DNA of 64,000 bases, taken from positions 62,001 through 126,000 of the forward strand of contig NZ_ML974128.1 of the NCBI RefSeq assembly GCF_004765815.2, written 5' to 3'. The notes under the pieces were generated by a model. The model saw only the letters and a list, made by a program, of their open reading frames with translations, was not told where the DNA came from and searched no databases. This document shows positions 1 to 64,000 of this stretch, piece after piece. The position numbers and the translations under genes were made by a program. Position 1 is the stretch's first letter; each line of letters begins with the position of its first letter. The DNA is from Halorussus salinus. Its GTDB lineage: Archaea > Halobacteriota > Halobacteria > Halobacteriales > Haladaptataceae.

Positions 1-595
1 ACCGGAGGACGCCTTTCGGGTAGATGGGACCGTCGAGGAGCAGGAAGTCGCTCACGCGGTCGGCGTGTTCCAAGGCGTGACTGCTCTCGGCGAGGTAGAG
101 CGCCAGCGCGTGAACCACGTCCTCCTCGTACTGGTTCTCCGGGAGGTGGGTATGGACGATGCGGCGCTTGCTCCCCTCGCCGTACGCCTCCCAGTCGGTG
201 CCGAACGTCTTCGAGGTGTCGTTCGAGTGGAGCGCCTTCACGACGGTCCGGCAGTCGTGGAGGTCCAACTCCGAGGGCGTGGCGCTCATCGCGGCGTGGG
301 CCACGTCGAGAACTAGTCCGTTCTTGAACGGCCGGGGGTTCAGCGTCCCGGCGTCGAGGCCGTGGGTCGTCGGGAAGGGCGGCTCTTCGAGGGCGATCTC
401 CTCGCAGTTCGCCCGGCGGCGCGACTGGTCGCCGAGCGCTTCGAGAATCGGCTCGGCCGCGTCGCCGTACAGCGGGTCGAGGTAGTGTTCCCACACGTCC
501 TCGGCGGCGTCCCGGTGGTCTCGGTCCTCGGCGTCGTAGTCGATGTGGTCGGCCAACCCCGCGATGCCGTCGAAATGCACCGGGTCGAGGGTCAT
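1..595 (-). CDS. nurA: NurA-type DNA repair nuclease, N-terminal part (runs off the window)
   Basis: Only the first 198 codons are inside the window; the rest lies left of base 1. The translation opens MTLDPVHFDG and carries phrases that I recognise from haloarchaeal NurA proteins, including the FKNGLVLDVAHAAMSATPS stretch and, near residue 185, the LLLDGPIYPK segment that matches the metal-binding acidic motif of the NurA fold. NurA is a 5'-3' nuclease that works with the HerA helicase and Mre11-Rad50 in end resection at double-strand breaks. The start is the ATG at 595, next to a short intergenic region shared with divergent gpmI. HerA is not visible here but could lie beyond the window edge. 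Family assignment is from remembered similarity, not a search. Confidence 0.82.
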   Translation of the reverse strand, partial: MTLDPVHFDGIAGLADHIDYDAEDRDHRDAAEDVWEHYLDPLYGDAAEPILEALGDQSRRRANCEEIALEEPPFPTTHGLDAGTLNPRPFKNGLVLDVAHAAMSATPSELDLHDCRTVVKALHSNDTSKTFGTDWEAYGEGSKRRIVHTHLPENQYEEDVVHALALYLAESSHALEHADRVSDFLLLDGPIYPKGVLR

Positions 596-730
596 GGGAA
601 ACTGGTTCTCGCCTTTCCGGCAAAAAGGGTTGGGTTCGACTCGGTTTCGGTTCTGCTTCTGTGATTGGTCGCTTCGATTCGGTCGAGGTGGCGAGAAGCT
701 AGCTTTAGGCTTGAGCAGAGGAGTCTGCCG

Positions 731-858
731 CACCGCAACCCCCGCACAGCACCGCATCGGCCTCACACCTCCCCAACCTCCTGCGGTCCTCGCTGCGCTG
801 CGGTCCTTGTTCCCTCGCGCGGTGGGCGCGGCGCATCCACGCCGCGCCCGCACGCGCC
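731..858 (-). repeat. Dispersed intergenic repeat family D, copy 1
   Basis: Read on the minus strand, this stretch has a GGCGCGTGCGGGCGCG start, a GC-rich inverted repeat, then the hallmark GGTTGGGGAGGTGTGAGGC (760-778) followed by a G/T-rich tail with GCGGTGCTGTGCGG. The same order of blocks recurs at 2572-2760 and 43994-44230 on the plus strand. The middle segments differ between copies. Function unknown; it could be a non-autonomous mobile repeat or a structured RNA element. Confidence 0.7.
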
Positions 859-859
859 G

Positions 860-934
860 GAGTGGATGGTTCCGAGTCGTTCCCGAGTGGATGGTTCCGA
901 GTCGTTCCCGAGTGGATGGTTCCGGGTCGCTCCC
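860..934. repeat. 25-base tandem repeat, three copies
   Basis: Three head-to-tail 25-base units occupy 860-884, 885-909 and 910-934. The first two are identical, the third differs at two positions. Each unit begins GAGTGGATGGTTCCG. The array lies between repeat family D and the gpmI start. No spacers, so not a CRISPR. Confidence 0.95.
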
Positions 935-1004
935 ACTTCCTGAACCCCGTTTCGTCGTTGCCGAAGCCGAAGAGTAGTTAGGATACGACGCCCTGCCTTC
1001 GCGC

Positions 1005-2522
<1,518 letters not shown>

Positions 2523-2977
2523 CGGTTTCGACCTTCGGAGACGGAGTCTGCGAACCCGACCGTTCAACGCTGGCGCGTGCGGGCGCGTCGCCGACGGCGA
2601 CGCGCCCACCGCGCGAGGGATGAGGCTTGCGAGACGCGACGCGTCTCGCTGATCTGCGAACGCGGTTCGCAGACATCGCAGGTCGGAGCGAAGCGGAGAC
2701 CGAGTAGCGCAATCGGTTGGGGAGGGTGTGGCCCGCGGTTGCAGTGCTGTGCGGTTGCGGTGACTCCTTTTTATCGGCTTCAGAGCTGTTTGCGGTCGCG
2801 GTGGGTCGCGGTGCAGGGTGGTGACGCCTCGGAATCGGCTTCGAGATTGTTCGCGGCCCGCTCCGGAACGACGAACCAAAACCGAACCCATCCGCCCGCC
2901 TCCACCGTCGTAAACAATCCTACACCCAACCAAAAGAAACAAAATTACGTCTCAAACGGATCTACACACACCTCAAT
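2523..2977. other. Convergent intergenic region gpmI/nadC
   Basis: No gene is supported in these 455 bases. The left half is repeat family D copy 2. The right part (about 2890-2975) is noticeably AT-richer and may hold the 3' ends and terminators of the two convergent transcripts. Long open frames across it are GC-skew artefacts. Confidence 0.65.
2572..2760 (+). repeat. Dispersed intergenic repeat family D, copy 2
   Basis: It starts GGCGCGTGCGGGCGCG at 2572, continues into an inverted repeat around GCGTCGCCGACGGCGACGC, passes ACCGCGCGAGGGATGAGG, then GGTTGGGGAGGGTGTGGCC and a tail rich in GCGGTTGC. It lies immediately downstream of gpmI in the sense orientation, whereas copy 1 upstream of gpmI is inverted. 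Confidence 0.7.
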
Positions 2978-3790
2978 CTACTCTTCGGTTCGGAACGACA
3001 GGTCCAGCGAGTCCGCCGAGTGGGTCAGCGCGCCCATCGAAATCACGTCCACGCCGGTCGCCGCATAGTCGGGCACGTCCGCGAAACCGATGCCGCCGCT
3101 GGCCTCCGCCAGCACGCCGTCGGGCAACGCCTCGATGCCCTCCTCGACTTCTTCCGGCGTCATGTTGTCCAACAGCACGATGTCGGCCCCCGCCTCGGCC
3201 GCTCTGGGCGCGTCGGCCGGGCGCTCGACTTCGACCTCGATTTTGGTCGCGAACGACTTCTCGTCGCGGAAGTGCCCGACCGCCTCCTCCAGTCCCATCT
3301 CGGCGACGTGGTTGTCCTTGACCATCACCATCCCCGAGAGGGTGAGGCGGTGGGTGTCGCCGCCGCCCGCCGCGACGGCGCGCTTCTCGACGCCGCGCAG
3401 GCCGGGCGTGGTCTTGCGGGTGCCCGCTATCGCCACGTCGTCGCTGACCTCGCGCGCGAGGTCCACGGCCCGCCGGGTCGCGGTGGCGACGCCCGAGGAG
3501 TGCCCCGCGACGTTCACGGCTACGCGCTCGCCCCGGAGGAGCGACGCCGTCTCGCCCGCGACTTCCAGTAGCGTATCGCCCTCCTCGATTCGGTCGCCCG
3601 CCGCGACGGTGGTCTCGCAGTCCACGCCGAGGTAGTCGAAGACCGCGCTCGCGGCGTCGAGTCCGGCCGCGACGCCCGACTCCTTGGCGACGAGTCGCCC
3701 CGTCGTCTCGCCGGGGACGTGGTTGGTCACGTCGCGGTGGCCCACGTCCTCGTGGAGCCACGCCTCGATTTTGCGGTCAGTCACTCGCAT
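2978..3790 (-). CDS. nadC: Nicotinate-nucleotide pyrophosphorylase (carboxylating)
   Basis: NadC converts quinolinate and PRPP to nicotinate mononucleotide, CO2 and pyrophosphate, the last step of de novo NAD precursor synthesis. From the ATG at 3790 the protein is 270 residues, normal for the family, and opens MRVTDRKIEAWLHEDVGHRD. The quinolinate-binding TRKTTPGLR is at residues 124-132 and KDNH at 158-161. The longer upstream open frame is rejected because its extra residues are low-complexity and overlap nadB. The start overlaps the end of nadB by 14 bases, so translation is probably coupled. Third gene of the nadA-nadB-nadC operon. Confidence 0.96.
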   Translation of the reverse strand: MRVTDRKIEAWLHEDVGHRDVTNHVPGETTGRLVAKESGVAAGLDAASAVFDYLGVDCETTVAAGDRIEEGDTLLEVAGETASLLRGERVAVNVAGHSSGVATATRRAVDLAREVSDDVAIAGTRKTTPGLRGVEKRAVAAGGGDTHRLTLSGMVMVKDNHVAEMGLEEAVGHFRDEKSFATKIEVEVERPADAPRAAEAGADIVLLDNMTPEEVEEGIEALPDGVLAEASGGIGFADVPDYAATGVDVISMGALTHSADSLDLSFRTEE

Positions 3791-5387
3791 TCGGGGCCTC
3801 CTCGGGGTCCGCGTCGTCGGTCGCCGCTTCCTCCGATTCCGCCGCGAGGGCGTGGCATCCAACGGGGTCGGCGTCCATCGCTTGCCGGGCGACCAGCAGG
3901 GCGACCACGCTGGCGTTCCGGAGTTCGTAGAGGCTCCGGTCGGTCCGGGTTCGGGTGTAGGCGTCCACCTCGCCCTTGAGTCGCCGGAGGACCGCGGTCG
4001 CTCGCCGCAGGCCCTCGGGCGTCCGCCGGATGCCGACGTTCTCGTCCATCACGCGGCGCAGGCGGACGAACTTCTCGCGGGCGAACCCGGCGGGCAGGTC
4101 GGGGTCGCTGTCGCGGAGGTCGGGCGCTTCGACGCGCTCGTGGTCGAGGCCCCGAGCCGCGACCTCTGCCGCCGATTCCCCGGCGCGCAGGCCCCAGACC
4201 AGCCCTTCGAGCAGGCTGGTGGAGGCGAGGCGGTTCGCGCCGTGGACGCCGGTTCGGGCGCACTCGCCGACCGCGAACAGGCGGTCCAACTCCGTGCGAC
4301 CGCGGTCGTCCACCGCGATGCCGCCACAGAGGAAGTGTTCGCTCGGTTCGACCGGGATGCCTTCGGTCCAGTCCACCCCACGCTCGTCGCACTTCGCCGC
4401 GAGGTCCGGGAACTCGGACTCGAAGTCGAGCGGGGACACGTCGAGCAGGACTTCGCCGGTCTCCTCGCGCTCGTCGGCGACGGCGCGAGCCACCACGTCC
4501 CGAGGAGCCAACTCGGCGTCGTCGTGGTAGTCGGGCATGAACCGCTCGCCGTCGCCGTTCCGGAGGAGCGCGCCCGCTCCGCGCACGGCCTCGCTGACGA
4601 GGAACGGCTCCTCGCGCTCCGCGGTTTCACCGCTCCGCTTCGAGGCGCTCCGCGCCTCGCCACCCGCGTAGGCGGTCGGGTGGAACTGCACGTAGGCCAT
4701 GTCTTCCACGTCCGCGCCCGCCAGCGCGGCCATCGCTATCCCGTCGCCGGTCGCGGTCTCGGGGTTCGTGGAGTCGCGGTAGCACGCGCCGATGCCGCCG
4801 GTAGCGAGGAGGGTCGCGTCGGCGAAGACGGGGCCGGTGTCGCCGTCCGACTCCACGACTGCACCGTGGACCCGACCCTCGTGAGTAATCAGGTCGAGCG
4901 CGGCGGTGTCCTCCCGAATGGTCACGCGGTCGTGGTCCGCGAGGTGGCTCAGGAACGGCCCGAGGACGTGCTTGCCCGTGCTGGCGTCCACGTGGAGGAT
5001 GCGGGGTTCCGAGTGGGCCGCTTCGATACCGAAGTCGAACTCCGACCCCTCGCGGTCGAAGGGCACGTCCAGTGTCTCGACCAGCACGTCCGCGACGGCC
5101 TCGCGCGCGTTCTCGACCAACACCTCGACGGCCTCGGGGTCGGCGGTGTCGGCGCTCGCCTCGCGGATGTCGGCCGCGAACGTCTCGGGGTCCGAGCGCG
5201 TCGTGGCGACCCCGCCCTGCGCCCAGTGGGAGGTGGTCTCCTCGGGGCGAGTCGCCTTCGTGACGACCAGCACGTCGCTCCCTTCGCGGGCGGCCGAGAG
5301 CGCGGCCGCACAGCCAGCGACGCCGCTTCCGACGACGAGAACGTCCGTTTCGGTCGAGTCGGGGAGAGGGTTCGTCTCGTCGGTCAT
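3777..5387 (-). CDS. nadB: L-aspartate oxidase
   Basis: NadB oxidises L-aspartate to iminoaspartate with FAD; NadA then condenses this with dihydroxyacetone phosphate. The 536-residue protein shows the N-terminal dinucleotide-binding VVGSGVAGCAAAL (residues 18-30), the HWAQGGVA flavin/substrate loop near residue 55, and a C-terminal succinate-dehydrogenase-like helical domain with EGLRRAT and ELRNASVVA segments. It starts 2 bases after the nadA stop and overlaps nadC, placing it in the middle of a tight operon. It is classed as NadB rather than a succinate dehydrogenase flavoprotein by context and length. Confidence 0.96.
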   Translation of the reverse strand: MTDETNPLPDSTETDVLVVGSGVAGCAAALSAAREGSDVLVVTKATRPEETTSHWAQGGVATTRSDPETFAADIREASADTADPEAVEVLVENAREAVADVLVETLDVPFDREGSEFDFGIEAAHSEPRILHVDASTGKHVLGPFLSHLADHDRVTIREDTAALDLITHEGRVHGAVVESDGDTGPVFADATLLATGGIGACYRDSTNPETATGDGIAMAALAGADVEDMAYVQFHPTAYAGGEARSASKRSGETAEREEPFLVSEAVRGAGALLRNGDGERFMPDYHDDAELAPRDVVARAVADEREETGEVLLDVSPLDFESEFPDLAAKCDERGVDWTEGIPVEPSEHFLCGGIAVDDRGRTELDRLFAVGECARTGVHGANRLASTSLLEGLVWGLRAGESAAEVAARGLDHERVEAPDLRDSDPDLPAGFAREKFVRLRRVMDENVGIRRTPEGLRRATAVLRRLKGEVDAYTRTRTDRSLYELRNASVVALLVARQAMDADPVGCHALAAESEEAATDDADPEEAPNASD

Positions 5388-5389
5388 GA

Positions 5390-6514
5390 TTAGATTTCCA
5401 GCATGCGCTCCATCGCCGCGTTCGCCAGTTCGGCCTCGCGGGGCGCGACCTCGATGACGTTACGCTCGCGCCCGGCGACCAGTTCCTCCAGCACCCACGT
5501 CAGGTAGTTGGGGTCTATCTGGCGCATCGCGTTGCAGTCCATGCACGCGTCGCCACAGAGCGGCAGGACCTCGACCTCGGGGTGCCACCGCTGGAGGTGG
5601 TTCGTGAGGTGAATCTCGGTGCCGATGGCCCACGTCTCGCCGGGGTCGGCCTCCTCGACGGTCTGCGTAATCGTCGCGGTCGAACCTGCTTTGTCGGCGG
5701 CCTCCACGACCTCGCGGCGACACTCGGGGTGGACCACGACGTTCGCGTCGGGGTGGTCGTCACGAATCTGCTCGATATGGTCCACGCGGAATCGCTCGTG
5801 GACCTGACAGTAGCCGTCCCACAGGACGATGTCGCTTTTCGCGACCTCCTCGGCGTCCTTCCCCTCGGGGTCCCACGGGTCCCATTCGGCGATGCTGTCC
5901 TCCATCCCGAGTCGGTGAGCCGTGTTTTCGCCGAGGTGCTTGTCGGGCAGGAAGAGTACTTTGTCGCCCTGCTCGAAGGCCCACTCGAAGACCTCGTGAG
6001 CGTTCGAGGAGGTACAGACCGCGCCGCCCTGTTCGGCGCAGAACGCCTTCAGGTCGGCGTAGGAGTTCATGTACGTGATGGGGATTATCTCGGCGTCGGG
6101 TGCGGCCTCGGTAATTTCGGCCCACGCGGCGTCCACTTGCAGGGCCTCGGCCATCCCCGCCATCGGACACGAGGCTTCCATCGAGGGCAGGATGACCGTC
6201 TGGTCGTCGTCGGTGATGATGTCCGCGGACTCGGCCATGAACGTCACCCCGCCGAAGACCACGTACTCCGCGTCCGCATTTGCGGCCTCGACGCTCAACT
6301 GGTAGGAGTCGCCCACGAAGTCGGCGTGGTCCACGATTTCCCGGCGCTGGTAGTTGTGGCCTAGTATCACGAGGTCGTCGCCCAACTCCCGCTTGGCGGC
6401 CTCGATGCGGTCAGTTCGCTCGTCTTCGTCCAGTTCCCGATACGCGTCGGGCAACTGTTCGAGGTTGTCGTACTTGAAGAGACTCAGGTCGGTTTCGATG
6501 TCCGCCGTTTCCAT
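5390..6514 (-). CDS. nadA: Quinolinate synthase A
   Basis: NadA is a [4Fe-4S] enzyme making quinolinate from iminoaspartate and dihydroxyacetone phosphate. Using the ATG at 6514 (protein METADIETDL...) gives 374 residues, the usual length; the frame stays open upstream but that sequence does not look coded. Likely cluster ligands include Cys116 in EASCPMAG, Cys167 in AVCTSSNA and the C-terminal CGDACMDC group at 320-327; family members use three Cys. LGHNYQRREI at 51-60 is a typical NadA segment. It is first in the nad operon; an AT-rich TATA-like AAAATATTTTC lies about 55-65 bases upstream of the start. Confidence 0.95.
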   Translation of the reverse strand: METADIETDLSLFKYDNLEQLPDAYRELDEDERTDRIEAAKRELGDDLVILGHNYQRREIVDHADFVGDSYQLSVEAANADAEYVVFGGVTFMAESADIITDDDQTVILPSMEASCPMAGMAEALQVDAAWAEITEAAPDAEIIPITYMNSYADLKAFCAEQGGAVCTSSNAHEVFEWAFEQGDKVLFLPDKHLGENTAHRLGMEDSIAEWDPWDPEGKDAEEVAKSDIVLWDGYCQVHERFRVDHIEQIRDDHPDANVVVHPECRREVVEAADKAGSTATITQTVEEADPGETWAIGTEIHLTNHLQRWHPEVEVLPLCGDACMDCNAMRQIDPNYLTWVLEELVAGRERNVIEVAPREAELANAAMERMLEI

Positions 6515-6843
6515 TTTTGGCACAGTCAGCCACCTACGATTGTGACGGACTTCGGTCGCCAGTATTGAAAATATTTTCTCTTCATAGGGCCAGCGTGAAT
6601 CGTGAGCTAGTTTGTACGCGTTTCGTAGAGAGCGATAGCCGACGAACTTCTCGTCCGAACTCGAATAACCGCTACATATCATGGGGTGGTAGCCACTACG
6701 TGACGGGAAGCGACGGTCGAGCGTCGCGTCGAGAAGAGGAGACCCCACCAGCGTCGAGACCGACCGCGTGCCGACCGACCGCAGAGTGACCGACTGCACG
6801 GCAACCGACCGCACGACGACCGTCCGCGCGGGACCGACCGAAC
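6515..6843. other. Region upstream of nadA and downstream of the amidohydrolase
   Basis: This 329-base gap contains the nadA promoter region near 6540-6600 and, at 6756-6843, an imperfect run of GACCGACCGCA-like units. I see no gene. Confidence 0.6.
6567..6577 (-). promoter_or_regulatory. Putative TATA/BRE region of the nad operon
   Basis: The minus strand reads AAAATATTTTC at 6567-6577, the only strongly AT-rich block upstream of nadA. Its distance to the start codon would leave a leader of roughly 25-40 nucleotides. The block is itself palindromic, so it might instead be part of an operator. Confidence 0.4.
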
Positions 6844-8454
6844 TCAGTCCCGTCCGTCGTACACCACGTCGCCGTCCACGACCGTCAGCGCCACGTCGAT
6901 GTTCTCGATGTCCTCGGGATGGTCCCACGGCGACCGCTCCAAGACCACGAAGTCGGCCTTCTTGCCGACCTCTACGGTGCCCAGTCGCTCCTCGTCGAAC
7001 CCGGCGTAGGCCGCCCCGCGGGTGTACGCCCGGAGCGCCTCGGTGACCGAGAGTCGCTGGCGCTCCTCGGGCGCGTTGACCGTCTGGTGGACGCCGAACA
7101 GCGGGTCCATCGGCATGCAGTCGCTCCCGAACGCCAGCGGCACGCCAGCCTCAAGCAGGTCCGCGTAGCGGTTCGACCGCTTGCGCCGCTCGGAGCCGAG
7201 GCGGTCGTCGTAGAGGCCGCCCTCCTGCGCCCACTTCAGGAAGTTGGGCTGGACCGACGCGACGACGCCGCTCTCGGCGAATCGCTCGACGCTCTCGTCA
7301 CCGACCAACTCGGCGTGTTCGACGCGGTGGCGCGAGGAGGTCGGGTCGGCGGTCTCGTCGTAGGCGGACAGGACCTCCTCGACGGCCTCGTCGCCGATGG
7401 CGTGGGCGGTCAACTGGAGGTCGGCGGCGTCGGCCTCGGCCACGAGTTCGCGTAACTCCTCGGGCGCGACGACCCACTGACCGGTTGCCGCTTCGTCGCC
7501 GTCCGTATCGCCAGACGCGCTCTCGGCGTCGGCGTACGGCTCCGAGAGCTTCGCCGTCCGACCGCCGAAACTCCCGTCGGTAAACGTCTTGATGCCGCCG
7601 GTCCGGACGAACTCGCTCCCGTGGTTGGTCCGCAGGCCCGTCTCGACCACGGCGTCGAGGTGGTCCGACCAGTAGTTGATGCGGACCCGGAGCGCGAGGT
7701 CGCCGTCGAGTTCCATCCGGCGGTAGACCGCCGGAGCGCGGGACTGGCGCACCATGTCGTGGACGCCCGTGACGCCCTTCCGGTGGGCCTCGCGCTGGGC
7801 CGCGTCGAGGAGCGTCCGCATCTCGTCGGCGTCGGGTTCGATGGCCTCGTAGATTACGTCCACGGCCTCCTCCACGATGACGCCGGTCGGGTCGCCCTCG
7901 TCGGTCCGCACGTCCTCCTCGGGCATCTCGGCGACGTAGCGGTCGAGCGCCGTCGAGTTGACCGCCGCGATGTGCATGTCCTCGCGGAACGCCGCGACCG
8001 GGCGCTCGGTCGAGACGCGGTCCAAGTCCTCGCGGGTCAGGTAGCGCGACTCGTCCCACGTACTCTCGTCGTAGCCGAAGCCCAGAATCCAGTCGTCTCC
8101 CTCGGCGTCGCTCGCGCCTCCCCCGTCCGAATCGGCGGACTCCCCGGACTCCCCGGACTCAGCCAGCAGGGCCACGCTGTCGTCGGGCGAGTCGGCCGCC
8201 GCGAGGTCGGCGTAGACCAGCGAGCGCCCGACGTGCGAGAGGTGGGTGTGAGCGTCGATGAAACCGGGGAGGAGGACGCGCCCGCCGAGGTCTACCCCCT
8301 CGGTCTCGACGCCGTTCAGGAAGTCGAGTTCGTAGGCCTTGCCGACGCGGACGATTTCGCCGTCGCGAACCGCCACCGCCTCCGCCACGGTGTCGTCGTC
8401 GTCCAGCGCGCGTACCTCCGCGTTCGTGAAGATGTAGTCTGCCGCCGCTGTCAT
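6844..8454 (-). CDS. Amidohydrolase family protein (YtcJ-like)
   Basis: A 536-residue cytoplasmic metal-dependent hydrolase of the amidohydrolase superfamily, closest by eye to the YtcJ / N-substituted formamide deformylase type. The N-terminal beta-sandwich (ADYIFTNAEVRALD) is followed by GFIDAHTHL with metal ligands at His69 and His71; later motifs include LTAHAIGDEAVEEVL, RVEHAEL and FGSDCMPMDPLFG with a catalytic Asp. The C terminus returns to the sandwich (GKKADFVVLERSPWDHP). An acidic, Ser-rich insert lies at about residues 100-120. Substrate is not predictable. It is monocistronic with no informative neighbour. Confidence 0.9.
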   Translation of the reverse strand: MTAAADYIFTNAEVRALDDDDTVAEAVAVRDGEIVRVGKAYELDFLNGVETEGVDLGGRVLLPGFIDAHTHLSHVGRSLVYADLAAADSPDDSVALLAESGESGESADSDGGGASDAEGDDWILGFGYDESTWDESRYLTREDLDRVSTERPVAAFREDMHIAAVNSTALDRYVAEMPEEDVRTDEGDPTGVIVEEAVDVIYEAIEPDADEMRTLLDAAQREAHRKGVTGVHDMVRQSRAPAVYRRMELDGDLALRVRINYWSDHLDAVVETGLRTNHGSEFVRTGGIKTFTDGSFGGRTAKLSEPYADAESASGDTDGDEAATGQWVVAPEELRELVAEADAADLQLTAHAIGDEAVEEVLSAYDETADPTSSRHRVEHAELVGDESVERFAESGVVASVQPNFLKWAQEGGLYDDRLGSERRKRSNRYADLLEAGVPLAFGSDCMPMDPLFGVHQTVNAPEERQRLSVTEALRAYTRGAAYAGFDEERLGTVEVGKKADFVVLERSPWDHPEDIENIDVALTVVDGDVVYDGRD

Positions 8455-8622
8455 AGCAGTGACCTGCGTCGGAGAGGCGATAATCGTTGGGGAACCGGAG
8501 CGCGTCGGAGCGCGACGGGACCCGGTAGACCGGAGCGCGGGACGAGGAGACCGCGGGGCGAGAGCAGGGACGGAACCGAACTGCGAAAACGGGGACGAGA
8601 CCGACCGCGAGACGACCCGAGA

Positions 8623-8913
8623 CTACTCGTCTTCGAGGAGCGAGACGAGGCCGTCGCTACTCACGACGACTTCGTAGCCAGCGTACGCGAACTGGACGTG
8701 GCCGGTTCCCCGCGGCGTGCCGTCGTAGTGGTCCGCGAACATCGCGTCCACGGCGTCCGGGTCGATGGTCCCCGCGAGCGGTTCCATCGTCGCCGGGTCG
8801 ATCCCCGAGGCCGTCGAAACGGCGGCGACGACGCCCTCGCTGGGCGTCTGGTCGGTGTGGAGTTCGTAGGTGAACGACGGCTTCGAACTGACGGACGATT
8901 GCTTCTCGCTCAT
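8623..8913 (-). CDS. HalOD1 output-domain protein
   Basis: A 96-residue soluble protein matching the haloarchaeal HalOD1 module: FTYELHTDQTPSEGVVAAVSTASG, a DPDAVDAMFADH helix and a C-terminal VQFAYAGYEVVVSSDGLVSL strand pair. HalOD1 is a small alpha/beta domain usually found alone or as the output of haloarchaeal signalling proteins; its biochemical role is unknown. The gene lies just downstream of a Bat-like regulator (9011-9658) on the same strand with a 97-base gap. Confidence 0.85.
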   Translation of the reverse strand: MSEKQSSVSSKPSFTYELHTDQTPSEGVVAAVSTASGIDPATMEPLAGTIDPDAVDAMFADHYDGTPRGTGHVQFAYAGYEVVVSSDGLVSLLEDE

Positions 8914-9010
8914 GGATGGATTCGAACTCGCGGAGTGCGCGCCTCCTCGGAGTACGTATTTTGGTTCGCACCCCGTGGGCCTACTCGGTCCGGTTCGATG
9001 CTGAACGGGT

Positions 9011-9658
9011 TTATAAGTCGTCGCGTATCAGCGTCGCGTCCACGAGGTTCCGAAGTCCGCGCCGCAGTCGTTTCGAGACCGCCCGCGACGAGATGTCGAA
9101 CTCCGTCCCCAACGCTTCGAGTGTTGTCCCCCGCGGGTCGTCGAAGTAGCCCTCCTCGAAGGCTCTCACGATGGTCCGGCGCTGGTCGTCGGTCAGACCG
9201 TACCGCTGGCCGGTCTCCACCTCGCCGAGGTCGTTGATGCGGTCGAGACGCAGGTCGATGTCGTTGTCGGCACAGTAGCGTTGCAAGGCGGCGACCCCCT
9301 CGCGGTCGGGCGACCGGAGTCGGAACCGCCATACGTCGTCGTAGCGCATCACTTCCAGCAAGGTAGCCTCCGACTGGAGAATGCCCTCCACGAGGCCGGG
9401 CGTCGCGGTCCACACCGCCCGGATGAGCGCGCCGTCCTCGAACCGGTCGAGTACACAGACGGTGTCTACGTCCTCCTCGCGCTCCAGTTCCGCCACGAAC
9501 GCGTCCACGTCGTCGCCCGAGACCCAGAAGAACGGGAGCGCCCCGGTGTCGGTGGGGACGATGCGCTCCAGTTCGATCTGCATGTCCGGCGTGGTTGCGA
9601 GTGCGCGACCGAGCGGGAAGTCCTCGACGGGAACGGACAGTTCCGCGATGACGCTCAT
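9011..9658 (-). CDS. Bat-like helix-turn-helix transcription regulator
   Basis: A 215-residue regulator of the haloarchaeal Bat/DmsR type. Residues 1-150 form the conserved N-terminal sensor-like region (MSVIAELSVPVEDFPLGRAL...), and residues 157-213 form the HTH-10 DNA-binding domain (LTDDQRRTIVRAFEEGYFDDPRG, then EISSRAVSKRLRRG-like recognition helix). The start ATG at 9658 gives the canonical MSVIAEL opening; the longer frame upstream is the antisense of the E1-alpha gene. Target genes are unknown. The HalOD1 gene downstream may be co-transcribed. Confidence 0.9.
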   Translation of the reverse strand: MSVIAELSVPVEDFPLGRALATTPDMQIELERIVPTDTGALPFFWVSGDDVDAFVAELEREEDVDTVCVLDRFEDGALIRAVWTATPGLVEGILQSEATLLEVMRYDDVWRFRLRSPDREGVAALQRYCADNDIDLRLDRINDLGEVETGQRYGLTDDQRRTIVRAFEEGYFDDPRGTTLEALGTEFDISSRAVSKRLRRGLRNLVDATLIRDDL

Positions 9659-9775
9659 TTCCTTCCCGGTACACCAGCGGACGGTAAGGTCGTTTGGGAT
9701 GGATTTCGACCCCCGTGGGAGACGAGGCCACCCGCTTCCGGAACCACTATGCGAGGGGCGCACGAACCGCGGCGC

Positions 9776-10909
9776 ATGAACCGTATCATCGGCGAACGGG
9801 ACCTCTCGGAGACGCCCTTCTCGCCCGAGGAGGCGCGGGAGACGTACCGAGAACTGGTCCGGGCGCGGGCCTTCGACGAGCGTGCGCTGGCGCTCCAGCG
9901 CAGAGGCTGGATGAGCAGTTGGCCGCCCTACCGCGGACAGGAGGGCTCGCAGGTCGGTGCCGCGATGGCGATGGCCGACGACGACTGGCTCTTTCCGACC
10001 TACCGGTCGAACGCGATGCAGATAGCCCGCGACGTACCGATAAGCGACATCCTGCTGTTCCGGCGCGGGATGCCCGAGTACCACTCGGACCACGACGTGC
10101 CCAACTTCCCGCAGGCGGTCCCCATCGCCACTCAGATTCCCCACGCCGCGGGCGTCGGGATGGCGATGAACTACGAGCGCGCCGTGAAGGGCGAGGAGAC
10201 CGAGGCCGAGCAAGCCGACGCCGACGATGTAGAGGCCGAGGGTGCGGCGGCCGACGGCGGCGACGCGCAGAATCCGGCCGTCCTCTGTTACTTCGGCGAC
10301 GGAGCGACCTCGGAGGGTGACTTCCACGAAGGACTCAACTTCGCGGGCGTCTTCGACTCGCCGACCGTCTTCTTCTGCGAGAACAACGAGTGGGCGATTA
10401 GCCTGCCGCGACACCGCCAGACCGCCAGCGACACCATCGCCCAGAAGGCCGGAGCCTACGGTTTCGAGGGCGTGCAGGTGGACGGCAACGACCCGCTCGC
10501 GGTCCGTGAGACCGTCGCCGAGGCGCTGGACTCGGCGCGGGAGGGCGAACCGGTCCTCGTGGAGAGTCTGACCTACCGGCAGGGCGCTCACACGACCAGC
10601 GACGACCCGAGCCAGTACGAGGAGGCCGCGAAGGACCTACCCGACTGGCGGACCGCCGACCCCGTCGAACGCTACGAGGAGTACCTGCGCGAGCAGGGCG
10701 TACTCGACGACGAGTTCGTGGAGGAGGTCCAAGCCGAGGCCGACGAGCAACTGGACGAGGCAGTCGAGCGCGCCGAGTCGGTCGAACCGGGCGACCCCCA
10801 CGACGTGTTCGACCGGGTGTACGAGACCCTGCCGCCGAACCTCCGCGAGCAGAAGGCGTACCTCGACTCCCTCCTCGCGGACCACGACGTGCAGGAGTTA
10901 GACCACTGA
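9776..10909 (+). CDS. Thiamine-diphosphate-dependent dehydrogenase E1 alpha subunit
   Basis: A 377-residue protein of the pyruvate / branched-chain 2-oxoacid dehydrogenase E1 alpha family. The thiamine diphosphate motif runs from GDGATSEGDFHEG (GDG 174-176) to ENN (203-204). Other family marks are YRGQEGSQVG near residue 52, HDVPNFPQ and RQGAHTTSDDPSQY. An acidic, Ala-rich insert at residues 138-164 interrupts the region before the cofactor motif. The gene starts at the ATG at 9776; upstream open sequence is antisense to the Bat-like gene. No E1 beta, E2 or E3 gene is adjacent, so its partner must be encoded elsewhere. The substrate is undetermined. Confidence 0.92.
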   Translation: MNRIIGERDLSETPFSPEEARETYRELVRARAFDERALALQRRGWMSSWPPYRGQEGSQVGAAMAMADDDWLFPTYRSNAMQIARDVPISDILLFRRGMPEYHSDHDVPNFPQAVPIATQIPHAAGVGMAMNYERAVKGEETEAEQADADDVEAEGAAADGGDAQNPAVLCYFGDGATSEGDFHEGLNFAGVFDSPTVFFCENNEWAISLPRHRQTASDTIAQKAGAYGFEGVQVDGNDPLAVRETVAEALDSAREGEPVLVESLTYRQGAHTTSDDPSQYEEAAKDLPDWRTADPVERYEEYLREQGVLDDEFVEEVQAEADEQLDEAVERAESVEPGDPHDVFDRVYETLPPNLREQKAYLDSLLADHDVQELDH

Positions 10910-10928
10910 GGAAAGCGCGTTCGACCGT

Positions 10929-11159
10929 TCAGTCGAGCGCCATGTACGTCTTCGTGTCCGCGACGCCGTCCATCCCCGAGATGTCCGACGAGGCGGTCTG
11001 AAGTACGTCGTACACCTCGTCGGCCTCCGCTTCTACGATAACGTCGAACTCGCCAGCGACGACGTGGGCCTCGGAGATACCGTCCAGTTCGCGGACCGCC
11101 GTCAGCACGTCCTCGGAGCGCCCGGCGGCGGTTTTCACCATAATAAAGGCGTGAACCAT
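10929..11159 (-). CDS. Lrp/AsnC ligand-binding (RAM) domain protein
   Basis: A 76-residue protein consisting of only the RAM ligand-binding domain of Lrp/AsnC regulators, without a DNA-binding helix-turn-helix. Typical features are AFIMVKTAAGRSEDVLTAV, AHVVAGEFDVIVEAEA and the closing DTKTYMALD. It is divergent from trkA with an 82-base promoter region between them. Together with the homolog at 11939-12169 it brackets trkA, suggesting that the two sense a ligand for the TrkA-controlled potassium system. This role is inferred from position only. Confidence 0.88.
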   Translation of the reverse strand: MVHAFIMVKTAAGRSEDVLTAVRELDGISEAHVVAGEFDVIVEAEADEVYDVLQTASSDISGMDGVADTKTYMALD

Positions 11160-11241
11160 CGTACTGTGTGATTCAGTACCACAGAAGAAAAGCGTTTGGG
11201 AGGGAGAAAAGTTATTCAAGCAGTGTCGCGTACGGAGTACC

Positions 11242-11937
11242 ATGCGATTCGTTATCATTGGCTCGGGTCGGGTAGGCCTCCGGACGGCCCGCGTCCTGCG
11301 GGAGGAGGGCCACGAGGTTACGCTGGTCGAGCGTGACGCCAACAAGGTCGAACGCGCCCGCAACGACGGCTTCGAGGTCGTCGAAGGCGACGGCGGCCGC
11401 GAGGATATTCTGGAGCAAGCGGACCTCCGGTCGGCGGACGCACTCGGCGCGCTGACGGGCGACCTCAACGTCAACTTCGCGGCGTGCATGGTCGGCAAAC
11501 ACTACGGCTGTCGGACGATTCTGCGAATCGACGAGGACTACCGCGAGGACATCTACCGGAAGTTCGCCAGCGACGTAGACGAGGTGGTCTACCCCGAGCG
11601 GTTGGGTGCCATCGGCGCGAAGAACGCCATGCTTGGGGGCAACATCCGCGCAATCGCCGATATCGCCCAGAGCCTACAGGTGGTCGAACTCACCATCACC
11701 GACGAATCGCCGGTGAAAGGCTACTCCATCAGCGAACTCTCGCTTCCGGCCGACGCCCGCATCTTGGCGTTCGGGAAGGCCGACGAGCCGATGGACATCC
11801 CGCTCGCCGACGACTCGCTGGAGGCCGGGGACCGACTCGCCGTCCTCGCGGACTTCGACGTGCTGGAGGACGTGCGACAGATTCTGGTCGGCGACGCCAG
11901 CAGAGCGAGCGCGCAAGCAATGACTGGAGGCAACTGA
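11242..11937 (+). CDS. trkA: TrkA family potassium uptake regulatory protein
   Basis: A 231-residue cytoplasmic regulator with an N-terminal RCK/TrkA-N Rossmann fold (MRFVIIGSGRVGLRTARVL; GSGRVG at 7-12, acidic residue ending strand two in VTLVERD) and a C-terminal TrkA-C domain from about residue 145 (VVELTITDESPVKGYSISEL). TrkA binds NAD(H) and gates the TrkH potassium channel. No TrkH gene is in the window. The gene is followed with one base between stop and start by a RAM-only Lrp protein, forming a two-gene operon. Confidence 0.93.
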   Translation: MRFVIIGSGRVGLRTARVLREEGHEVTLVERDANKVERARNDGFEVVEGDGGREDILEQADLRSADALGALTGDLNVNFAACMVGKHYGCRTILRIDEDYREDIYRKFASDVDEVVYPERLGAIGAKNAMLGGNIRAIADIAQSLQVVELTITDESPVKGYSISELSLPADARILAFGKADEPMDIPLADDSLEAGDRLAVLADFDVLEDVRQILVGDASRASAQAMTGGN

Positions 11938-11938
11938 C

Positions 11939-12169
11939 ATGGTTACAGCGTACGTCATGGTCAAGGCGAACACGGGCGAGGCGGACAGACTCAAGAGTGC
12001 GATTATGGACCTCGACGGCGTGGTAGACGCCCACATCGTCGCGGGCGACGTGGACATCATCGCGAAACTCGACGTGGACTCGACGCCCGAGGTCAAGGAG
12101 ATCGCGGCCGACGGGATTCAGGGTGTTCAGGGCGTCGAGGACACCCAAACGTACATCGCGATGGACTGA
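11939..12169 (+). CDS. Lrp/AsnC ligand-binding (RAM) domain protein
   Basis: A second 76-residue stand-alone RAM domain (VTAYVMVKANTGEADRLKSAI, then AHIVAGDVDIIAKLD and the closing DTQTYIAMD), clearly paralogous to the protein at 10929-11159. Its start is one base after the trkA stop, so the two are translated together. Without a DNA-binding domain it probably works by protein contact, perhaps by hetero-oligomerising with full-length Lrp proteins or with TrkA; this is inference. Confidence 0.88.
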   Translation: MVTAYVMVKANTGEADRLKSAIMDLDGVVDAHIVAGDVDIIAKLDVDSTPEVKEIAADGIQGVQGVEDTQTYIAMD

Positions 12170-12198
12170 CCGCCCTCGCCGCGTCCCGACGCTCGACC

Positions 12199-12759
12199 TC
12201 AGCGCGGCCGACCGCCCGGTCCGCCAGCACCACCCGCGCCGCCCGACCCGTCCGCACCACCCGGACCGCCACCCTCGTCGTAATTCTGTCTCGCGCGCTC
12301 GCGCAGGCTCGCGGCCGGTCCGGTGTAGTCGTAGCCGGGAATGATGCCTTGGACCCACGTCCCTTCGACGTACTCGACTATCGCCAGCGCGTCCTCGGCG
12401 GCCCGGTCGGGGTCGGCCGTCTCCAAGGCGGCGGTCACGACGACCTCCTCGCCCTCGCGCTCGACCTCGGGCGGTTCGGCGTCGGCGCTGGCGACGGTGT
12501 GGGCGTCGTCCAGTCGGAGTTCCAGCGTCTCGAACCAGCCGTCTTCGACTACCGCGGCGACCTCCTCGCCCTCGACCACGGCGTCGAGCATGGGCGTTCG
12601 GACCTCAACCTCGTAGCGGCGGGCGTCGTCCCCAGCGGCCTCCTCGCTCGCAGTGACGACGCCGGGGAACGCCTTCTGGGGTGTCTCGAACTCTCCTTCA
12701 CCGGTTTTCTCGAAGTCGGGATGCTCTCGGAACGCGCGTTCGACGGACTCGTCGGTCAT
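12199..12759 (-). CDS. DUF5813 family protein
   Basis: A 186-residue acidic protein that I assign to the haloarchaeal DUF5813 family from MTDESVERAFREHPDF at the start and the WFETLELRLDDAHTVA and WVQGIIPGYDYTGPAASLRERA segments. The last 25 residues are a Gly-rich tail (GGPGGADGSGGAGG pattern) that is probably disordered. The ATG at 12759 is favoured over upstream frames, which run into repeat family E. Function unknown. Confidence 0.85.
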   Translation of the reverse strand: MTDESVERAFREHPDFEKTGEGEFETPQKAFPGVVTASEEAAGDDARRYEVEVRTPMLDAVVEGEEVAAVVEDGWFETLELRLDDAHTVASADAEPPEVEREGEEVVVTAALETADPDRAAEDALAIVEYVEGTWVQGIIPGYDYTGPAASLRERARQNYDEGGGPGGADGSGGAGGAGGPGGRPR

Positions 12760-12825
12760 TGGCTCGCAGTAGTGGATTCGGGAAGATGGGGGTTTCGACT
12801 CTCGTCTTTTCGGCACTAGCAGTTT

Positions 12826-12959
12826 ACCGCGAGCGAACGACCGCAGGGAGTGAGCGAGCGGGCCAAGTGACGACCAACGGGAGGAGCGCAGTGCTTTTTG
12901 GTCGAGCTTTTTATCGAGCGCGGTCGCCGACAGCGACCGCGCTCGCAATAAAAAGGTCG
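12826..12959 (-). repeat. Structured intergenic repeat family E, copy C
   Basis: On the minus strand this begins CGACCTTTTTATTGC, forms a strong hairpin of GCGAGCGCGGTCGC against GCGACCGCGCTCG, and continues AAAAAGCTCGACCAAAAAGC followed by a GCTCGCTCACTCC-like region. The same framework with a different hairpin occurs at 58221-58401 and 63209-63386. On the minus strand it lies directly after the partial tRNA fragment. Confidence 0.6.
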
Positions 12960-12961
12960 TA

Positions 12962-12984
12962 TGCGAGGGATGGGATTCGAACCA
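12962..12984 (-). repeat. Partial duplicate of the tRNA-Leu 3' end
   Basis: The 23 bases match the 3' end of the tRNA-Leu gene at 13122-13204 exactly, covering the T-loop GGTTCGAATCCC, the 3' acceptor strand and the discriminator. The sequence upstream of the T arm does not match, so this is not a complete tRNA. It looks like an attachment-site scar or remnant of a duplication; the gap between the copies is about 137 bases. Confidence 0.85.
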
Positions 12985-13121
12985 CGCCCAGACGTTCCTG
13001 CTCGGCCGTCGGCCTGCGCGGGCGTGCGACCGGTCTACTTCGAATCCATCCGGACCGATTGCGACGGCGCGCTGAACTCGCGAGCGCACGAGGCACTCGC
13101 GGTGTCGCGCGCCGAGCAAGA

Positions 13122-13204
13122 TGCGAGGGATGGGATTCGAACCCATGGACTCCTACGAGAGCGGGTCTTAAGCCCGCCGCCTTTGGCCGCTCGGCAACCC
13201 TCGC
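13122..13204 (-). tRNA. tRNA-Leu (anticodon TAA)
   Basis: The minus strand gives an 83-base cloverleaf: acceptor GCGAGGG pairing with CCCTCGC plus discriminator A, D arm GCC...GGC, anticodon stem GCGGG/CCCGC around loop CTTAAGA (anticodon TAA), a long class II variable arm (CTCGTAGGAG) and T arm ATGGG-TTCGAAT-CCCAT. No intron is needed. CCA is not encoded. A duplicate of its 3' end lies at 12962-12984. Confidence 0.97.
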
Positions 13205-13350
13205 GCAGGAGACGTTTGACCGTTCGTACCGAAGTGGGTTTCGGTACGTGCGTCCCCACTCGGTGATTTTTCTCATCCGCCGGGAAAATTCGGTCGGCGT
13301 CGCGGCGGTGGTTAACCCGGAGACCGCGACGCCCGTCTCGTCGCCGAGGA

Positions 13351-13357
13351 TTTATAT
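13351..13357 (+). promoter_or_regulatory. TATA box of candidate ncRNA copy 1
   Basis: TTTATAT stands out in GC-rich sequence, 30 bases before the first conserved ncRNA block. The same spacing is found at the second copy (TTTAAAT at 39729), supporting a real archaeal promoter. Confidence 0.65.
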
Positions 13358-13380
13358 CCGAGACCGGAACGAATCCCGCT

Positions 13381-13500
13381 CGGACGTTTCGCGCAGTCAC
13401 GGGCAGATAGCTGGCGGGTCAGTCAGCAGTGTCGTCGGGGTCGAGGTCGCCGACCCCTCACCTCGGGACTGCCAGTCCGACTACCCCGAGAGGGCTGAGC
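13381..13500 (+). ncRNA. Candidate structured ncRNA, copy 1 of a two-copy family
   Basis: This stretch shares with 39759-39856 the blocks CGGACG(T/C)T(T/C)-like start, CGCGC, GTCAGTCA then CAGTGTCG, GCCAGTCCG, and TACCC.GAGA.GGCTGAGC, while the arms between them differ. The differences keep pairing: CGGAC 13381-13385 with GTCCG 13475-13479; GCAGTC 13393-13398 with GACTGC 13467-13472; GCTG 13410-13413 with CAGC 13424-13427; plus an extra hairpin GGGGTCG 13437-13443 with CGACCCC 13451-13457. It has its own TATA box and lies convergent to the cyclophilin gene. No coding potential. I do not recognise the family; exact ends are estimates. Confidence 0.6.
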
Positions 13501-13514
13501 GAAAAAGCGGGCGC

Positions 13515-14063
13515 TTAGTCGTGAATCTCGACGCGTTCGAGGGCCACATCCTCGTTCGGGCTGTCGTTGTGGTCGGTCGGGACCGAGCCGATCTCCTCGA
13601 CTACATCCATCCCCTCGATGACCTCGCCGAAGACCGCGTGGCGGTCGTCCAGATGCGGTTGGGCGTCGAGGGTGATGAAGAACTGCGAGCCGTTGGTGTC
13701 GGGACCGCTGTTGGCCATCGAGAGGATACCCGCGTCGTCGTGGCGGAGTTCGTCGTGGAACTCGTCTTCGAACTCGTAGCCGGGACCGCCGCGACCGGTG
13801 CCGGTCGGGTCGCCGCCCTGAATCATGAAGTCGCCGATGATTCGGTGGAAGGGCACGTCGCTGTACAGCGAGTCTCCTCGGACCTCGCCGGACTGGGGGT
13901 CCTCCCACGTCGTCGTGTCCGGTGCGGGCTCGTCGTTCGCGGCGGGGTCGTGTTCCGCAAGATTGACGAAGTTCTCGACGGTTCGAGGAGCGCGCTCGTC
14001 GAACAGTCGGACTTCGATGTCGCCGTGAGTCGTGTGCAGGGTCGCGGTTAGGTCGTCTGCCAT
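13515..14063 (-). CDS. Cyclophilin-type peptidyl-prolyl cis-trans isomerase
   Basis: A 182-residue cytoplasmic PPIase that catalyses proline isomerisation during folding. Cyclophilin motifs are present in order: TTHGDIEVRLFDERAPRTVENFVNL, VPFHRIIGDFMIQGGDPTGTG (catalytic Arg in FHR), GILSMANSGPDTNGSQFFIT and HLDDRHAVFGEVIEGMDVV. An acidic insert around residues 38-60 is typical of haloarchaeal members. The start is the ATG at 14063. It is monocistronic and faces candidate ncRNA copy 1 tail to tail. Confidence 0.95.
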   Translation of the reverse strand: MADDLTATLHTTHGDIEVRLFDERAPRTVENFVNLAEHDPAANDEPAPDTTTWEDPQSGEVRGDSLYSDVPFHRIIGDFMIQGGDPTGTGRGGPGYEFEDEFHDELRHDDAGILSMANSGPDTNGSQFFITLDAQPHLDDRHAVFGEVIEGMDVVEEIGSVPTDHNDSPNEDVALERVEIHD

Positions 14064-14173
14064 GCTTCTCAAAAGGAACGCTGGACGGATAACGGTGCCG
14101 AACACGAATCAGACCCGGCCCCGCGTAGTGACTACTCCCGCGCCGAACAGTCACTTCGGAGAAAGAGCCGCGG

Positions 14174-14575
14174 CTACTGCAAGTCCACGCTCGTGGCCGC
14201 CCGCAGACACTCGGTGACGCCCGGCGAGTCCGTCAGTCGGACGACGCTCTCGTCTGCGTCGTGAGCGACGATTCCGACTTCGGTCAGTTTCGGGAGATGC
14301 ATCTGGAGGAGTTCCGCGCGGGTCTTCTCTATCTCGGCCGACGTGAGGACCGCTCGCGTCTTCGCGGTCATCGAGGCGGCGAGCAACTCCGCGAGTTCGT
14401 CCACGTGTATCGGCTCGTCGCGTTCGGCGAGGTAGTGACAGACGCATCGCCGTCGGTGGTCCGAGAGCGCCCGGAAAATTGCGTCGAGGGACTCGCTCTC
14501 GCTGTCTATCGGTAGTACGTCAGTCTCGGAGACGTTCGGTGGGGAAACCGACGCCCTGTTCTGGTCCTGACTCAT
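14174..14575 (-). CDS. DUF7344 winged-helix protein
   Basis: A 133-residue protein with the haloarchaeal DUF7344 pattern: LDAIFRALSDHRRRCVCHYLAERDEPIHVDELAEL, a variable insert, then ELLQMHLPKLTEVGIVAHD and VVRLTDSP, the helix-turn-helix and wing of a putative transcription regulator. The N-terminal 30 residues are low-complexity. It lies 188 bases beyond the end of the peptide ABC operon on the same strand; co-transcription is possible but not shown. A longer paralog with membrane helices is at 47719-48393. Confidence 0.8.
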   Translation of the reverse strand: MSQDQNRASVSPPNVSETDVLPIDSESESLDAIFRALSDHRRRCVCHYLAERDEPIHVDELAELLAASMTAKTRAVLTSAEIEKTRAELLQMHLPKLTEVGIVAHDADESVVRLTDSPGVTECLRAATSVDLQ

Positions 14576-14763
14576 ATCTAGTCTGGAAACGGACACGGCG
14601 CATCGTCGCTTCGAGTGGCTCTCGGACCGTCTCGTCGCGGACCGTGTCAGAGCGCCGCGTGACGCGTCGTTCCGTGGTTCGACAAGTACTGACGGAAATA
14701 AGGATAGTGCCCGACTATTCATGCCGGGACGCGCGAACGGCCGAAAAAGGCGGCGAGAAGCGG

Positions 14764-15808
<1,045 letters not shown>

Positions 15809-15816
<8 letters not shown>

Positions 15817-17086
15817 CCGCGCTCACCTCCTCGTTTTCGCTCGCGGCGTCGCCGCTCGCGGGTTCCGAGGCGCTTCCCGCCTCGTCGCTCTCGAAGTACC
15901 CCTCCGGAAGCGCCTGCGAGGGGTCGTACTCGTGTTGGGCGAGGTAGCACTTCGCGCCGTGGTCGCTCGCGTTGCGGTCGTGGAAGTCGGTCCGTGCGTC
16001 GCCCGTCTCGGTGTCGAACTCGGGTGGCTTGTGTAGGCACTCCTCCATGGCTTTCGGACAGCGGTCCGCGAAGTAACAGCGGTTGTCCATCTCCTCGTCG
16101 TAGAGGTCCGGCACGTTGCCCTCGATGGGCTGAAGTCGGGGCGCGGGGTCGTCCAAGTCCGGAATCGACCCAAGTAGCCCCTGCGTGTAGGGATGAACTG
16201 GGTCGTCGAACACGTCCCCGAGCGTGCCCCGTTCGACCACCTCCCCGGCGTACATCACGCCGACGCGGTCGCACATTCGGGCGATGACGCCGAGGTTGTG
16301 GGTAATCATCATGATGCTCATCCCGGTCTCGTCCTGCAAGTCCCGCAGGAGGTCGAGAATCTGGGCCTGAATCGTCACGTCGAGCGCGGTCGTCGGCTCG
16401 TCGGCGATGAGGAGGTCCGGTTCGCCCGCGAGGGCTTGGGCTATCATCGCGCGCTGGAGCATCCCGCCCGAGAACTCGTGGGGGTACTCGTCGGCGCGCT
16501 CGGCGGGGTCCGGAATCCCGACCTGTTCGAGGAGTTCGATGGCCTCCGCGCGACTCTCGTCGCTGACGTAGCTCCGGGACGGCAGGACCGTGCTACTGAG
16601 GAAGTCGGCCAGACCGTAGCCCTGCGTGCGCGACCGGGTCGAACGCGGGTTCGAGCGCGCGCGGCGCTGGACCTCGACCGCCTCGGCTATCTGCTCGCCG
16701 ACCGTGAGCGAGGGGTTCAGACTGCTCATCGGGTCTTGAAAGATGGTGCTGAACGACGGCCCGCGGAGCGCCCGCCGGACGTTCTCGGGCACCCGGCGCA
16801 CGTCCACGAAGTCGCCGTCCACGGCCTCGGGGGTGTCGTCCCGGACCTCCTCGGCGAGGTCCGAATTGCGGTACCAAACCTCGCCGCTGGTGATGCGGCC
16901 CGGCGACTCCACGAGGTCGATGACCGAGAGCGCGGTCACGCTCTTGCCAGACCCCGACTCGCCGACGATGCCGAAGACCTCGCCGTCTCGCACGTCGAAG
17001 TCCACGGACTCGACCGCGTTGACCTGTCCGTCTTCGGTGAAGAACCGGGTCGAGAGGTCCCGGACGCGAAGGAGGTCGTCGGTCAT
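15809..17086 (-). CDS. Peptide-type ABC transporter ATP-binding protein (OppD/DppD-like)
   Basis: A 425-residue ATPase, longer than the usual 330 because of two inserts, one at about residues 70-105 and one at about 140-175, both placed before the signature motif. Walker A GESGSGKS is at 42-49, EFSGG at 204-208 and LLIADEP at 225-231. The C-terminal oligopeptide extension has a [14 protein letters not shown] cysteine cluster and a further acidic tail. It overlaps the upstream permease stop by one base and the downstream ATPase start by eight. Confidence 0.93.
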
Positions 17087-18156
17087 CAGACGCCACCTCC
17101 TTCGCCCTCGATACCGGGGTCCAAGGCGTCGCGGAGCCAGTCGCCGACGAGGTTAATTCCGATGACCGTCAGCACGATGGCGACCCCCGGAACCGTCGAA
17201 ATCCACCACGACGACGCGAGGTAGTCACGGCCCTGCGCGATGTCGAAGCCCCACGAGAGGCTGGTCCCCGAGAAGCCGAGGAACGACAGCGCGGATTCCA
17301 GCAGGATGATGGCCGCGATTTGGATGGTCGCCAGCACGAGAATCGGTGTCACGCTGTTGGGCAGGATGTGCTTGCGAAGGATGAACCCGTCGTTCGCGCC
17401 CACCGAGCGGGCGGCCTTGACGTACTCTTGGCCCTCGATGGAGAGCGCCTCGCCGCGGGCGACCCGCGCGAACCACACCCAGTTGACCAGTCCGACGACG
17501 ATGATAACCGTCCCCGGTAGCGCGAACGTCTCGGGCATGCTCGGCGCGAGACCGGCCTGCACGAGCGGGTCCGGTAATCTGACCACCGCCCGACCAAACA
17601 GGCCGACCAGCGCGACCGCCAAGACCAGCGACGGGAACGCGAGCATGATGTCGGCGCTCCGCATCAGCGCGTCGTCTACCTTCCCGCCGTAGTAGCCAGC
17701 GGACAGGCCCACGGTCACGCCGACGGTCGCGGCGATGACCGTCCCGAGGAGACCGACCAGCAGGGAGGTTCGCGCGCCGTAGATGACTCGCGAGAGCATG
17801 TCCCTGCCCAGCGAGTCGGTGCCGAGCGGGTACTTCGGCGTCGCCGAGACCGTGACCGTCTCGTTGACGACCTCGATGGAGCCGTTGACCATCTCGGAAC
17901 TGGTCTGGGTCGATGTCTTGCTGAACCCGAGCGGCGGGAGTTGGGACTCGTCGAGGTGCTGATTCGTGGGGTTGTGGGGCGCGAGCAGGGGTGCGAACAG
18001 CGCCACCAACACGATTGCGACCACGACGACGATACCGACCTTCGCCAGCGCGCTCTGGCGAAGTTCCTTCCTGAGGTTCCGGACGGTCCGGGGCGAGACG
18101 CCCCGCTTGAGTCCGTTCCAGAACGCGTCTACGAGTCTCTCGATAGGTCCGGCCAT
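17086..18156 (-). CDS. Peptide-type ABC transporter permease (OppC/DppC-like)
   Basis: A 356-residue membrane protein with one N-terminal helix (AKVGIVVVVAIVLVALFAPLL, residues about 36-56), an extracellular segment carrying PLGTDSLGRDMLSRVIYGAR, then five further helices. The permease loop that contacts the ATPase reads EYVKAARSVGANDGFILRKHILPNS. It matches the OppC/DppC subfamily. Start and stop are each shared with neighbouring operon genes by one base overlap. Confidence 0.93.
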   Translation of the reverse strand: MAGPIERLVDAFWNGLKRGVSPRTVRNLRKELRQSALAKVGIVVVVAIVLVALFAPLLAPHNPTNQHLDESQLPPLGFSKTSTQTSSEMVNGSIEVVNETVTVSATPKYPLGTDSLGRDMLSRVIYGARTSLLVGLLGTVIAATVGVTVGLSAGYYGGKVDDALMRSADIMLAFPSLVLAVALVGLFGRAVVRLPDPLVQAGLAPSMPETFALPGTVIIVVGLVNWVWFARVARGEALSIEGQEYVKAARSVGANDGFILRKHILPNSVTPILVLATIQIAAIILLESALSFLGFSGTSLSWGFDIAQGRDYLASSWWISTVPGVAIVLTVIGINLVGDWLRDALDPGIEGEGGGV

Positions 18157-19145
18157 TAGTGAACCACCTGCGGGTTGATGTAGGCGTACAGCGCGTCCAC
18201 GAAGATGTTGATGACGACGAAGCCGGTGCCGATGACGATGAGCGACCCCTGAATCAGCGGCCAGTCACGCGCGGTGATGGCGTTGATGAGCAGGGTGCCC
18301 AGTCCGGGCCACGCGAAGACGGCTTCGGTGATGACCGCGCCGCCGATGAGCGTCCCGAGTTGCAGGCCCAGCACGGTGATGACCGGAATCAGCGTATTCC
18401 GGAGCGCGTGCTTGTACCGGACCAGCGTCTCGGGCAGGCCCTTCGCTCGCGACGAGCGGACGTAGGGCTTGCCGAGTTCGTCCAGCATCCCGCTTCGGGT
18501 GAGTCGCGTGATGAGCGCGGTGAAGTACGTCCCGAGCGTGATGGCCGGGAGCGTGATGTGGGCGAGCCACGTCACCAGCCCCGAGATTTGGAACTGCGTC
18601 ACCAGCATCTCCAGCGCCGGGAGAAGGCCGATTCCCCGACGACTCGTCGGGAACAATCCGAACTGGACCGACAGAATCAACACGAGCATGATGCCGAGCC
18701 AGAAGTTCGGCGTCGAGATGCCGACCAGCGAGAAACTCGTCGCGGCGTAGTCGGCCGGTTCGTGTCGGCGGGTCGCGGAGATGACGCCCAGCGGAATCGA
18801 GATGACCACGGCGACGATGCTCGCGGCCACCGCGAGTTCGAGGGTGGCCGGGAGGCGAGCGAAGATGAGGCCGCTCGCCTCGACGCCCCGAATGTAGGAG
18901 TAGCCCATGTCGCCCTGTAACAGGTTGAAGATGTAGTCGAAGTACTGGACGTAGAAGGGTCTGTTGAGACCCAACTCGGTCGCTATCTGCTGGCGTAACT
19001 CTTGGCTGGCGTCCAGCGGAGCCACGAACGTCACGGGGTTGCCCGGCGTGATGTATCGCAGACCGAACACGACGGTTACGACGCCCCAGACGACCAGTAT
19101 TCCTTGGGCGCTACGTTTGAGTAGGAATCTCCCCATCGACATCAA
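18156..19145 (-). CDS. Peptide-type ABC transporter permease (OppB/DppB-like)
   Basis: A 329-residue permease of the OppB/DppB subfamily, with N-terminal helix FLLKRSAQGILVVWGVVTVVF, the long extracytoplasmic loop, and the cytoplasmic coupling loop KPYVRSSRAKGLPETLVRYKHALRN. It probably starts at the ATG at 19136 (MGRFLLKR) or the nearby ATG at 19145; the two differ by three residues. It is second in the operon after the binding protein and overlaps the next permease by one base. Confidence 0.92.
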   Translation of the reverse strand: MMSMGRFLLKRSAQGILVVWGVVTVVFGLRYITPGNPVTFVAPLDASQELRQQIATELGLNRPFYVQYFDYIFNLLQGDMGYSYIRGVEASGLIFARLPATLELAVAASIVAVVISIPLGVISATRRHEPADYAATSFSLVGISTPNFWLGIMLVLILSVQFGLFPTSRRGIGLLPALEMLVTQFQISGLVTWLAHITLPAITLGTYFTALITRLTRSGMLDELGKPYVRSSRAKGLPETLVRYKHALRNTLIPVITVLGLQLGTLIGGAVITEAVFAWPGLGTLLINAITARDWPLIQGSLIVIGTGFVVINIFVDALYAYINPQVVH

Positions 19146-19181
19146 GCATCACTCCATCGAAACGAAAACATTGGTCGAGGC

Positions 19182-20837
19182 TTACTGGCCTTCGGCCGGT
19201 GCCATCGCGTAGGCGTCGATGCGTTCGTCGCGGCGGGCCTGCCACTGGACGCGTTGGCGGACGCCGTAGACGCTGTACTGGCGGTTGAGGTATATCCACG
19301 GCGCTTGGTCGTGGAGCAGTTGGTTGACCTCCTGTAGCGTCTGTTCGCGCTGGCTCTCGTCGCCCTGACTCTGGGCCTGCTGCATCATGCTGTCGACCTC
19401 GTCGTTGCTGTAAGAACTGAGCGCGCCGTCGGTGGTCAACAGCGGGATGATGGTCTGGCTCGCGTCGAACGTCGCGTTACCCCAGCCGATGAGGTAGAAG
19501 TCCGGACTCGTCTCCAGATTTCCGTCGGTGAGTTCACCCGCCAGCGTCGCGAACTCCCGCTGTTTGACCGAACACGAGACGTTCGAGAGCTGGTCGATCT
19601 GGTTGGCGACCGCTTGGGCGATTTCAACGTCCTTGAGGTAGCGACCGACCGGCGTGTGGAGCGTGATCGAGGCCCCGGCGTGGCCGCTCTCCTCGACCAG
19701 TTGCTCGGCCTGAGCCTTGTCGTAGGGGTAGGGGTTCACGTCGGAGTTGTAGCCGAAGAAGCCCTCCAGCGTCGGCTGACCGGTCGGGTCCGCGAAGCCC
19801 GACAGGACGTTCTCGATGATGCTATCGAGGTTCACCGCGTGGTTCATCGCCCGGCGGAACTGCGGGCTGGAGAACGGTTCGACGTTGTACTTCATCGCGT
19901 TGTAGATGATGCGCGTACTCGGTGCCGCGCTGAGTTGTGTCTCCCCGGAGTTTCTAATGCGCGGGATGTCTTGGGGCGGCACGTTGACGATAACGTCGGA
20001 CTCGCCTTCGAGCAGTTGGTTCACCCGCGTACTCGACTCCTTGGCCGCGCGGAACGTCAGCGACGTGACCGCGGCGGGGTCCCGCCAGTAGTCCTCGTAG
20101 TTGGTGAACTCGACTTTCACGTCCGACTGGTACTCCTCGAGGGCGAACGGTCCGGTGCCGTTCATCTGTTGAGCGATTTCGGACTTCGAACGCTCCTGCA
20201 CCCACGACTTCTGCATCACGTCGCAGTACGTCGCGAACAGCGAGAAGACGATGGGGTTGATGCCGTCGGACATCACGTCGACCGCGCGCTGGCCATCCAC
20301 GACTTCCGCGCCCGTGACGCCAGCGAGTTGGTCGGACTGCGGGCTGGCGATGCTCACGTCCTCGTTCACGACGCGATTGATGCTGAACGCCACGTCTTCG
20401 GGCGTCAACTGGTCGCCGTTGTGGAACGTGACTCCCTCTCGGATGGTGAAACGGACCCGACCCGGCTCTTGGCGTTCGTAGCCGGTCGCGAGCTTCTCGA
20501 CTATCTTCCCCTTCTGGTCGCGCCCGAGGAGGCCCTCGTAGGCGTGGAGGACCACGTTGTCCGTCGGGGTCGAACGGTGGTTCTGCGGGTCCAGCGTCGT
20601 CGGCATCTGGCCCTGCGTGATGGTGACGGCGAACTCCTCGCCCTCACCACCCGATTCGGTCGTCTCCGTTTCGGTCTCGGTCCCTCCGCCGGTCGTCTCC
20701 GTTGTCGTGTCCGTCTCCGTCGTCGTCGTTTCCTGTCCACCGCCGCCACCCGTACACCCCGCCACCGAAGCGGACGCGGCAGCGGCACCGGCAACTGTCA
20801 GAAACTTCCGTCGAGACGTACCTTCGTCGTGCGCCAT
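19182..20837 (-). CDS. ABC transporter substrate-binding lipoprotein, peptide family (SBP_bac_5)
   Basis: A 551-residue extracellular binding protein. The N terminus has a Tat motif (SRRKFL, residues 8-13) and a lipobox ending at Cys28 (SVAGC), followed by a Gly run and a long Thr/Glu linker (about residues 35-70) typical of haloarchaeal lipoproteins. The body shows family 5 features: GVTFHNGDQLTPEDVAFSINRV and FRRAMNHAVN. The start at 20837 is chosen because it puts the Tat signal at the N terminus; the upstream extension is unlikely. First gene of a five-gene operon for uptake of peptides, nickel or sugars. Confidence 0.93.
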   Translation of the reverse strand: MAHDEGTSRRKFLTVAGAAAASASVAGCTGGGGGQETTTTETDTTTETTGGGTETETETTESGGEGEEFAVTITQGQMPTTLDPQNHRSTPTDNVVLHAYEGLLGRDQKGKIVEKLATGYERQEPGRVRFTIREGVTFHNGDQLTPEDVAFSINRVVNEDVSIASPQSDQLAGVTGAEVVDGQRAVDVMSDGINPIVFSLFATYCDVMQKSWVQERSKSEIAQQMNGTGPFALEEYQSDVKVEFTNYEDYWRDPAAVTSLTFRAAKESSTRVNQLLEGESDVIVNVPPQDIPRIRNSGETQLSAAPSTRIIYNAMKYNVEPFSSPQFRRAMNHAVNLDSIIENVLSGFADPTGQPTLEGFFGYNSDVNPYPYDKAQAEQLVEESGHAGASITLHTPVGRYLKDVEIAQAVANQIDQLSNVSCSVKQREFATLAGELTDGNLETSPDFYLIGWGNATFDASQTIIPLLTTDGALSSYSNDEVDSMMQQAQSQGDESQREQTLQEVNQLLHDQAPWIYLNRQYSVYGVRQRVQWQARRDERIDAYAMAPAEGQ

Positions 20838-20857
20838 ATCGAGTAAAGAGTCGTTCC

Positions 20858-20870
20858 GGCATAAATATGC
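20858..20870 (-). promoter_or_regulatory. Putative TATA region of the peptide ABC operon
   Basis: An AT-rich GCATATTTATG block on the minus strand lies about 20-30 bases upstream of the lipoprotein start, which would give a very short leader, common in haloarchaea. Confidence 0.45.
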
Positions 20871-20967
20871 TGTGGTGACACACACCATTCGCCGCTCTCG
20901 CGGGTCACTCTGCCGTCCGGTGGTCGGCGGCCGTAAGTTTAAGTTACACCCGACCGATAGATGTGAT

Positions 20968-21618
20968 ATGGCCGTTCACGGCCGTTCCTCCCCACTCCGG
21001 GCACTGTTCGACGAATCGCCCACGCCGCACATCGCCCACCCGCCGCGGACGCATCACCGCGATTTCTACGTCGCCACCGACGGTTCCTACAACCTCCAGC
21101 GCGACGAGGGCGGACTGGGTGCAATCATCGAAACGCGAGACGGCGAGCGGGTTGCTCGCCTCTCGGTCCCCGACGAGTCGGTCACGGACAACAACGTGGC
21201 CGAGTACCGGGCGCTCCACCTCGGACTCGACGTACTGGCGGCGCGCGCGCCGACCGGTGCGCGGGTCGGCGTCGTCGTGGACCACGACGACCTCGCGGCC
21301 AACGTCAACAGCGCGGCGCTGGCGACTCGTCGGACTGACCACACGCCACCGCGGGAACTATCGGTTCCACCCGCGGGCAGACATCACTGGCGCGGGATTC
21401 GAGCGCGGGTCTGTCGGTTCGGCGAACTCCGGGCCGCGGTCCTCGAAAGCGACCGGAACCCGGCCCACGCGCTGGCGAACGCGCCCGAGGAGTTCGCCCA
21501 CGTCAACCACGAACCCGACCGGTGTCTCCTGCCGGAGCGAGCGACCTCCAGCGAGGCCCAGATTCCGCCGCCCTCGCGGGCCGACCGGACCGCGACCGAC
21601 TCGCGGGCCAGCGACTGA
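20968..21618 (+). CDS. RNase HI-like protein
   Basis: A 216-residue protein with a haloarchaeal RNase H-fold domain: FYVATDGSYNLQRDEGGLGAIIE (first catalytic Asp in DGS), VTDNNVAEYRALHLGLDVL (catalytic Glu in AEYRAL) and VVVDHDDLAANVN (third acidic site). After the domain comes a distinct tail with HHWRGIRARVCRFGELRAAVLE and a low-complexity C terminus. It might cut RNA in RNA-DNA hybrids. The start ATG at 20968 follows a TTAAGTTA-type AT block at 20938-20946. It is divergent from the ABC operon and monocistronic. Confidence 0.82.
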   Translation: MAVHGRSSPLRALFDESPTPHIAHPPRTHHRDFYVATDGSYNLQRDEGGLGAIIETRDGERVARLSVPDESVTDNNVAEYRALHLGLDVLAARAPTGARVGVVVDHDDLAANVNSAALATRRTDHTPPRELSVPPAGRHHWRGIRARVCRFGELRAAVLESDRNPAHALANAPEEFAHVNHEPDRCLLPERATSSEAQIPPPSRADRTATDSRASD

Positions 21619-21915
21619 CGGCGGGGTCGCCCCGACGAGAGCAGTCGCCGGTCGCTCCTCGTGGCCGACGAGAGCAGTCGCTGGCCGAGCAAGCCGGTAT
21701 TCGCGGCGACGCCGCGGCTATCTGCCGGGCCGCCACTCGACGGCATCGCCGTCCGTGACGGACCCGCCGGAACGACGCTTCTGGACAGCCCTGCCGCTAT
21801 CGGCGCTCGCTGGCGACCGAGGAGACACCGCTCGTCGCCCGGCGGGGGCTTCCCCCGAGCGTGGGGCGACGACCGTCCGGTCGCACCCGACCACGGACCC
21901 GACTCGCGGAACGGC

Positions 21916-22017
21916 CTACTCCACCAGTCCGACCGCGTAGACGTGTCTGCGAAGGGCCTCCTCGGAGTCGAACGACTCGCCGCACGCCTCGCAGACGTAC
22001 CGATGTTTCTCGTCCAT
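21916..22017 (-). CDS. 33-residue zinc-finger microprotein
   Basis: A short open frame encodes MDEKHRYVCEACGESFDSEEALRRH plus a short VYAVGLVE tail. The Cys-x2-Cys...Phe...Leu...His spacing is that of a C2H2 finger, but the expected last His is missing, so zinc would need a fourth ligand from elsewhere or from His5. Such one-finger microproteins are widespread in haloarchaea and several are regulators; the target here is unknown. It is too short for normal gene callers, but the motif makes it credible. Confidence 0.65.
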   Translation of the reverse strand: MDEKHRYVCEACGESFDSEEALRRHVYAVGLVE

Positions 22018-22471
22018 AGCCACGAGAACGACCGGAAACGGCGTAAGCGTTGTTCGAAACCTCGCCGAACGAGTACGACGAGACTCGTGACGACCGGTGA
22101 GACTCGGCAAATGGGGCGACGACGGTGACGGCTGGAGAGAGGGCGACGACGGACGGGACTGCGACCAGCGACGGACACGCGCCGAGTTGGTCGCGGTCTC
22201 GTATTTGAACGTTCGCCCGACGCGGTACGTCTTCGCACACCACCGTCGCGGATGAAGACGGGCGGCCAGCCCGCTATTGGAGTGATTATACATTTCCTAA
22301 GCGTCGCTTCATACCAGTTAGAGACTGCTACAGTTATCTTCCCTTCTATCTGCTCGTCCATTTGTCCACCCGGCCGACGAACGAGAAGACCGACTTCTCA
22401 CCCAACCGGAGACGAGACGGACCTGTCGCCCAACCGGAAACGATACGGCCTGCGGTGACGCAGTTTCGGGT
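22018..22471. other. Intergenic region upstream of the CBS-domain gene
   Basis: No gene is evident in these 454 bases. An AT-rich patch sits at about 22275-22350 (ATTATACATTTCC), which may hold a promoter. A direct repeat of CCCAACCGGA(G/A)ACGA occurs at about 22400 and 22431 shortly before the CBS gene. Confidence 0.55.
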
Positions 22472-22981
22472 ATGAACGCCAGCGACCTGATGACCGACGA
22501 GGTAGAGACGGTCCACGAGGAGGACGACATCAGCGACGTACTGACGCGACTCGCACAGGCGGACTTCAACGGCTTCCCCGTCGTGGACGACGACGAGCGC
22601 GTGGTCGGCATCGTGACCCAGCACGACCTCGTCCACATCTTCCAGCCGAGCGACCGGACGCTCTGGATTCCGGTCGGCTTCCCGCCGTTCTTGGAGACGC
22701 TGGAGTACGCCATCGACCTCTCGTGGGACGACCTCGACACCGAACTCGGCCTGCTGAAACACGCGAGCAAGCCCGTCCGCACCGTCATGACCGAGGAGGT
22801 CGTGACGGTCGAACCCGACACCGACTTCGACCGCATCCTCGACCTGCTGGCCGACGACGAGCGGGACATCAACCGCCTGCCGGTCGTGGACGACGAGGGC
22901 AGGCTCCTCGGTATCGTGGCCCGCCAAGACGTGCTTCGGGCGGTCCGCGACGAACGCCGGAGGACTGACGCTGGGCTGTAA
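22472..22981 (+). CDS. Two-CBS-domain protein
   Basis: A 169-residue protein made of a CBS pair. CBS1 spans about residues 6-62 (MTDEVETVHEEDDISDVL, FPVVDDDERVVGIVT) and CBS2 about 105-162 (MTEEVVTVEPDTDFDRILDLL, LPVVDDEGRLLGIV). Between them is an unusual 40-residue segment with HIFQPSDRTLWIPVGFPPF that resembles inserts in other archaeal CBS proteins. CBS pairs bind adenosine nucleotides and act as energy or ionic-strength sensors. It is monocistronic and followed by a very strong hairpin at 23058-23169. Confidence 0.92.
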   Translation: MNASDLMTDEVETVHEEDDISDVLTRLAQADFNGFPVVDDDERVVGIVTQHDLVHIFQPSDRTLWIPVGFPPFLETLEYAIDLSWDDLDTELGLLKHASKPVRTVMTEEVVTVEPDTDFDRILDLLADDERDINRLPVVDDEGRLLGIVARQDVLRAVRDERRRTDAGL

Positions 22982-23336
22982 TCGACCCCGGACGAATCGG
23001 TTTCCCGTGTCGACGCTTTTGAGCGAACGGCAGTCGAGAACACAGCGAATACGTCGTAGAAAGCCCCCGCCCGGTCGCGGTCGCTCGGCGACATATCCGA
23101 CGGACGTAGTTGCGTCGGATAGGGGTCGCCGAAGCGACCAAGCGTTGCGCGACCGGGCGGCCCCTTTCAGTCCACCCAAACCGTCGTCGGCCGGGCCGAG
23201 CGCATTTCGGTGGTTCGTATCCCCGAGTGTCTACGGTCGGCCATGCCAGCGAGCGCATTCGAGCGTCGCCACCCTCGCAACCGGCAACCCCGACGCCCAT
23301 CGAAACGTTCAGGCACCGAGAGCGGTCAGTGAGAGC
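22982..23336. other. Intergenic region holding a large hairpin
   Basis: The 355 bases between the CBS gene and the DMT exporter contain the near-palindrome at 23058-23169; the remainder shows no gene. The exporter promoter is not obvious. Confidence 0.6.
23058..23169. repeat. 112-base near-palindrome (giant hairpin)
   Basis: Paired segments from outside inwards are GAAAG with CTTTC, CGCCCGGTCGCG with CGCGACCGGGCG, GGTCGC with GCGACC, CGGCGAC with GTCGCCG, and TATCCGAC with GTCGGATA around a short loop at about 23102-23113. The helix lies 77 bases after the CBS gene stop, so it could be a 3' UTR stabiliser, a terminator or a dispersed repeat. Similar AAAGCCCC...GGGGCCCTTTC arrangements are, to my memory, frequent in haloarchaeal genomes. 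Confidence 0.85.
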
Positions 23337-24263
23337 GTGAGCAGATACCGGAACGTCGCGCTGTTCGTCGCGCTGGCCGCGGTGTGGGGGTCCGCGTTCA
23401 TGGCCATCAAGGCCGGACTCGACTACTTCCCGCCGGTCCTCTTCGCCGCGATTCGCTACGACATCGCGGGCGTGCTGATGCTGGCCTACGCCGTCTACGC
23501 GACCGACCGCTGGCGGCCGCGAACTCGCGGCGAGTGGCAACTGGTCGCGGTCGGCGCGACCCTGCTGATAGCGGGCTATCACGCCTTCCTGTTCGTCGGC
23601 GAGCAGTACACGACCAGCGCCGTCGCGGCGGTCATCATCAGCCTGAATCCAGTGCTGACGACCGGGTGCGCGCGACTCTTTCTCCCGAGCGAGCGACTGA
23701 CTCCGACGGGCATCGCTGGCCTGCTGTTGGGACTCGTCGGCGTCGTCGTCCTGAGCAATCCGGACCCGAACAACCTCGTGACCTCGGGCGTGGTCGGACA
23801 GGCGCTGGTGCTGGCCGCGGCCGCGTCGTTCGCCTTGGGGAGCGTCCTGACCCGCCGTATCGACGCCGAGTTACCTATCGAGACGATGGAGGCGTGGTCG
23901 ATGGTGCTGGGCGCACTCTTGATGCACGCTATCAGCGTCGCCCGCCCGAGCGAGTCGCTGGCCGCGGTGCGGTGGACGCCCGAGGCCATCTGGGCGATGG
24001 CGTACCTCTCCATCGCGGCGAGCGCGCTCGGCTTTCTGGTCTACTTCGACCTGCTGGAGCGGCTCGGTCCCATCGAAATCAACCTCGTCTCGTACGTCGC
24101 GCCCGTCTTTGCGGCCGTCTCCGGCTGGTGGTTCCTCGACGAAATCATCGACCTCACGACCGTCGCGGGCTTCCTCGTCATCTTCGCGGGGTTCTGTCTG
24201 GTCAAACGCGAGGCGCTGGCCCGCGAACTTCCGAAGCTCCGAGCCGTCGTGACTCGGCGCTGA
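23337..24263 (+). CDS. EamA/DMT superfamily transporter
   Basis: A 308-residue integral membrane protein with ten predicted helices forming the two EamA repeats. The first repeat begins VALFVALAAVWGSAFMAIKAGL and the second QALVLAAAASFALGSVLTRRI; INLVSYVAPVFAAVSGWWFLDE near residue 250 is the classic end of an EamA repeat. The GTG at 23337 is taken as start because it sits just before the first helix. DMT proteins export metabolites or amino acids; substrate unknown. The next small gene follows 116 bases later. Confidence 0.9.
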   Translation: MSRYRNVALFVALAAVWGSAFMAIKAGLDYFPPVLFAAIRYDIAGVLMLAYAVYATDRWRPRTRGEWQLVAVGATLLIAGYHAFLFVGEQYTTSAVAAVIISLNPVLTTGCARLFLPSERLTPTGIAGLLLGLVGVVVLSNPDPNNLVTSGVVGQALVLAAAASFALGSVLTRRIDAELPIETMEAWSMVLGALLMHAISVARPSESLAAVRWTPEAIWAMAYLSIAASALGFLVYFDLLERLGPIEINLVSYVAPVFAAVSGWWFLDEIIDLTTVAGFLVIFAGFCLVKREALARELPKLRAVVTRR

Positions 24264-24379
24264 CCGTCGAGAGCGTCAGTGTCGCCGCCCGTCGCACTCG
24301 CCGCCTGTCGCACTCGCCGCCCGCCGACCGGGTCGCCCCGACCAGAAGGACTTTGAGGAGCCGCCGAACACCCCCGACA

Positions 24380-24610
24380 ATGACCGAACGGGGCAACGAG
24401 TTCACCGGGTTCGCGCCCGAGCGAGACGAGACCGGAGACCGGTCGGGCCGACTCCGGTCGCGGGCCGCGAGCGTCCTCTTCGCGGTCGGAGTCGTCGTCG
24501 TGGCCGCCAACAGCGCGCTCTACTTTTTCGACGTAGACCTGCTGTCGCACCCGGCGGTCTCGCTCCTCGGACTCGCACTGTTGGTGCCGCTGTACCTCCG
24601 AGAACGCTGA
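24380..24610 (+). CDS. Small two-helix membrane protein
   Basis: A 76-residue protein with a charged N-terminal half (residues 1-28) and two hydrophobic segments, AASVLFAVGVVVVAANSALYFF and VSLLGLALLVPLYL. No family recognised. It lies convergent to the aldo/keto reductase gene with a 17-base gap. The acidic N terminus and good start context argue for a real gene. Confidence 0.65.
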   Translation: MTERGNEFTGFAPERDETGDRSGRLRSRAASVLFAVGVVVVAANSALYFFDVDLLSHPAVSLLGLALLVPLYLRER

Positions 24611-24627
24611 ATCCCGAACGAAGCGGG

Positions 24628-25596
24628 CTACTTCGCCTCGGCGAGCCGCTGGAACTGCCCGGCCGTGAGGTCGATGTCCGTCGCCGCGAGGTTCTCGTTC
24701 AACTGCTCGACCGTGCGCGCGCCGACGATGGGTGCCGTGACCTGCTCGTGGTCGGTCAGCCACGCGAGGCTCACCTGCGCCGGACTCGCGCCGACCTCCT
24801 CGGCGACGGCTTCGACGGCCTCTAGCGCGTCGAAGTTCTCGTCGGTGAGATACGAGTCGCGGAACTGCTGGTCGGTCGCGCCGCGAGTTCCCTTCGGAGG
24901 TTTCTCGCCGCGACTGTACTTGCCGGTCAGGAAGCCGCCAGCGAGCGGACTCCACGGCACGACGCCGATGTCGTAGTCGGCGCACATTTCGAGGTAGTTC
25001 CCCTCTATCTCGCGGTTGGCGAGGTTGTACCGGGGCTGAGCGAGCTTGAACGGCTCGTAGCCGCGCTTGTCGGCCAGTTCGTTCGCCTTGGCGACCTTCC
25101 ACGCGTTCGGTTCGAGCGTCGAGGCCCCGAGGTAGTTGACCTTCCCGTCGCGGACGAACTCGTCCAGCGTGCGCACGAACTCCTCGGCGGGCGTCTCGTC
25201 GTCCCACCGATGGATGTACAGCACGTCCACGTAGTCGGTCCCGAGGCGGTCCAGAATCTCGTCGATGTTGTTCCGCAGGTGCTTGCGCGAGAGTCCCTGT
25301 CCGTTCGGGCCGTCGCGGGTCGGCCAGTATATCTTCGAGGCGACGACGTAGTCCTCGCGCTCGCGGTCGGACAGCCAGTTGCCGATGTACTCCTCGCTCC
25401 GACCGTCGCCGTACATGTCGGCGGTGTCGATGAAGTTCCCGCCAGCGTCGGCGTAGGCGTCGAGGAGCTTGCGGGCGCGCTTCTCGCCGATTTCGACCTC
25501 GCCGTCGTCGTTCTCTCGACCGAACCGCCACGTGCCGAACGCGATTTCGCTGACAGTCGTGCCAGTCGGACCGAGCGACACCGTGTCCAGTTCCAT
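24628..25596 (-). CDS. Aldo/keto reductase
   Basis: A 322-residue NADPH-dependent oxidoreductase of the AKR superfamily. The catalytic tetrad is visible as Asp57 and Tyr62 (NFIDTADMYGDGRSE), Lys88 (VVASKIYW) and His129 (VLYIHRWD). Cofactor-binding GARTVEQLNENL is near the C terminus. It acts in the cytoplasm on aldehydes or ketones that cannot be predicted. The MELDTVSLG start at 25596 fits the family; the longer upstream frame is rejected. Confidence 0.94.
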   Translation of the reverse strand: MELDTVSLGPTGTTVSEIAFGTWRFGRENDDGEVEIGEKRARKLLDAYADAGGNFIDTADMYGDGRSEEYIGNWLSDREREDYVVASKIYWPTRDGPNGQGLSRKHLRNNIDEILDRLGTDYVDVLYIHRWDDETPAEEFVRTLDEFVRDGKVNYLGASTLEPNAWKVAKANELADKRGYEPFKLAQPRYNLANREIEGNYLEMCADYDIGVVPWSPLAGGFLTGKYSRGEKPPKGTRGATDQQFRDSYLTDENFDALEAVEAVAEEVGASPAQVSLAWLTDHEQVTAPIVGARTVEQLNENLAATDIDLTAGQFQRLAEAK

Positions 25597-25795
25597 GCTC
25601 CGACGTTGCCCGACCGACCGGTTAAAGTCGTCCTTTCGCTCGGAACGACGGGACAGAAACGAAACGGTTGCGGGAGGAGACGGGGAGGACGAAGGAGCGC
25701 AGACCCGAGAGCGAAAGGAGAGGAGACGCGGGAAAAGACCCGAGAGACACAAGCAGACGAGAACGCGGGGGCGGCGAGTGGAGGGCCGAAGGTCG

Positions 25796-26092
25796 TCAGT
25801 CCTGCTTGTGGCTGTGTCCCGCGAGGAGGGCCGCGAGATTCAGCGCCAGCAGGCCGACGAAGGTGAGCAGTTCGCCCTGCGACGAGATGCCGTTGAACAG
25901 CAGCGGCACGTAGAGGAACGGCAGGGCGATGGCCGACCAGAAGCCGACGACTTCGAACGGCGTCGTGAGCGCGTGGTCTCGGTAGTGGTCGTACAGGGTC
26001 GCGAGTTTCGTGCGCCCTGCGGTTCCTTCACCGGCCTCCGCAGGGGAGCCGATAGTCGAGTTGCTTTCGTTCTGGAGGGTGGATTCGGTCAT
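25796..26092 (-). CDS. Small membrane protein of unknown function
   Basis: A 98-residue protein with a polar N-terminal 40 residues followed by two hydrophobic helices, FWSAIALPFLYVPLLFNGI and LLTFVGLLALNLAALLAGH, ending HSHKQD. No family recognised. An AT-rich minus-strand TATA-like GTTATATGACC lies upstream at about 26133-26143, supporting an independent transcript. Confidence 0.7.
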   Translation of the reverse strand: MTESTLQNESNSTIGSPAEAGEGTAGRTKLATLYDHYRDHALTTPFEVVGFWSAIALPFLYVPLLFNGISSQGELLTFVGLLALNLAALLAGHSHKQD

Positions 26093-26499
26093 GGGGACAT
26101 CTCGACCTCAACAACTCGTTACACAGGGAGGGTCATATAACGCGACGAGCGTTAGTGCGATTTCAGAATAGTTCATCGAAAAACGTGCTGGAGAGTACTT
26201 TTCAAAACAGGCTCTAATAGCTCGATAAAATTTAAAACCGTTTCTCAACGATTTTCTCTCGAAAGAGCTGCGTTCAGAAATGTGGGCATACCGATGACCA
26301 GCCGAGGGTAATCAGGCGTTGCCTGTGTGCGAACAGGCGACACAGACGCGCGATTCGCACTGCGGTTGGGGTCCGATTCAGTGACGTTAGGTGAGTAGTA
26401 ACCGTCGCCGCTCGACTACCCGACGGGCGTTCGTCGGTCTGCCGACGCGAGCGACGACGGCGATAAAAGGTGAAGGGACAGCGCGAGAAATGAACCGAT
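26093..26499. other. AT-rich intergenic region before a winged-helix gene
   Basis: This 407-base gap is markedly AT-rich at 26150-26280, with AAAATTTAAAAC at 26225-26236 that looks like a plus-strand TATA element about 260 bases before the next gene. Between them is a small hairpin GCCTGT/ACAGGC at about 26320-26340. Either a long leader or an unannotated small RNA would explain the layout; I see no open frame worth calling. Confidence 0.5.
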
Positions 26500-26769
26500 A
26501 TGAGCGAGCGAGCAGAGTGGATGCATCCCGAGGACGACCACTTGCTCGCGCTCCTGCGCACCGAGCGCAAGGACACGTTTAGCGCCGTCGCCGCGCAGTT
26601 ACCGCTCACGCGCGAGCAGGTCGCCGACCGCTGTCGGACGCTGGCCGCCCACGGACTGGTCGAACACCTCGGGAGCGACATCTACACCATCAGTCCGCTC
26701 GGCGAGCGGTACCTCGACGGAGACATCGACGCCGAGGAAATTCCTACTCTCGACGACGAGTACGAGTAG
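26500..26769 (+). CDS. Winged-helix regulator (PhiH1 repressor-like)
   Basis: An 89-residue winged-helix protein: WMHPEDDHLLALLRTERKDTFSAVAAQL forms the first helices, LTREQVADRCRTLAAHGLVEHL the recognition helix, and YTISPLGERYLDGDID the wing. It resembles the small haloarchaeal regulators annotated as PhiH1 repressor-like. It may bind its own promoter. The M24 peptidase gene starts 48 bases downstream on the same strand, so the two may form an operon. Confidence 0.82.
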   Translation: MSERAEWMHPEDDHLLALLRTERKDTFSAVAAQLPLTREQVADRCRTLAAHGLVEHLGSDIYTISPLGERYLDGDIDAEEIPTLDDEYE

Positions 26770-26817
26770 CCGCCGGAATACTCTTTTGCTGACACTCCGA
26801 ACCGCCACGCAGTGACC

Positions 26818-28017
26818 ATGGACACCGACCTCGTCGCCGAGAAAACCGAACAAGCCGCCGAAGTGCTGGCCGAGCGGAACATCGACTGCTGGCTCACCTT
26901 CTGCCGCGAGACGACCGAAATCTCCGAACCGAACCTCCCCTTCCTGCTCGGGTTCGACGTGGTGTGGCCGACCGCTATCGTGGTCTCGAAGACGGGCCGG
27001 TCGGCGGTCGTCCTCGGCCGTCACGACGCGCCGAACGCCAGCGAGTTACCCCACGACGTAATTCCGTACGACGAGTCGCTCGGGGAGCCACTCCTCGAAC
27101 TTCTCCGCGAGGAGGACCCCGACGAAATCGCGGTGAACTACTCGCGCGACGACAACACCGCCGACGGCCTGACTCACGGAATGTTCCTGCGACTGCGCGA
27201 CATCCTCGACGGGAGCGACTACGAGGAGTCGTTGACCAGCGCCGAGGAGGTCGTCTCGGCAGTCCGGGGGGTCAAGTCACCCACCGAACGCGAGCGCGTC
27301 GAGCAGGCAGTCGCGACGACGCAAGAACTGCTCGGTGACGTGCGCGAACGGTGGGACCCCGACTGGATGGAAGCCGACGTGGCCGACTGGCTCCACGCGC
27401 GCATGGACGAGCGCGACCTCGGGAGCGCGTGGAGTTGGGACTACTGTCCGACGGTCCACGCGGGCGGCGAGAGCGACATCGGCCACACTCTGCCGGGCGA
27501 CCGGACCCTCCCGGCGGGGGAAGTCTTGCACGTCGATTTCGGGGTGAAGCAGGACGGGTACAGCGCCGACATGCAACGGCTCTGGTACCGGCCGTCGGAC
27601 GAGTGGCCTGACCCACCCGCCGACCTCGACGCGGCCTTCGCCGACGTGCGCGCCGCCATCGAGGCTGGCCGGGAGCGAATCGAACCGGGCGTGCCGGGCC
27701 ACGAAGTGGACACCGCCGCCCGCGAGACGCTGACCGACCGCGGCTGGCCGGAGTACGACCACGCCTTCGGCCATCAGGTCGGCCGGAACGCCCACGACGG
27801 CGGGACGCTCCTCGGGCCGCGCTGGGACCGCTACGGAACCGCCCCGCAGGGCGAGATTCGAGCGGGCGAGATTTACACCGTCGAGTTGGGCGTCGAGACG
27901 GAGTGGGGGTATCTCGGACAGGAGGAGATGGTCGCGGTCACGGCCGACGGGACCGAGTGGCTGACCGACCCGCAGGAGGAGTTGTGGAGAATCGGCGAGG
28001 AGACTAACGAATCGTAG
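26818..28017 (+). CDS. M24 family metallopeptidase (Xaa-Pro aminopeptidase-like)
   Basis: A 399-residue cytoplasmic enzyme with an N-terminal creatinase-like domain (about residues 1-155) and a C-terminal pita-bread domain. Putative metal ligands are the two Asp in LHVDFGVKQDGYSADMQR, His in HAFGHQVGRNAHDGG, and Glu residues in YTVELGVETEWGYLGQEEMV. The family removes N-terminal residues before proline or acts on related amides. The ATG at 26818 is preferred to the GTG six bases earlier. It ends 12 bases before the tRNA-Met gene on the other strand. Confidence 0.92.
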   Translation: MDTDLVAEKTEQAAEVLAERNIDCWLTFCRETTEISEPNLPFLLGFDVVWPTAIVVSKTGRSAVVLGRHDAPNASELPHDVIPYDESLGEPLLELLREEDPDEIAVNYSRDDNTADGLTHGMFLRLRDILDGSDYEESLTSAEEVVSAVRGVKSPTERERVEQAVATTQELLGDVRERWDPDWMEADVADWLHARMDERDLGSAWSWDYCPTVHAGGESDIGHTLPGDRTLPAGEVLHVDFGVKQDGYSADMQRLWYRPSDEWPDPPADLDAAFADVRAAIEAGRERIEPGVPGHEVDTAARETLTDRGWPEYDHAFGHQVGRNAHDGGTLLGPRWDRYGTAPQGEIRAGEIYTVELGVETEWGYLGQEEMVAVTADGTEWLTDPQEELWRIGEETNES

Positions 28018-28029
28018 AAATTGTAGAAG

Positions 28030-28179
28030 TGCCCGGGGAGGGCTCCGAACCCTCGATCTCCGCATGACCCAGGTACGAGGCTCGGCGGGCCTCTCGGGCA
28101 TGGGAGGCTTCCAAGGCCTGAGCACCGAATCTCAGTAACCCTATGAGTGCGGCGCTATGTCCAGCTAAGCCACCCGGGC
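28030..28179 (-). tRNA. Elongator tRNA-Met (CAT) with a 76-base intron
   Basis: The mature exons form a standard cloverleaf: acceptor GCCCGGG/CCCGGGC with discriminator A, D arm with AGCTGGACATAGC, anticodon stem CCGCA/TGCGG and loop CTCATAA (anticodon CAT), T arm GAGGG-TTCGGAG-CCCTC. The exons are interrupted after position 37 by an intron at 28066-28141, whose ends can form the bulge-helix-bulge used by archaeal splicing endonuclease. An intron of about 75 bases in elongator tRNA-Met is a known haloarchaeal trait. Confidence 0.95.
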
Positions 28180-28411
28180 TCAGTTCTCCGTAGGGGGGTG
28201 TTACTCTTTAAAGTTCTCATCTTACTCGGGTTCGGGAGGCCGAGGCACGGTGATTTCGGGAGGAGTCCCGTCGGTCCGGTCGGCCGAGGACGAACGATAG
28301 AGAGTCCAAACCAGAAAAACTCTGTCGGTCGCCGGACCGACCTTCTTTCGACCCGAAACCCCGCGGCACTTACCCGGCGGATTTAAGCCGGGGGGCTAAT
28401 CATACCACTGC

Positions 28412-29794
28412 ATGAGCGTTCCCGGAATCGTACAGTCCCGGCTCGACGGCGAACAGGTCGCGGCGCAGGTCGCCCTCGGCGGCGAGGACGGCCTCTACGT
28501 GACTCGCACGCGGACCCTCATCTACCGCGCCGACGGACTCCTGAGCGACGAGTCCGTCGAGGAGTACCCCCACGACGCCGAGCGCATCGAAATCTCCGAG
28601 GGGCGGCGCAAGTCGTCCATCGGCCTCGACTACGGCATCGACGGCGAGGAGAAGTTCAAAATCCCGAGCAACCGCCTCTACGAGGCGCTCCACCCCGTGC
28701 TGGCGGGCGTGTTGAACGCCGCGGACGTGACCGGACCCGACGAGACGGTCAAGCAGACCTACCAGTTCAGCGAACTTACGCTGGTCATCACCAGCGAGCG
28801 CGTCGTCAAGCACGTCGGCGCGGCGGTCTGGGACGAGGACTACGAGGAGTTCCACTTCGACGACGTGACCGCCCTCGACGTGGAGGAGGGAAGCGTCTCG
28901 TCACAGATCATCATCGAGACCGACGGCCGCCCCCAACGCATCAAGACGCCGAGCGACCAGACCCGCGAGGTCCGCGAGCGCATCGAGCGCGCGCTGTTGG
29001 ACCACCACGGGCTGAGTTCCTACGACGAGTTCGCCCGCGCGCACGCCGACCCCGACGAGCAAGCCGAGGCCGAGAAAGCCGCCGCGGACGACGGCGACGA
29101 CGCGGCCGAGAGCGACGCCGACCCGCTGGCTGGCGGCGGCGTGGACCCCATCGACGCCAACCCGCCGGAACTGGACGACGACGGTGCCATCATCGAGGAG
29201 GACGCGAGCGTGACGACCGGCGACCGACCCGACGAGAGCGTCACCACGGCCGAAGCGAGCGAGGCCGCCGCGCGCGCCGCGGAGGCGAGTTCGGAACCGG
29301 AAGCCGGGGCGGGCGCGGAAGCGAGTGCGAACCCGGAAACGAGTGCAGGCCCAGAGGCAGGTGCGGACGCGAGCGCAGGCACGGAGACGGCCCGGTCGGA
29401 CGACCGCAACGACGCCGCCAGCGAGACGAACTCCTCGCACGAGGAGACCCCGCGCGACGACGCGGGACAGGTCCTCGAAGGGACGCCCGACGAGACGGCG
29501 ACCGAGGGCCGGACGACCGTCACCGACGCCACGAGCGCGGACGCCGCCGACCCCGCCGACGCGACCGCGGCGGCCGCGGCGACCGACAGCGAACCCGCGG
29601 ACGCGACCGACGACGCCGAAGCGAGCGGATTCGCAGACTCGGGCTTCGAACCGGCGAGTTCGGAGTTGGAGCGGGACGCGACCGACGAGCAACTGGCGGC
29701 GCTGACCGAGGCCGTCGAGCGACAGAACGAACTGCTGGCCGAGCAACAGCGCACGCTCCAGCAACTCATCGAAGAACTGAGTCGCGGTCGGTAG
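28412..29794 (+). CDS. DUF7115-type haloarchaeal protein
   Basis: A 460-residue acidic protein. Residues 1-205 form a conserved globular region made of two similar PH-like halves (MSVPGIVQSRLDGEQVAAQV... and FSELTLVITSERVVKHVG...DVTALDVEEGSVSSQIIIETDG), which I associate with the haloarchaeal DUF7115 family. Residues 210-425 are a low-complexity Ala/Glu/Thr/Asp tail, clearly disordered, and residues 425-455 form a coiled coil (TDEQLAALTEAVERQNELLA). This layout suggests a scaffold or membrane-associated sensor; function unknown. Transcribed alone. Confidence 0.8.
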   Translation: MSVPGIVQSRLDGEQVAAQVALGGEDGLYVTRTRTLIYRADGLLSDESVEEYPHDAERIEISEGRRKSSIGLDYGIDGEEKFKIPSNRLYEALHPVLAGVLNAADVTGPDETVKQTYQFSELTLVITSERVVKHVGAAVWDEDYEEFHFDDVTALDVEEGSVSSQIIIETDGRPQRIKTPSDQTREVRERIERALLDHHGLSSYDEFARAHADPDEQAEAEKAAADDGDDAAESDADPLAGGGVDPIDANPPELDDDGAIIEEDASVTTGDRPDESVTTAEASEAAARAAEASSEPEAGAGAEASANPETSAGPEAGADASAGTETARSDDRNDAASETNSSHEETPRDDAGQVLEGTPDETATEGRTTVTDATSADAADPADATAAAAATDSEPADATDDAEASGFADSGFEPASSELERDATDEQLAALTEAVERQNELLAEQQRTLQQLIEELSRGR

Positions 29795-29840
29795 GTCGGT
29801 CGTCCTCGCGACCGAATCTCGACCGACTCCGCCGAAATCC

Positions 29841-30263
29841 TCAGTCGCGGCCCGTGACCTTCCGGATGCACTCCGGGCCGAACGCGCCGTGTTCTCCCGC
29901 GTCGAGCTTGATGAAGTGACCCGTCGAGATGTTCGCGCCGCACCGCCGACAGGAGAACTCGCCCTCTTTCGTGACGACCTCGCTCTGGAAGCTGACGTAG
30001 CCGCCGCCAGTGGTCGTGACGATGCCGTTCTCGCGCTCGATGACCCCGCGCTTCTCGGCCTCGTCCAGAATCTTCCGGGTCGTCGTCGGATGGGTGGTGA
30101 CGGTCTCGATGCGGTCTACGGCCTCCGCGACCGATAGCTCGGGGTCTTCGAGCTTCGAGAGGAGTTCGACGCCGACCGCTACGGGGTCGGAGCCGTCGCT
30201 CGCCTCGTTTCCGTCTGCTCGCTCGTCGTCGGCGGCGCGCTCCGGTGGCTCGTCGTCGGCCAT
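29841..30263 (-). CDS. DUF5830 family zinc-binding winged-helix protein
   Basis: A 140-residue protein of the haloarchaeal DUF5830 family. After a 35-residue acidic tail it has a winged-helix region (ELSVAEAVDRIETVTTHPTTTRKIL, AEKRGVIER) and a C-terminal zinc-binding segment EFSCRRCGANISTGHFI followed by FGPECIRKV, giving three Cys and a His as ligands. It is probably a DNA-binding regulator. ATG at 30263 chosen as start; the much longer open frame upstream is antisense noise. Confidence 0.85.
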   Translation of the reverse strand: MADDEPPERAADDERADGNEASDGSDPVAVGVELLSKLEDPELSVAEAVDRIETVTTHPTTTRKILDEAEKRGVIERENGIVTTTGGGYVSFQSEVVTKEGEFSCRRCGANISTGHFIKLDAGEHGAFGPECIRKVTGRD

Positions 30264-30386
30264 CACCTCGGATTCGCCCGCGAGAGGGATTAAAACTTGC
30301 GCGAAGCGCGGCGGTCCGGAGTCCGGTTCGGAACACCTTGACTCGAACCCGAAAGCAGATACCGGCCGGTCTGCAACCACGCCACG

Positions 30387-31058
30387 ATGGCCGACTTCGC
30401 GCGCCGCCAAGTCGCCGGACTCGCCCTCGTCGCGGTCGTCGCAGTCGGCAGTCTCCTCGCGGGACCGAACCACCTGTTCGCGGTCGCGCGGGACCTCGCC
30501 GACCGGCCGGTCGTCTTCGGTGCGCTGTTGGTCGCGGTCTACCTCGTCCGGCCGCTGTTCGCGTGGCCGACCACGCTCGTCGCGATTCTGGCGGGCTACG
30601 CCTACGGCCCGGTCTGGGGGTTCCCGATTGCGCTCGCTGGCACGACGGGGAGCGCGCTCCTGCCGTTCCTCGCGGCGCGCTACGTCGGCACGGGGTCGGG
30701 AGAGCGAACCGGTTGGGGGTCCGGGCTGGTCGCGCGCCTCGGCGACTCGGGCGAGCGGTTCTTCGAGGCCACGGGCGACCTGCGGGGGATGGTCGCCTCT
30801 CGACTCGCGCCCGCGCCCTCCGACCCGGTCTCGGCGGCGGCGGGCCTCTCGGGCGTCTCGACCGGCGCGTTCGTCGTCGGAACCGCGGTCGGCGAGGTGC
30901 CGTGGACTGTCGCGGCCGTCCTCGCGGGCGGTTCGCTCGACCACCTCTCGACTACCGGACTGACCGCGATAAACTGGGAACTCATCGCGGCGGCGGGCGC
31001 GGTGGCGGTGGCACTCCTCGCCGGTCCGGCCTACCGCGCCGTGAGCGTCCGGCGATAG
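30387..31058 (+). CDS. TVP38/TMEM64 (VTT-domain) membrane protein
   Basis: A 223-residue membrane protein with the VTT/SNARE-associated Golgi domain: a first helix (QVAGLALVAVVAVGSLLAGP), then AWPTTLVAILAGYAYGPVWGFPIALAGTTG with the family G-x-x-x-G rich re-entrant region, and later GLSGVSTGAFVVGTAVGEVPW. DedA/TVP38 proteins are thought to be lipid scramblases or transporters. It precedes the surface protein gene on the same strand by 112 bases, and may be independent of it. Confidence 0.88.
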   Translation: MADFARRQVAGLALVAVVAVGSLLAGPNHLFAVARDLADRPVVFGALLVAVYLVRPLFAWPTTLVAILAGYAYGPVWGFPIALAGTTGSALLPFLAARYVGTGSGERTGWGSGLVARLGDSGERFFEATGDLRGMVASRLAPAPSDPVSAAAGLSGVSTGAFVVGTAVGEVPWTVAAVLAGGSLDHLSTTGLTAINWELIAAAGAVAVALLAGPAYRAVSVRR

Positions 31059-31170
31059 CGACAGTCCGTTCGAATTTGGAACGAATTTGGAACGGAGTCG
31101 GAGGGAACCGGGAACGAAGTGGGTCGGAGTTCGAAAAATTCCTTTTAGGGTGGCTCTCGCCGGTAGAATC

Positions 31171-31716
31171 ATGCGTTTCGCAACGCTGATTACCGTGGCA
31201 GTGGTCGTACTCACCGTCTGTGTCGCGCCGATTACGGCCCAGCAGACGACCCAGTGCGGCCCGCAGAGTAGCGAGATGATGGACAACGAGTCGATGAGCG
31301 AGACGACGGCGATGATGAGCAACGAGTCGATGAGCGAGACGACGGCGATGATGAGCAACGAGTCGATGAGCGAGACGACGGCGATGATGAGTAACGAGTC
31401 GATGAACGGGACCACCGAGTCGATGGGCGGCATGGCGAACGAGACCACCGACTCGATGGCCTCGGAGACGACGACGTGCGCGAACGACTCGATGTCCGAC
31501 GATTCGATGGGCGAGACCACGACCGGGACGAGCGACGAGTCGATGTCCGAGACGACCGAGAGTATGAACGATGAGTCGATGAGCGACACCAGCGAGATGG
31601 CCGACACCACCGACGCGACCGAGACCGGGTCGAGCGCCTTCGTGCCCGGATTCGGCGTCGGCGCGGCGCTCGTCGCGCTGGTCGCGGCGCTCTACGTCGC
31701 GAGGAGGCGACCGTGA
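31171..31716 (+). CDS. PGF-CTERM surface protein with Ser/Met/Glu/Thr repeats
   Basis: A 181-residue secreted protein. Residues 1-23 are a signal peptide (FATLITVAVVVLTVCVAPITA). Residues 35-150 are built of SMSETTAMMSNE-like repeats, rich in Ser/Thr for O-glycosylation and with many NES/NET sequons for N-glycosylation. Residues 159-181 are a PGF motif, a hydrophobic helix and RRR, the archaeosortase A recognition signal for cleavage and lipid anchoring. Its stop overlaps the GTG start of the molybdopterin oxidoreductase (GTGA), implying translational coupling. Methionine abundance (over 15 percent in the repeats) is odd and could confer oxidant scavenging or metal binding. Confidence 0.88.
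   Translation: MRFATLITVAVVVLTVCVAPITAQQTTQCGPQSSEMMDNESMSETTAMMSNESMSETTAMMSNESMSETTAMMSNESMNGTTESMGGMANETTDSMASETTTCANDSMSDDSMGETTTGTSDESMSETTESMNDESMSDTSEMADTTDATETGSSAFVPGFGVGAALVALVAALYVARRRP
31285..31405 (+). repeat. 36-base in-frame tandem repeat in the surface protein
   Basis: Three 36-base units lie at 31285-31320, 31321-31356 and 31357-31392, with a partial fourth to 31405. Each starts AACGAGTCGATGAGCGAGAC and encodes the 12-residue unit NESMSETTAMMS. The first two are identical and the third differs by one base, so copy number may vary between strains. Confidence 0.95.
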
Positions 31717-33389
31717 CCGACCGACCCGACCCGGACGGAAGCGACCGACCCGACCCGGACGGAAGCGACCGACCCGACCCGGACGGAATCGACCCCGCCG
31801 ACTCGGGCGGTCTCGACCGACACGGTTCGACGGGTCCGTTGGCGTCGAGTCTCGTCGCGGCCGCGGTGGGCGTCGCGGCGGTCGCTGGCTCCTACGCCGC
31901 GGTCGGCCGGACGCCAGCATTCGTCGCCGCGCCGATTAGCGAGGTCGTCGTCGCCGCGACGCCCGACGCGGTGGTCGCGTGGTCCATCCAGACGCTCGGT
32001 AGCGTCGGGAGTCAACTCGGGTTCCTGCTGGCGCTCGCGCTCACGGTCGGCCTGTTCGCGGTGGCGACCGCGGCCGCGGCCCTCCTCGCAGACCGCTTCG
32101 AAGTCCCGGCCGTCGCCGTCGCCCCCGTGGCCTGCGTCGCCGTCGCGCTGGCGCTCACGGGGTCGGTCGCGTCCACGCTCGCGGCCGGTGGCGGCGCGGG
32201 ACTCGTGGTCGCGCTCGCTTCCGTCGGTACCGGCGGGACCGGCGAGGAGACCGCCGAACGTTCCGACGTTCGCCCGTCGTCGGCCCGGCGGCGCGTCCTC
32301 CAAGCCGTCGCTGGCGCGGTCGCGGTGAGCGGTGTCGGCGCGCTCCTCGGCTCCGGCGAGGGCGGTGAGGTGCCCGAGACCGACGGCGAGGTCTCGACCG
32401 GCGTCCAGTCCCTGCTGGACGAGGCCGCCGACAAGTCCCTCGATGTCGAGGGCATCGAACCGCTCGTCAGCGAGCAGTTCTATCAGGTGGACATCAACAA
32501 CGTGGACCCCACGCCGGACCGCGACGAGTGGACGCTCGGCGTGACGGGTGCGGTCGAGGAGGATGCCGAGTTCGACTACGAAGACCTGACCGGTCTCTCG
32601 GAGTCGGTCGAACACCGGTTCGTCACGTTGCGATGCGTCGGCGAGGGCCTGAACGGCAAGAAGATGGACACCGCGCTCTGGACCGGCGTGCCCGTGATGG
32701 ACCTGCTGGAGTCGGCGGGCATCGACGCGGGCGAGAACTGCTGTGTCATGTTCCGCGCGGCCGACGACTACTTCGAGGAGTTCCCCCTCTCGGCGCTCGA
32801 AGATGGTTTTCTCGCGTTCGGGATGAACGGCGAACCGCTCCCGCGCGGGCACGGCTACCCGGTCCGCGCGCTGATTCCGGGCCACTGGGGCGAGATAAAC
32901 GTCAAGTGGATAACTGAAATCGAGGTGCTGGAGGAGGAAGCGAAGGGCTACTGGGAGAAGCGCGGGTGGCACGGTACCGGTCCCGTCAACACCGTCGCCA
33001 AACTCCACGCCGTGAATCGGCTGGACGAGGGGACCGACGATTCGGCCGGTAGCGGGACCGAGATGCAGGTCGGCGGCCACGCCTACGCGGGCACACGAGG
33101 AATCCAGACGGTGGAGGTCTCGACCGACGGCGGGGATTCGTGGAACGAAGCGACGCTCTCGGAACCGCTACCCGCAAGCCCCGGCGAGGCCACCGCGGAC
33201 GCCGAAGCCGACGCGACGAACGCCGCCGAGGACGCGTGGCGACAGTGGGAGTACACTTACGAGGCCAGCGACGCCCACGAGGTCGTCGTTCGCGCGACCG
33301 ACGGCGAGGGGGACCTCCAACCGAGCGAGGAGAGCAAGCCCTTCCCGAGCGGCGCGACCGGGTGGGTCTCGAAGCAGGTAGAGCCGTAA
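31713..33389 (+). CDS. Membrane-anchored molybdopterin oxidoreductase (sulfite oxidase family)
   Basis: A 558-residue protein in four parts: residues 2-26 are three DRPDPDGS repeats; about 40-170 hold four membrane helices; about 220-385 form the oxidoreductase molybdopterin-binding domain, with the likely Mo-ligating Cys308 in VTLRCVGEG and HGYPVRALIPGHWGEINVKWI; about 400-555 form the Mo-co dimerisation domain (YAGTRGIQTVEVSTDGGDSW). Sulfite oxidase-type enzymes oxidise sulfite or reduce methionine sulfoxide and nitrate-like compounds. The GTG start overlaps the stop of the surface protein gene by four bases. A heme domain is absent, so its electron partner is unknown. Confidence 0.9.
   Translation: MTDRPDPDGSDRPDPDGSDRPDPDGIDPADSGGLDRHGSTGPLASSLVAAAVGVAAVAGSYAAVGRTPAFVAAPISEVVVAATPDAVVAWSIQTLGSVGSQLGFLLALALTVGLFAVATAAAALLADRFEVPAVAVAPVACVAVALALTGSVASTLAAGGGAGLVVALASVGTGGTGEETAERSDVRPSSARRRVLQAVAGAVAVSGVGALLGSGEGGEVPETDGEVSTGVQSLLDEAADKSLDVEGIEPLVSEQFYQVDINNVDPTPDRDEWTLGVTGAVEEDAEFDYEDLTGLSESVEHRFVTLRCVGEGLNGKKMDTALWTGVPVMDLLESAGIDAGENCCVMFRAADDYFEEFPLSALEDGFLAFGMNGEPLPRGHGYPVRALIPGHWGEINVKWITEIEVLEEEAKGYWEKRGWHGTGPVNTVAKLHAVNRLDEGTDDSAGSGTEMQVGGHAYAGTRGIQTVEVSTDGGDSWNEATLSEPLPASPGEATADAEADATNAAEDAWRQWEYTYEASDAHEVVVRATDGEGDLQPSEESKPFPSGATGWVSKQVEP
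31719..31790 (+). repeat. 24-base in-frame tandem repeat at the oxidoreductase N terminus
   Basis: Three units at 31719-31742, 31743-31766 and 31767-31790 start GACCGACCCGACCCGGACGG and encode DRPDPDGS. The third differs near its end. It creates a charged, proline-rich cytoplasmic tail before the first helix. Confidence 0.95.
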
Positions 33390-33425
33390 ATATAAGCATC
33401 GTGCCTGACAAGCGAGAGACAGCAG

Positions 33426-33701
33426 ATGGACAAGGCGCTCTGGTACCTGCTCACGGCGACCCGCGGCGGCGAGAACCGCGCGCGGCTCATCCGCGAACTC
33501 TCCGAGCGCCCCCGCAACGCCAACCAACTCGCCGACGCCCTCGACGTGCGGTACAAGACGGTGCGCCACCACCTCGACATGCTCGAAGACCATGGCGTCG
33601 TCGAAGCGGGCGACAACGAGTACGGGAAGCTCTACTTCCTCACCGACCAGTTCGAACAGCACCGCGAAGCGTTCGAAGAAATCATGGAACACCTCGAATG
33701 A
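33426..33701 (+). CDS. ArsR-type winged-helix regulator paired with DUF7521
   Basis: A 91-residue winged-helix protein: MDKALWYLLTATRGGENRARLIREL, NANQLADALDVRYKTVRHHLDMLEDHGVVE (recognition helix) and a wing at GKLYFLTDQFEQH. Haloarchaeal members are single-component regulators. A plus-strand TATA-like ATATAAGC at 33390-33397 sits about 30 bases before the start, so the gene is likely leaderless or nearly so. The DUF7521 membrane gene follows 34 bases later; an equivalent pair occurs at 59454-60449. Confidence 0.87.
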   Translation: MDKALWYLLTATRGGENRARLIRELSERPRNANQLADALDVRYKTVRHHLDMLEDHGVVEAGDNEYGKLYFLTDQFEQHREAFEEIMEHLE

Positions 33702-33735
33702 CACCGAACAGACAGACCCACGAGGAGACCACAGC

Positions 33736-34023
33736 ATGAGTACGATACAGTTCGCCAGCGGTATCGCGGTCGTGAACATCCTCCTGCTGGGACTGCTCAC
33801 GACCGTCTGGGTCCGCAACTACCGGAAGTTCCGGACCTCCCTGCTGTTGGGACTGGTCGCGTTTGGGAGCGTCATGCTCGCCGAAAACGTCGTCGCCATC
33901 TACTTCTTCTTCAGCATGAAGATGCTCTACTCGGGCGACCCGACCGTCCAGCAGGCCGTGCTGGTGCTTCGCGGCCTTCAACTGGTCGCCATCGCGTTCC
34001 TGACGTGGGTCACGATGAAGTAG
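33736..34023 (+). CDS. DUF7521-type small membrane protein
   Basis: A 95-residue protein with three predicted helices: FASGIAVVNILLLGLLTTVWV, SLLLGLVAFGSVMLAENVVA and LVLRGLQLVAIAFLTWV. The arginine/tyrosine-rich turn NYRKFR after helix 1 corresponds to GYRRNG and GYRRHG in the proteins at 59792-60449, so I place all three in the haloarchaeal DUF7521 family. It is likely co-transcribed with the winged-helix gene just upstream, which suggests a sensor-regulator pair; function is not known. Confidence 0.75.
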   Translation: MSTIQFASGIAVVNILLLGLLTTVWVRNYRKFRTSLLLGLVAFGSVMLAENVVAIYFFFSMKMLYSGDPTVQQAVLVLRGLQLVAIAFLTWVTMK

Positions 34024-34050
34024 TCGGTCGCTCCAAAAAATGACAGATTT

Positions 34051-34233
34051 TTAATAAAAGGTGTCGGCGCAGTCCATGATGATGCCGTGCTGGGGACAGA
34101 CGTACTTGCAGTGCCGGGAGTACATCGGCGTCTCGCAGATGGGACACGGCCGCCCGCCCTGCTCGCCGGACCCGTCGTCGCCGTCACCTCGCCCTCTCTC
34201 ACTCTCGTCTCCTCGCTCGGCCGAGTCGCTCAT
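34051..34233 (-). CDS. HVO_2523-type zinc-finger microprotein
   Basis: A 60-residue protein with a Gly/Asp/Ser-rich N-terminal half and a zinc ribbon: Cys30, Cys33, Cys42, Cys46, His49 and Cys55 in RPCPICETPMYSRHCKYVC and IIMDCADTFY. This matches the haloarchaeal HVO_2523 family of small zinc-finger proteins. Its role is unknown; nucleic-acid or protein binding is likely. Start ATG at 34233. Confidence 0.88.
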   Translation of the reverse strand: MSDSAERGDESERGRGDGDDGSGEQGGRPCPICETPMYSRHCKYVCPQHGIIMDCADTFY

Positions 34234-34307
34234 GTCCCAACGACCGGGAGCGAGCGCCAAGACTGTTTCTCTCCGGGCCACTCGCTTCCGAGTCGCTCTC
34301 TTCCGGG

Positions 34308-35705
34308 TCACTCCTCGGACCCTCGCCCGCGGACCAGCAGGTAGCCGCCCCGAATCCAGAGCGCGAGCGCGATGCCGACCGCGAGCAAGTGAACCTCCGA
34401 CACCCAGTAGGGGAGCGCGACGACGTGGCGAGCGCCCGCCAGTAGCGTCGAGAGGAGCGGCACCCGGTGGTCGAAGACGCCGCCGTCGTCACCGCGTCCC
34501 GGACCGTAGGGCGAGACGGCCGCCGCGGGTGGCTCGCTGTACGGCAGGCGGTCGGCCTCGTAGGGGAGCGACGGGACCGCATAGCTCGCCACCACGCTCC
34601 CGTTCTCCTCGATTTCGACCACGCGGTTGTTCCGACTGTCCGTGATTAGGGTGTGGCCGTTCGGCAGTCGGTCGGCGTCCCGCGGCCAGTCGAGGTCGAT
34701 TCTGCCGACCGTCGATACCGACCACGCGACCCCCCACTCGCCGGTCGTCTCGTTCTCGTGGAGTTCGACCGCGCGGTGGTTCTCCGAGTCGGCGACGAGG
34801 AGAGCGCCGTCGCCGAGCCAGTGGGGGTTGTGCTGACGGTTCAGCACGTCGGGGTCGCCCTCGTCGTTGATTACGTCGACGACTCCTCGCCCGCGCTCGA
34901 CCACGAGGAGTTGGTTCCGGTTGCGAATCGAGACCAGAAACCGGCCGTCGCCGATGCGGTCGGCGTCGTTGAGGTGGAGCCAGTCGGTCGTCGTCGGGTC
35001 GGCCGGGGCGTCGTAGTGCTGGCTGGCGTTCCACGTCCAGACGCGCTCTCGCGTCTCGGGGTTCAGCACGAAGATGCTCTCGTACTCCATGTCCGCGACG
35101 AGGAGGTTCCCCGAGGGGAGCATCTCGGCGTCGTGGACCTCGCTGTCCTCGCGGGTCCGGACCGGGTAGCTCCACTCCCAGACGACCTCGGGGGTCGGTC
35201 CGGCGACCTCCGCGGAATCGGTGTTCGAGACGCCCACCGAGTCGGCGGTCGAGACGCCCACCGAGTCGGCGGTCGAGACGCCCGCGGAGTCGGTGCGGGA
35301 GTCGGCGTCCGAGACGCCTGCGGAGTCTGCGTTCGTGTCGATGATGCGGACGCCCGTCCGCTTGCAGGGCGATTCGTACCGCCCGCACTCGTCGTAGCCG
35401 CCCGCGGCGAACGTCGCTAGCACGGACCCGTTGTCGAGCCGTTGGACGTTCTGGTAGCTGATGATGCCGCCGATGGCCCACCGCACGTCGCCGTGGCCGT
35501 CGAGGGCGGTGACGTTGCCGTTCGGTCCCGGCCCCTGCACGCCGACCAACAGCGTGTCGTTCGAGTCTACCTGCCCGGAGACGGTCTCGGTGCCGGGAGC
35601 GACCGCCCAACTCGCGGTGAACGCCACGACGAGGAGGCCCGCTCCGGCGAGGACCAGCGCGAGACCGCGGACGGTCGGGGTCGTCGCGTCCGTCACGTCT
35701 CGCAT
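34308..35705 (-). CDS. ASST-like (arylsulfotransferase family) membrane-anchored propeller protein
   Basis: A 465-residue protein with an N-terminal helix (GLALVLAGAGLLVVAFTASWAVA), an extracellular beta-propeller and a C-terminal helix (YWVSEVHLLAVGIALALWI). Propeller blades carry repeated GNVTALDGHGDVRWAI, NLLVADMEYESIFVLNPETRERVW, HNPHWLGDGALLVADSENHRAVEL and DWPRDADRLPNGHTLITDSRNNRVVEI units, the pattern of the arylsulfotransferase (ASST) family. Archaeal members have no proven sulfotransferase activity. A Ser/Val-rich tandem repeat (35224-35295) is inserted between blades. Two short Cys (CGRYESPC) may form a disulfide. Confidence 0.85.
   Translation of the reverse strand: MRDVTDATTPTVRGLALVLAGAGLLVVAFTASWAVAPGTETVSGQVDSNDTLLVGVQGPGPNGNVTALDGHGDVRWAIGGIISYQNVQRLDNGSVLATFAAGGYDECGRYESPCKRTGVRIIDTNADSAGVSDADSRTDSAGVSTADSVGVSTADSVGVSNTDSAEVAGPTPEVVWEWSYPVRTREDSEVHDAEMLPSGNLLVADMEYESIFVLNPETRERVWTWNASQHYDAPADPTTTDWLHLNDADRIGDGRFLVSIRNRNQLLVVERGRGVVDVINDEGDPDVLNRQHNPHWLGDGALLVADSENHRAVELHENETTGEWGVAWSVSTVGRIDLDWPRDADRLPNGHTLITDSRNNRVVEIEENGSVVASYAVPSLPYEADRLPYSEPPAAAVSPYGPGRGDDGGVFDHRVPLLSTLLAGARHVVALPYWVSEVHLLAVGIALALWIRGGYLLVRGRGSEE
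35224..35295 (-). repeat. 24-base tandem repeat inside the ASST-like gene
   Basis: Three 24-base units at 35224-35247, 35248-35271 and 35272-35295 encode DSVGVSTA-like repeats on the minus strand; units two and one are nearly identical and unit three is diverged. It forms a flexible insert in the propeller. Confidence 0.9.
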
Positions 35706-35976
35706 CGACGCGTCTCCCGGTCGGAGCGGTCGGTCGTCCGGTCTCGCTCGGTCGCCCGCTCGCCCTCGGCTCTCGGGTTCCGAACCGTCACCTCCACGAG
35801 TCCGGCCCCTCGAATCGAATCCATCGCCGGAAGGGGTATGCTATCGACCTACCTAATCGCTCTGGCTCTCGGCCGCAAAAAAGGAGTCATCCGTTCCGAC
35901 CGACTCGGCGTCAGCGCCGAGTCGCGTCGGCGTCAGTTCCGATTCATGTCGGTATCGGTTCCGATTCGTGTCGGCG

Positions 35977-38900
35977 TCAGCACTCGCTCCAGCCGCAGGA
36001 TTCGCAGGTCTTGCAGCCTTCCGAGTAGTACAGCGACAGCGACCCGCAGTCGGGACACTCGGGGCTCTCCCCGGATTCGATGATGTCCTGCTGGTCGGCT
36101 TCCTTGCCCGAGGTAGCGACGGCACCGCCGTCGGTTTCGGGGCCGGTGTCGGCGTCTACGTTCGGGCCAGCGTCGGTCGCGACGCCGCCGGACTCCACTT
36201 CGTCCTCGACCTCGGTGAGGTTCTTCTGCTGGGGGTAGGCCTTCTCGACTTCGCCGTCGAGGTACCGGCGCATCGCGGTGCCGATGGCGTCCGGGATGGA
36301 GTTTATCTGCTCGCCCTTGTCCCACGCGACCTTCGGACTCCGGATGCCCTGTAGCTCGTCGGTAATCTCCTCGGGGTCCACGCCCGACCGGAGCGCGGTC
36401 GAGATGGTCTTGGCCAGCGCCTCGGTGAAGGAGGCGGTGAAGCCGCCCGAGTTGCCGATGTTGGCGAACAGCTCGAAGGGTCGGCCTCGGTCGTCTTCGT
36501 TGATGTTGACGTAGAGCTTTCCGTACCCGGTGTCGATGCGCTGGGTGATACCGTGGAGTACGTCGGGCCGCGGGCGCTTGCTGGCGTAGGGACTGTCGCC
36601 CTCCTCGCCGTCGGCGACTTCCAGTAGCGACTCGACTTCCCGGTCCAAGGCTGCCTGCACCTCGTCGTTGTCGAGGAAGCCGTCGATGCCGCCGAAGACC
36701 TCCTGAATCTGCTCGACCAGTTGGGCGGCGGCCTCGCTCTCGTCGGCGAACTCCTTGTTGTCCGCGCGGGTCGTGAGGACCTGCTTGGAGCGGGTGCCGT
36801 CGCGGTAGACGGTCACGCCCTTCCCGCCGTTGTCGTAGATGTACTCGTAGACCTCCCGCATGTCCGCCTTGCTGGCGTCGTTCGGGAAGTTACAGGTCTT
36901 CGAGATAGCCGAGTCCACGCCCTCCTGACAGGCACACTGGACCGCGGCGTGGTCCTTGCCCGAGAGGTCGGAGGTCACGACGAACAGTTCGCCGATGGCG
37001 TCCGGCACGGTGTCGAGACCTTCGACGCCGTCGAACTCGTTTTCGGCCATCTGGTCTTGGGCCTCTCGCTTGACTTCTTCCACGTCGATGTCGTTGTCCT
37101 CCAGCACGCGGAGGAAGTAGTCGTCGAACTCCACGAGCATCTCGTCGCCCTGCACGTCGTCGGAGACGTTCTTGTAGTAGGCGACGTTGTAGATGGGTTC
37201 GCAACCGCCCGTGGTGTTGCCGACCATCGAAGTCGTGCCGGTCGGCGCGATGGTCGTCGTGTTGTGGTTCCGGATGGCGAAGCCGTCCTCCCAGTCGTCG
37301 GCGCTCAGGCCGGTCTGCTTCTCGAACCACTCGCGGTACTCGGTCGGGTTCGCGTACTTGCTGTTGTCCCACTCGTCGAACGCGCCGCGCTCCTCGGCGA
37401 GTTCGTGGGAGGTCCACTTCGACTCGTGGTTGATGTAGCGCATCAACTGGCGCGCGATTTCGTTTCCGGCGTCGCTCCCGTACTCGACGCCCAACTGGAT
37501 GTAGAGTTGAGCGAGTCCCATGACGCCGAGCCCGATTTTGCGCATCTCCCGGACCTTCTGCTCTATCTTCTCGACCGGGAAGTCCGACATCGTGACGACG
37601 TTCTCCAAGAACCGGGTGCCGTACTCGATGCGGTGGTCGAACTCGTCCCACGCCATCGCGTCGGCGAGGAAGGCGTCCACGGCCTGCTGGAAGTCGTCGT
37701 ACTCGTCGCCGTGTTCGTCGTACCAGATCCGCCAGTCGGGTGCATCGGTGTCCGCGAGCGTCGAGAGATTGATGTGGCCGAGGTTGCAGGCCTCGTACTC
37801 TTCGAGCGGCTGTTCGCCGCAGGGGTTGGTCGCCAGAATCCGGTGGTCGGGATGCTCCTCCACGTCGAAGGAGTGTTCCTTGTTGACGCGTTCGAGGTAG
37901 ATGACGCCGGGTTCGCCGTTCTCGTGGGCACCGTCCACGATACGGTCCCAGACGAGTTCGGCCGGAATCGACAGCTCCTCGCCGACTTCGACGTGGTCGC
38001 CGAGACCGAACATCTCGTAGAGTTCCTTGGTGTGTTCGGTGGCGACGTGTGGCTCCTCGGTCCGGGGGTTCGTGAACGTGAACTCCTCGCCGTTCTGGAC
38101 CGCTTCCATGAAGTCGTCGGTGATGCCGACCGAGATGTTGAAGTTCGAGAGATGACCCTCGGCGGCGTTTCGGAGGTGCTTGGGCACGCGGCCCTCGTCG
38201 TCGATGAGTTCGCGGGCCTCCTCCAGCGCGTCCTTGAACGAGTTGTGCGTGTAGTCGTCGGGGTCGTTCAGTCGGAGGCTGTGCGCGAGGCTCACGTCCT
38301 TGTTCTTCGCGTGGATGAACTGGATAACGTCGGGGTGAGAGACGCGCATGACGCCCATCTGGGCACCGCGCCGGGCACCGCCCTGCGCGATGGTCTCGCA
38401 CATCTGGTCGTAGGTCCGCATGAACGTGATGGGACCCGAGGCGATGCCGCCCGTGCTTCCCACCGCGTCACCGTAGGGCCGGAGCCGCCAGAAAGCGTAG
38501 CCCATGCCGCCGCCGCTCTGGAAGACCTCCGCGGCCTCCTTTGCGGTCTGGTGGATGTTGGTGATGTCGTCGTCCGGGGAGTCAACGAAGCAGGCCGAGA
38601 GCTGTTGGAGTTCGTCGCCCGCGTTCATCAGGGTGGGCGAGTTCGGCATGAAGGAGAGGTCCTCCATCAGGGTCTCGAACTCGTCGCGTACCTCCTCTAC
38701 GTGGTCTCGAATCCCGTCGGGAAGTTCCGGGACGACCGTCTCGTAGGAGAACTTGTTGACGTTGTAGATCGAGAGAGCTGTTTCCGCGTCGTCGTCGGCC
38801 GCAGTGCCCTTGCCGAAGACCTCCGCGGCGAGTTCGTCGCGCCGGGGGTGGTCGGGCTTGAGTTGGTCGGGCGTGACCGTGACTTCCTCGTCGCGCTTCT

Positions 38901-39123
38901 CGGCCTCGTAGACGGCTTCGGCCAAGGCGATGTTCTCGGCCACGCGGGGGAAGAGATCCTCTTGCTCCTCGATGAGATTTCCGTCGGCGTTCTTCCGGAG
39001 ATAGCGCGCCGGGAGGATGTTGTGGTACGCGTTTCCGGTGAGTCGGTCTTGGAGGGTCTCGCCCTCTGTCCGCTTGATGGGGAGCGTGAGTTCGTCGGCC
39101 GTCAGTTCGCCCGCACCGCTCAT
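35977..39123 (-). CDS. nrdJ: Class II (adenosylcobalamin-dependent) ribonucleoside reductase
   Basis: A 1048-residue reductase that makes deoxyribonucleotides using adenosylcobalamin to form the active-site thiyl radical. Recognisable segments are QLSACFVDSPDDDI (about residue 175; one Cys of the redox pair), a SGGGMGYAFWRLRP substrate loop, NPCGEQPLEEYEACNLG near residue 434 (catalytic Cys and Glu), and IAPTGTTSMVGNTTGGCEP. The C terminus ends in a zinc ribbon with CPDC...C..C..C near residues 1023-1048, used for re-reduction. No class I subunit is nearby. An inverted repeat CCAAATAA/TTATTTGG upstream (39218-39256) may be its promoter or operator. Confidence 0.97.
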   Translation of the reverse strand: MSGAGELTADELTLPIKRTEGETLQDRLTGNAYHNILPARYLRKNADGNLIEEQEDLFPRVAENIALAEAVYEAEKRDEEVTVTPDQLKPDHPRRDELAAEVFGKGTAADDDAETALSIYNVNKFSYETVVPELPDGIRDHVEEVRDEFETLMEDLSFMPNSPTLMNAGDELQQLSACFVDSPDDDITNIHQTAKEAAEVFQSGGGMGYAFWRLRPYGDAVGSTGGIASGPITFMRTYDQMCETIAQGGARRGAQMGVMRVSHPDVIQFIHAKNKDVSLAHSLRLNDPDDYTHNSFKDALEEARELIDDEGRVPKHLRNAAEGHLSNFNISVGITDDFMEAVQNGEEFTFTNPRTEEPHVATEHTKELYEMFGLGDHVEVGEELSIPAELVWDRIVDGAHENGEPGVIYLERVNKEHSFDVEEHPDHRILATNPCGEQPLEEYEACNLGHINLSTLADTDAPDWRIWYDEHGDEYDDFQQAVDAFLADAMAWDEFDHRIEYGTRFLENVVTMSDFPVEKIEQKVREMRKIGLGVMGLAQLYIQLGVEYGSDAGNEIARQLMRYINHESKWTSHELAEERGAFDEWDNSKYANPTEYREWFEKQTGLSADDWEDGFAIRNHNTTTIAPTGTTSMVGNTTGGCEPIYNVAYYKNVSDDVQGDEMLVEFDDYFLRVLEDNDIDVEEVKREAQDQMAENEFDGVEGLDTVPDAIGELFVVTSDLSGKDHAAVQCACQEGVDSAISKTCNFPNDASKADMREVYEYIYDNGGKGVTVYRDGTRSKQVLTTRADNKEFADESEAAAQLVEQIQEVFGGIDGFLDNDEVQAALDREVESLLEVADGEEGDSPYASKRPRPDVLHGITQRIDTGYGKLYVNINEDDRGRPFELFANIGNSGGFTASFTEALAKTISTALRSGVDPEEITDELQGIRSPKVAWDKGEQINSIPDAIGTAMRRYLDGEVEKAYPQQKNLTEVEDEVESGGVATDAGPNVDADTGPETDGGAVATSGKEADQQDIIESGESPECPDCGSLSLYYSEGCKTCESCGWSEC

Positions 39124-39523
39124 GCGTCGGTCACCTCGGGCTTCTGTCCGGCGATTCCCGCTCCTGCGAGTGGCGTAGTTCGTATCATTCGTGACGGCGC
39201 TTTCATTCTGAGGCCTCCCAAATAAGCATTTCTTTCACTAATCCAAGTTTATTTGGACTGCGATGCCTCTGTTTCAAATTGTACGATGCCGCGAGCGTCC
39301 GTCGCGCCGACGCAGATGGGACGGATTCACGGCTCTCGGGTGGTCGCTCAATTGTAGCGTCCGGACCCTAATAAGAGTATGCAGACCGCGGTGGAAGTAG
39401 TCAGACAGCGGAATTGTACTTCAGTAATCATTCCCTACGTCGGCGGTATCACACGATTCGGCGCGAGGAGCCGATGTTGAAAGGGCGATACGTTTACGGT
39501 CCGGTGCGAACGTTGATTTTAGT
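39124..39523. other. Region upstream of the RNR gene
   Basis: The 400 bases between divergent nrdJ and a small membrane gene contain no credible gene. AT-rich segments near 39218-39280 carry the inverted repeat described separately; TAATAAGAG at about 39370 and TGATTTTAG at 39513-39521 may serve the plus-strand gene. Confidence 0.55.
39218..39256 (-). promoter_or_regulatory. Inverted repeat in the RNR promoter region
   Basis: CCAAATAA at 39218-39225 is matched by its exact inverse TTATTTGG at 39249-39256, 23 bases apart. It lies 95-133 bases upstream of the nrdJ ATG on the minus strand. Either arm could be a TATA box and together they could bind a dimeric repressor; which applies cannot be told from sequence. 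Confidence 0.45.
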
Positions 39524-39718
39524 ATGAATCTCGCACTCGCCGCCGGACCACTCGCGTCCGGACTGCTCGCCGACCCGCTCGGGCAACTGTTGGTCGGACT
39601 CGTCGCGCTCGCGGCTATCGTACTGGTTGGACGCGTCCTCCTGAGCGTCGCGTGGAAACTCCTGCTGGTCGCCATCGTGGTCGTCGGCGGACTCTACACG
39701 GCTGGCGTCTTACTGTAG
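39524..39718 (+). CDS. Small hydrophobic membrane protein
   Basis: A 64-residue very hydrophobic protein with two helices, PLGQLLVGLVALAAIVLVGRVLL and WKLLLVAIVVVGGLYTAGVL. No family recognised. An AT-rich TGATTTTAG lies just upstream of the ATG. Candidate ncRNA copy 2 begins about 40 bases after its stop. Confidence 0.65.
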   Translation: MNLALAAGPLASGLLADPLGQLLVGLVALAAIVLVGRVLLSVAWKLLLVAIVVVGGLYTAGVLL

Positions 39719-39728
39719 TACGCTAAAA

Positions 39729-39735
39729 TTTAAAT
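39729..39735 (+). promoter_or_regulatory. TATA box of candidate ncRNA copy 2
   Basis: TTTAAAT lies exactly 30 bases before the first conserved ncRNA block, the same distance as TTTATAT at copy 1. Confidence 0.65.
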
Positions 39736-39758
39736 CCGAAGCCGGGACGACGTTCCCC

Positions 39759-39856
39759 CGGACGCTCCGCGCGGTCGTACCGAGGGAGTTGACGAGTCAG
39801 TCAACAGTGTCGATGACCGTACGACCGCCAGTCCGGATACCCTGAGAAGGCTGAGC
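39759..39856 (+). ncRNA. Candidate structured ncRNA, copy 2 of a two-copy family
   Basis: The shorter member of the pair with 13381-13500. Helices are CGGAC 39759-39763 with GTCCG 39831-39835; GGTCGTAC 39773-39780 with GTACGACC 39819-39826; GTTGAC 39788-39793 with GTCAAC 39800-39805. Shared unpaired blocks are CGCGC, CAGTGTCG, GCCAGTCCG and TACCC.GAGA.GGCTGAGC. The second helix is an unrelated sequence from that of copy 1 yet pairs perfectly, which is strong support for RNA structure. It lies between a plus-strand microgene and convergent trpG. Ends are estimates. Confidence 0.62.
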
Positions 39857-39891
39857 CAAATCACGACACTACCGAGCCGCCAGCGATGGGT

Positions 39892-40518
39892 CTACTCGAC
39901 GCCGTCGAGGAAGTTCCGAATCACGTCGTGGCCGACGGCCGTCAGCACGCTCTCGGGGTGGAACTGGACGCACTCGATGGGATGCTCGCGGTGGCGCACG
40001 CCCATCACCAGCTCCTCTCCGTCGTGGTCGGTCGTCGCGGTCACCTCGAAGCAGTCGGGGACTTCGGTCGCCACCAGCGAGTGGTAGCGTCCCGCGCGGA
40101 ACCCTTGCTCCAGTCCGGCGTACACGCCGCGCTCGTCGTGGGAGACCGGAAACGCCTTGCCGTGAATCGGTTCGGGCGCACGACCGACCGACCCGCCGTA
40201 GGCGTAGACCGCGGCTTCCAGTCCGAGACAGACCCCGAGCGTGGGCACCTCGGGGCTGACCTCGCGGAACACGTCGAGGGTGACGCCCACGTCACGGTCG
40301 TTCTTCGGATGGCCCGGTCCGGGCGAGACCACGATGGCGTCGGGGTCGGCCTCGCGCACGTCCGTCAGCGTGGCGGTGTTCCGGACGACCTCGGTCTCGG
40401 CGTGTTCGCTCGTGTACTCCACGAGGTTGTACGTGAACGAGTCGAAGTTGTCCACGAAGAGGACCTGCAGGTCGGTAGCGTCGGGTCGAGTCTCACCGCC
40501 GTCGAGAGTCCCGGTCAT
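39892..40518 (-). CDS. trpG: Anthranilate synthase component II (glutamine amidotransferase)
   Basis: TrpG hydrolyses glutamine and passes ammonia to TrpE for anthranilate formation. The 208-residue class I amidotransferase has the oxyanion region VSPGPGHP (64-71), nucleophile Cys97 in LGVCLGLEA, and the His187/Glu189 pair in QFHPESVLT. The start ATG at 40518 overlaps the trpE stop (ATGA). Last gene of the trpD-F-E-G operon. By context it is tryptophan- rather than folate-directed. Confidence 0.96.
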   Translation of the reverse strand: MTGTLDGGETRPDATDLQVLFVDNFDSFTYNLVEYTSEHAETEVVRNTATLTDVREADPDAIVVSPGPGHPKNDRDVGVTLDVFREVSPEVPTLGVCLGLEAAVYAYGGSVGRAPEPIHGKAFPVSHDERGVYAGLEQGFRAGRYHSLVATEVPDCFEVTATTDHDGEELVMGVRHREHPIECVQFHPESVLTAVGHDVIRNFLDGVE

Positions 40519-42179
40519 CGTCCCACCTCCGGCGTGTCGGGGTCTGCGTCTGGCGTCTCCGACGACTCGGACTCCTCGATGCGTTCGAGGGCGGTCAGCA
40601 CCCCGTCCATCTTCTTCTCGGTCTCGTCGTACTCGGCGGCGGGTTCGCTGTCGGCGACGATACCCGCGCCAGCCTGCACGGTGATGCGGTCGCGAGGAGT
40701 GGCGTCTGAATCTGATTCGACCGTCGCGGTCCGGATGACGATGGCGAAGTCGGCGTCGCCCGACCACGAGTAGTAACCGACGCCGCCGCCGTAGAGGCCC
40801 CGAGGAGTCCGTTCGAGGTCGTCGATGATTTCCATCGCGCGAATCTTGGGCGCGCCCGAGAGCGTCCCGGCGGGGAACGACGCGCGGGTCGCGTCGAAGG
40901 GGTCGGCGTCCGCGGCGAGGCGGCCCGTCACGGTACTCTCGATGTGCTGGACGTGGCTGTACTTGAGGACGTTCATGAACTCTTCGACCTGCACGCTACC
41001 GGGGTCGCTGACCCGACGCACGTCGTTTCGCGCGAGGTCCACCAGCATGGTGTGTTCGGACCGCTCCTTCCCGTCGGCGAGCATCTCGCCCGCGAGGCGG
41101 CGGTCCTCGACCGGACTCGACCCGCGCGAGCAGGTGCCCGCGATGGGGTTGGCCATCACCTCGCGGCCGCGAACCGAGACCAGCGTCTCGGGACTCGCGC
41201 CGACCACGGTCAGGTCGTCGTAGCCGAGGAGATACATGTACGGCGAGGGGTTCACGTCCCGAAGTGCCTCGTAGAACCCCAGCGGGTCAACGTCGCCCCG
41301 AAGCTCGCGCGTCCGGGAGATGACGCCCTGATAGATGTCGCCGTCGAGGACGTGTTCCTTCGCGGTTCGGACGGCCTCCTCGTACTCGTCGCGGGGTCCG
41401 GCCGCGGACGACTCGCGGACGAACCCGCCGGTCTCCGGCGGGTCGGCCGCACCGAGGAGGTCGGCGACGCGCTCGGCCTCGCGCTGGAGGTCGTCGTAGA
41501 CCGATCCGGCGTCGTCGTCCGGACCCACGAGCGGCGTGAAGACCAGCGAGACGGTCCCAGCGCGGTGGTCGAACGCGACGGTCTTGGTGTTGAGGACGAA
41601 CTGCGCGTCGGGGAACCGCGAGTCGGGGCGCTCGACGCCCACTTCGTCTAACCAGAGGTCGTACACCGCGTCGTAGGCCAGAAAGCCGACCAATCCGCCC
41701 TCGAAGTGCTGGCGCTCCTCGTTGGGGAACCCGCGCTGTTCAGCGTCGGGCATGGCGTCGCGGAGTACGTCGAGCGTGTCGCCCCCGCGGTCGGCGGAGA
41801 CGTACTTCGCGGCCCGGCCGCCGAGCGACTCGACTGTCACGTCATCGGCGTCAACCGTCACCACCGCGTCGGGGTCGTAGCCGACGTAGGAGTAGCGGGC
41901 GTGGCGGTCGCCCGACGTGTCCGGCGAAAATGCGCCGTCCGGGTCGCTCGATGCGGTCTTCTCGGCGCTTTCGAGCAGGAAGGCGTAGTCCGACCGGTCG
42001 GCCTCGGTCGAACGGCCGGTGAGCGCCGCGTAGGCCGACAGCGGCGTCGCGTCCGCGTCGAGTTCGACCGCGAGGCGGACGACGGTGGGGTCGTCGCGGC
42101 CCGCGAGGTCCACGAACTGTTCGCGCCCCGGCGTCTCGCCACCGGACCCGAGCGTCGGCGCGTCGGAACCCGGCGTCAT
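40515..42179 (-). CDS. trpE: Anthranilate synthase component I
   Basis: TrpE converts chorismate to anthranilate with TrpG. The 554-residue chorismate-utilising enzyme has the N-terminal regulatory region (VVRLAVELDADATPLSAYAAL, with LLES around residue 70, part of the tryptophan-feedback site) and the C-terminal catalytic signatures SPSPYMYLL-like NPSPYMYLLGYDDLTVVGASPE, PIAGTCSRG and DLARNDVRRV, FPAGTLSGAPKIRAMEII. ATGA overlaps connect it to both trpF and trpG, so translation is coupled through the operon. Confidence 0.96.
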   Translation of the reverse strand: MTPGSDAPTLGSGGETPGREQFVDLAGRDDPTVVRLAVELDADATPLSAYAALTGRSTEADRSDYAFLLESAEKTASSDPDGAFSPDTSGDRHARYSYVGYDPDAVVTVDADDVTVESLGGRAAKYVSADRGGDTLDVLRDAMPDAEQRGFPNEERQHFEGGLVGFLAYDAVYDLWLDEVGVERPDSRFPDAQFVLNTKTVAFDHRAGTVSLVFTPLVGPDDDAGSVYDDLQREAERVADLLGAADPPETGGFVRESSAAGPRDEYEEAVRTAKEHVLDGDIYQGVISRTRELRGDVDPLGFYEALRDVNPSPYMYLLGYDDLTVVGASPETLVSVRGREVMANPIAGTCSRGSSPVEDRRLAGEMLADGKERSEHTMLVDLARNDVRRVSDPGSVQVEEFMNVLKYSHVQHIESTVTGRLAADADPFDATRASFPAGTLSGAPKIRAMEIIDDLERTPRGLYGGGVGYYSWSGDADFAIVIRTATVESDSDATPRDRITVQAGAGIVADSEPAAEYDETEKKMDGVLTALERIEESESSETPDADPDTPEVGR

Positions 42180-42871
42180 GGTGCCGGAGTCGAGTGGGTT
42201 CGTTTCGCGTTCGCCACGAAGTCGGCGACGGCGTCCGGGTCCTTGCGGCCGGTCGGCGCGTGCGTCTCGTCGGCGGCCGACGGGTCGTCGGACTCCTCGT
42301 CGCGGTCCACGCCGCTCGCCACGTCCACGGCGAAGGGTTCGACCGCCTGCACGGCGTCGGCGACGTTGGTGGGGGTGAGGCCGCCAGCGAGGACGACCGG
42401 AGAGTCGAGCGTCGAGACGACTTCGGCAGTCCGGCCCCAGTCGTGGGTCTCGCCGGTGCCGCCCGCGCCGTCGTCGTCCACCGAGTCCACGAGGAGCGCG
42501 TCGGCCACGTCGTCGTAGCGCCGGGCCGCCTCCGGGTCGGCGGCGTCCACGACCTTGATGACCTTCGCCTCGACGCTGGAGGTCAGGTACGCGAGGTCGC
42601 CGACGCCCGCGTCGCCGTGAATCTGCACGGCGTCGGGTTCGATGGTCCGGACGAGTTCGACCGTGCGCTCGGGGGCGTCGGGCATCGTCACGAGGACGCT
42701 GGTGACGAACGGCGGCACCGCGTCGGCGATTTCGACCGCGCGCTGCGGGTCGATTTCGCGAGGGGAATCGACGGGCACGTCCACCAGCAGGCCGACCGCG
42801 TCGGCACCCGCCTCGACCGCGACGCGGAGGTCGTCGGTGGAGGTGAGCCCGCAAATTTTCACGCGCGTCAT
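42176..42871 (-). CDS. trpF: Phosphoribosylanthranilate isomerase
   Basis: TrpF performs the Amadori rearrangement of phosphoribosylanthranilate. The 231-residue TIM barrel begins TRVKICGLTSTDDLR, with the catalytic Cys7 in KICG, and has a late catalytic Asp within LLVDSVDDDGAGGTG. The phosphate-binding VVLAGGLTPTNVADAV and DVASGVD segments are clear. It overlaps trpD and trpE by four bases each. Confidence 0.95.
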   Translation of the reverse strand: MTRVKICGLTSTDDLRVAVEAGADAVGLLVDVPVDSPREIDPQRAVEIADAVPPFVTSVLVTMPDAPERTVELVRTIEPDAVQIHGDAGVGDLAYLTSSVEAKVIKVVDAADPEAARRYDDVADALLVDSVDDDGAGGTGETHDWGRTAEVVSTLDSPVVLAGGLTPTNVADAVQAVEPFAVDVASGVDRDEESDDPSAADETHAPTGRKDPDAVADFVANAKRTHSTPAP

Positions 42872-43872
42872 GCTGTCACGGTCGTCCGTAGCTCCTCGAA
42901 CTTGTCGGCCGCGCCGCCGTCGTCGATGGCCTTCGCGGCGAGTTGCGCGCCGTCTTCGAGCGAGTCGGCCTCGCCCGCGACGTAGATGGCCGCTCCGGCG
43001 TTGGCGAGGATGATGTCGCGCTTCGCGCCGGTCACCTCGCCCTCCACGATGCCGCGCATGTCCTCGGCGTTCTCCTCGGGGGTGCCGCCGGAGACCGCGC
43101 TCACCTCGTGTCGAGAGAGACCGAGGTCCTCGGGGGTGAGCGTGTACTCCTCGATGTCGTCGCCCCGGACCTCCGCAACCGTGGTCTCGTCGTGGATGGC
43201 GATCTCGTCCATGCCGGAGCCGTGGACGACGAGCGCGCGCTCGACGCTCATCTGGGCGAGCGCGCGAGCGAGGACGGGCACGAGGTCGGGGTCGTAGACG
43301 CCGACGACCTGCGCGTCAGCTCCCGCCGGGTTGGTGAGCGGACCGAGGACGTTGAAGACCGTGCGCATGCCCAGTTCCTGCCGCGGGCCGATGACGGCCT
43401 TCATCGCGGGGTGGAAGACGGGCGCGAGCATGAACCCGATGCCGTCGTCTTCGATGGCCTCCTCGACCGCCGGTGGTTCGGCGTCGATTTCGACGCCCGC
43501 GACCTCCAGCACGTCGGCGCTCCCCGACGACGAGGAGACCGAGTAGTTGCCGTGTTTGGCGACCGGGACGCCCGCGCCGCTGGCGACGATGGCGCTCGTG
43601 GTCGAGACGTTGATGGTGTCGTAGTCGTCGCCGCCCGTGCCGCAGGTGTCCACCAGCGGCGAGCGGTCGGGGTCGATGGTGCGCGCGGCGTCGCGCATGC
43701 CTTGGGCGAACCCGGCGATTTCGGTCTCCGTCTCGCCCTTCGCGCGGAGCGCCGCGAGGAGGGCGCCGATTTGGGCCTCAGTCGCCTCCTCGAAGACCGC
43801 GGTCGCCGCCTCGCGCGCTTCGTCGAGCGTGAGATTCTCGCCGTCGGTGACGCGTTCGATGTAGTCCTGCAT
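42868..43872 (-). CDS. trpD: Anthranilate phosphoribosyltransferase
   Basis: TrpD transfers phosphoribose from PRPP to anthranilate. The 334-residue protein has the PRPP-binding VDTCGTGGDDYDTINVST (CGTGGD 77-82), the KHGNYSVSSSSGSADVLE region near residue 110, and FNVLGPLTNPAGAD near 175. First gene of the trpD-F-E-G operon; trpC, trpB and trpA are not in the window, consistent with a split tryptophan pathway in haloarchaea. The promoter region contains an inverted GTAC repeat. Confidence 0.96.
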   Translation of the reverse strand: MQDYIERVTDGENLTLDEAREAATAVFEEATEAQIGALLAALRAKGETETEIAGFAQGMRDAARTIDPDRSPLVDTCGTGGDDYDTINVSTTSAIVASGAGVPVAKHGNYSVSSSSGSADVLEVAGVEIDAEPPAVEEAIEDDGIGFMLAPVFHPAMKAVIGPRQELGMRTVFNVLGPLTNPAGADAQVVGVYDPDLVPVLARALAQMSVERALVVHGSGMDEIAIHDETTVAEVRGDDIEEYTLTPEDLGLSRHEVSAVSGGTPEENAEDMRGIVEGEVTGAKRDIILANAGAAIYVAGEADSLEDGAQLAAKAIDDGGAADKFEELRTTVTA

Positions 43873-43884
43873 TCTGAATCACCA

Positions 43885-43932
43885 ATGTACTTCTTCGTCT
43901 TACAATGAACACAATCGTACATCGACTTAAAG
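43885..43932 (-). promoter_or_regulatory. trp operon promoter with GTAC inverted repeat
   Basis: ATGTAC (43885-43890) and GTACAT (43917-43922) form an inverted repeat with 26 bases between, and a minus-strand TATA-like CTTTAAGTC is at 43924-43932. The TATA would place the transcript start inside the repeat, between the arms, about 30 bases before trpD. TGTACA-type boxes are the known target of the TrpY repressor in Methanothermobacter; transfer of that idea to this haloarchaeon is inference. Confidence 0.45.
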
Positions 43933-43993
43933 GTGTCGGGGAAGCGAGGCGCGGGGACCTCGGTCGGACGCGCTCGACTGATGAGTTCGACCC

Positions 43994-44230
43994 GGCGCGT
44001 GCGGGCGTCTGCGCGAGCGGTTGCGCGGCGCGGAGCGCCGCGATGAGCGAACGGTGCAACCGTGAGCGGATGCGAGCGCACGGCTCGTCGGATGCGGTTT
44101 GTCCGACGGTGCGACCGCTTGCGGGTCGCGCCCTGCCGCGCGAGGGACGAGCGAAGCGAGGAGGTTGGGGAGGTGTGAGGCTGTTGCGGTGCGATTGCGG
44201 CGCTGTGCGGTGCAGTGGCGGTGCCGTGGC
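43994..44230 (+). repeat. Dispersed intergenic repeat family D, copy 3
   Basis: The longest copy. It begins GGCGCGTGCGGGCG, carries several inner hairpins (GGCGCGGAGCGCCGC, GGTTGCGC...GTGCAACC), then the CCGCGCGAGGGACGAGCGAAG block, GGTTGGGGAGGTGTGAGGC at about 44163-44181, and a TGCGGTGCGATTGCGG tail. Compared with copies 1 and 2 the middle is expanded. Confidence 0.7.
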
Positions 44231-44438
44231 GGTCGGCTCCTCGGTTTCGGCTTCAGCGCGGTTCGCGGTCGCGGTGCAGGTTGCGGTGCAGTTTGCTGTT
44301 GCAGTGCAGTCTACCCATCTTTTCCTGTTTCTTCTAAATGAAAATGTCTTCTAGAGACTTCTATACCTGTCCGAATCTCAGCTACTGATACATGCCCGCT
44401 GGCGCGGCCCGCGACCCGTCGTCGCCCGGTTCGGTCAT

Positions 44439-44690
44439 CTAGTGGGCGAGTTGTTCGCGTTCGACGCGGATCTCCTCGGCGTGGTCGTACAGGTCGCCGT
44501 CGTGTCGCCCTCCTCGTACGCCGTGACTTGCGGGAGTCCGGGGCAGTGGACGCTCCCGAAGAAGGTCATATCCAGCGCCTCGAACACGTGATCGGCCGTG
44601 ATTTGCCCCACAAGTCCCATCCCGAGGAGCCCCTCCACGAGCGTCGGATTCTAGGACGGATAGCTCCTCGTGTATCTGTACGTGTCCCAT
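44439..44690 (-). pseudogene. Decayed PAC2 family (proteasome assembly chaperone-like) gene
   Basis: The start MGHVQIHEELSVLESDA is in one frame; then a frameshift moves the coding to LVEGLLGMGLVGQITADHVF and FFGSVHCPGLPQVTAYEEG; a second shift returns to the first frame for LYDHAEEIRVEREQLAH and a stop. These fragments match the beginning and, after an internal deletion of roughly half the gene, the end of haloarchaeal PAC2-type proteins. I conclude a gene remnant with two frameshifts and a deletion. It lies beside the tRNA-Val integration-prone region. Confidence 0.78.
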
Positions 44691-44849
44691 GCCATCGCAT
44701 CACGGGGTGAAAGACAGGAAGTGTGACGCGGGTGAGCGTCTGCCCGTCAGACGCTCTGTCAGAAACCGCTAGACTGCGACCGAATCCGAAAGCTTCAATT
44801 GTATCCCCGAGAAAGGGAGAAATGCGTCCGACGAAGACCGCACCAAAAT

Positions 44850-44923
44850 GGGTTTGTGGTCTAGTTGGTTATGACACCTCCTTGACATGGAGGAGGTCGG
44901 CAGTTCAAATCTGCCCAAACCCA
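44850..44923 (+). tRNA. tRNA-Val (anticodon GAC)
   Basis: A 74-base cloverleaf: acceptor GGGTTTG/CAAACCC with discriminator A, D arm with GTCTAGTTGGTTATGAC, anticodon stem CCTCC/GGAGG around TTGACAT (anticodon GAC), T arm GGCAG-TTCAAAT-CTGCC. No intron. Its 3' end plus flank AAACCCACTAC reappears at 46521-46531, which suggests that it was used as an integration site. Confidence 0.97.
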
Positions 44924-45015
44924 CTACGCTCCCTCCGGTCGCGTTGACCGGACTTTCTCCGCCGTATTTTCGCGTTGAGAGTCGCAAACAGAAGCTCAAC
45001 GGACAGTAGTAGTAA

Positions 45016-45171
45016 CTCTGTCTTGATGCTCCGACTGAGAGTGCCGACGGTGAGATTCTAAAAGAAGTCGAGGCAAGGTGTCTCGACGGCAAAGCGTGGT
45101 GCCCCGGCCCGGACAATAGTGACCTGCCATGCTTCTCTTGCTACGGACAGACCAGCGAGAGGGAGGCTTAA
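45016..45171 (+). pseudogene. Cys-rich small protein remnant without a start codon
   Basis: An open frame from just after a stop at 45013-45015 to TAA at 45169-45171 encodes EILKEVEARCLDGKAWC, PGPDNSDLPCFSCYG and a short tail. Four Cys in pairs suggest a zinc-binding microprotein of the sort seen on haloarchaeal plasmids and proviruses. No ATG or GTG start is in frame, so the 5' end seems lost, probably by recombination near the tRNA gene. The next small gene follows after three bases. Confidence 0.5.
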
Positions 45172-45174
45172 GAG

Positions 45175-45318
45175 ATGCCGGACGCTCGTCTCCTACTCGA
45201 AGGCGTCTCACCCGAAGAGATTACTGCAGGATTCTTGACGGACGTGATGGACACCGCCGACGAACACGAGCTACCGCTTGACGGTATCTCGCTTCTACAA
45301 CAGGATCCCGACGAATAA
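45175..45318 (+). CDS. 47-residue protein of the tRNA-Val accessory patch
   Basis: A short acidic protein, MPDARLLLEGVSPEEITAGF followed by a mostly helical segment ending LLQQDPDE. It begins three bases after the preceding Cys-rich remnant, implying an operon. No family recognised. Base composition is intermediate between the host and the AT-rich cassette that follows. Confidence 0.5.
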   Translation: MPDARLLLEGVSPEEITAGFLTDVMDTADEHELPLDGISLLQQDPDE

Positions 45319-45429
45319 GAAATACCTGCATTCTACTTTTCGTTAACTCCCTTGCTGTCAGAAGCATGGAAGTGAGTTACTCACTGAGTGAGGATAGAAA
45401 TTTAACCTATCTTCACCTTACCTCAATCT

Positions 45430-46122
45430 ATGGAAAGAGACTACTGGATTTCGGAACTTGGCCGTCTTTATGTTCGCTCAACTGAAGCCCACGAGGAAAA
45501 CGATAAGGCGGCTATTGAGCCGCTAACAGAGAACTTCAACGAAGTTCTTCAAAATCTTAAAGAAGAGTTCCCCCATAACTCTATAGTTAATAATACTGAC
45601 GAGGTAGAAGCTCGGGATGGTGGGTCATCAAATACTGGTGAAATCTTTGCCCCATCTCGACCAGATTACGTTTCAAACAATAGAAGGAGAACAAGCACGC
45701 AAACCTCTGATTCTCCATCACTACGGAGACCTTCTGCTCTCTTTGAGATTCGAAATCGTTGCGCACGTATGGCGAACGCGATAGGCTACGACCTTCCCGA
45801 AGCGGAAGAGAACGATGATGAAAACCGCATGGTGGTCGTTAAAGTCGATAATGACCAGTCGGTAGAACAGACTGTTTCACAGGACGTTACTGTCGAATCT
45901 ACCATCGAGTTAATCAATTCGCTCCCACGTTCTAAAGATGAAAAAGAGGAAATGCGAGAGCTTTTGGACAAGCTTGATGAAGAGCTTTCGGGAGAGAACC
46001 CGGACAAAGGACGAGTAGAGAAGCTAATCCAGAAGGCTAAGATGATTAGCGAGGAGGTAGCGGTCAAGATGGCTGTGATAGCTATCACATCAGGCATGAC
46101 AGATATTGTTAATGTATTATGA
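45430..46122 (+). CDS. AT-rich orphan gene encoding a helical protein
   Basis: A 230-residue protein of unknown function, mostly helical. Residues 1-55 are amphipathic helix, 60-100 a Ser/Thr/Asn-rich linker, 103-125 a conserved-looking EIRNRCARMANAIGYDLPEA segment, and 135-230 a domain with VDNDQSVEQTVSQDVTVEST followed by helices rich in Lys/Glu and a mildly hydrophobic end (VAVKMAVIAITSGMTDIV). The last domain resembles, by eye, small helical modules at the C terminus of bacterial defence-associated proteins; this is a weak impression. Codon use is AT-rich (many AAT, AAA, TTA), unlike all neighbours, so recent transfer is likely. Its TATA-like TTTAACC is at 45400-45406. Confidence 0.72.
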   Translation: MERDYWISELGRLYVRSTEAHEENDKAAIEPLTENFNEVLQNLKEEFPHNSIVNNTDEVEARDGGSSNTGEIFAPSRPDYVSNNRRRTSTQTSDSPSLRRPSALFEIRNRCARMANAIGYDLPEAEENDDENRMVVVKVDNDQSVEQTVSQDVTVESTIELINSLPRSKDEKEEMRELLDKLDEELSGENPDKGRVEKLIQKAKMISEEVAVKMAVIAITSGMTDIVNVL

Positions 46123-46206
46123 CTTCTTAGGTGTCTTTCTGTCTTCTTCATTATTTTTACTTCATCCCTGTTCTTCTTTACGTGAGAACCCTTGGTTCCG
46201 ATAGGA

Positions 46207-46551
46207 ATGGCAACGGATACAGAGGGCTACGTCCCGGAGAAAACCCATGACGGCATTCCCCGTATCGACCCTACTGAGATTGAAGTTGGTAAGGAGGCGG
46301 AAGTGCTGTATGATGGCCGTCAAAGTCCCGGACGAGTAAGCAGACGAGGAGAAGTTAAGAAAGTAGAAGAGCAGGACGACGGACAACTACACATCAAAAT
46401 ACAGGACCGAGAAGATAGGTACACTCACCTTCGGCAGGTGAAGAATTTTGAGAAGTACCGAGTTACTTCGGAGTCAAGGGTTCGGAATACAGAGGTTGGA
46501 AGCTTGATAGCGGTCTATCAAAAACCCACTACATCGGTAGAAGGAGATTGA
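46207..46551 (+). CDS. AT-rich orphan gene, soluble beta-rich protein
   Basis: A 114-residue soluble protein of unknown function: an acidic start (MATDTEGYVPEKTHDGIPRI), an EIEVGKEAEVLYDGRQSPG strand region that resembles an SH3-like or Tudor-like barrel, and a charged HLRQVKNFEKYRVTSE segment. It starts 84 bases after the helical gene on the same strand and shares its AT-rich codon use, so the two may be one cassette. TTG at 46192 is an alternative start. The 3' end overlaps the candidate att-like repeat at 46521-46531. Confidence 0.68.
   Translation: MATDTEGYVPEKTHDGIPRIDPTEIEVGKEAEVLYDGRQSPGRVSRRGEVKKVEEQDDGQLHIKIQDREDRYTHLRQVKNFEKYRVTSESRVRNTEVGSLIAVYQKPTTSVEGD
46521..46531 (+). repeat. 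Possible attachment-site copy of the tRNA-Val 3' end
   Basis: AAACCCACTAC here equals the last bases of tRNA-Val plus three flanking bases (44917-44927). An 11-base match is short and could be chance, but its position at the far end of the AT-rich patch fits a right attachment site. Confidence 0.4.
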
Positions 46552-46634
46552 CACCAGCGTTCAGTCTTTCCATCTTGTAGCCTCAATCGCGCAGTTATCG
46601 AAAATCGGATCAGGATGGGAAGACCCTGTTCAGG

Positions 46635-46996
46635 CTACAGATTGTCGAGGTGGCGTTTCTTGTTCTCGGCGGCTTGTTTGTGACTCTGCTCGTAGTAGTG
46701 CTGGTCGAGAACCCGCTTGCTCACGTTCATGCGCTCCGTGACGACGTGTTTCGGGACGCCACGGTCGAGGTAGTCGTTAATTGCCGACCGCCGAATGGGG
46801 TGCGGGCTAACCGCCGACGGGCATTCGTAGGCTTTGTACGTCTTCCGGGCCGCCCGGCAGTCGTTCAGGTCCTTGCCATGCGGACACTCCCCCACGTACT
46901 TGTAGAGGAGGACCGCCCGGTTCACGTAGTGGCGGAGCGTCTGTTTCGTGGGTCGTTCGTTCCTGCTGGTGAATAGTGGAGTTCGTCCATCTTGTT
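46635..46996 (-). pseudogene. Truncated tyrosine recombinase/integrase (C-terminal part)
   Basis: The frame encodes about 120 residues of a haloarchaeal phage-type integrase: GRTPLFTSRNERPTKQTLR, CPHGKDLNDCRAARKTY, the active-site SPHPIRRSAI (HxxR) and the nucleophile region DQHYYEQS (one of the two Tyr), ending HLDNL. The N-terminal half, including the first catalytic Arg, is missing; upstream sequence is host-like. It is therefore an inactive remnant. It lies outside the candidate attachment pair, so it might belong to a separate, older event. Confidence 0.85.
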
Positions 46997-47152
46997 TATT
47001 ATTGCTTGTCCGCTCGTTCGTCACTATATTTCCTGCGGGCAAGCTACTAATCGGACGACCCAACCTCCGTTTCACCTCAGAAAAGACTCCCTGAAAGCCC
47101 CGCAGGGAGCGCCTGAAACCGCCGTCGAGGACCGGACCGCGGGAACCCGCCG

Positions 47153-47716
47153 CTATCCGAGGTCGTACTCGTCGTCGCACATCGACCGAAGTCGCTCGAA
47201 GGTTTCGTCCGGAATCGCGTCGGGGTTCGCGCCGTAGACGCCGCGGACCTCCCGCGCCCGCACCCGGTTGGTCAGCGTCTGGAAAAACTGACAGAGCCGG
47301 TCGGCGTCGGCGTACATCAGGAGGACGCCGAGCGCGTCGAGGAGGACCCACCCCGACCCGGACTCGACGTGGGCAATCGCGTCGGAGAAGCGCATGGCGA
47401 CGCCGGTCAAGTCGTTGGGATGCACGGGGTCGGTCGCCCAGAGGGCACCGTCGTAGTCGCAAGTCGTGGGGACGACCGGTACGACGCCCGCGTTCGCGGG
47501 GTCGAGACCGGCGCGTTCGAGTCGCGTTTCGAGGCGCTTCGGGTGGTCGCGTGCCGAAACCACCAGTAGCGTGTCGGTCGCGCGCGTCGGGAGGGCGGCG
47601 AGCGGGTCGGCGTCGGTGGGCGTGCGAACGAGCGTCTGGGACCCGGCGGGGGCGAACGCCTCCCTCGGGGAGTCGCGTCCGAGCGCACCGTCTCCGGACC
47701 GCACCGCCTCGTCCAT
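47153..47716 (-). CDS. DUF7504 family protein
   Basis: A 187-residue protein with a RecA/KaiC-like fold lacking the Walker A motif: QTLVRTPTDADPLAALPTRA, DTLLVVSARDHPKRLE, a DLTGVAMRFSDAIAHV segment and WVLLDALGVLLMYADADRLCQFF as the Walker B-like strand. These match the haloarchaeal DUF7504 family. It begins two bases before the stop of the DUF7344 membrane protein upstream, so both are one operon. DUF7504 and DUF7344 genes commonly neighbour each other in haloarchaea; a signalling role is inferred. Confidence 0.8.
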   Translation of the reverse strand: MDEAVRSGDGALGRDSPREAFAPAGSQTLVRTPTDADPLAALPTRATDTLLVVSARDHPKRLETRLERAGLDPANAGVVPVVPTTCDYDGALWATDPVHPNDLTGVAMRFSDAIAHVESGSGWVLLDALGVLLMYADADRLCQFFQTLTNRVRAREVRGVYGANPDAIPDETFERLRSMCDDEYDLG

Positions 47717-47718
47717 CG

Positions 47719-48393
47719 TCAGGACTCCTGTACTTCTGGGGGCGTCTCGCCAGCGCCGCTCGCGTGGCGGGCGTAGTACGTGTGCGTGACCGCGACCGCG
47801 CCGTAGGCGGCGACGACCGCGGTCGCGAGGAGAACGTCGGCGACCAGCGAAAACGGCGGCAGACCGAGCCACGCGCCCGTCAGCAGTCCCAGTCCCCCGA
47901 CCGCGAGTCCGAGGTACCAGTTACACCACGGGATGTCGGGTTGGGATTCGAGGTCCAGATACACGTCGAGTTGTTCGGCGGCGGTCGAAAGCTCCACGAT
48001 GCCGCGGTTCTGGTTGTAATCGACGATGCCCGCGTCGTCCAGTTTCGGGAGGTGCGACTGGTAGAGGGCGGTGTACACGCGCTTGCGTTCCGCCGCAGAA
48101 ATCGCATCGACCTCGATGTCGTTCTCCCACGCCGCGACCTGCTCGGCGAGTTCGGACAACTGGACCGTTTCGTCCGCACGCCTGAGGTAGTGGAGGGCGT
48201 ATCGTCGTCGTCGGTTCTTCAGAACGTCGAAGACGAGGTCGCGAGAGAGTTTCGGTTCGGAAACTTCGTCCTCCTCGCTCTCGGATTCGACGATGTCAGA
48301 GACCTGCTGTGTCGCGACAGCGGAGTCCTGCTGGTCCGGAGTCTCCTCCGGTTCGGTACTTCCGGTTCCGGATGAGTCACCAATGGTGCTCAT
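47719..48393 (-). CDS. DUF7344 winged-helix protein with two membrane helices
   Basis: A 224-residue protein: acidic disordered residues 1-45, a DUF7344 winged-helix domain at about 50-145 (LSRDLVFDVLKNRRRRYALHYL, LSELAEQVAAWE, VYTALYQSHLPKLDDAGIVDYN), and two C-terminal helices (WYLGLAVGGLGLLTGAWLGL and LVADVLLATAVVAAYGAVAV). A membrane-anchored DNA-binding protein of this kind could transmit envelope signals directly to promoters. Followed at once by the DUF7504 gene. Confidence 0.87.
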   Translation of the reverse strand: MSTIGDSSGTGSTEPEETPDQQDSAVATQQVSDIVESESEEDEVSEPKLSRDLVFDVLKNRRRRYALHYLRRADETVQLSELAEQVAAWENDIEVDAISAAERKRVYTALYQSHLPKLDDAGIVDYNQNRGIVELSTAAEQLDVYLDLESQPDIPWCNWYLGLAVGGLGLLTGAWLGLPPFSLVADVLLATAVVAAYGAVAVTHTYYARHASGAGETPPEVQES

Positions 48394-48543
48394 TAATATG
48401 CCACCCCTTGCTCGTAACCCAGCATGGATAGAACACATCGCCCGGATTAGCCTTTGTTATTCACCATTTACCTACTGACAATCGTTGCTTACGAACAGTT
48501 GCGCCGCTGTTTCATCCCGTTCCCCTCTTGCGGTAACCGCCAC

Positions 48544-48885
48544 TTACTGGCGGTTTTCGACGGGTTGAGACGCTTCCGAACGCTCCCGCTCCCGAAGCGT
48601 CTCGTGGAGGCCGAGGACGAAGGCCGGAACGACCACCATGAAGATGTGTTCTTCGATTGGAATACCCAGTAGGTCGATTCCTGTCCGAAGTTCGATAGCG
48701 AAGACGCCGATATGGAGTGTGTACCAGTCCCACAAATAGGCGATTGGATACAACGCCGCGATAGTGCGGGCGGCTTGAACCAGCGCCCCGACTCGATAGA
48801 GGAGCCCTACTGCGACGGTTCCGAAGGCGACCTCGCTCGCGAGGTACGTATACTCGCCGAACACCGCGCCGATGTCGGGTATCAC
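48544..48885 (-). CDS. Lycopene cyclase domain protein (single repeat)
   Basis: About 113 residues with three helices: GEYTYLASEVAFGTVAVGLL, TIAALYPIAYLWDWYTLHIG and IEEHIFMVVVPAFVLGLHETL. The PIEEH and WDWYTLHIG motifs are those of the CrtYcd-type lycopene beta-cyclase, but a full archaeal enzyme has two such repeats and about 230 residues. One repeat could act as a homodimer, or the protein may have another role. The GTG at 48885 is chosen because it sits just before the first repeat and after TTTTTGCC; ATG at 48981 would add a polar, atypical leader. Confidence 0.7.
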   Translation of the reverse strand: MIPDIGAVFGEYTYLASEVAFGTVAVGLLYRVGALVQAARTIAALYPIAYLWDWYTLHIGVFAIELRTGIDLLGIPIEEHIFMVVVPAFVLGLHETLRERERSEASQPVENRQ

Positions 48886-49060
48886 TGCCGACGATACGGG
48901 CGCTAACGGCAAAAAGTCACGGTGAGACTGTCCGGCGGCGGGTTCGACCCCGGAGAATTCGACCCGGAGGAGGGCCTTCATCACGGGAGGGCGGACGGTC
49001 CAATTCTCAGTAATCTGTAACCCGGCCAAGTTTCATTATTACTGGTGGCCTACGTTCGGG

Positions 49061-50209
49061 ATGACGATGGACATCGCTGATATCGCAACGACGGACTACA
49101 TCGAGTTGGAGGCCGAATCGAACGTCGGGAAGGCCCGCTCCATCTTCGAGGAGAAGAACCCGAAAGGAATCATCGTGACTCGCGCAGGCGGCTACGAGGG
49201 CGTTATCACACAGAAGCAACTGCTTCGCTCTCACATCGAGGACCACACCAAAGTCGATACACTCACCAAATCCGCACCGAAGGTCGAGCGAACCGACAAC
49301 GTTCGCGACGTGGCACGCGCACTGGTCGAGGGCGGCACGAAAGTCGCCCCCGTCTTCGAGTCGGGCAACCTCTGGGGCGTCGTCGACCAAGACCTCATCC
49401 TCGAGGCGGTGCTGGAGAACCTCGACACGCTGACGGTCGAACAGATATACACCGAGAACGTCGTCTCCATCGCGGAGGACGCCACCCTCGGGCAGGCTAT
49501 CAACCGACTTCGCGAACACGGCGTCTCGCGACTGCCGGTCGTGGACGACGACGGCTTCCTGACCGGCGTCGTCACGACCCACGACGTAGTGGAGTTCGCG
49601 ACTCGAAACGTCGAGAAGACGACCCGTGGCGACCGGTCGGGCGAGGGCGACCGACTGCTGGACCTGCCGGTGTACGACGTGATGTCGAGTCCGGCTTCGA
49701 CCACGACGCTGAACGAGAGCGTCCGCGACGCGGTCGAGCGCATGCTCGACAGCGACTACTCGGGTCTCGTCGTCACGCCCGAGGACGACGACCGCGTGGT
49801 CGGTGGTATCGTTACCAAGACCGACGTGCTTCGCGCGCTGTCGTACACCGAGGAGGACGTGATGGACGTGCAGATTACCAACGTCAACCTACTCGACACC
49901 CTCACACGGGACTCGATTCGGGAGTCCATCGCGGAGATTTCGGACAAGTACCAGAAGATGCAGGTTCGTCACGCGCACGTGCGCTTCCACGAACACAAGG
50001 AGAAGCTTCGGGGCACGCCGCTCATCCAGTGTAAGATTCGCCTCCGGACCAATCGCGGACAGGTCGCCGGGTCGGGCGAGGGGTACGGTGCCGAACAGGC
50101 GTTCAGCGTCGCCCGCGACAAGTTAGAGCGCAACGTCTTGGAGATGAAGGGCGTCGAGAGCGACCGCGAGTACGAGGGGCAACTCCTCCGAAAGCTCGGC
50201 GAACTCTGA
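49061..50209 (+). CDS. Multi-CBS protein with C-terminal HPF/S30AE-like domain
   Basis: A 382-residue protein. Four CBS motifs span about residues 4-62, 65-118, 125-182 and 205-268 (for example RLPVVDDDGFLTGVVTTHDVVEF). Residues 275-382 look like the hibernation-promoting-factor/S30AE fold: SIAEISDKYQKMQVRHAHVRFHEH, LIQCKIRLRTNRGQVAGSGEG and AFSVARDKLERNVLEM. Such fusions would let nucleotide levels control ribosome hibernation; that role is inferred. Either ATG, at 49061 or 49067, may be the start. Confidence 0.87.
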   Translation: MTMDIADIATTDYIELEAESNVGKARSIFEEKNPKGIIVTRAGGYEGVITQKQLLRSHIEDHTKVDTLTKSAPKVERTDNVRDVARALVEGGTKVAPVFESGNLWGVVDQDLILEAVLENLDTLTVEQIYTENVVSIAEDATLGQAINRLREHGVSRLPVVDDDGFLTGVVTTHDVVEFATRNVEKTTRGDRSGEGDRLLDLPVYDVMSSPASTTTLNESVRDAVERMLDSDYSGLVVTPEDDDRVVGGIVTKTDVLRALSYTEEDVMDVQITNVNLLDTLTRDSIRESIAEISDKYQKMQVRHAHVRFHEHKEKLRGTPLIQCKIRLRTNRGQVAGSGEGYGAEQAFSVARDKLERNVLEMKGVESDREYEGQLLRKLGEL

Positions 50210-50316
50210 CCGCCCTCCATTTTCGGGCCGGAGCGCGAGGAGTCGGCGACCGGAACCGGCGATTCGCCCCGAACGTATCGAAGAACTGAATATTCCCGCC
50301 CCGGTAGCTCGTCCTG

Positions 50317-50472
50317 ATGACAGACGACTCGAACGCGGTCGATTACTCGGGCGTAGTCGTTTACTTGCTGTTTTTGGTCGGTACCGTCTTCGTCGGTCCG
50401 CTGGAGGCGGTGGTGGGTCTGGCGGTGTACTGGCTGTTCGGCTCCGAGGAGACCGAATCGACGCCGCGATAA
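50317..50472 (+). CDS. 51-residue single-pass or hairpin membrane protein
   Basis: A short protein beginning MTDDSNAVDYSGVVVYLL with one continuous hydrophobic region of about 32 residues (YLLFLVGTVFVGPLEAVVGL and onward to a YWLFG end) and a polar EETESTPR tail. It is too short for routine gene calling but has a good start context and is followed by another small membrane gene after five bases, implying an operon. No family recognised. Confidence 0.65.
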   Translation: MTDDSNAVDYSGVVVYLLFLVGTVFVGPLEAVVGLAVYWLFGSEETESTPR

Positions 50473-50477
50473 CCCGG

Positions 50478-50690
50478 ATGCGATTCGAGTACACACCGGA
50501 GCGAACGCCGTATTTACTGCTGAGCGCCGGGGGATTCGGACTCGCCGGTCTCCAGAGCTATCACCTCTGGACCGGTGAGGCGACCGGCTGGATTTCGGTT
50601 CTGGGTCTCCTCGCGTTCGTCCTTCAGGGTTGTTACTACGCGCGCGTCGGATTACAGGAAGAGAAGACGGCGGAGAACCGGCGAGCTTAG
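50478..50690 (+). CDS. 70-residue two-helix membrane protein
   Basis: A small protein with helices PYLLLSAGGFGLAGLQSYHLW and WISVLGLLAFVLQGCYYARV and a charged C terminus. It follows the 51-residue membrane gene by five bases and its stop overlaps the stop region of the convergent AbrB-PhoU gene by four bases. Function unknown. Confidence 0.72.
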   Translation: MRFEYTPERTPYLLLSAGGFGLAGLQSYHLWTGEATGWISVLGLLAFVLQGCYYARVGLQEEKTAENRRA

Positions 50691-51688
50691 TTCTCGGGTC
50701 GCGGCGCGGCCTTCTGGAGGGCGGTCTCGGCGATGTTGCCCCCGTAGTCGGCGCTCCGGGACAGTGAGTCCACGACGAGACTGAGCTGTTGGGCGCGCTC
50801 GGCGTCCATGTCGCGGATGAGGTCGTCCACCTCGCGGGTGTGTTGGTCTATCTCGCGGACGTGTTCGCGGGCGTTGTTCCCGAGTCGGGTCGCCTCCGAC
50901 CCGTCGTCTTCCAGCAGGGCGTCCATCGCCATCTCCACGATGTCGGCCGACTCGGCGTGGAGGTCTTCGAGGGCCGCGGCGACCTCGTCGGGAATCTCGC
51001 CGAGTTCCAGCGCGTGGTTGCCGATCTTCGCGGCGTGGTCGGCGACCCGCTCCAACTGGCGGGCGCTGGAGTGGTAGTCGAAACACGTCTCGCGCGGGAG
51101 GCCGATGTCGGCGGCGGTACTCGGGTTGCGGAGCGCCGACCGGAACACCCGCGAAATCATGAACCAGAGGCGGTCCACGTCGTCGTCGCGCTCGATAACG
51201 TCGGTAGCGAGGTCGTCGTCGTTCTCGACCAGCGCCGTCACCGCGTCCTGTAGCATCGTAATCGAGACCAGTCGCATCCGGGTGATGGCGTTGTGAATCG
51301 ACAGTTCCGACGAGTCCAACAGGTCCTGTAGGACCACTCGGTCGCCGGTCTCCTCGATGACTTCCAATCCCACGAGTCCCTGCGTGGCGTCCCGGACCGT
51401 CCGGCGCTGGTCGGGGGTCACGCGAGTCGCTTCGAGGTTGATGATGTCGAACCCGCTGACGTACAGCGTGAACACCGTCCGCATGAGTTCGGCCCCTTCG
51501 AGGTCGGTGATGTCCACGGTGCCCTCGACCGTGTCCTCGGCCGTCCGCGGCGAGAGCAACAGCGAGTCGCCCTCCGGGTGGAACTCGACGCGGTCACCTG
51601 CCTCGATACCGTTCTCGGTCGCCCATCCCTTCGGAATCGAGACGGTGAACGTCGAACCGCCCGTGACTTGGACTTTCCGCGTCTCCAT
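50687..51688 (-). CDS. AbrB/PhoU-domain phosphate regulator
   Basis: A 333-residue protein with an N-terminal SpoVT/AbrB-type swapped-hairpin DNA-binding domain (METRKVQVTGGSTFTVSIPK, then GWATENGIEAGDRVEF) and two PhoU-like three-helix bundles. The second bundle has the metal-binding FDYHSSARQLERVADHAAKIGNHAL, equivalent to the E-R-x-x-D-H motif of PhoU. It is divergent from the pst operon and shares its 271-base promoter region, so it is the probable direct repressor of phosphate uptake; this is inference from fold and position. Confidence 0.9.
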   Translation of the reverse strand: METRKVQVTGGSTFTVSIPKGWATENGIEAGDRVEFHPEGDSLLLSPRTAEDTVEGTVDITDLEGAELMRTVFTLYVSGFDIINLEATRVTPDQRRTVRDATQGLVGLEVIEETGDRVVLQDLLDSSELSIHNAITRMRLVSITMLQDAVTALVENDDDLATDVIERDDDVDRLWFMISRVFRSALRNPSTAADIGLPRETCFDYHSSARQLERVADHAAKIGNHALELGEIPDEVAAALEDLHAESADIVEMAMDALLEDDGSEATRLGNNAREHVREIDQHTREVDDLIRDMDAERAQQLSLVVDSLSRSADYGGNIAETALQKAAPRPEN

Positions 51689-51959
51689 GTGACGAATCGT
51701 GGGTCGATGCACAATAAATCTATTCAAATCTATATACAGGGTGGTCAGCTCGCCGAAACGTCCCGGATATTCGTGAACACGCGGTGGTACGTCTCGGTCG
51801 CATTCACGTCGGCGATGCGGCCTCTCTGCCCCTTTGAGCCGTTTTCTCGATGCTTCCGCCCTCGAATCCGTCTGGCATAAACCTGATTATGGATGGGTAA
51901 GTACTTCTATATAGATATAATAGTAGGGTATTTACTTCGTCTCAGGCAAATCCCGTCCA
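51689..51959. promoter_or_regulatory. Divergent phosphate-regulon promoter region
   Basis: Two AT-rich promoter elements face opposite ways: minus-strand GTATATAGATTTG near 51727-51737 for the AbrB-PhoU gene, and plus-strand TATATAGATATAATAG near 51908-51922 for pstS. Both contain TATATAGAT. A loose direct repeat GTAAGTACTTC / GTATTTACTTCG flanks the plus-strand TATA and may be an operator. Each predicted leader is short. Confidence 0.6.
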
Positions 51960-53048
51960 ATGCGGGAACGACCCTCTATCGACCGTCGAACGGTTCTCCT
52001 CGGTGGGGGCACTGCCATCGCATCACTGGCTGGATGCATTTCCACGAGTCCCACTCCACCGGGCGACCGAGGAGAACCGACACAGGACGAATCGTCGGAC
52101 GATTCGTCGGTCGAACCGCTGAAGGTCGGCGGTTCGTCCACCGTGTATCCGATAACGAGCGACGCGGGGTCGGTGTGGAACTCGAACCCACCGGCCGACG
52201 ACGAGGAGTACTGGGGGCCGAGCGAGTACGGAATCGACACCGACGAGCGACTGGCCAACTACTGGGCCAGCAAGTACGGTTTCGAGGGGTCGGGGTCGAG
52301 TCCGCCGTTCAGCATCTCGGTCAAACTGAGCCACTCCGGCACCGGACTCGAAAAGCTCGAAAAGGGCCTGCTCGACCTCGGCAATTCGAGCGCGCCGGTC
52401 GCCGCCGAGCTGACGAACCTCGGCGAAGAGGAGTTAGACGAGTTCAAGAACCACGTCGTCGGCGTGGACGCCCAACCCATCGTCGTGAGCCGGGAAATCT
52501 ACGAGGCGGGCGTGACGCAGTTGACCGCCGAGCAGGTCCAGCAAATCTACCAAGGCGACATCACGAACTGGTCGGAGATAGACGCCTACGACGGTCCGGA
52601 CAAGGAGATTCAGGCGGTCGGCCGCGCGGAGGGGTCGGGCACCGACACCGCCTTCCGGGCGAACATGCTCGGCAGTCCCGACGCGGACATGTCGGGCGTG
52701 GACGTTCGCAAGGGCCAGAACCAGAACGTCGAGACGGTCGTCGGCAAATCGACCAACGCCATCGCGTACATGGCGCTCGCGTTCGTCACCAGCGAGACGC
52801 CCGCCGTCAGCTTGGAGTTCGACGGGACAGTGTACGAACCCGGCAAGAACCTCGCCGACGAGAGCTACCCCCTCTCGCGTGACCTCCACTGTTACACCTA
52901 CGGCGGCACCTCCGAGAAGGAGGCGGCGTTCCTCCGGATGATAATCCACGACTTCGGGCAGGAGAACTACGTGAAACCGGCGGGCTACGCCACGCTCACC
53001 TCGTCACGCCAGAAAGAAGAGTTACAGAAACTCCCGGACCCAGAATGA
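51960..53048 (+). CDS. pstS: Phosphate ABC transporter substrate-binding lipoprotein
   Basis: PstS binds phosphate outside the cell. The 362-residue protein has a Tat signal (DRRTVLLGGG, residues 8-17) with lipobox Cys26 (SLAGC), a polar linker, and the PstS/PBP2 domain: VEPLKVGGSSTVYPIT and SHSGTGLEKLEKGLLDLGNSS are typical phosphate-binding loops, and EQVQQIYQGDITNWSEID and GRAEGSGTDTAFRANML follow in order. First gene of pstS-C-A-B-phoU-phoU; its stop overlaps the pstC start by four bases. Confidence 0.95.
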   Translation: MRERPSIDRRTVLLGGGTAIASLAGCISTSPTPPGDRGEPTQDESSDDSSVEPLKVGGSSTVYPITSDAGSVWNSNPPADDEEYWGPSEYGIDTDERLANYWASKYGFEGSGSSPPFSISVKLSHSGTGLEKLEKGLLDLGNSSAPVAAELTNLGEEELDEFKNHVVGVDAQPIVVSREIYEAGVTQLTAEQVQQIYQGDITNWSEIDAYDGPDKEIQAVGRAEGSGTDTAFRANMLGSPDADMSGVDVRKGQNQNVETVVGKSTNAIAYMALAFVTSETPAVSLEFDGTVYEPGKNLADESYPLSRDLHCYTYGGTSEKEAAFLRMIIHDFGQENYVKPAGYATLTSSRQKEELQKLPDPE

Positions 53049-54118
53049 TAGGGAGCATCGACGCGCGCGTCAGTTCGGTCCGAACGAGCGTCGAGGACAT
53101 GGACCGGGGCGCGCAGTTCGTGGACGCCGCGGCGCTGGTCGCGATACTGGCCACGCTCGGGGCGTTCCTGTTCGCGCCCGCGCTGACGGTCTTCCCGCTC
53201 GGGGCGTTCCTCGCGGTCGTCCTCTACGGGTGGGTCGCCCATCAGGCCAACACCGCGAAGCTCCTGATGTTCCTGATGACGGGTTCCACGCTCGTCATCC
53301 TCGGTCTCATCACGGTGTATCTCCTCGTGCGCTCGGTTCCGGCGTTCCAGTTGATGGGACTCGACATCGTGACTCGCTTCGAGCAACCGTTCTGGAGTAC
53401 GAGCGAGGGCGTCTTCTCGCTGGTCCCGATGATCTGGGGGACGCTGGTCACGACCCTGTTGGCGATGGCCATCGCCGCGCCGCTGGGCGTCGCGGGCGCG
53501 CTCTTCATCAGCGAAATCGCGCCCCGCTGGCTTCGGGAAGTCGTCAAGCCCGGCGTCGAAATCCTCGCGGGCGTCCCCTCCATCGTCTACGGCTACATCG
53601 GCTACGTCATCATCAACACGTACATGTCCGAGGAGTTCGGGCTGGCGAACTTCGGGAGCCTGTTCGCCGCCGGACTCATAATCGGCGTGATGGCGCTCCC
53701 GACGGTCGTCTCGGTCGCGGAGGACGCCATCGACAGCGTGCCCGAGTCGATGAAGAGCGGGTCGCTGGCGCTCGGCGCGACCGACTGGCAGACCATCAAG
53801 AGCGTCACCATCCCGGCGTCGTTCTCGGGCGTCTCGGCCGCGGTCCTGCTCGGCGTCGGCCGCGCCGTCGGCGAGACGATGGCCGTGACCGTGATGCTCC
53901 CCCACTCGCAGGTCCTTCCCCAACCGCTGTACGACGTGTTTCAGGGGACCGAGACGCTGACGAGCCTCATCGCCAGCCAGTACGGCATCGCCAGCGGTGA
54001 CCAGATGGCCGCGCTGTTCGCGGCGGGCGTGGTGCTGTTCGTGACGGTCCTCGGACTCAGTATCGCGTCGCAACTCGTCGAGGCACACATGGAGCAGAAA
54101 CTCGGAGGACAACGATGA
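53045..54118 (+). CDS. pstC: Phosphate ABC transporter permease PstC
   Basis: A 357-residue membrane permease. Two extra helices at about 30-75 precede the six-helix core; [45 protein letters not shown]-type sequence is the conserved PstC core (shown here by its parts [10 protein letters not shown] and [15 protein letters not shown]), and [20 protein letters not shown] is the ATPase-coupling loop. It overlaps pstS and pstA by four bases each. Confidence 0.94.
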
Positions 54119-55737
54119 GCTACGAGAACAGCGCGCTGGTGACCGACGAGTCGTCGACCGCCGAGCGAGTCGCCTCTTCCGTGGTGGGAATCGGCATTCT
54201 GACCGTTCTCCTCGGCTTCGCGTCGCTCTTCCAGTGGACCGACGTGGAGGGGACGCTTCTGGGCGTCGAACTGTTCGACCTCTTCGGGGCGTTCCTGACG
54301 CTGGGCGGTCTCGGCGTCCTCGCGCTCGGCGCGGCGTCCCGTACCGGACTCGTCGATACCTCGCCCGACCGGTCTGCTGGCGTCGTCACGGGCGGTCTGT
54401 TCGGTCTCGTCGGCTTCGTCGCTGGCGGACTGGTCGCCTCCCAGATGTTCGGACTCGGCTTCCTCGGCGGTGTCTTCGTGGGTCTCCTCGTCGGTCTCGG
54501 GGTCGCCGCCGTCACGATGTTCACCCGCGAGGACCTCGGTTCGACGCTCCCGGCTGGCGCGCTGGGCGTCGTCACCGGCCTCCTGTTGCTCGCCAACGTC
54601 CTCACCGTCGAGTGGCAGTGGGACCCGCAGAACTTCTCGGCGGTGTTCATGGCACCGGTCGTGGTGCCCGCGCTCGCGGTCTTCACCGGCCTGATACTCT
54701 CGTGGTCGGCCGCGAAGGCCTACGAGGGCTACGGGACGCGAGGGCGACAGGCCGGTGCGTACATGCTGGTCGGACTCAACGCCTTCGGGATGCTGGGCGT
54801 CCTCCTGTTGCTCGTCCTGTTCGTCGCCCAGAAGGGACTGGGCTACATGATGCAGGACATCAAACTCGGGCTGTTCAGCGAACCTGCCGTCTGGTTCCAC
54901 GTGCCCGTCTTGGACGAGTATCTCATCTTCGAGATTCCCGGCCTCTGGTTCCACTGGCCGTTCACGATGAACGGCTACTCGCTGGGTTCCGAGACCATCA
55001 ACGGCGTCCTCCCGGCCATCGTCGGGACCTTCTGGGTCGTGTTCGGCGCGGTGCTGTTCGCGGTCCCGCTCGGCGTCGGCGCGGCGGTGTTCCTCACCGA
55101 GTACGCCGAACAGGGCGGGTTCACCCGCGCGGTCGAAATCGCCACCAACGGGCTGTGGAGTACGCCGAGCATCGTCTACGGGCTGTTCGGCTACGCCTTC
55201 CTCGTGCCGCGACTCGGCAACACCGACTCGCTGCTGGCCGGGCAGTTGGTCCTCGGGTTCATGCTCCTCCCGCTGGTCCTCATCACCAGTCGGGAGGCCA
55301 TCAAGACGGTGCCCAAGGAGTACCGCGACGCCAGCGCCGCGCTCGGCGTCAGCCAGTGGGAGACCATCAAGAGCGTGGTCCTCCCGGCCTCGATGCCCGG
55401 CGTCATCACCGGCGTCATTTTGGGGGTCGGCCGCATCGCGGGCGAGACCGCGCCGCTTCTCCTCGTGATGAACGGGAACCTACAGGCCATGTCGCCGATA
55501 AACGTCCTCGGCTCCTTCGAGTTCACCGCGGCCCCGCCGTTCATCTCGAACTCGGCGCTCCTCACCGCGCCGCCCGCGCTCCCGTACAAGCTCTACGGGA
55601 CCATCACGGCTGGCGTGGTCAGCGACGAGCCGAAGTTCGGCTGGGCGACGGCGCTCGTACTCCTGATGGTCGTCCTGTCGTTCTACGCGGTCGGTATCGT
55701 GTCTCGAATCTACTTCCGGAGGAAACTCGAACAATGA
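54115..55737 (+). CDS. pstA: Phosphate ABC transporter permease PstA, with N-terminal extension
   Basis: A 540-residue permease, about 240 residues longer than bacterial PstA. The extension has six or more hydrophobic helices with glycine-rich turns ([39 protein letters not shown]); the C-terminal core has [33 protein letters not shown], and the coupling loop [20 protein letters not shown]. Such long PstA proteins are usual in haloarchaea as far as I recall. Its stop overlaps the pstB start by four bases. Confidence 0.93.
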
Positions 55738-56651
55738 GCAACGCAGAATTCCAAGAGAGCGGCCAGACCGACGAACAGTCCGCGAGCCAACCGATGACCG
55801 TCAGCGGCGAGAGCCAAGAGCAACTCGAAGACGAGTGGACCGAGTACGACTTCGAGGGTGCGCCCAAAATCTCGGTCGATAACTTGGACGTGTTCTACGG
55901 CGACGACCACGCCATCCAGTCGGTGTCGATGGACGTGCCCGAGAACAGCGTCACCGCGCTCATCGGCCCCTCGGGCTGTGGGAAGTCTACCTTCCTCCGG
56001 TGTCTCAACCGGATGAACGACCGCATCAACTCGGCGCGCGTCGATGGGTCGGTCGAACTCGACGGGAAGGAGATATACCAAGACGGCGTGAATCTCGTAG
56101 AACTGCGCAAGCGCGTCGGGATGGTCTTTCAGGCACCCAACCCCTTCCCGAAGTCGATTCGAGACAACATCGCCTACGGCCCGCGCAAGCACGGCGACAT
56201 CAACGACGGCTTGTTGGACAAACTACTGGGCCGCGCCGACGAGGAGAAAGAGGACGAAATCGTCGAGCGGTCGCTCAAGCAGGCCGCGCTCTGGGACGAG
56301 GTCAGCGACCGACTGGACGACAATGCGCTCGGCCTGTCGGGCGGCCAGCAACAGCGCCTCTGCATCGGTCGGTGTCTCGCGGTGGACCCCGAGGTCATCC
56401 TGATGGACGAACCGGCCTCGGCGCTCGACCCCATCGCCACCGCCAAAATCGAGGACCTCATCGAGGAACTCTCGAAGGATTACACCGTGGTCGTCGTCAC
56501 CCACAACATGCAGCAGGCGGCCCGGATTAGCGACCAGACCGCGGTCTTCCTGACCGGCGGCGAGTTGGTCGAGTACGGCGAGACCGACCAAATCTTCGAG
56601 AATCCCAACAGCCAGCGCGTCGAGGACTACATCACCGGCAAGTTCGGATAA
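55734..56651 (+). CDS. pstB: Phosphate ABC transporter ATP-binding protein
   Basis: A 305-residue ATPase with an acidic 45-residue N-terminal extension. Walker [10 protein letters not shown] is at 78-86, signature LSGGQQQR at 201-208 and Walker B ILMDEP at 222-227; [20 protein letters not shown] and [19 protein letters not shown] are PstB-specific. An insert with two DE-rich stretches at about 155-178 is odd but common in archaeal members. The phoU genes follow after 124 bases. Confidence 0.96.
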
Positions 56652-56775
56652 CGACGTTCTCCGACTGTCGCGGCCGGACACGGTGGAAATCCGGCCATCA
56701 TCGACCGACGCCATCGGCTCGCCGCGACGCACGACAGACTCATCACGACAGCGAACGAAGGAGTCACGACTCCGC

Positions 56776-57456
56776 ATGCCTCGAACCGGCTATCAAGACC
56801 AACTCGAAACCCTCCGCGAGGACGTGGTCGGGATGGGCGAGGAGGTCGTCGCGCGACTTCGGATGGCCCTCCTCGCGCTGGACCACCAAGACCACGACCT
56901 CGCGTGGGAGGTCATCGACGGCGACGACGAGATAAATCGTCGCTATCTAGACCTCGAACGGGACTGCATCGGGTTGGTGGCGCTCCAGCAACCGGTCGCC
57001 TCGGACTTACGACTCGTCGCCGCGTCGTTCAAGATTATCACCGACCTCGAACGCGTCGGCGACCTCGCGACTAACCTCGGCGAGTACGCGCTGTACGGCG
57101 ACCGCGAGGTGTTCGACGGCGTGAACCTCCGGGACCTCGGGGAGGCCGCCGCCGGGATGGTCACCGACGCCGTGGCGGCCTACGACGACGCCGACGCCGC
57201 GGCCTGCGAGGAGCTAGCCGAGCGCGACGCCGACCTCGACCGGCGATGCGAGCGCGCCAGCGAACTCGTCGTCCGGGACCTCATCGAGACCGAACTCCCC
57301 GACGGTGCCGACTCCGAGGCGGTCGAACACCTCCTCCAAGACGTGTCGAAGGTCCTGCTGACGATTCGGGACTTAGAGCGCGTCGGCGACCACGCGGTCA
57401 ACATCGCGGCCCGCACCCTCTACATGGTCGAGAACGACGACCGACTCATCGAGTAG
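56776..57456 (+). CDS. phoU: PhoU phosphate-signalling protein 1
   Basis: A 226-residue protein of two three-helix bundles. Each has the PhoU metal-binding motif: SFKIITDLERVGDLATNLGEYA in the first and IRDLERVGDHAVNIAARTLYM in the second. PhoU controls Pst activity and phosphate signalling at the membrane. It shares roughly two thirds of its residues with the next gene, showing a tandem duplication. Start ATG at 56776 is the first after pstB. Confidence 0.95.
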   Translation: MPRTGYQDQLETLREDVVGMGEEVVARLRMALLALDHQDHDLAWEVIDGDDEINRRYLDLERDCIGLVALQQPVASDLRLVAASFKIITDLERVGDLATNLGEYALYGDREVFDGVNLRDLGEAAAGMVTDAVAAYDDADAAACEELAERDADLDRRCERASELVVRDLIETELPDGADSEAVEHLLQDVSKVLLTIRDLERVGDHAVNIAARTLYMVENDDRLIE

Positions 57457-57540
57457 TCCAGTCCGATACCGCGGGCGAAAGTGGGTCCGTCAGATGGCGC
57501 GGGCGAAAGGTACAACACGAGGACACGCGCATTCGTAGAT

Positions 57541-58218
57541 ATGCCCCGAGAGGACTATCAACAGCAACTCATCGACCTCCGCGAGAACGTCCTCTACATG
57601 AGCGAGGTCGTGATGGAACGGCTCCGGATGGGCTTAGACGCCCTCGAACAGAAGGACACCGACCTCGCGTGGGAGGTCATCGACGGCGACGAGGAGGTCA
57701 ACCAACTCTACCTCGACCTCGAACAGGAGTGTATCGACCTGCTGGCGCTCCAACAGCCGGTCGCCTCCGACCTCCGGATGGTCGCGGCGTCGTTCAAGAT
57801 TATCACCGACCTCGAACGAATCGGCGACCTCGCGACCAACCTCGGCGAGTACACCCTCGAAGCCAACCACGACGTGTTCCCCGAGGTGGACATCCAAGAA
57901 CTCGGCACGCTCACCCTCGACATGATAGAGGACTCGATGATGGCGTACGCCGACGAGGACACCGACGGCTGTTACGGCATCGCCGAGCGCGACGACGAAC
58001 TCGACGCGCGCTGTGAGCGCGCCAGCGAAATCGTGGTCCGGGACCTCATCGAGACCGAACTGGAGAACAACACCGAGGAGGAAATCGAACAGTTGCTCCA
58101 AGACGTGTCGCGGCTCTTGCTGACGGTCCGAGACCTCGAACGCATCGGCGACCACGCGGTCAACATCGCGGCTCGGACCCTCTACATGGTCGAGAACGAC
58201 GACGAGCTTATCTACTAG
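57541..58218 (+). CDS. phoU: PhoU phosphate-signalling protein 2
   Basis: A 225-residue paralog of the preceding PhoU: MPREDYQQQLIDLRENVLYM, SFKIITDLERIGDLATNLGEY and VRDLERIGDHAVNIAARTLYM. It lies 84 bases downstream, and a GC-poor segment ATTCGTAGAT occurs just before the ATG; it may be co-transcribed or have a weak own promoter. It carries more acidic and Met residues than copy 1, suggesting divergence in function. It is followed immediately by repeat family E copy A. Confidence 0.95.
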   Translation: MPREDYQQQLIDLRENVLYMSEVVMERLRMGLDALEQKDTDLAWEVIDGDEEVNQLYLDLEQECIDLLALQQPVASDLRMVAASFKIITDLERIGDLATNLGEYTLEANHDVFPEVDIQELGTLTLDMIEDSMMAYADEDTDGCYGIAERDDELDARCERASEIVVRDLIETELENNTEEEIEQLLQDVSRLLLTVRDLERIGDHAVNIAARTLYMVENDDELIY

Positions 58219-58220
58219 GA

Positions 58221-58401
58221 ACGACCTTTTCCAGCGGTCGAAGATTCGCCGGAGGCGAATCTTCTCTCTTGCAAAAGCTCGACCAAAAACGCTTCGTCAC
58301 CCCCTCAGAAGCGCCTCCGGCGCTTCTTTGAGGGTTCCTCGGTCCGCTCGCTCGTCGCATTGCGCGGCGCGCCGCGCCGCGTCGCTCCTCGCTCGCGGTC
58401 G
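58221..58401 (+). repeat. Structured intergenic repeat family E, copy A
   Basis: Begins ACGACCTTTT four bases after the phoU-2 stop, then hairpin GAAGATTCGCC/GGCGAATCTTC, AAAAGCTCGACCAAAAACG, then CACCCCCTCAGAAGCGCC with a second hairpin AGAAGCGCC/GGCGCTTCT and a third in GCGCGGCGCGCCGCGC, ending CGCTCCTCGCTCGCGGTCG. It aligns over about 165 bases with the minus strand of 63209-63386. In both cases the repeat directly follows the 3' end of a gene in the sense direction. Confidence 0.8.
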
Positions 58402-58448
58402 GACTGCTGGACGGAGGTGGAAAACTCGGCCGGCTCGAAGCCGGTTTC

Positions 58449-59201
58449 TCACCGCGACAGCGACGGGAGTTGTCCGTTCGTGCCGAGCATGAACTTCGTG
58501 TACCACGCCGAAAAGCGTGCGAGACCGTTGAGGAGGTGGAGCGAGACGATTCCCAACAGGAGGCCGAATCCGGCGACGCCGAGCGCGGCCGGGAGCGTCC
58601 GGACCTGCCACGACTCGATGTTGACCACCGTCTCGACGCCGACCAGCAGGTTCCGCCAGACGACGTACAGCGAGGGGTGGAACTGAATCGGCGCGTCGGT
58701 CACGAGACCCACGTAGACGCCGGGTTGGTCGTAGACCAGCGGGACCGCGAGCATGCTCACGGCGGTCACGAGCAGCGTCGTGACGGCCACGAACGCGGTG
58801 ATGCCGATGACCAGCTTCGACCCGAGGTAGGCCAACGCCTTCCACGTCCCGAGGTCGGTGACGAGACGCTTCGCGCGGTCGATAATGGTCCCCTCGTCGG
58901 TCACGACCCACCCCGGCGACTCGACTTCGACCCCGAGGAGAACGGTTGCTATCTCGCGCTCGACGCTGGCCAGTCCCGTCGAGATGGCCAGCACCGCGAG
59001 CAGAATCGGGATGCCGACGACGGTGATGGCGAGGCCGACGCCGAGTGAGAGGCCGACCAATAGAAAGATAAAGTACGCCAATCCGAGCGGGAACGCGAGC
59101 GCCAGATACAGCAGATTCCGGTACGTCTGGAGCCGAAATGGAACGCCGAAGACGCCCCAGAGTCGGCTGGCGGAACGTCTGGAGAGGGTGTCGGTCGCCA
59201 T
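58449..59201 (-). CDS. Sensor-domain membrane protein (paralog 1)
   Basis: A 250-residue membrane protein. Residues 30-70 hold LQTYRNLLYLALAFPLGLAYF and a helix pair with GLSLGVGLAITVVGIPILLAVLA; helices recur at about 135-165 and 200-225, with a final SLHLLNGLARFSAWYT. This layout matches the putative sensor family (PF13796-like) that in bacteria is fused to histidine kinases; here the kinase part is absent. It is paralogous to 61409-62098. Start ATG at 59201. Ligand unknown. Confidence 0.85.
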   Translation of the reverse strand: MATDTLSRRSASRLWGVFGVPFRLQTYRNLLYLALAFPLGLAYFIFLLVGLSLGVGLAITVVGIPILLAVLAISTGLASVEREIATVLLGVEVESPGWVVTDEGTIIDRAKRLVTDLGTWKALAYLGSKLVIGITAFVAVTTLLVTAVSMLAVPLVYDQPGVYVGLVTDAPIQFHPSLYVVWRNLLVGVETVVNIESWQVRTLPAALGVAGFGLLLGIVSLHLLNGLARFSAWYTKFMLGTNGQLPSLSR

Positions 59202-59453
59202 CGAGATACGCCGATATTCTTCGGCGGCCATAATAAATTTTCGGACATTTGCACGCTCGGCGAGCGTCCGTAGTATTTTACACGACAGCCTACGAATCGA
59301 CTCCCGGACGGGAATGCAACGTTGGCTCGACTCGCTCGGCGGTCGCTCGCGGACTCGACCCGCGCCCGGAGCGGCGCGTCTGCGCCCCGATTTCGTGGAG
59401 CGAGGAGACCGGCCCGGTTTCGCACGACGCCGACGGTCGGGGAGGACCTCGCC

Positions 59454-59795
59454 GTGAGCGAGACGGAACCCGCGGAGATGTTCGAGTTGCTCGACGACGA
59501 GTACGCCCGCACGATTCTCGTGGCGACCTACCGCGAACCGAAGTCCGCCGAGGCGCTCGCGGAGGTCTGCGACGCCTCGCCCTCGACCATCTACCGGCGG
59601 GTCGAGCGCCTCGAAGACCAGCGGCTACTGGACGCCGAACAGCGACTCGACCCGGACGGCCACCACTACGAGGTCTACGGCGCGTGTCTCCAGCGCGTCA
59701 CGGTCGAGTTGACCGAGGAGGGAATCGACATCGACGTGGACCGCGACGAGGACGCGGTCGACCGCTTCACTAGACTCTACGAGGGGTTCAAATGA
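59454..59795 (+). CDS. Winged-helix regulator linked to DUF7521 genes
   Basis: A 113-residue regulator: EPAEMFELLDDEYARTILVATY, KSAEALAEVCDASPSTIYRRV (recognition helix) and a wing and dimer helix with ALQRVTVELTEEGIDI-like sequence. A GTG start at 59454 is taken because the domain begins there; the longer frame upstream is GC-rich and unlike protein. It overlaps the next membrane gene by four bases, so regulator and membrane protein are translated together. Confidence 0.85.
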   Translation: MSETEPAEMFELLDDEYARTILVATYREPKSAEALAEVCDASPSTIYRRVERLEDQRLLDAEQRLDPDGHHYEVYGACLQRVTVELTEEGIDIDVDRDEDAVDRFTRLYEGFK

Positions 59796-60187
59796 CGCTC
59801 GGTACCCTACTCCCGACGGCGAGCGCGACCGGGGTGTCGGACCTCGCGGCTCTCGGGACGGCGGTCGGCGGAGCCGAACCGGTCGTCCTCCAGACCGCGG
59901 TCGGCGGCTCCCAGCTCGTCGTCCTACTGGCGCTCGCGGGACTCCTGCTCGCGGCGGGCCTGTCGCTCGTCGTGGTGTACAAGCTCTTCGAGGGGTACCG
60001 CCGGAACGGGACCGGTCCGATGCTGGTCCTCGCGGTCGGTCTCGCGCTGTTGGTGACCGGTCCCATCTTCCTGCGCCTCGCGTTCGCCAACCTACTGGAC
60101 GTATCGCCCGCGGCGCGGTCGCTCGCGACGACCGCCTCCGAACTGCTCGGTCTCGCGGCCATCCTGTACGCCATCTATGAACCCTGA
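59792..60187 (+). CDS. DUF7521-type membrane protein 1
   Basis: A 131-residue protein with a first weak hydrophobic segment (residues 1-40) and three helices, SQLVVLLALAGLLLAAGLSL, MLVLAVGLALLVTGPIFLRL and SELLGLAAILYAIY. The YKLFEGYRRNG turn corresponds to NYRKF in the protein at 33736-34023 and to YQAYRGYRRHG in the next gene. It overlaps the regulator upstream by four bases and the next gene by eleven. The family may sense a membrane signal; unproven. Confidence 0.78.
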   Translation: MTLGTLLPTASATGVSDLAALGTAVGGAEPVVLQTAVGGSQLVVLLALAGLLLAAGLSLVVVYKLFEGYRRNGTGPMLVLAVGLALLVTGPIFLRLAFANLLDVSPAARSLATTASELLGLAAILYAIYEP

Positions 60188-60449
60188 CATCACCACGCTG
60201 GCGGCGGCGCTCCCGGCGCTCGTCGGGCTGTTCGTCTCGTATCAGGCCTACCGGGGGTACCGCCGCCATGGGAGCGCGACGATGGGCCTCCTCGCGGTCG
60301 GTATCGCGTGTTTCACCGCGATTCCGTTCGCCGTCCAGTCGCTAGTCGCGCCGACGCTGGCGTGGTCGGACGCGCTGACCTTGCTGGCCGTCGTCTCGAC
60401 GTACAACCTCGGTCTGGCGGCGATTCTCTGGTCGCTCCGCGGAGATTAG
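60177..60449 (+). CDS. DUF7521-type membrane protein 2
   Basis: A 90-residue protein with three helices: LAAALPALVGLFVSYQAYRG, GLLAVGIACFTAIPFAVQSL and LLAVVSTYNLGLAAILWSL. It is paralogous to the preceding gene and ends with its stop overlapping the convergent Tat-protein gene by four bases. Third gene of a regulator/membrane/membrane operon. Confidence 0.8.
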   Translation: MNPDITTLAAALPALVGLFVSYQAYRGYRRHGSATMGLLAVGIACFTAIPFAVQSLVAPTLAWSDALTLLAVVSTYNLGLAAILWSLRGD

Positions 60450-61237
60450 AAAGGAGTCCGAATCCCGACGCCGTTCGAGAGCGTCCAGTCGAGGGCGTGT
60501 TCCTCCTCCTCGGCGAACGATACCTCGCAGGCCCCGACGAGCGGAATCTCTCCGCGGTGGAAGCCCTCCCACCCCGTCCGATAGCGAGTGTCGTCCTCGA
60601 TGCCGATTCGATACTCTCCGTCCGGGACCGTCACCGCCGCGTCCGCGGCAATTACCGAACCGCCGTCGGTAGCGAGCCTGCGGTCCGTCGAGAGTTGGTC
60701 GTCGCGGTCGGTTTCGACTTCGTGGGTGAGCCACGTGAACGCCGGGGCCTCCCGGTAGACGCCCCACGGGTCCACCTCGTAAGCTCTGTCGAGGAGCCGA
60801 CCGGCGCTCCAGAGTCGGAGTTGGTAGCGCGCGTCGGCGTTCTTATCGGCCGTCCCACCGTCGTCCAGTCGATGCGCGAGGACCGCGGCGTCCTGCACGG
60901 CGAATCGGTGGTCAGGTACCACGTCTTCCTGTCGGGCGTAGGTGCCGACGAACTCGCCGGGGAACGACTCGGGGTCGGTCCACGGGAGCGCGGCGTCGCC
61001 GTACTCCTCGCGGGTTCGGTCGGCGTAGCTCGAAAACTCGTCCGGCGGGACGAACTGCGCGTCGTCCATCAGATCGAACTGGTCGCTGTCCGGCGATTCG
61101 AGGTCGAAGTCACCGCCGAAGTTGCCGCCGAGTTTCGTGCGGACGACCCCAACGTCGAGGTGGGCCGCACCGCCGACGAGCGTCCCGGCGACGGCGACGC
61201 CGCCGACTCGTTCGAGGAGCTTCCGTCTGGAGGGCAT
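60446..61237 (-). CDS. Tat-exported protein of unknown function
   Basis: A 263-residue protein with a short Tat-like signal (RRKLLERVGGVAVAGTLVGGAA). There is no lipobox Cys, so it may be released or held by the uncleaved signal helix. The mature part has LTHEVETDRDD, AAVTVPDGEYRIGIEDDTRYRTG and a Trp/Tyr-rich RLWSAGRLLDRAYEVDPWGVY region, suggesting a beta-rich extracellular fold. No family recognised. It sits between the DUF7521 operon and the second sensor-domain gene. Confidence 0.72.
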   Translation of the reverse strand: MPSRRKLLERVGGVAVAGTLVGGAAHLDVGVVRTKLGGNFGGDFDLESPDSDQFDLMDDAQFVPPDEFSSYADRTREEYGDAALPWTDPESFPGEFVGTYARQEDVVPDHRFAVQDAAVLAHRLDDGGTADKNADARYQLRLWSAGRLLDRAYEVDPWGVYREAPAFTWLTHEVETDRDDQLSTDRRLATDGGSVIAADAAVTVPDGEYRIGIEDDTRYRTGWEGFHRGEIPLVGACEVSFAEEEEHALDWTLSNGVGIRTPF

Positions 61238-61408
61238 CGTTCCGAACCGGGGTACGCAGCGGCATATACGTTTCGTACCCGTGACATCTCCGGGCAGGTC
61301 GCCGCGAGGTGTCCGATTCTCCCTATAAAACTGTTTTCCCGAGTCGCCGCGCCAGCGACTCGCCGACCCCGTTTACGGAGGTATCCGTTCTCTTCCGACG
61401 TAGGAGAG

Positions 61409-62098
61409 ATGACGACTACCGTTCGAGACGCCGCGACGACGCTCGTCGGCGTCCCCGTTCGCGCACAGACGTACCGCAATCTGGTGTACCTCGCGCTCGC
61501 CTTCCCGCTCGGGTTGGCGTACTTCGTTGGGCTGACCGCTGGCCTCTCGCTCGGCGTCGGTCTCGCCATCACGTGGTTCGGGATTCCGATACTGCTGGCG
61601 ACGCTCGCGGGCGCGACGCTACTCGCGCGCTTCGAGGCCGAGTTGAGCAACCGCCTGCTCGGGACCGACGTTCGGACCCACTCGCTGGACGCCTCCGGCG
61701 GAGTCCTCGCGGCGACCAAGCGCCTCGTGACCGACGCCCGGACGTGGCTCGACGCGGCCTACCTCGTCGTCAAGTTCGGACTCGGTATCGTCTCGTTCGC
61801 GGCGCTCGCGACGCTGGGGTCGCTGGCCGGGTCGCTTCTGGCCGCGCCGCTGACCTACTCGTCGAACTTCTACGTCGGGCTTCGAGTCGGGACTCTCACG
61901 GTCGGACCGTTCGAATCGGGGCAACTCGTCGTGGACACGTTCGGCGAAGCGGTCGGCGTCGCCCTCCTCGGCGTCGTGGTCGCCGTCGCGTCGCTCCACG
62001 TCCTGAACGCCCTCGCGCGACTCTCCGGTACGATTACCGAGGCCCTCCTCGATATCGGGCCGTCGGACGCGACCGAGGAGTTCGCCGACGGGGACTGA
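61409..62098 (+). CDS. Sensor-domain membrane protein (paralog 2)
   Basis: A 229-residue paralog of 58449-59201, with AQTYRNLVYLALAFPLGLAYF, GLSLGVGLAITWFGIPILLATLAG, ATKRLVTDARTWLDAAYLVVKFGLGIVSF and SLHVLNALARLSGTI. Four or five helices. It lacks any kinase domain. A TATA-like CCCTATAAAACTG at 61321-61333 lies about 80 bases upstream of the ATG. Followed by three palindromic repeats. Confidence 0.85.
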   Translation: MTTTVRDAATTLVGVPVRAQTYRNLVYLALAFPLGLAYFVGLTAGLSLGVGLAITWFGIPILLATLAGATLLARFEAELSNRLLGTDVRTHSLDASGGVLAATKRLVTDARTWLDAAYLVVKFGLGIVSFAALATLGSLAGSLLAAPLTYSSNFYVGLRVGTLTVGPFESGQLVVDTFGEAVGVALLGVVVAVASLHVLNALARLSGTITEALLDIGPSDATEEFADGD

Positions 62099-62180
62099 GC
62101 CGAGAAACCATTTCTCGGGAGAACTGAGCCGAGAAACCGTTTCTCGGGAGAACTGAGCCGAGAAATCTTTTCGCGGAAAA
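62094..62180. repeat. 29-base tandem repeat of small palindromes (terminator-like)
   Basis: Three units at 62094-62122, 62123-62151 and 62152-62180. Each contains CCGAGAAAC..TTTCTCGG, an 8-base-pair hairpin with a 3-base loop; the third unit is degenerate. The array lies exactly between the stops of convergent genes 61409-62098 and 62182-63012, overlapping the first stop, so it may terminate or protect both transcripts. Confidence 0.9.
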
Positions 62181-62181
62181 A

Positions 62182-63012
62182 TCAGAGTTCCGAAACGTCG
62201 ATACTGCCGTTCTCGGTGACGAACCGGAGTTCCGGGCCGCCGTCGCCGAGCGTCCCCTGAACCACGTTCTCGGTCCGTAGGTCGGCCTCGAACGACGGAA
62301 GCCGGAAGTCCACGTCGCCGTTGTCGGTCTTCGCGACGAGCGCCGCGTCCAAGTCGCGCGCGACCTTCGCGGTCACGCTCCCGTTCTCGCTCCGGACGGT
62401 GGTGTCGTCCCGAATCGCCGGAATCTCGACCTCGACGCTCCCGTTCTCGGTGCGCACGTCGTCGATACCTTCGACGCCGTGGATGGTCACGCTCCCGTTC
62501 TCGCTCTCTGCGGCGACGAAGCCGTCGATGTCGTGGGCCTCGACCCGGCCGTTCTCGGTGACGAGCGTCGCGTCGGTCTCGACGCCCCGAACGTCCACGG
62601 TGCCGTTCTCGGTCCGGAGTCGTCCGATATCTACGCCGGAGGGGAGTTGGACGTGTACCTTCACCGATGGCTCGCCGCCGAGCCACGACCCGTCGCCGGT
62701 CTCGCGCGTCTGTACGGTGAGCTGACCGTTCTCGACGCCCATCTCGACGCTCACGTCGTCCAAGTCCACGAACACCGACCCCGACTGCTTGACCGTCTCG
62801 ACGCGAATCTGGTCGTCGTTGGTCGGCCGGACGCGAATCTCGCCGTTCGTCCCGTCCACCGAGAGCGAATCGACCGACGCGGCGTCGAACTTGCGAGTGT
62901 TCTTCGTCCGTTTCCCGACGAACGGCGTCGCGCCGCTACAGCCCGAGAGAGCCGCGAGCGCGCCCGTCGCCCCGAGTCCGAGGAGCCGACGGCGCTGAGT
63001 GTCTACCTTCAT
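62182..63012 (-). CDS. DUF4097 beta-helix lipoprotein
   Basis: A 276-residue exported protein. The Tat-type signal (QRRRLLGLGATGALAALSGC) ends at lipobox Cys25. The remainder is a repetitive DUF4097 domain: regularly spaced DVRTENGSVEVE, TLVTENGRVEAHD, RSENGSVTAKV and KTDNGDVDFR units, each one turn of a right-handed beta structure. In bacteria DUF4097 proteins accompany envelope-stress systems. Start ATG at 63012 is chosen; the frame has a GTG one codon earlier. Confidence 0.92.
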   Translation of the reverse strand: MKVDTQRRRLLGLGATGALAALSGCSGATPFVGKRTKNTRKFDAASVDSLSVDGTNGEIRVRPTNDDQIRVETVKQSGSVFVDLDDVSVEMGVENGQLTVQTRETGDGSWLGGEPSVKVHVQLPSGVDIGRLRTENGTVDVRGVETDATLVTENGRVEAHDIDGFVAAESENGSVTIHGVEGIDDVRTENGSVEVEIPAIRDDTTVRSENGSVTAKVARDLDAALVAKTDNGDVDFRLPSFEADLRTENVVQGTLGDGGPELRFVTENGSIDVSEL

Positions 63013-63386
63013 CACGTTTCGAGATACTGTTCAGGCCACCATAAAGAAGGGAACACACTCGCAGGACCAGCGTCTGACCCCAACGTTTATCACGGGTGTC
63101 GAAATTACAGTCACGACCGCGACGCACCCCCGACGTTCCACGAGCGAGAGCCATCCTCGACCGTCCGCCGGAAAAGCACGTCCGACACGTTCTACCGACC
63201 AGCGCAATCGACCGCGAGCGAGGAGCGACGCGGCGCGAAGCGCCGCGCGACGCGACGAGCGAGCGGACCGAAGACCCCTCGAAGAAGCGCCGCAGGCGCT
63301 TCTGAGGGGGTGACGACGTGTTTTTCATGAAAGTTTTACCAGCGAGAAGATTCGCCGGAGGCGAATCTACGAGCGCAGTAAAAGTT
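63013..63386. other. Intergenic region between the DUF4097 gene and the AAA ATPase gene
   Basis: The 374 bases contain repeat family E copy B on the right (63209-63386). To the left, 63013-63150 contains the DUF4097 promoter region (ATAAAGAAGG). No gene is visible. Confidence 0.6.
63209..63386 (-). repeat. Structured intergenic repeat family E, copy B
   Basis: Read on the minus strand it starts right after the ATPase stop and passes hairpin AGATTCGCC/GGCGAATCT, TGAAAAACACGTCGTCACC, CCCTCAGAAGCGCC/GGCGCTTCT and a GCGCGGCGC hairpin to CGCTCCTCGCTCGCGGTCG. Identity to copy A is high over about 165 bases, with the loops swapped (CGG against CCG), which preserves the stems. Confidence 0.8.
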
Positions 63387-64000
63387 TCATTGGAAGCCGA
63401 TCCGCCCGCCGCGCCGACCTTGCGTCGGACTGGACGACCCGCCCTTGAACTCGTCTTTCATCTGCTCGTAGTAGTCCAGCAGGTCCTCGGTGATGGTCGG
63501 GCGGACGTTCTCCATCGCCTTCCGGAAGTGGCTCATCTCGACCTCGGTGGCGTCGTCGTCCTCGCGGAGCGCCTCGATGGCGGCCTCGCGGGCGATGGAT
63601 TCGAGGTCGCTCCCCACGTACCCGTCGGTGATTTCGGCGATTTCCCGGAGGCTCACGTCGGCCGACAGCGGCGTGTCGCCCGTGTGTATCTTCAGAATCT
63701 GCTCGCGGCCCTCCTCGTCGGGTTGGCCGATCATGACGAGGCGGTCGAACCGGCCCGAGCGGATGAGCGCCGGGTCGATCATGTCCGGGCGGTTGGTCGC
63801 GCCGATGACCATCACGTCGCCCTTCTCCTCCAGTCCGTCGAGTTCCGTCAGCAGTTGGTTGACCACGCGCTCGGAGACGTTACTGCCCATCTCCTGACTG
63901 CGCGAGGGCGCGAGGCTGTCCAACTCGTCGAAGAAGATGACCGTCGGGGAGACCTGCCGGGCCTTCCGGAACGTCTGGCGGATGGCCTTCTCGGACTCGC
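63387..64000 (-). CDS. CDC48/VAT-type AAA+ ATPase, C-terminal part (runs off the window)
   Basis: The last 204 codons of an AAA+ ATPase with the N-terminal part beyond the right edge. Present are Walker [15 protein letters not shown], sensor 1 [17 protein letters not shown], the arginine-finger segment [12 protein letters not shown], sensor 2 [15 protein letters not shown] and the C-terminal helix region ([13 protein letters not shown]). [14 protein letters not shown] near the end is characteristic of the second AAA domain of archaeal CDC48/VAT, which unfolds proteins for the proteasome. The gene ends in a glycine-rich [10 protein letters not shown] tail. Confidence 0.94.

Follow-up and report, generated by a model that had tools for sequence, protein, structure and literature searches.

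Two stretches of DNA, each preceded by a TATA box, raise the question of whether they are paralogous functional RNAs and, if so, how such RNAs may act. The window, which is the whole stretch of 64,000 nucleotides analysed here, comes from a Halorussus genome of 4.75 Mb in 11 contigs. The initial annotation had described a two-copy family of structured non-coding RNAs (ncRNAs) with compensatory base changes. From the sequence comparisons given below, the two stretches are almost certainly members of a real family of predicted structured ncRNA genes.

Two related loci in the window

Direct reading found the shared blocks in identical order in both stretches and bore out the placing of a TATA box ahead of each, with CGGAC following TTTATAT and TTTAAAT by 24–30 nt. 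The helices described as different in sequence and paired in both copies were also present. The pair GCAGTC/GACTGC of copy 1 (13393–13398/13467–13472) has its counterpart in copy 2 as GGTCGTAC/GTACGACC (39773–39780/39819–39826), the hairpin GCTGGC-loop-GTCAGC of copy 1 corresponds to one of different sequence in copy 2, and CGGAC/GTCCG occurs in both (39759–39763/39831–39835 in copy 2). When the window was searched with the 3' block CAGTCCGACTANCCNGAGANGGCTGAGC, allowing up to three mismatches, exactly two matches were obtained, which are the two copies (0.00 expected from shuffles). The features are listed below, where R1 is a covariance model derived from 11 aligned copies of this genome, copies 1 and 2 included.

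13345..13357 (+): BRE-like CGAGGA and TATA box TTTATAT (TATA at 13351–13357) of copy 1; from sequence, same position in family alignments
13358..13380 (+): promoter spacer with the conserved motif CCGARRMCGGGACSAA, predicted start at about 13379–13381; from alignment A4
13381..13500 (+): copy 1, predicted ncRNA, long form, tRNA-Leu/peptidylprolyl isomerase locus; R1 E=1.4e-19 (model built partly from this copy)
13381..13385 (+): P1 5' strand CGGAC, partner 13475–13479; from MAFFT alignment and RNAalifold
13393..13403 (+): P2 5' strand GCAGTC A CGGG, partner 13462–13472; from covariation
13410..13427 (+): copy 1 hairpin GCTGGC-GGGTCA-GTCAGC, optional apical domain; from covariation (helix 3)
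13437..13457 (+): copy 1 second apical hairpin, variable, GGGGTCG...CGACCCC; from sequence, differs among copies
13475..13479 (+): P1 3' strand GTCCG; from MAFFT alignment and RNAalifold
13485..13494 (+): copy 1 P3 hairpin CCC-GAGA-GGG; from covariation (helix 4)
13495..13500 (+): copy 1 conserved tail CTGAGC; from family alignments
39729..39735 (+): TATA box TTTAAAT of copy 2; from sequence
39759..39857 (+): copy 2, predicted ncRNA, long form, ribonucleotide reductase/trpG locus; R1 E=6.5e-20 (model built partly from this copy)
39788..39805 (+): copy 2 apical hairpin GTTGAC-GAGTCA-GTCAAC; from sequence and covariation
39841..39850 (+): copy 2 P3 hairpin CCT-GAGA-AGG; from sequence and covariation

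The BRE and TATA elements of copy 1 agree with the haloarchaeal promoter elements of PMC4983044. Two blocks that had been taken as unpaired were reassigned: TACCC.GAGA.GG corresponds to the P3 hairpin, whose pairs covary, and GCCAG spans the last bases of P2, a junction of 2 nt and the first bases of P1. The copy 1 locus has an orthologous site in five other genomes and the copy 2 locus in nine.

Family alignments placed a BRE/TATA promoter of its own ahead of each copy, followed by the conserved spacer; where an insert separates P1 from P2, as in two copies, the promoter is found farther upstream. Leaderless protein genes of this and further haloarchaeal genomes also have the spacer motif TACGARRMCGGGACSAAC right behind the TATA box, immediately ahead of the probable start codon (window 22183–22216 on the minus strand; L151, L152, L154, L156, L158, L160 and L161). 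Judged by sequence, the motif seems to represent a promoter type additional to BRE/TATA/-10 WW.

Fold and covariation of the family

The family fold runs in the order P1, P2, to which an apical domain may be added, P1', a short linker, P3 as a hairpin and the tail C(T/C)GAGC. P1 is CGGAC/GTCCG across the family, and the 5' junction after it consists of G and a few bases, often YTTCG, with room for extra hairpins (present in copies L015, L018, L064 and L065). P2 comprises 6–11 bp, whose pairs covary strongly. An apical domain is present in long forms and made of a 6-bp hairpin with a GAGTCA-type loop and then a variable second hairpin, and short forms have a plain loop at the P2 tip. The 3' junction provides a final A ahead of GTCCG, and TA is nearly always present in the linker before P3. 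The P3 loops within Halorussus are mostly of the GNRA type (GAGA, GAAA, GCGA); the helix is often longer in other genera, and its covarying pairs include TCC/GGA and CCG/CGG.

Compensatory changes in these helices, together with an own promoter, are the marks of a structured ncRNA family. In a MAFFT alignment of 11 own-genome copies, which was unfitted to structure although the structure itself was hand-drawn from the same sequences, 90.5% of cells are paired, and both sides are changed in 22 cells, against 6.0 in shuffles. RNAalifold independently predicts P1 and P2 from this alignment, with covariation in 7 of 15 pairs. An alignment of 70 sequences, fitted to the model and thus biased towards its structure, had 96.4% of cells paired, changes on both sides in 16 of 25 pairs and 140 double-change cells (24.5 in shuffles); within it, 98.7% of cells were paired in helix 3 (the apical hairpin; three pairs changed on both sides) and 97.1% in helix 4 (P3; 3/3 pairs). 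Double changes were well above both shuffles and slid controls. Covariation looked for between the 5' leader and the tail was absent. Folded singly, copy 1 had a z value of -0.77 and copy 2 one of -2.47; these are unremarkable, and the evidence for structure therefore comes from comparison among copies.

Additional modules were observed at a few loci. A second, nearly exact P3 and tail module (GACTAACCCGAAAGGGCTGAGCCAA) lies ∼120 nt downstream of the RNA at L050, in one genome, and the copy at the trm1 locus (L016) is followed by two degenerate tandem repeats of this module. The own-genome (G000) copy at locus L015 (L159, G000:C2:29018-29263) has an insert of roughly at least 100 nt between P1 and P2 that holds further palindromes, with its promoter intact upstream.

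Copies, distribution and inheritance

R1 detected 13 copies in the own genome, two of them within the window, so that "two-copy" was an undercount; BLASTN of copy 1 against this genome likewise returned further full and partial copies. Although trained on the own genome only, R1 also found copies in 16 further Halorussus genomes, with E-values down to 4e-21. Across 18 genomes of the genus there were 4–14 copies in 16, one copy in one and zero in one. Ten genomes of two sister genera yielded zero R1 copies. A class-wide R1 search returned five weak matches, all beside the same aminotransferase gene as own-genome copy L014, and these are taken as true relatives because the shared locus gives independent support; where both sides were read, the other side held an ArsA/GET3-type ATPase gene in two other genera.

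For distant searches we used the promoter-containing covariance models R2 and R3, because cross-genus MAFFT alignment of RNA-only sequences misaligned P1 with P2. The promoter lowers their specificity, and matches were counted only at E<=1e-9. At this threshold, 31 of 391 Halobacteria genomes, from 10 genera and five families, contained the family, and the other 360 had zero matches. The nine genera besides Halorussus have 1–2 copies per genome, many of them at the aminotransferase/ATPase locus as judged by eye from the flanks. Matches below ∼40 bits, among those read, mostly fitted only the promoter of a leaderless protein gene; all were left out of the count. One genome with only one clear full copy (G012) also contains the 5' half of a family member with an intact promoter (L237), possibly a decaying copy by its sequence.

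Homologs are thus present in other haloarchaeal genomes, as a covariance-model check had been expected to reveal for a real family, and no already described class was matched: the Rfam 15 covariance models gave zero matches at gathering score and zero at E<=1. To our knowledge, covariation supports few archaeal ncRNA families besides guide, SRP, RNase P and tRNA-like RNAs. No description of the family was found in the papers searched, among which Halorussus and small RNA occurred together only in one CRISPR review. As far as these papers and the Rfam comparison reach, the family is previously undescribed; 22 unassigned conserved ncRNAs of Halobacteria are listed in a halite metatranscriptome (PMC7002113). 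The view that the two stretches are paralogous functional RNAs, and neither repeats nor protein genes, is supported by covariation in dozens of sequences, promoters, conserved positions, the lack of coding signal and the lack of an Rfam family.

The positions of the copies were grouped into side- and strand-aware communities, single-linkage synteny clustering having been dropped as too loose. The ∼110 loci fell into 16 conserved-position groups with 2–16 members each, most of them in at least four genomes. About 14 positions are conserved across Halorussus species, and one, at the aminotransferase gene, is common to Halorussus and other families. Such conservation across species indicates that the copies were inherited in place and are not mobile repeats.

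In their apical sequences, copies within a genome are often closer to each other than orthologs are. For 32 of the 97 copies, against an expectation of 7.8, the closest apical sequence belonged to another copy of the same genome, as compared with 15 when measured by the core and 9–10 by the flanks. The effect is strong in genome G002, where one GC-rich tip is common to most copies; in G000 and G009 the tips are on average no more similar than background. As the simplest reading, these sequence patterns suggest that P2 tips have been made uniform within some genomes by gene conversion. Intermolecular gene conversion has been reported from the haloarchaeon Haloferax volcanii (PMC11276520).

Mode of action and alternative readings

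Identifying the neighbours of the copies can narrow the mode of action. Copy 1 lies by tRNA-Leu and peptidylprolyl isomerase and copy 2 by ribonucleotide reductase and trpG, while other copies adjoin trm1, cytidine deaminase (cdd)/uridine phosphorylase or pyrB/phosphatase genes. The downstream gene is convergent for 11 of the 13 own-genome copies and co-oriented for two (the trm1 and uridine phosphorylase loci). Since neighbours differ and downstream genes are mostly convergent, a leader or riboswitch role is unlikely and a role in trans is favoured; from this arrangement, the family members probably act in trans. The P1-linker-P3-tail core is common to all copies, for which a shared binding partner is the most economical explanation. 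Our best explanation, to which we give a probability of about 0.5, is that of a trans-acting ncRNA family whose main mode would be the binding of one shared partner, probably a protein, by the fixed core.

Base-pairing regulation is a possible but doubtful alternative, in which the exposed loops (the apical GAGTCA, the TA linker and the CTGAGC tail) would pair with mRNAs and each copy would have its own targets. The conservation of single-stranded segments fits this, as do the Haloferax sRNAs with regulatory phenotypes, sRNA132 (PMC6560208) and s479 (PMC8155600); the conserved parts are, however, mostly short or structured, and the copy-variable P2 tip turns uniform within some genomes instead of being kept distinct. 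The present copies are predicted to be stand-alone intergenic RNA genes like sRNA132 and s479 of Haloferax volcanii, but those have been reported individually and not as a covarying multicopy family.

It is unlikely that the RNAs form a stable housekeeping RNP, such as a 6S-like or processing RNA, and are not regulators. Multiple copies, a fixed core and variable peripheral helices recall RNP RNAs, but the distribution is patchy; unless divergent copies escape the models, the lack of the family in most haloarchaeal genera speaks against an essential housekeeping function. A cis action on the convergent neighbour, through antisense or terminator-like structures, would fit the prevailing gene orientation; it is improbable, given that the RNA core is constant though neighbours differ completely between copies, that each copy has its own promoter and that a U-run after the RNA is absent.

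Archaeal guide RNAs are many, span 60–150 nt and have paralogous scaffolds, and the guides are stable, so the family resembles them as small paralogous archaeal RNAs. A guide for rRNA or tRNA modification is nevertheless very improbable, as the diagnostic boxes and any Rfam match at E<=1 are lacking: 2 of the 106 members had both box C (RUGAUGA) and box D (CUGA), with 0.99 expected from shuffles, which speaks against box C/D sRNAs, and P1 is followed by ACT in 93 of 106, which leaves no ACA box for an H/ACA sRNA. A MITE- or REP-like palindromic repeat spreading through genomes would explain the many dispersed copies, the palindromic tips and the tip sequences common to several loci within a genome, but it is hardly tenable against positions that are occupied in many species and in several families, a paralog similarity over the downstream 100 nt (mean 0.620) at background (0.616), and the covarying helices and promoter of each copy, which bacterial REP elements and MITEs do not share. 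A small protein-coding gene was rejected, as 48 of 106 members have no closed ORF and the spacing of the P1 strands runs through all three phases, against a conserved reading frame.

The shared-partner explanation may be put together as follows. The predicted stand-alone structured ncRNA genes, each behind its own BRE/TATA promoter, are inherited vertically at conserved positions. A single partner, for which an RNA-binding protein is the likeliest candidate, would bind to the nearly invariant core of P1, junction, P3 and tail, and all copies would thereby supply the same RNP or titrate the same regulator. The tip of P2 would be under little constraint and tolerate hairpin insertions, gene conversion would even out the tips within some genomes, and Halorussus would have raised the dose to 4–14 copies in most species.

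The closest parallels are CsrB/CsrC and RsmX/Y/Z, which titrate CsrA/RsmA: these, too, are several dispersed paralogs, each with its own promoter, in which a fixed motif sits in a variable scaffold, and their copy numbers differ between species. The present family differs in being archaeal and in its fold and sequence, and its partner is putative. More speculatively, the family may be a multicopy RNA class that forms a complex with, or titrates, a single RNA-binding protein; it would parallel in archaea the global riboregulators of CsrB or 6S type, with lineage-tuned copy number and conversion-homogenised tips.

Most Halorussus species have several paralogs per genome, orthology between species is clear and the members span ten genera; the function of the family is therefore open to testing, as all copies should share a partner. 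The family further offers a small natural system in which gene conversion between dispersed haloarchaeal loci can be followed.
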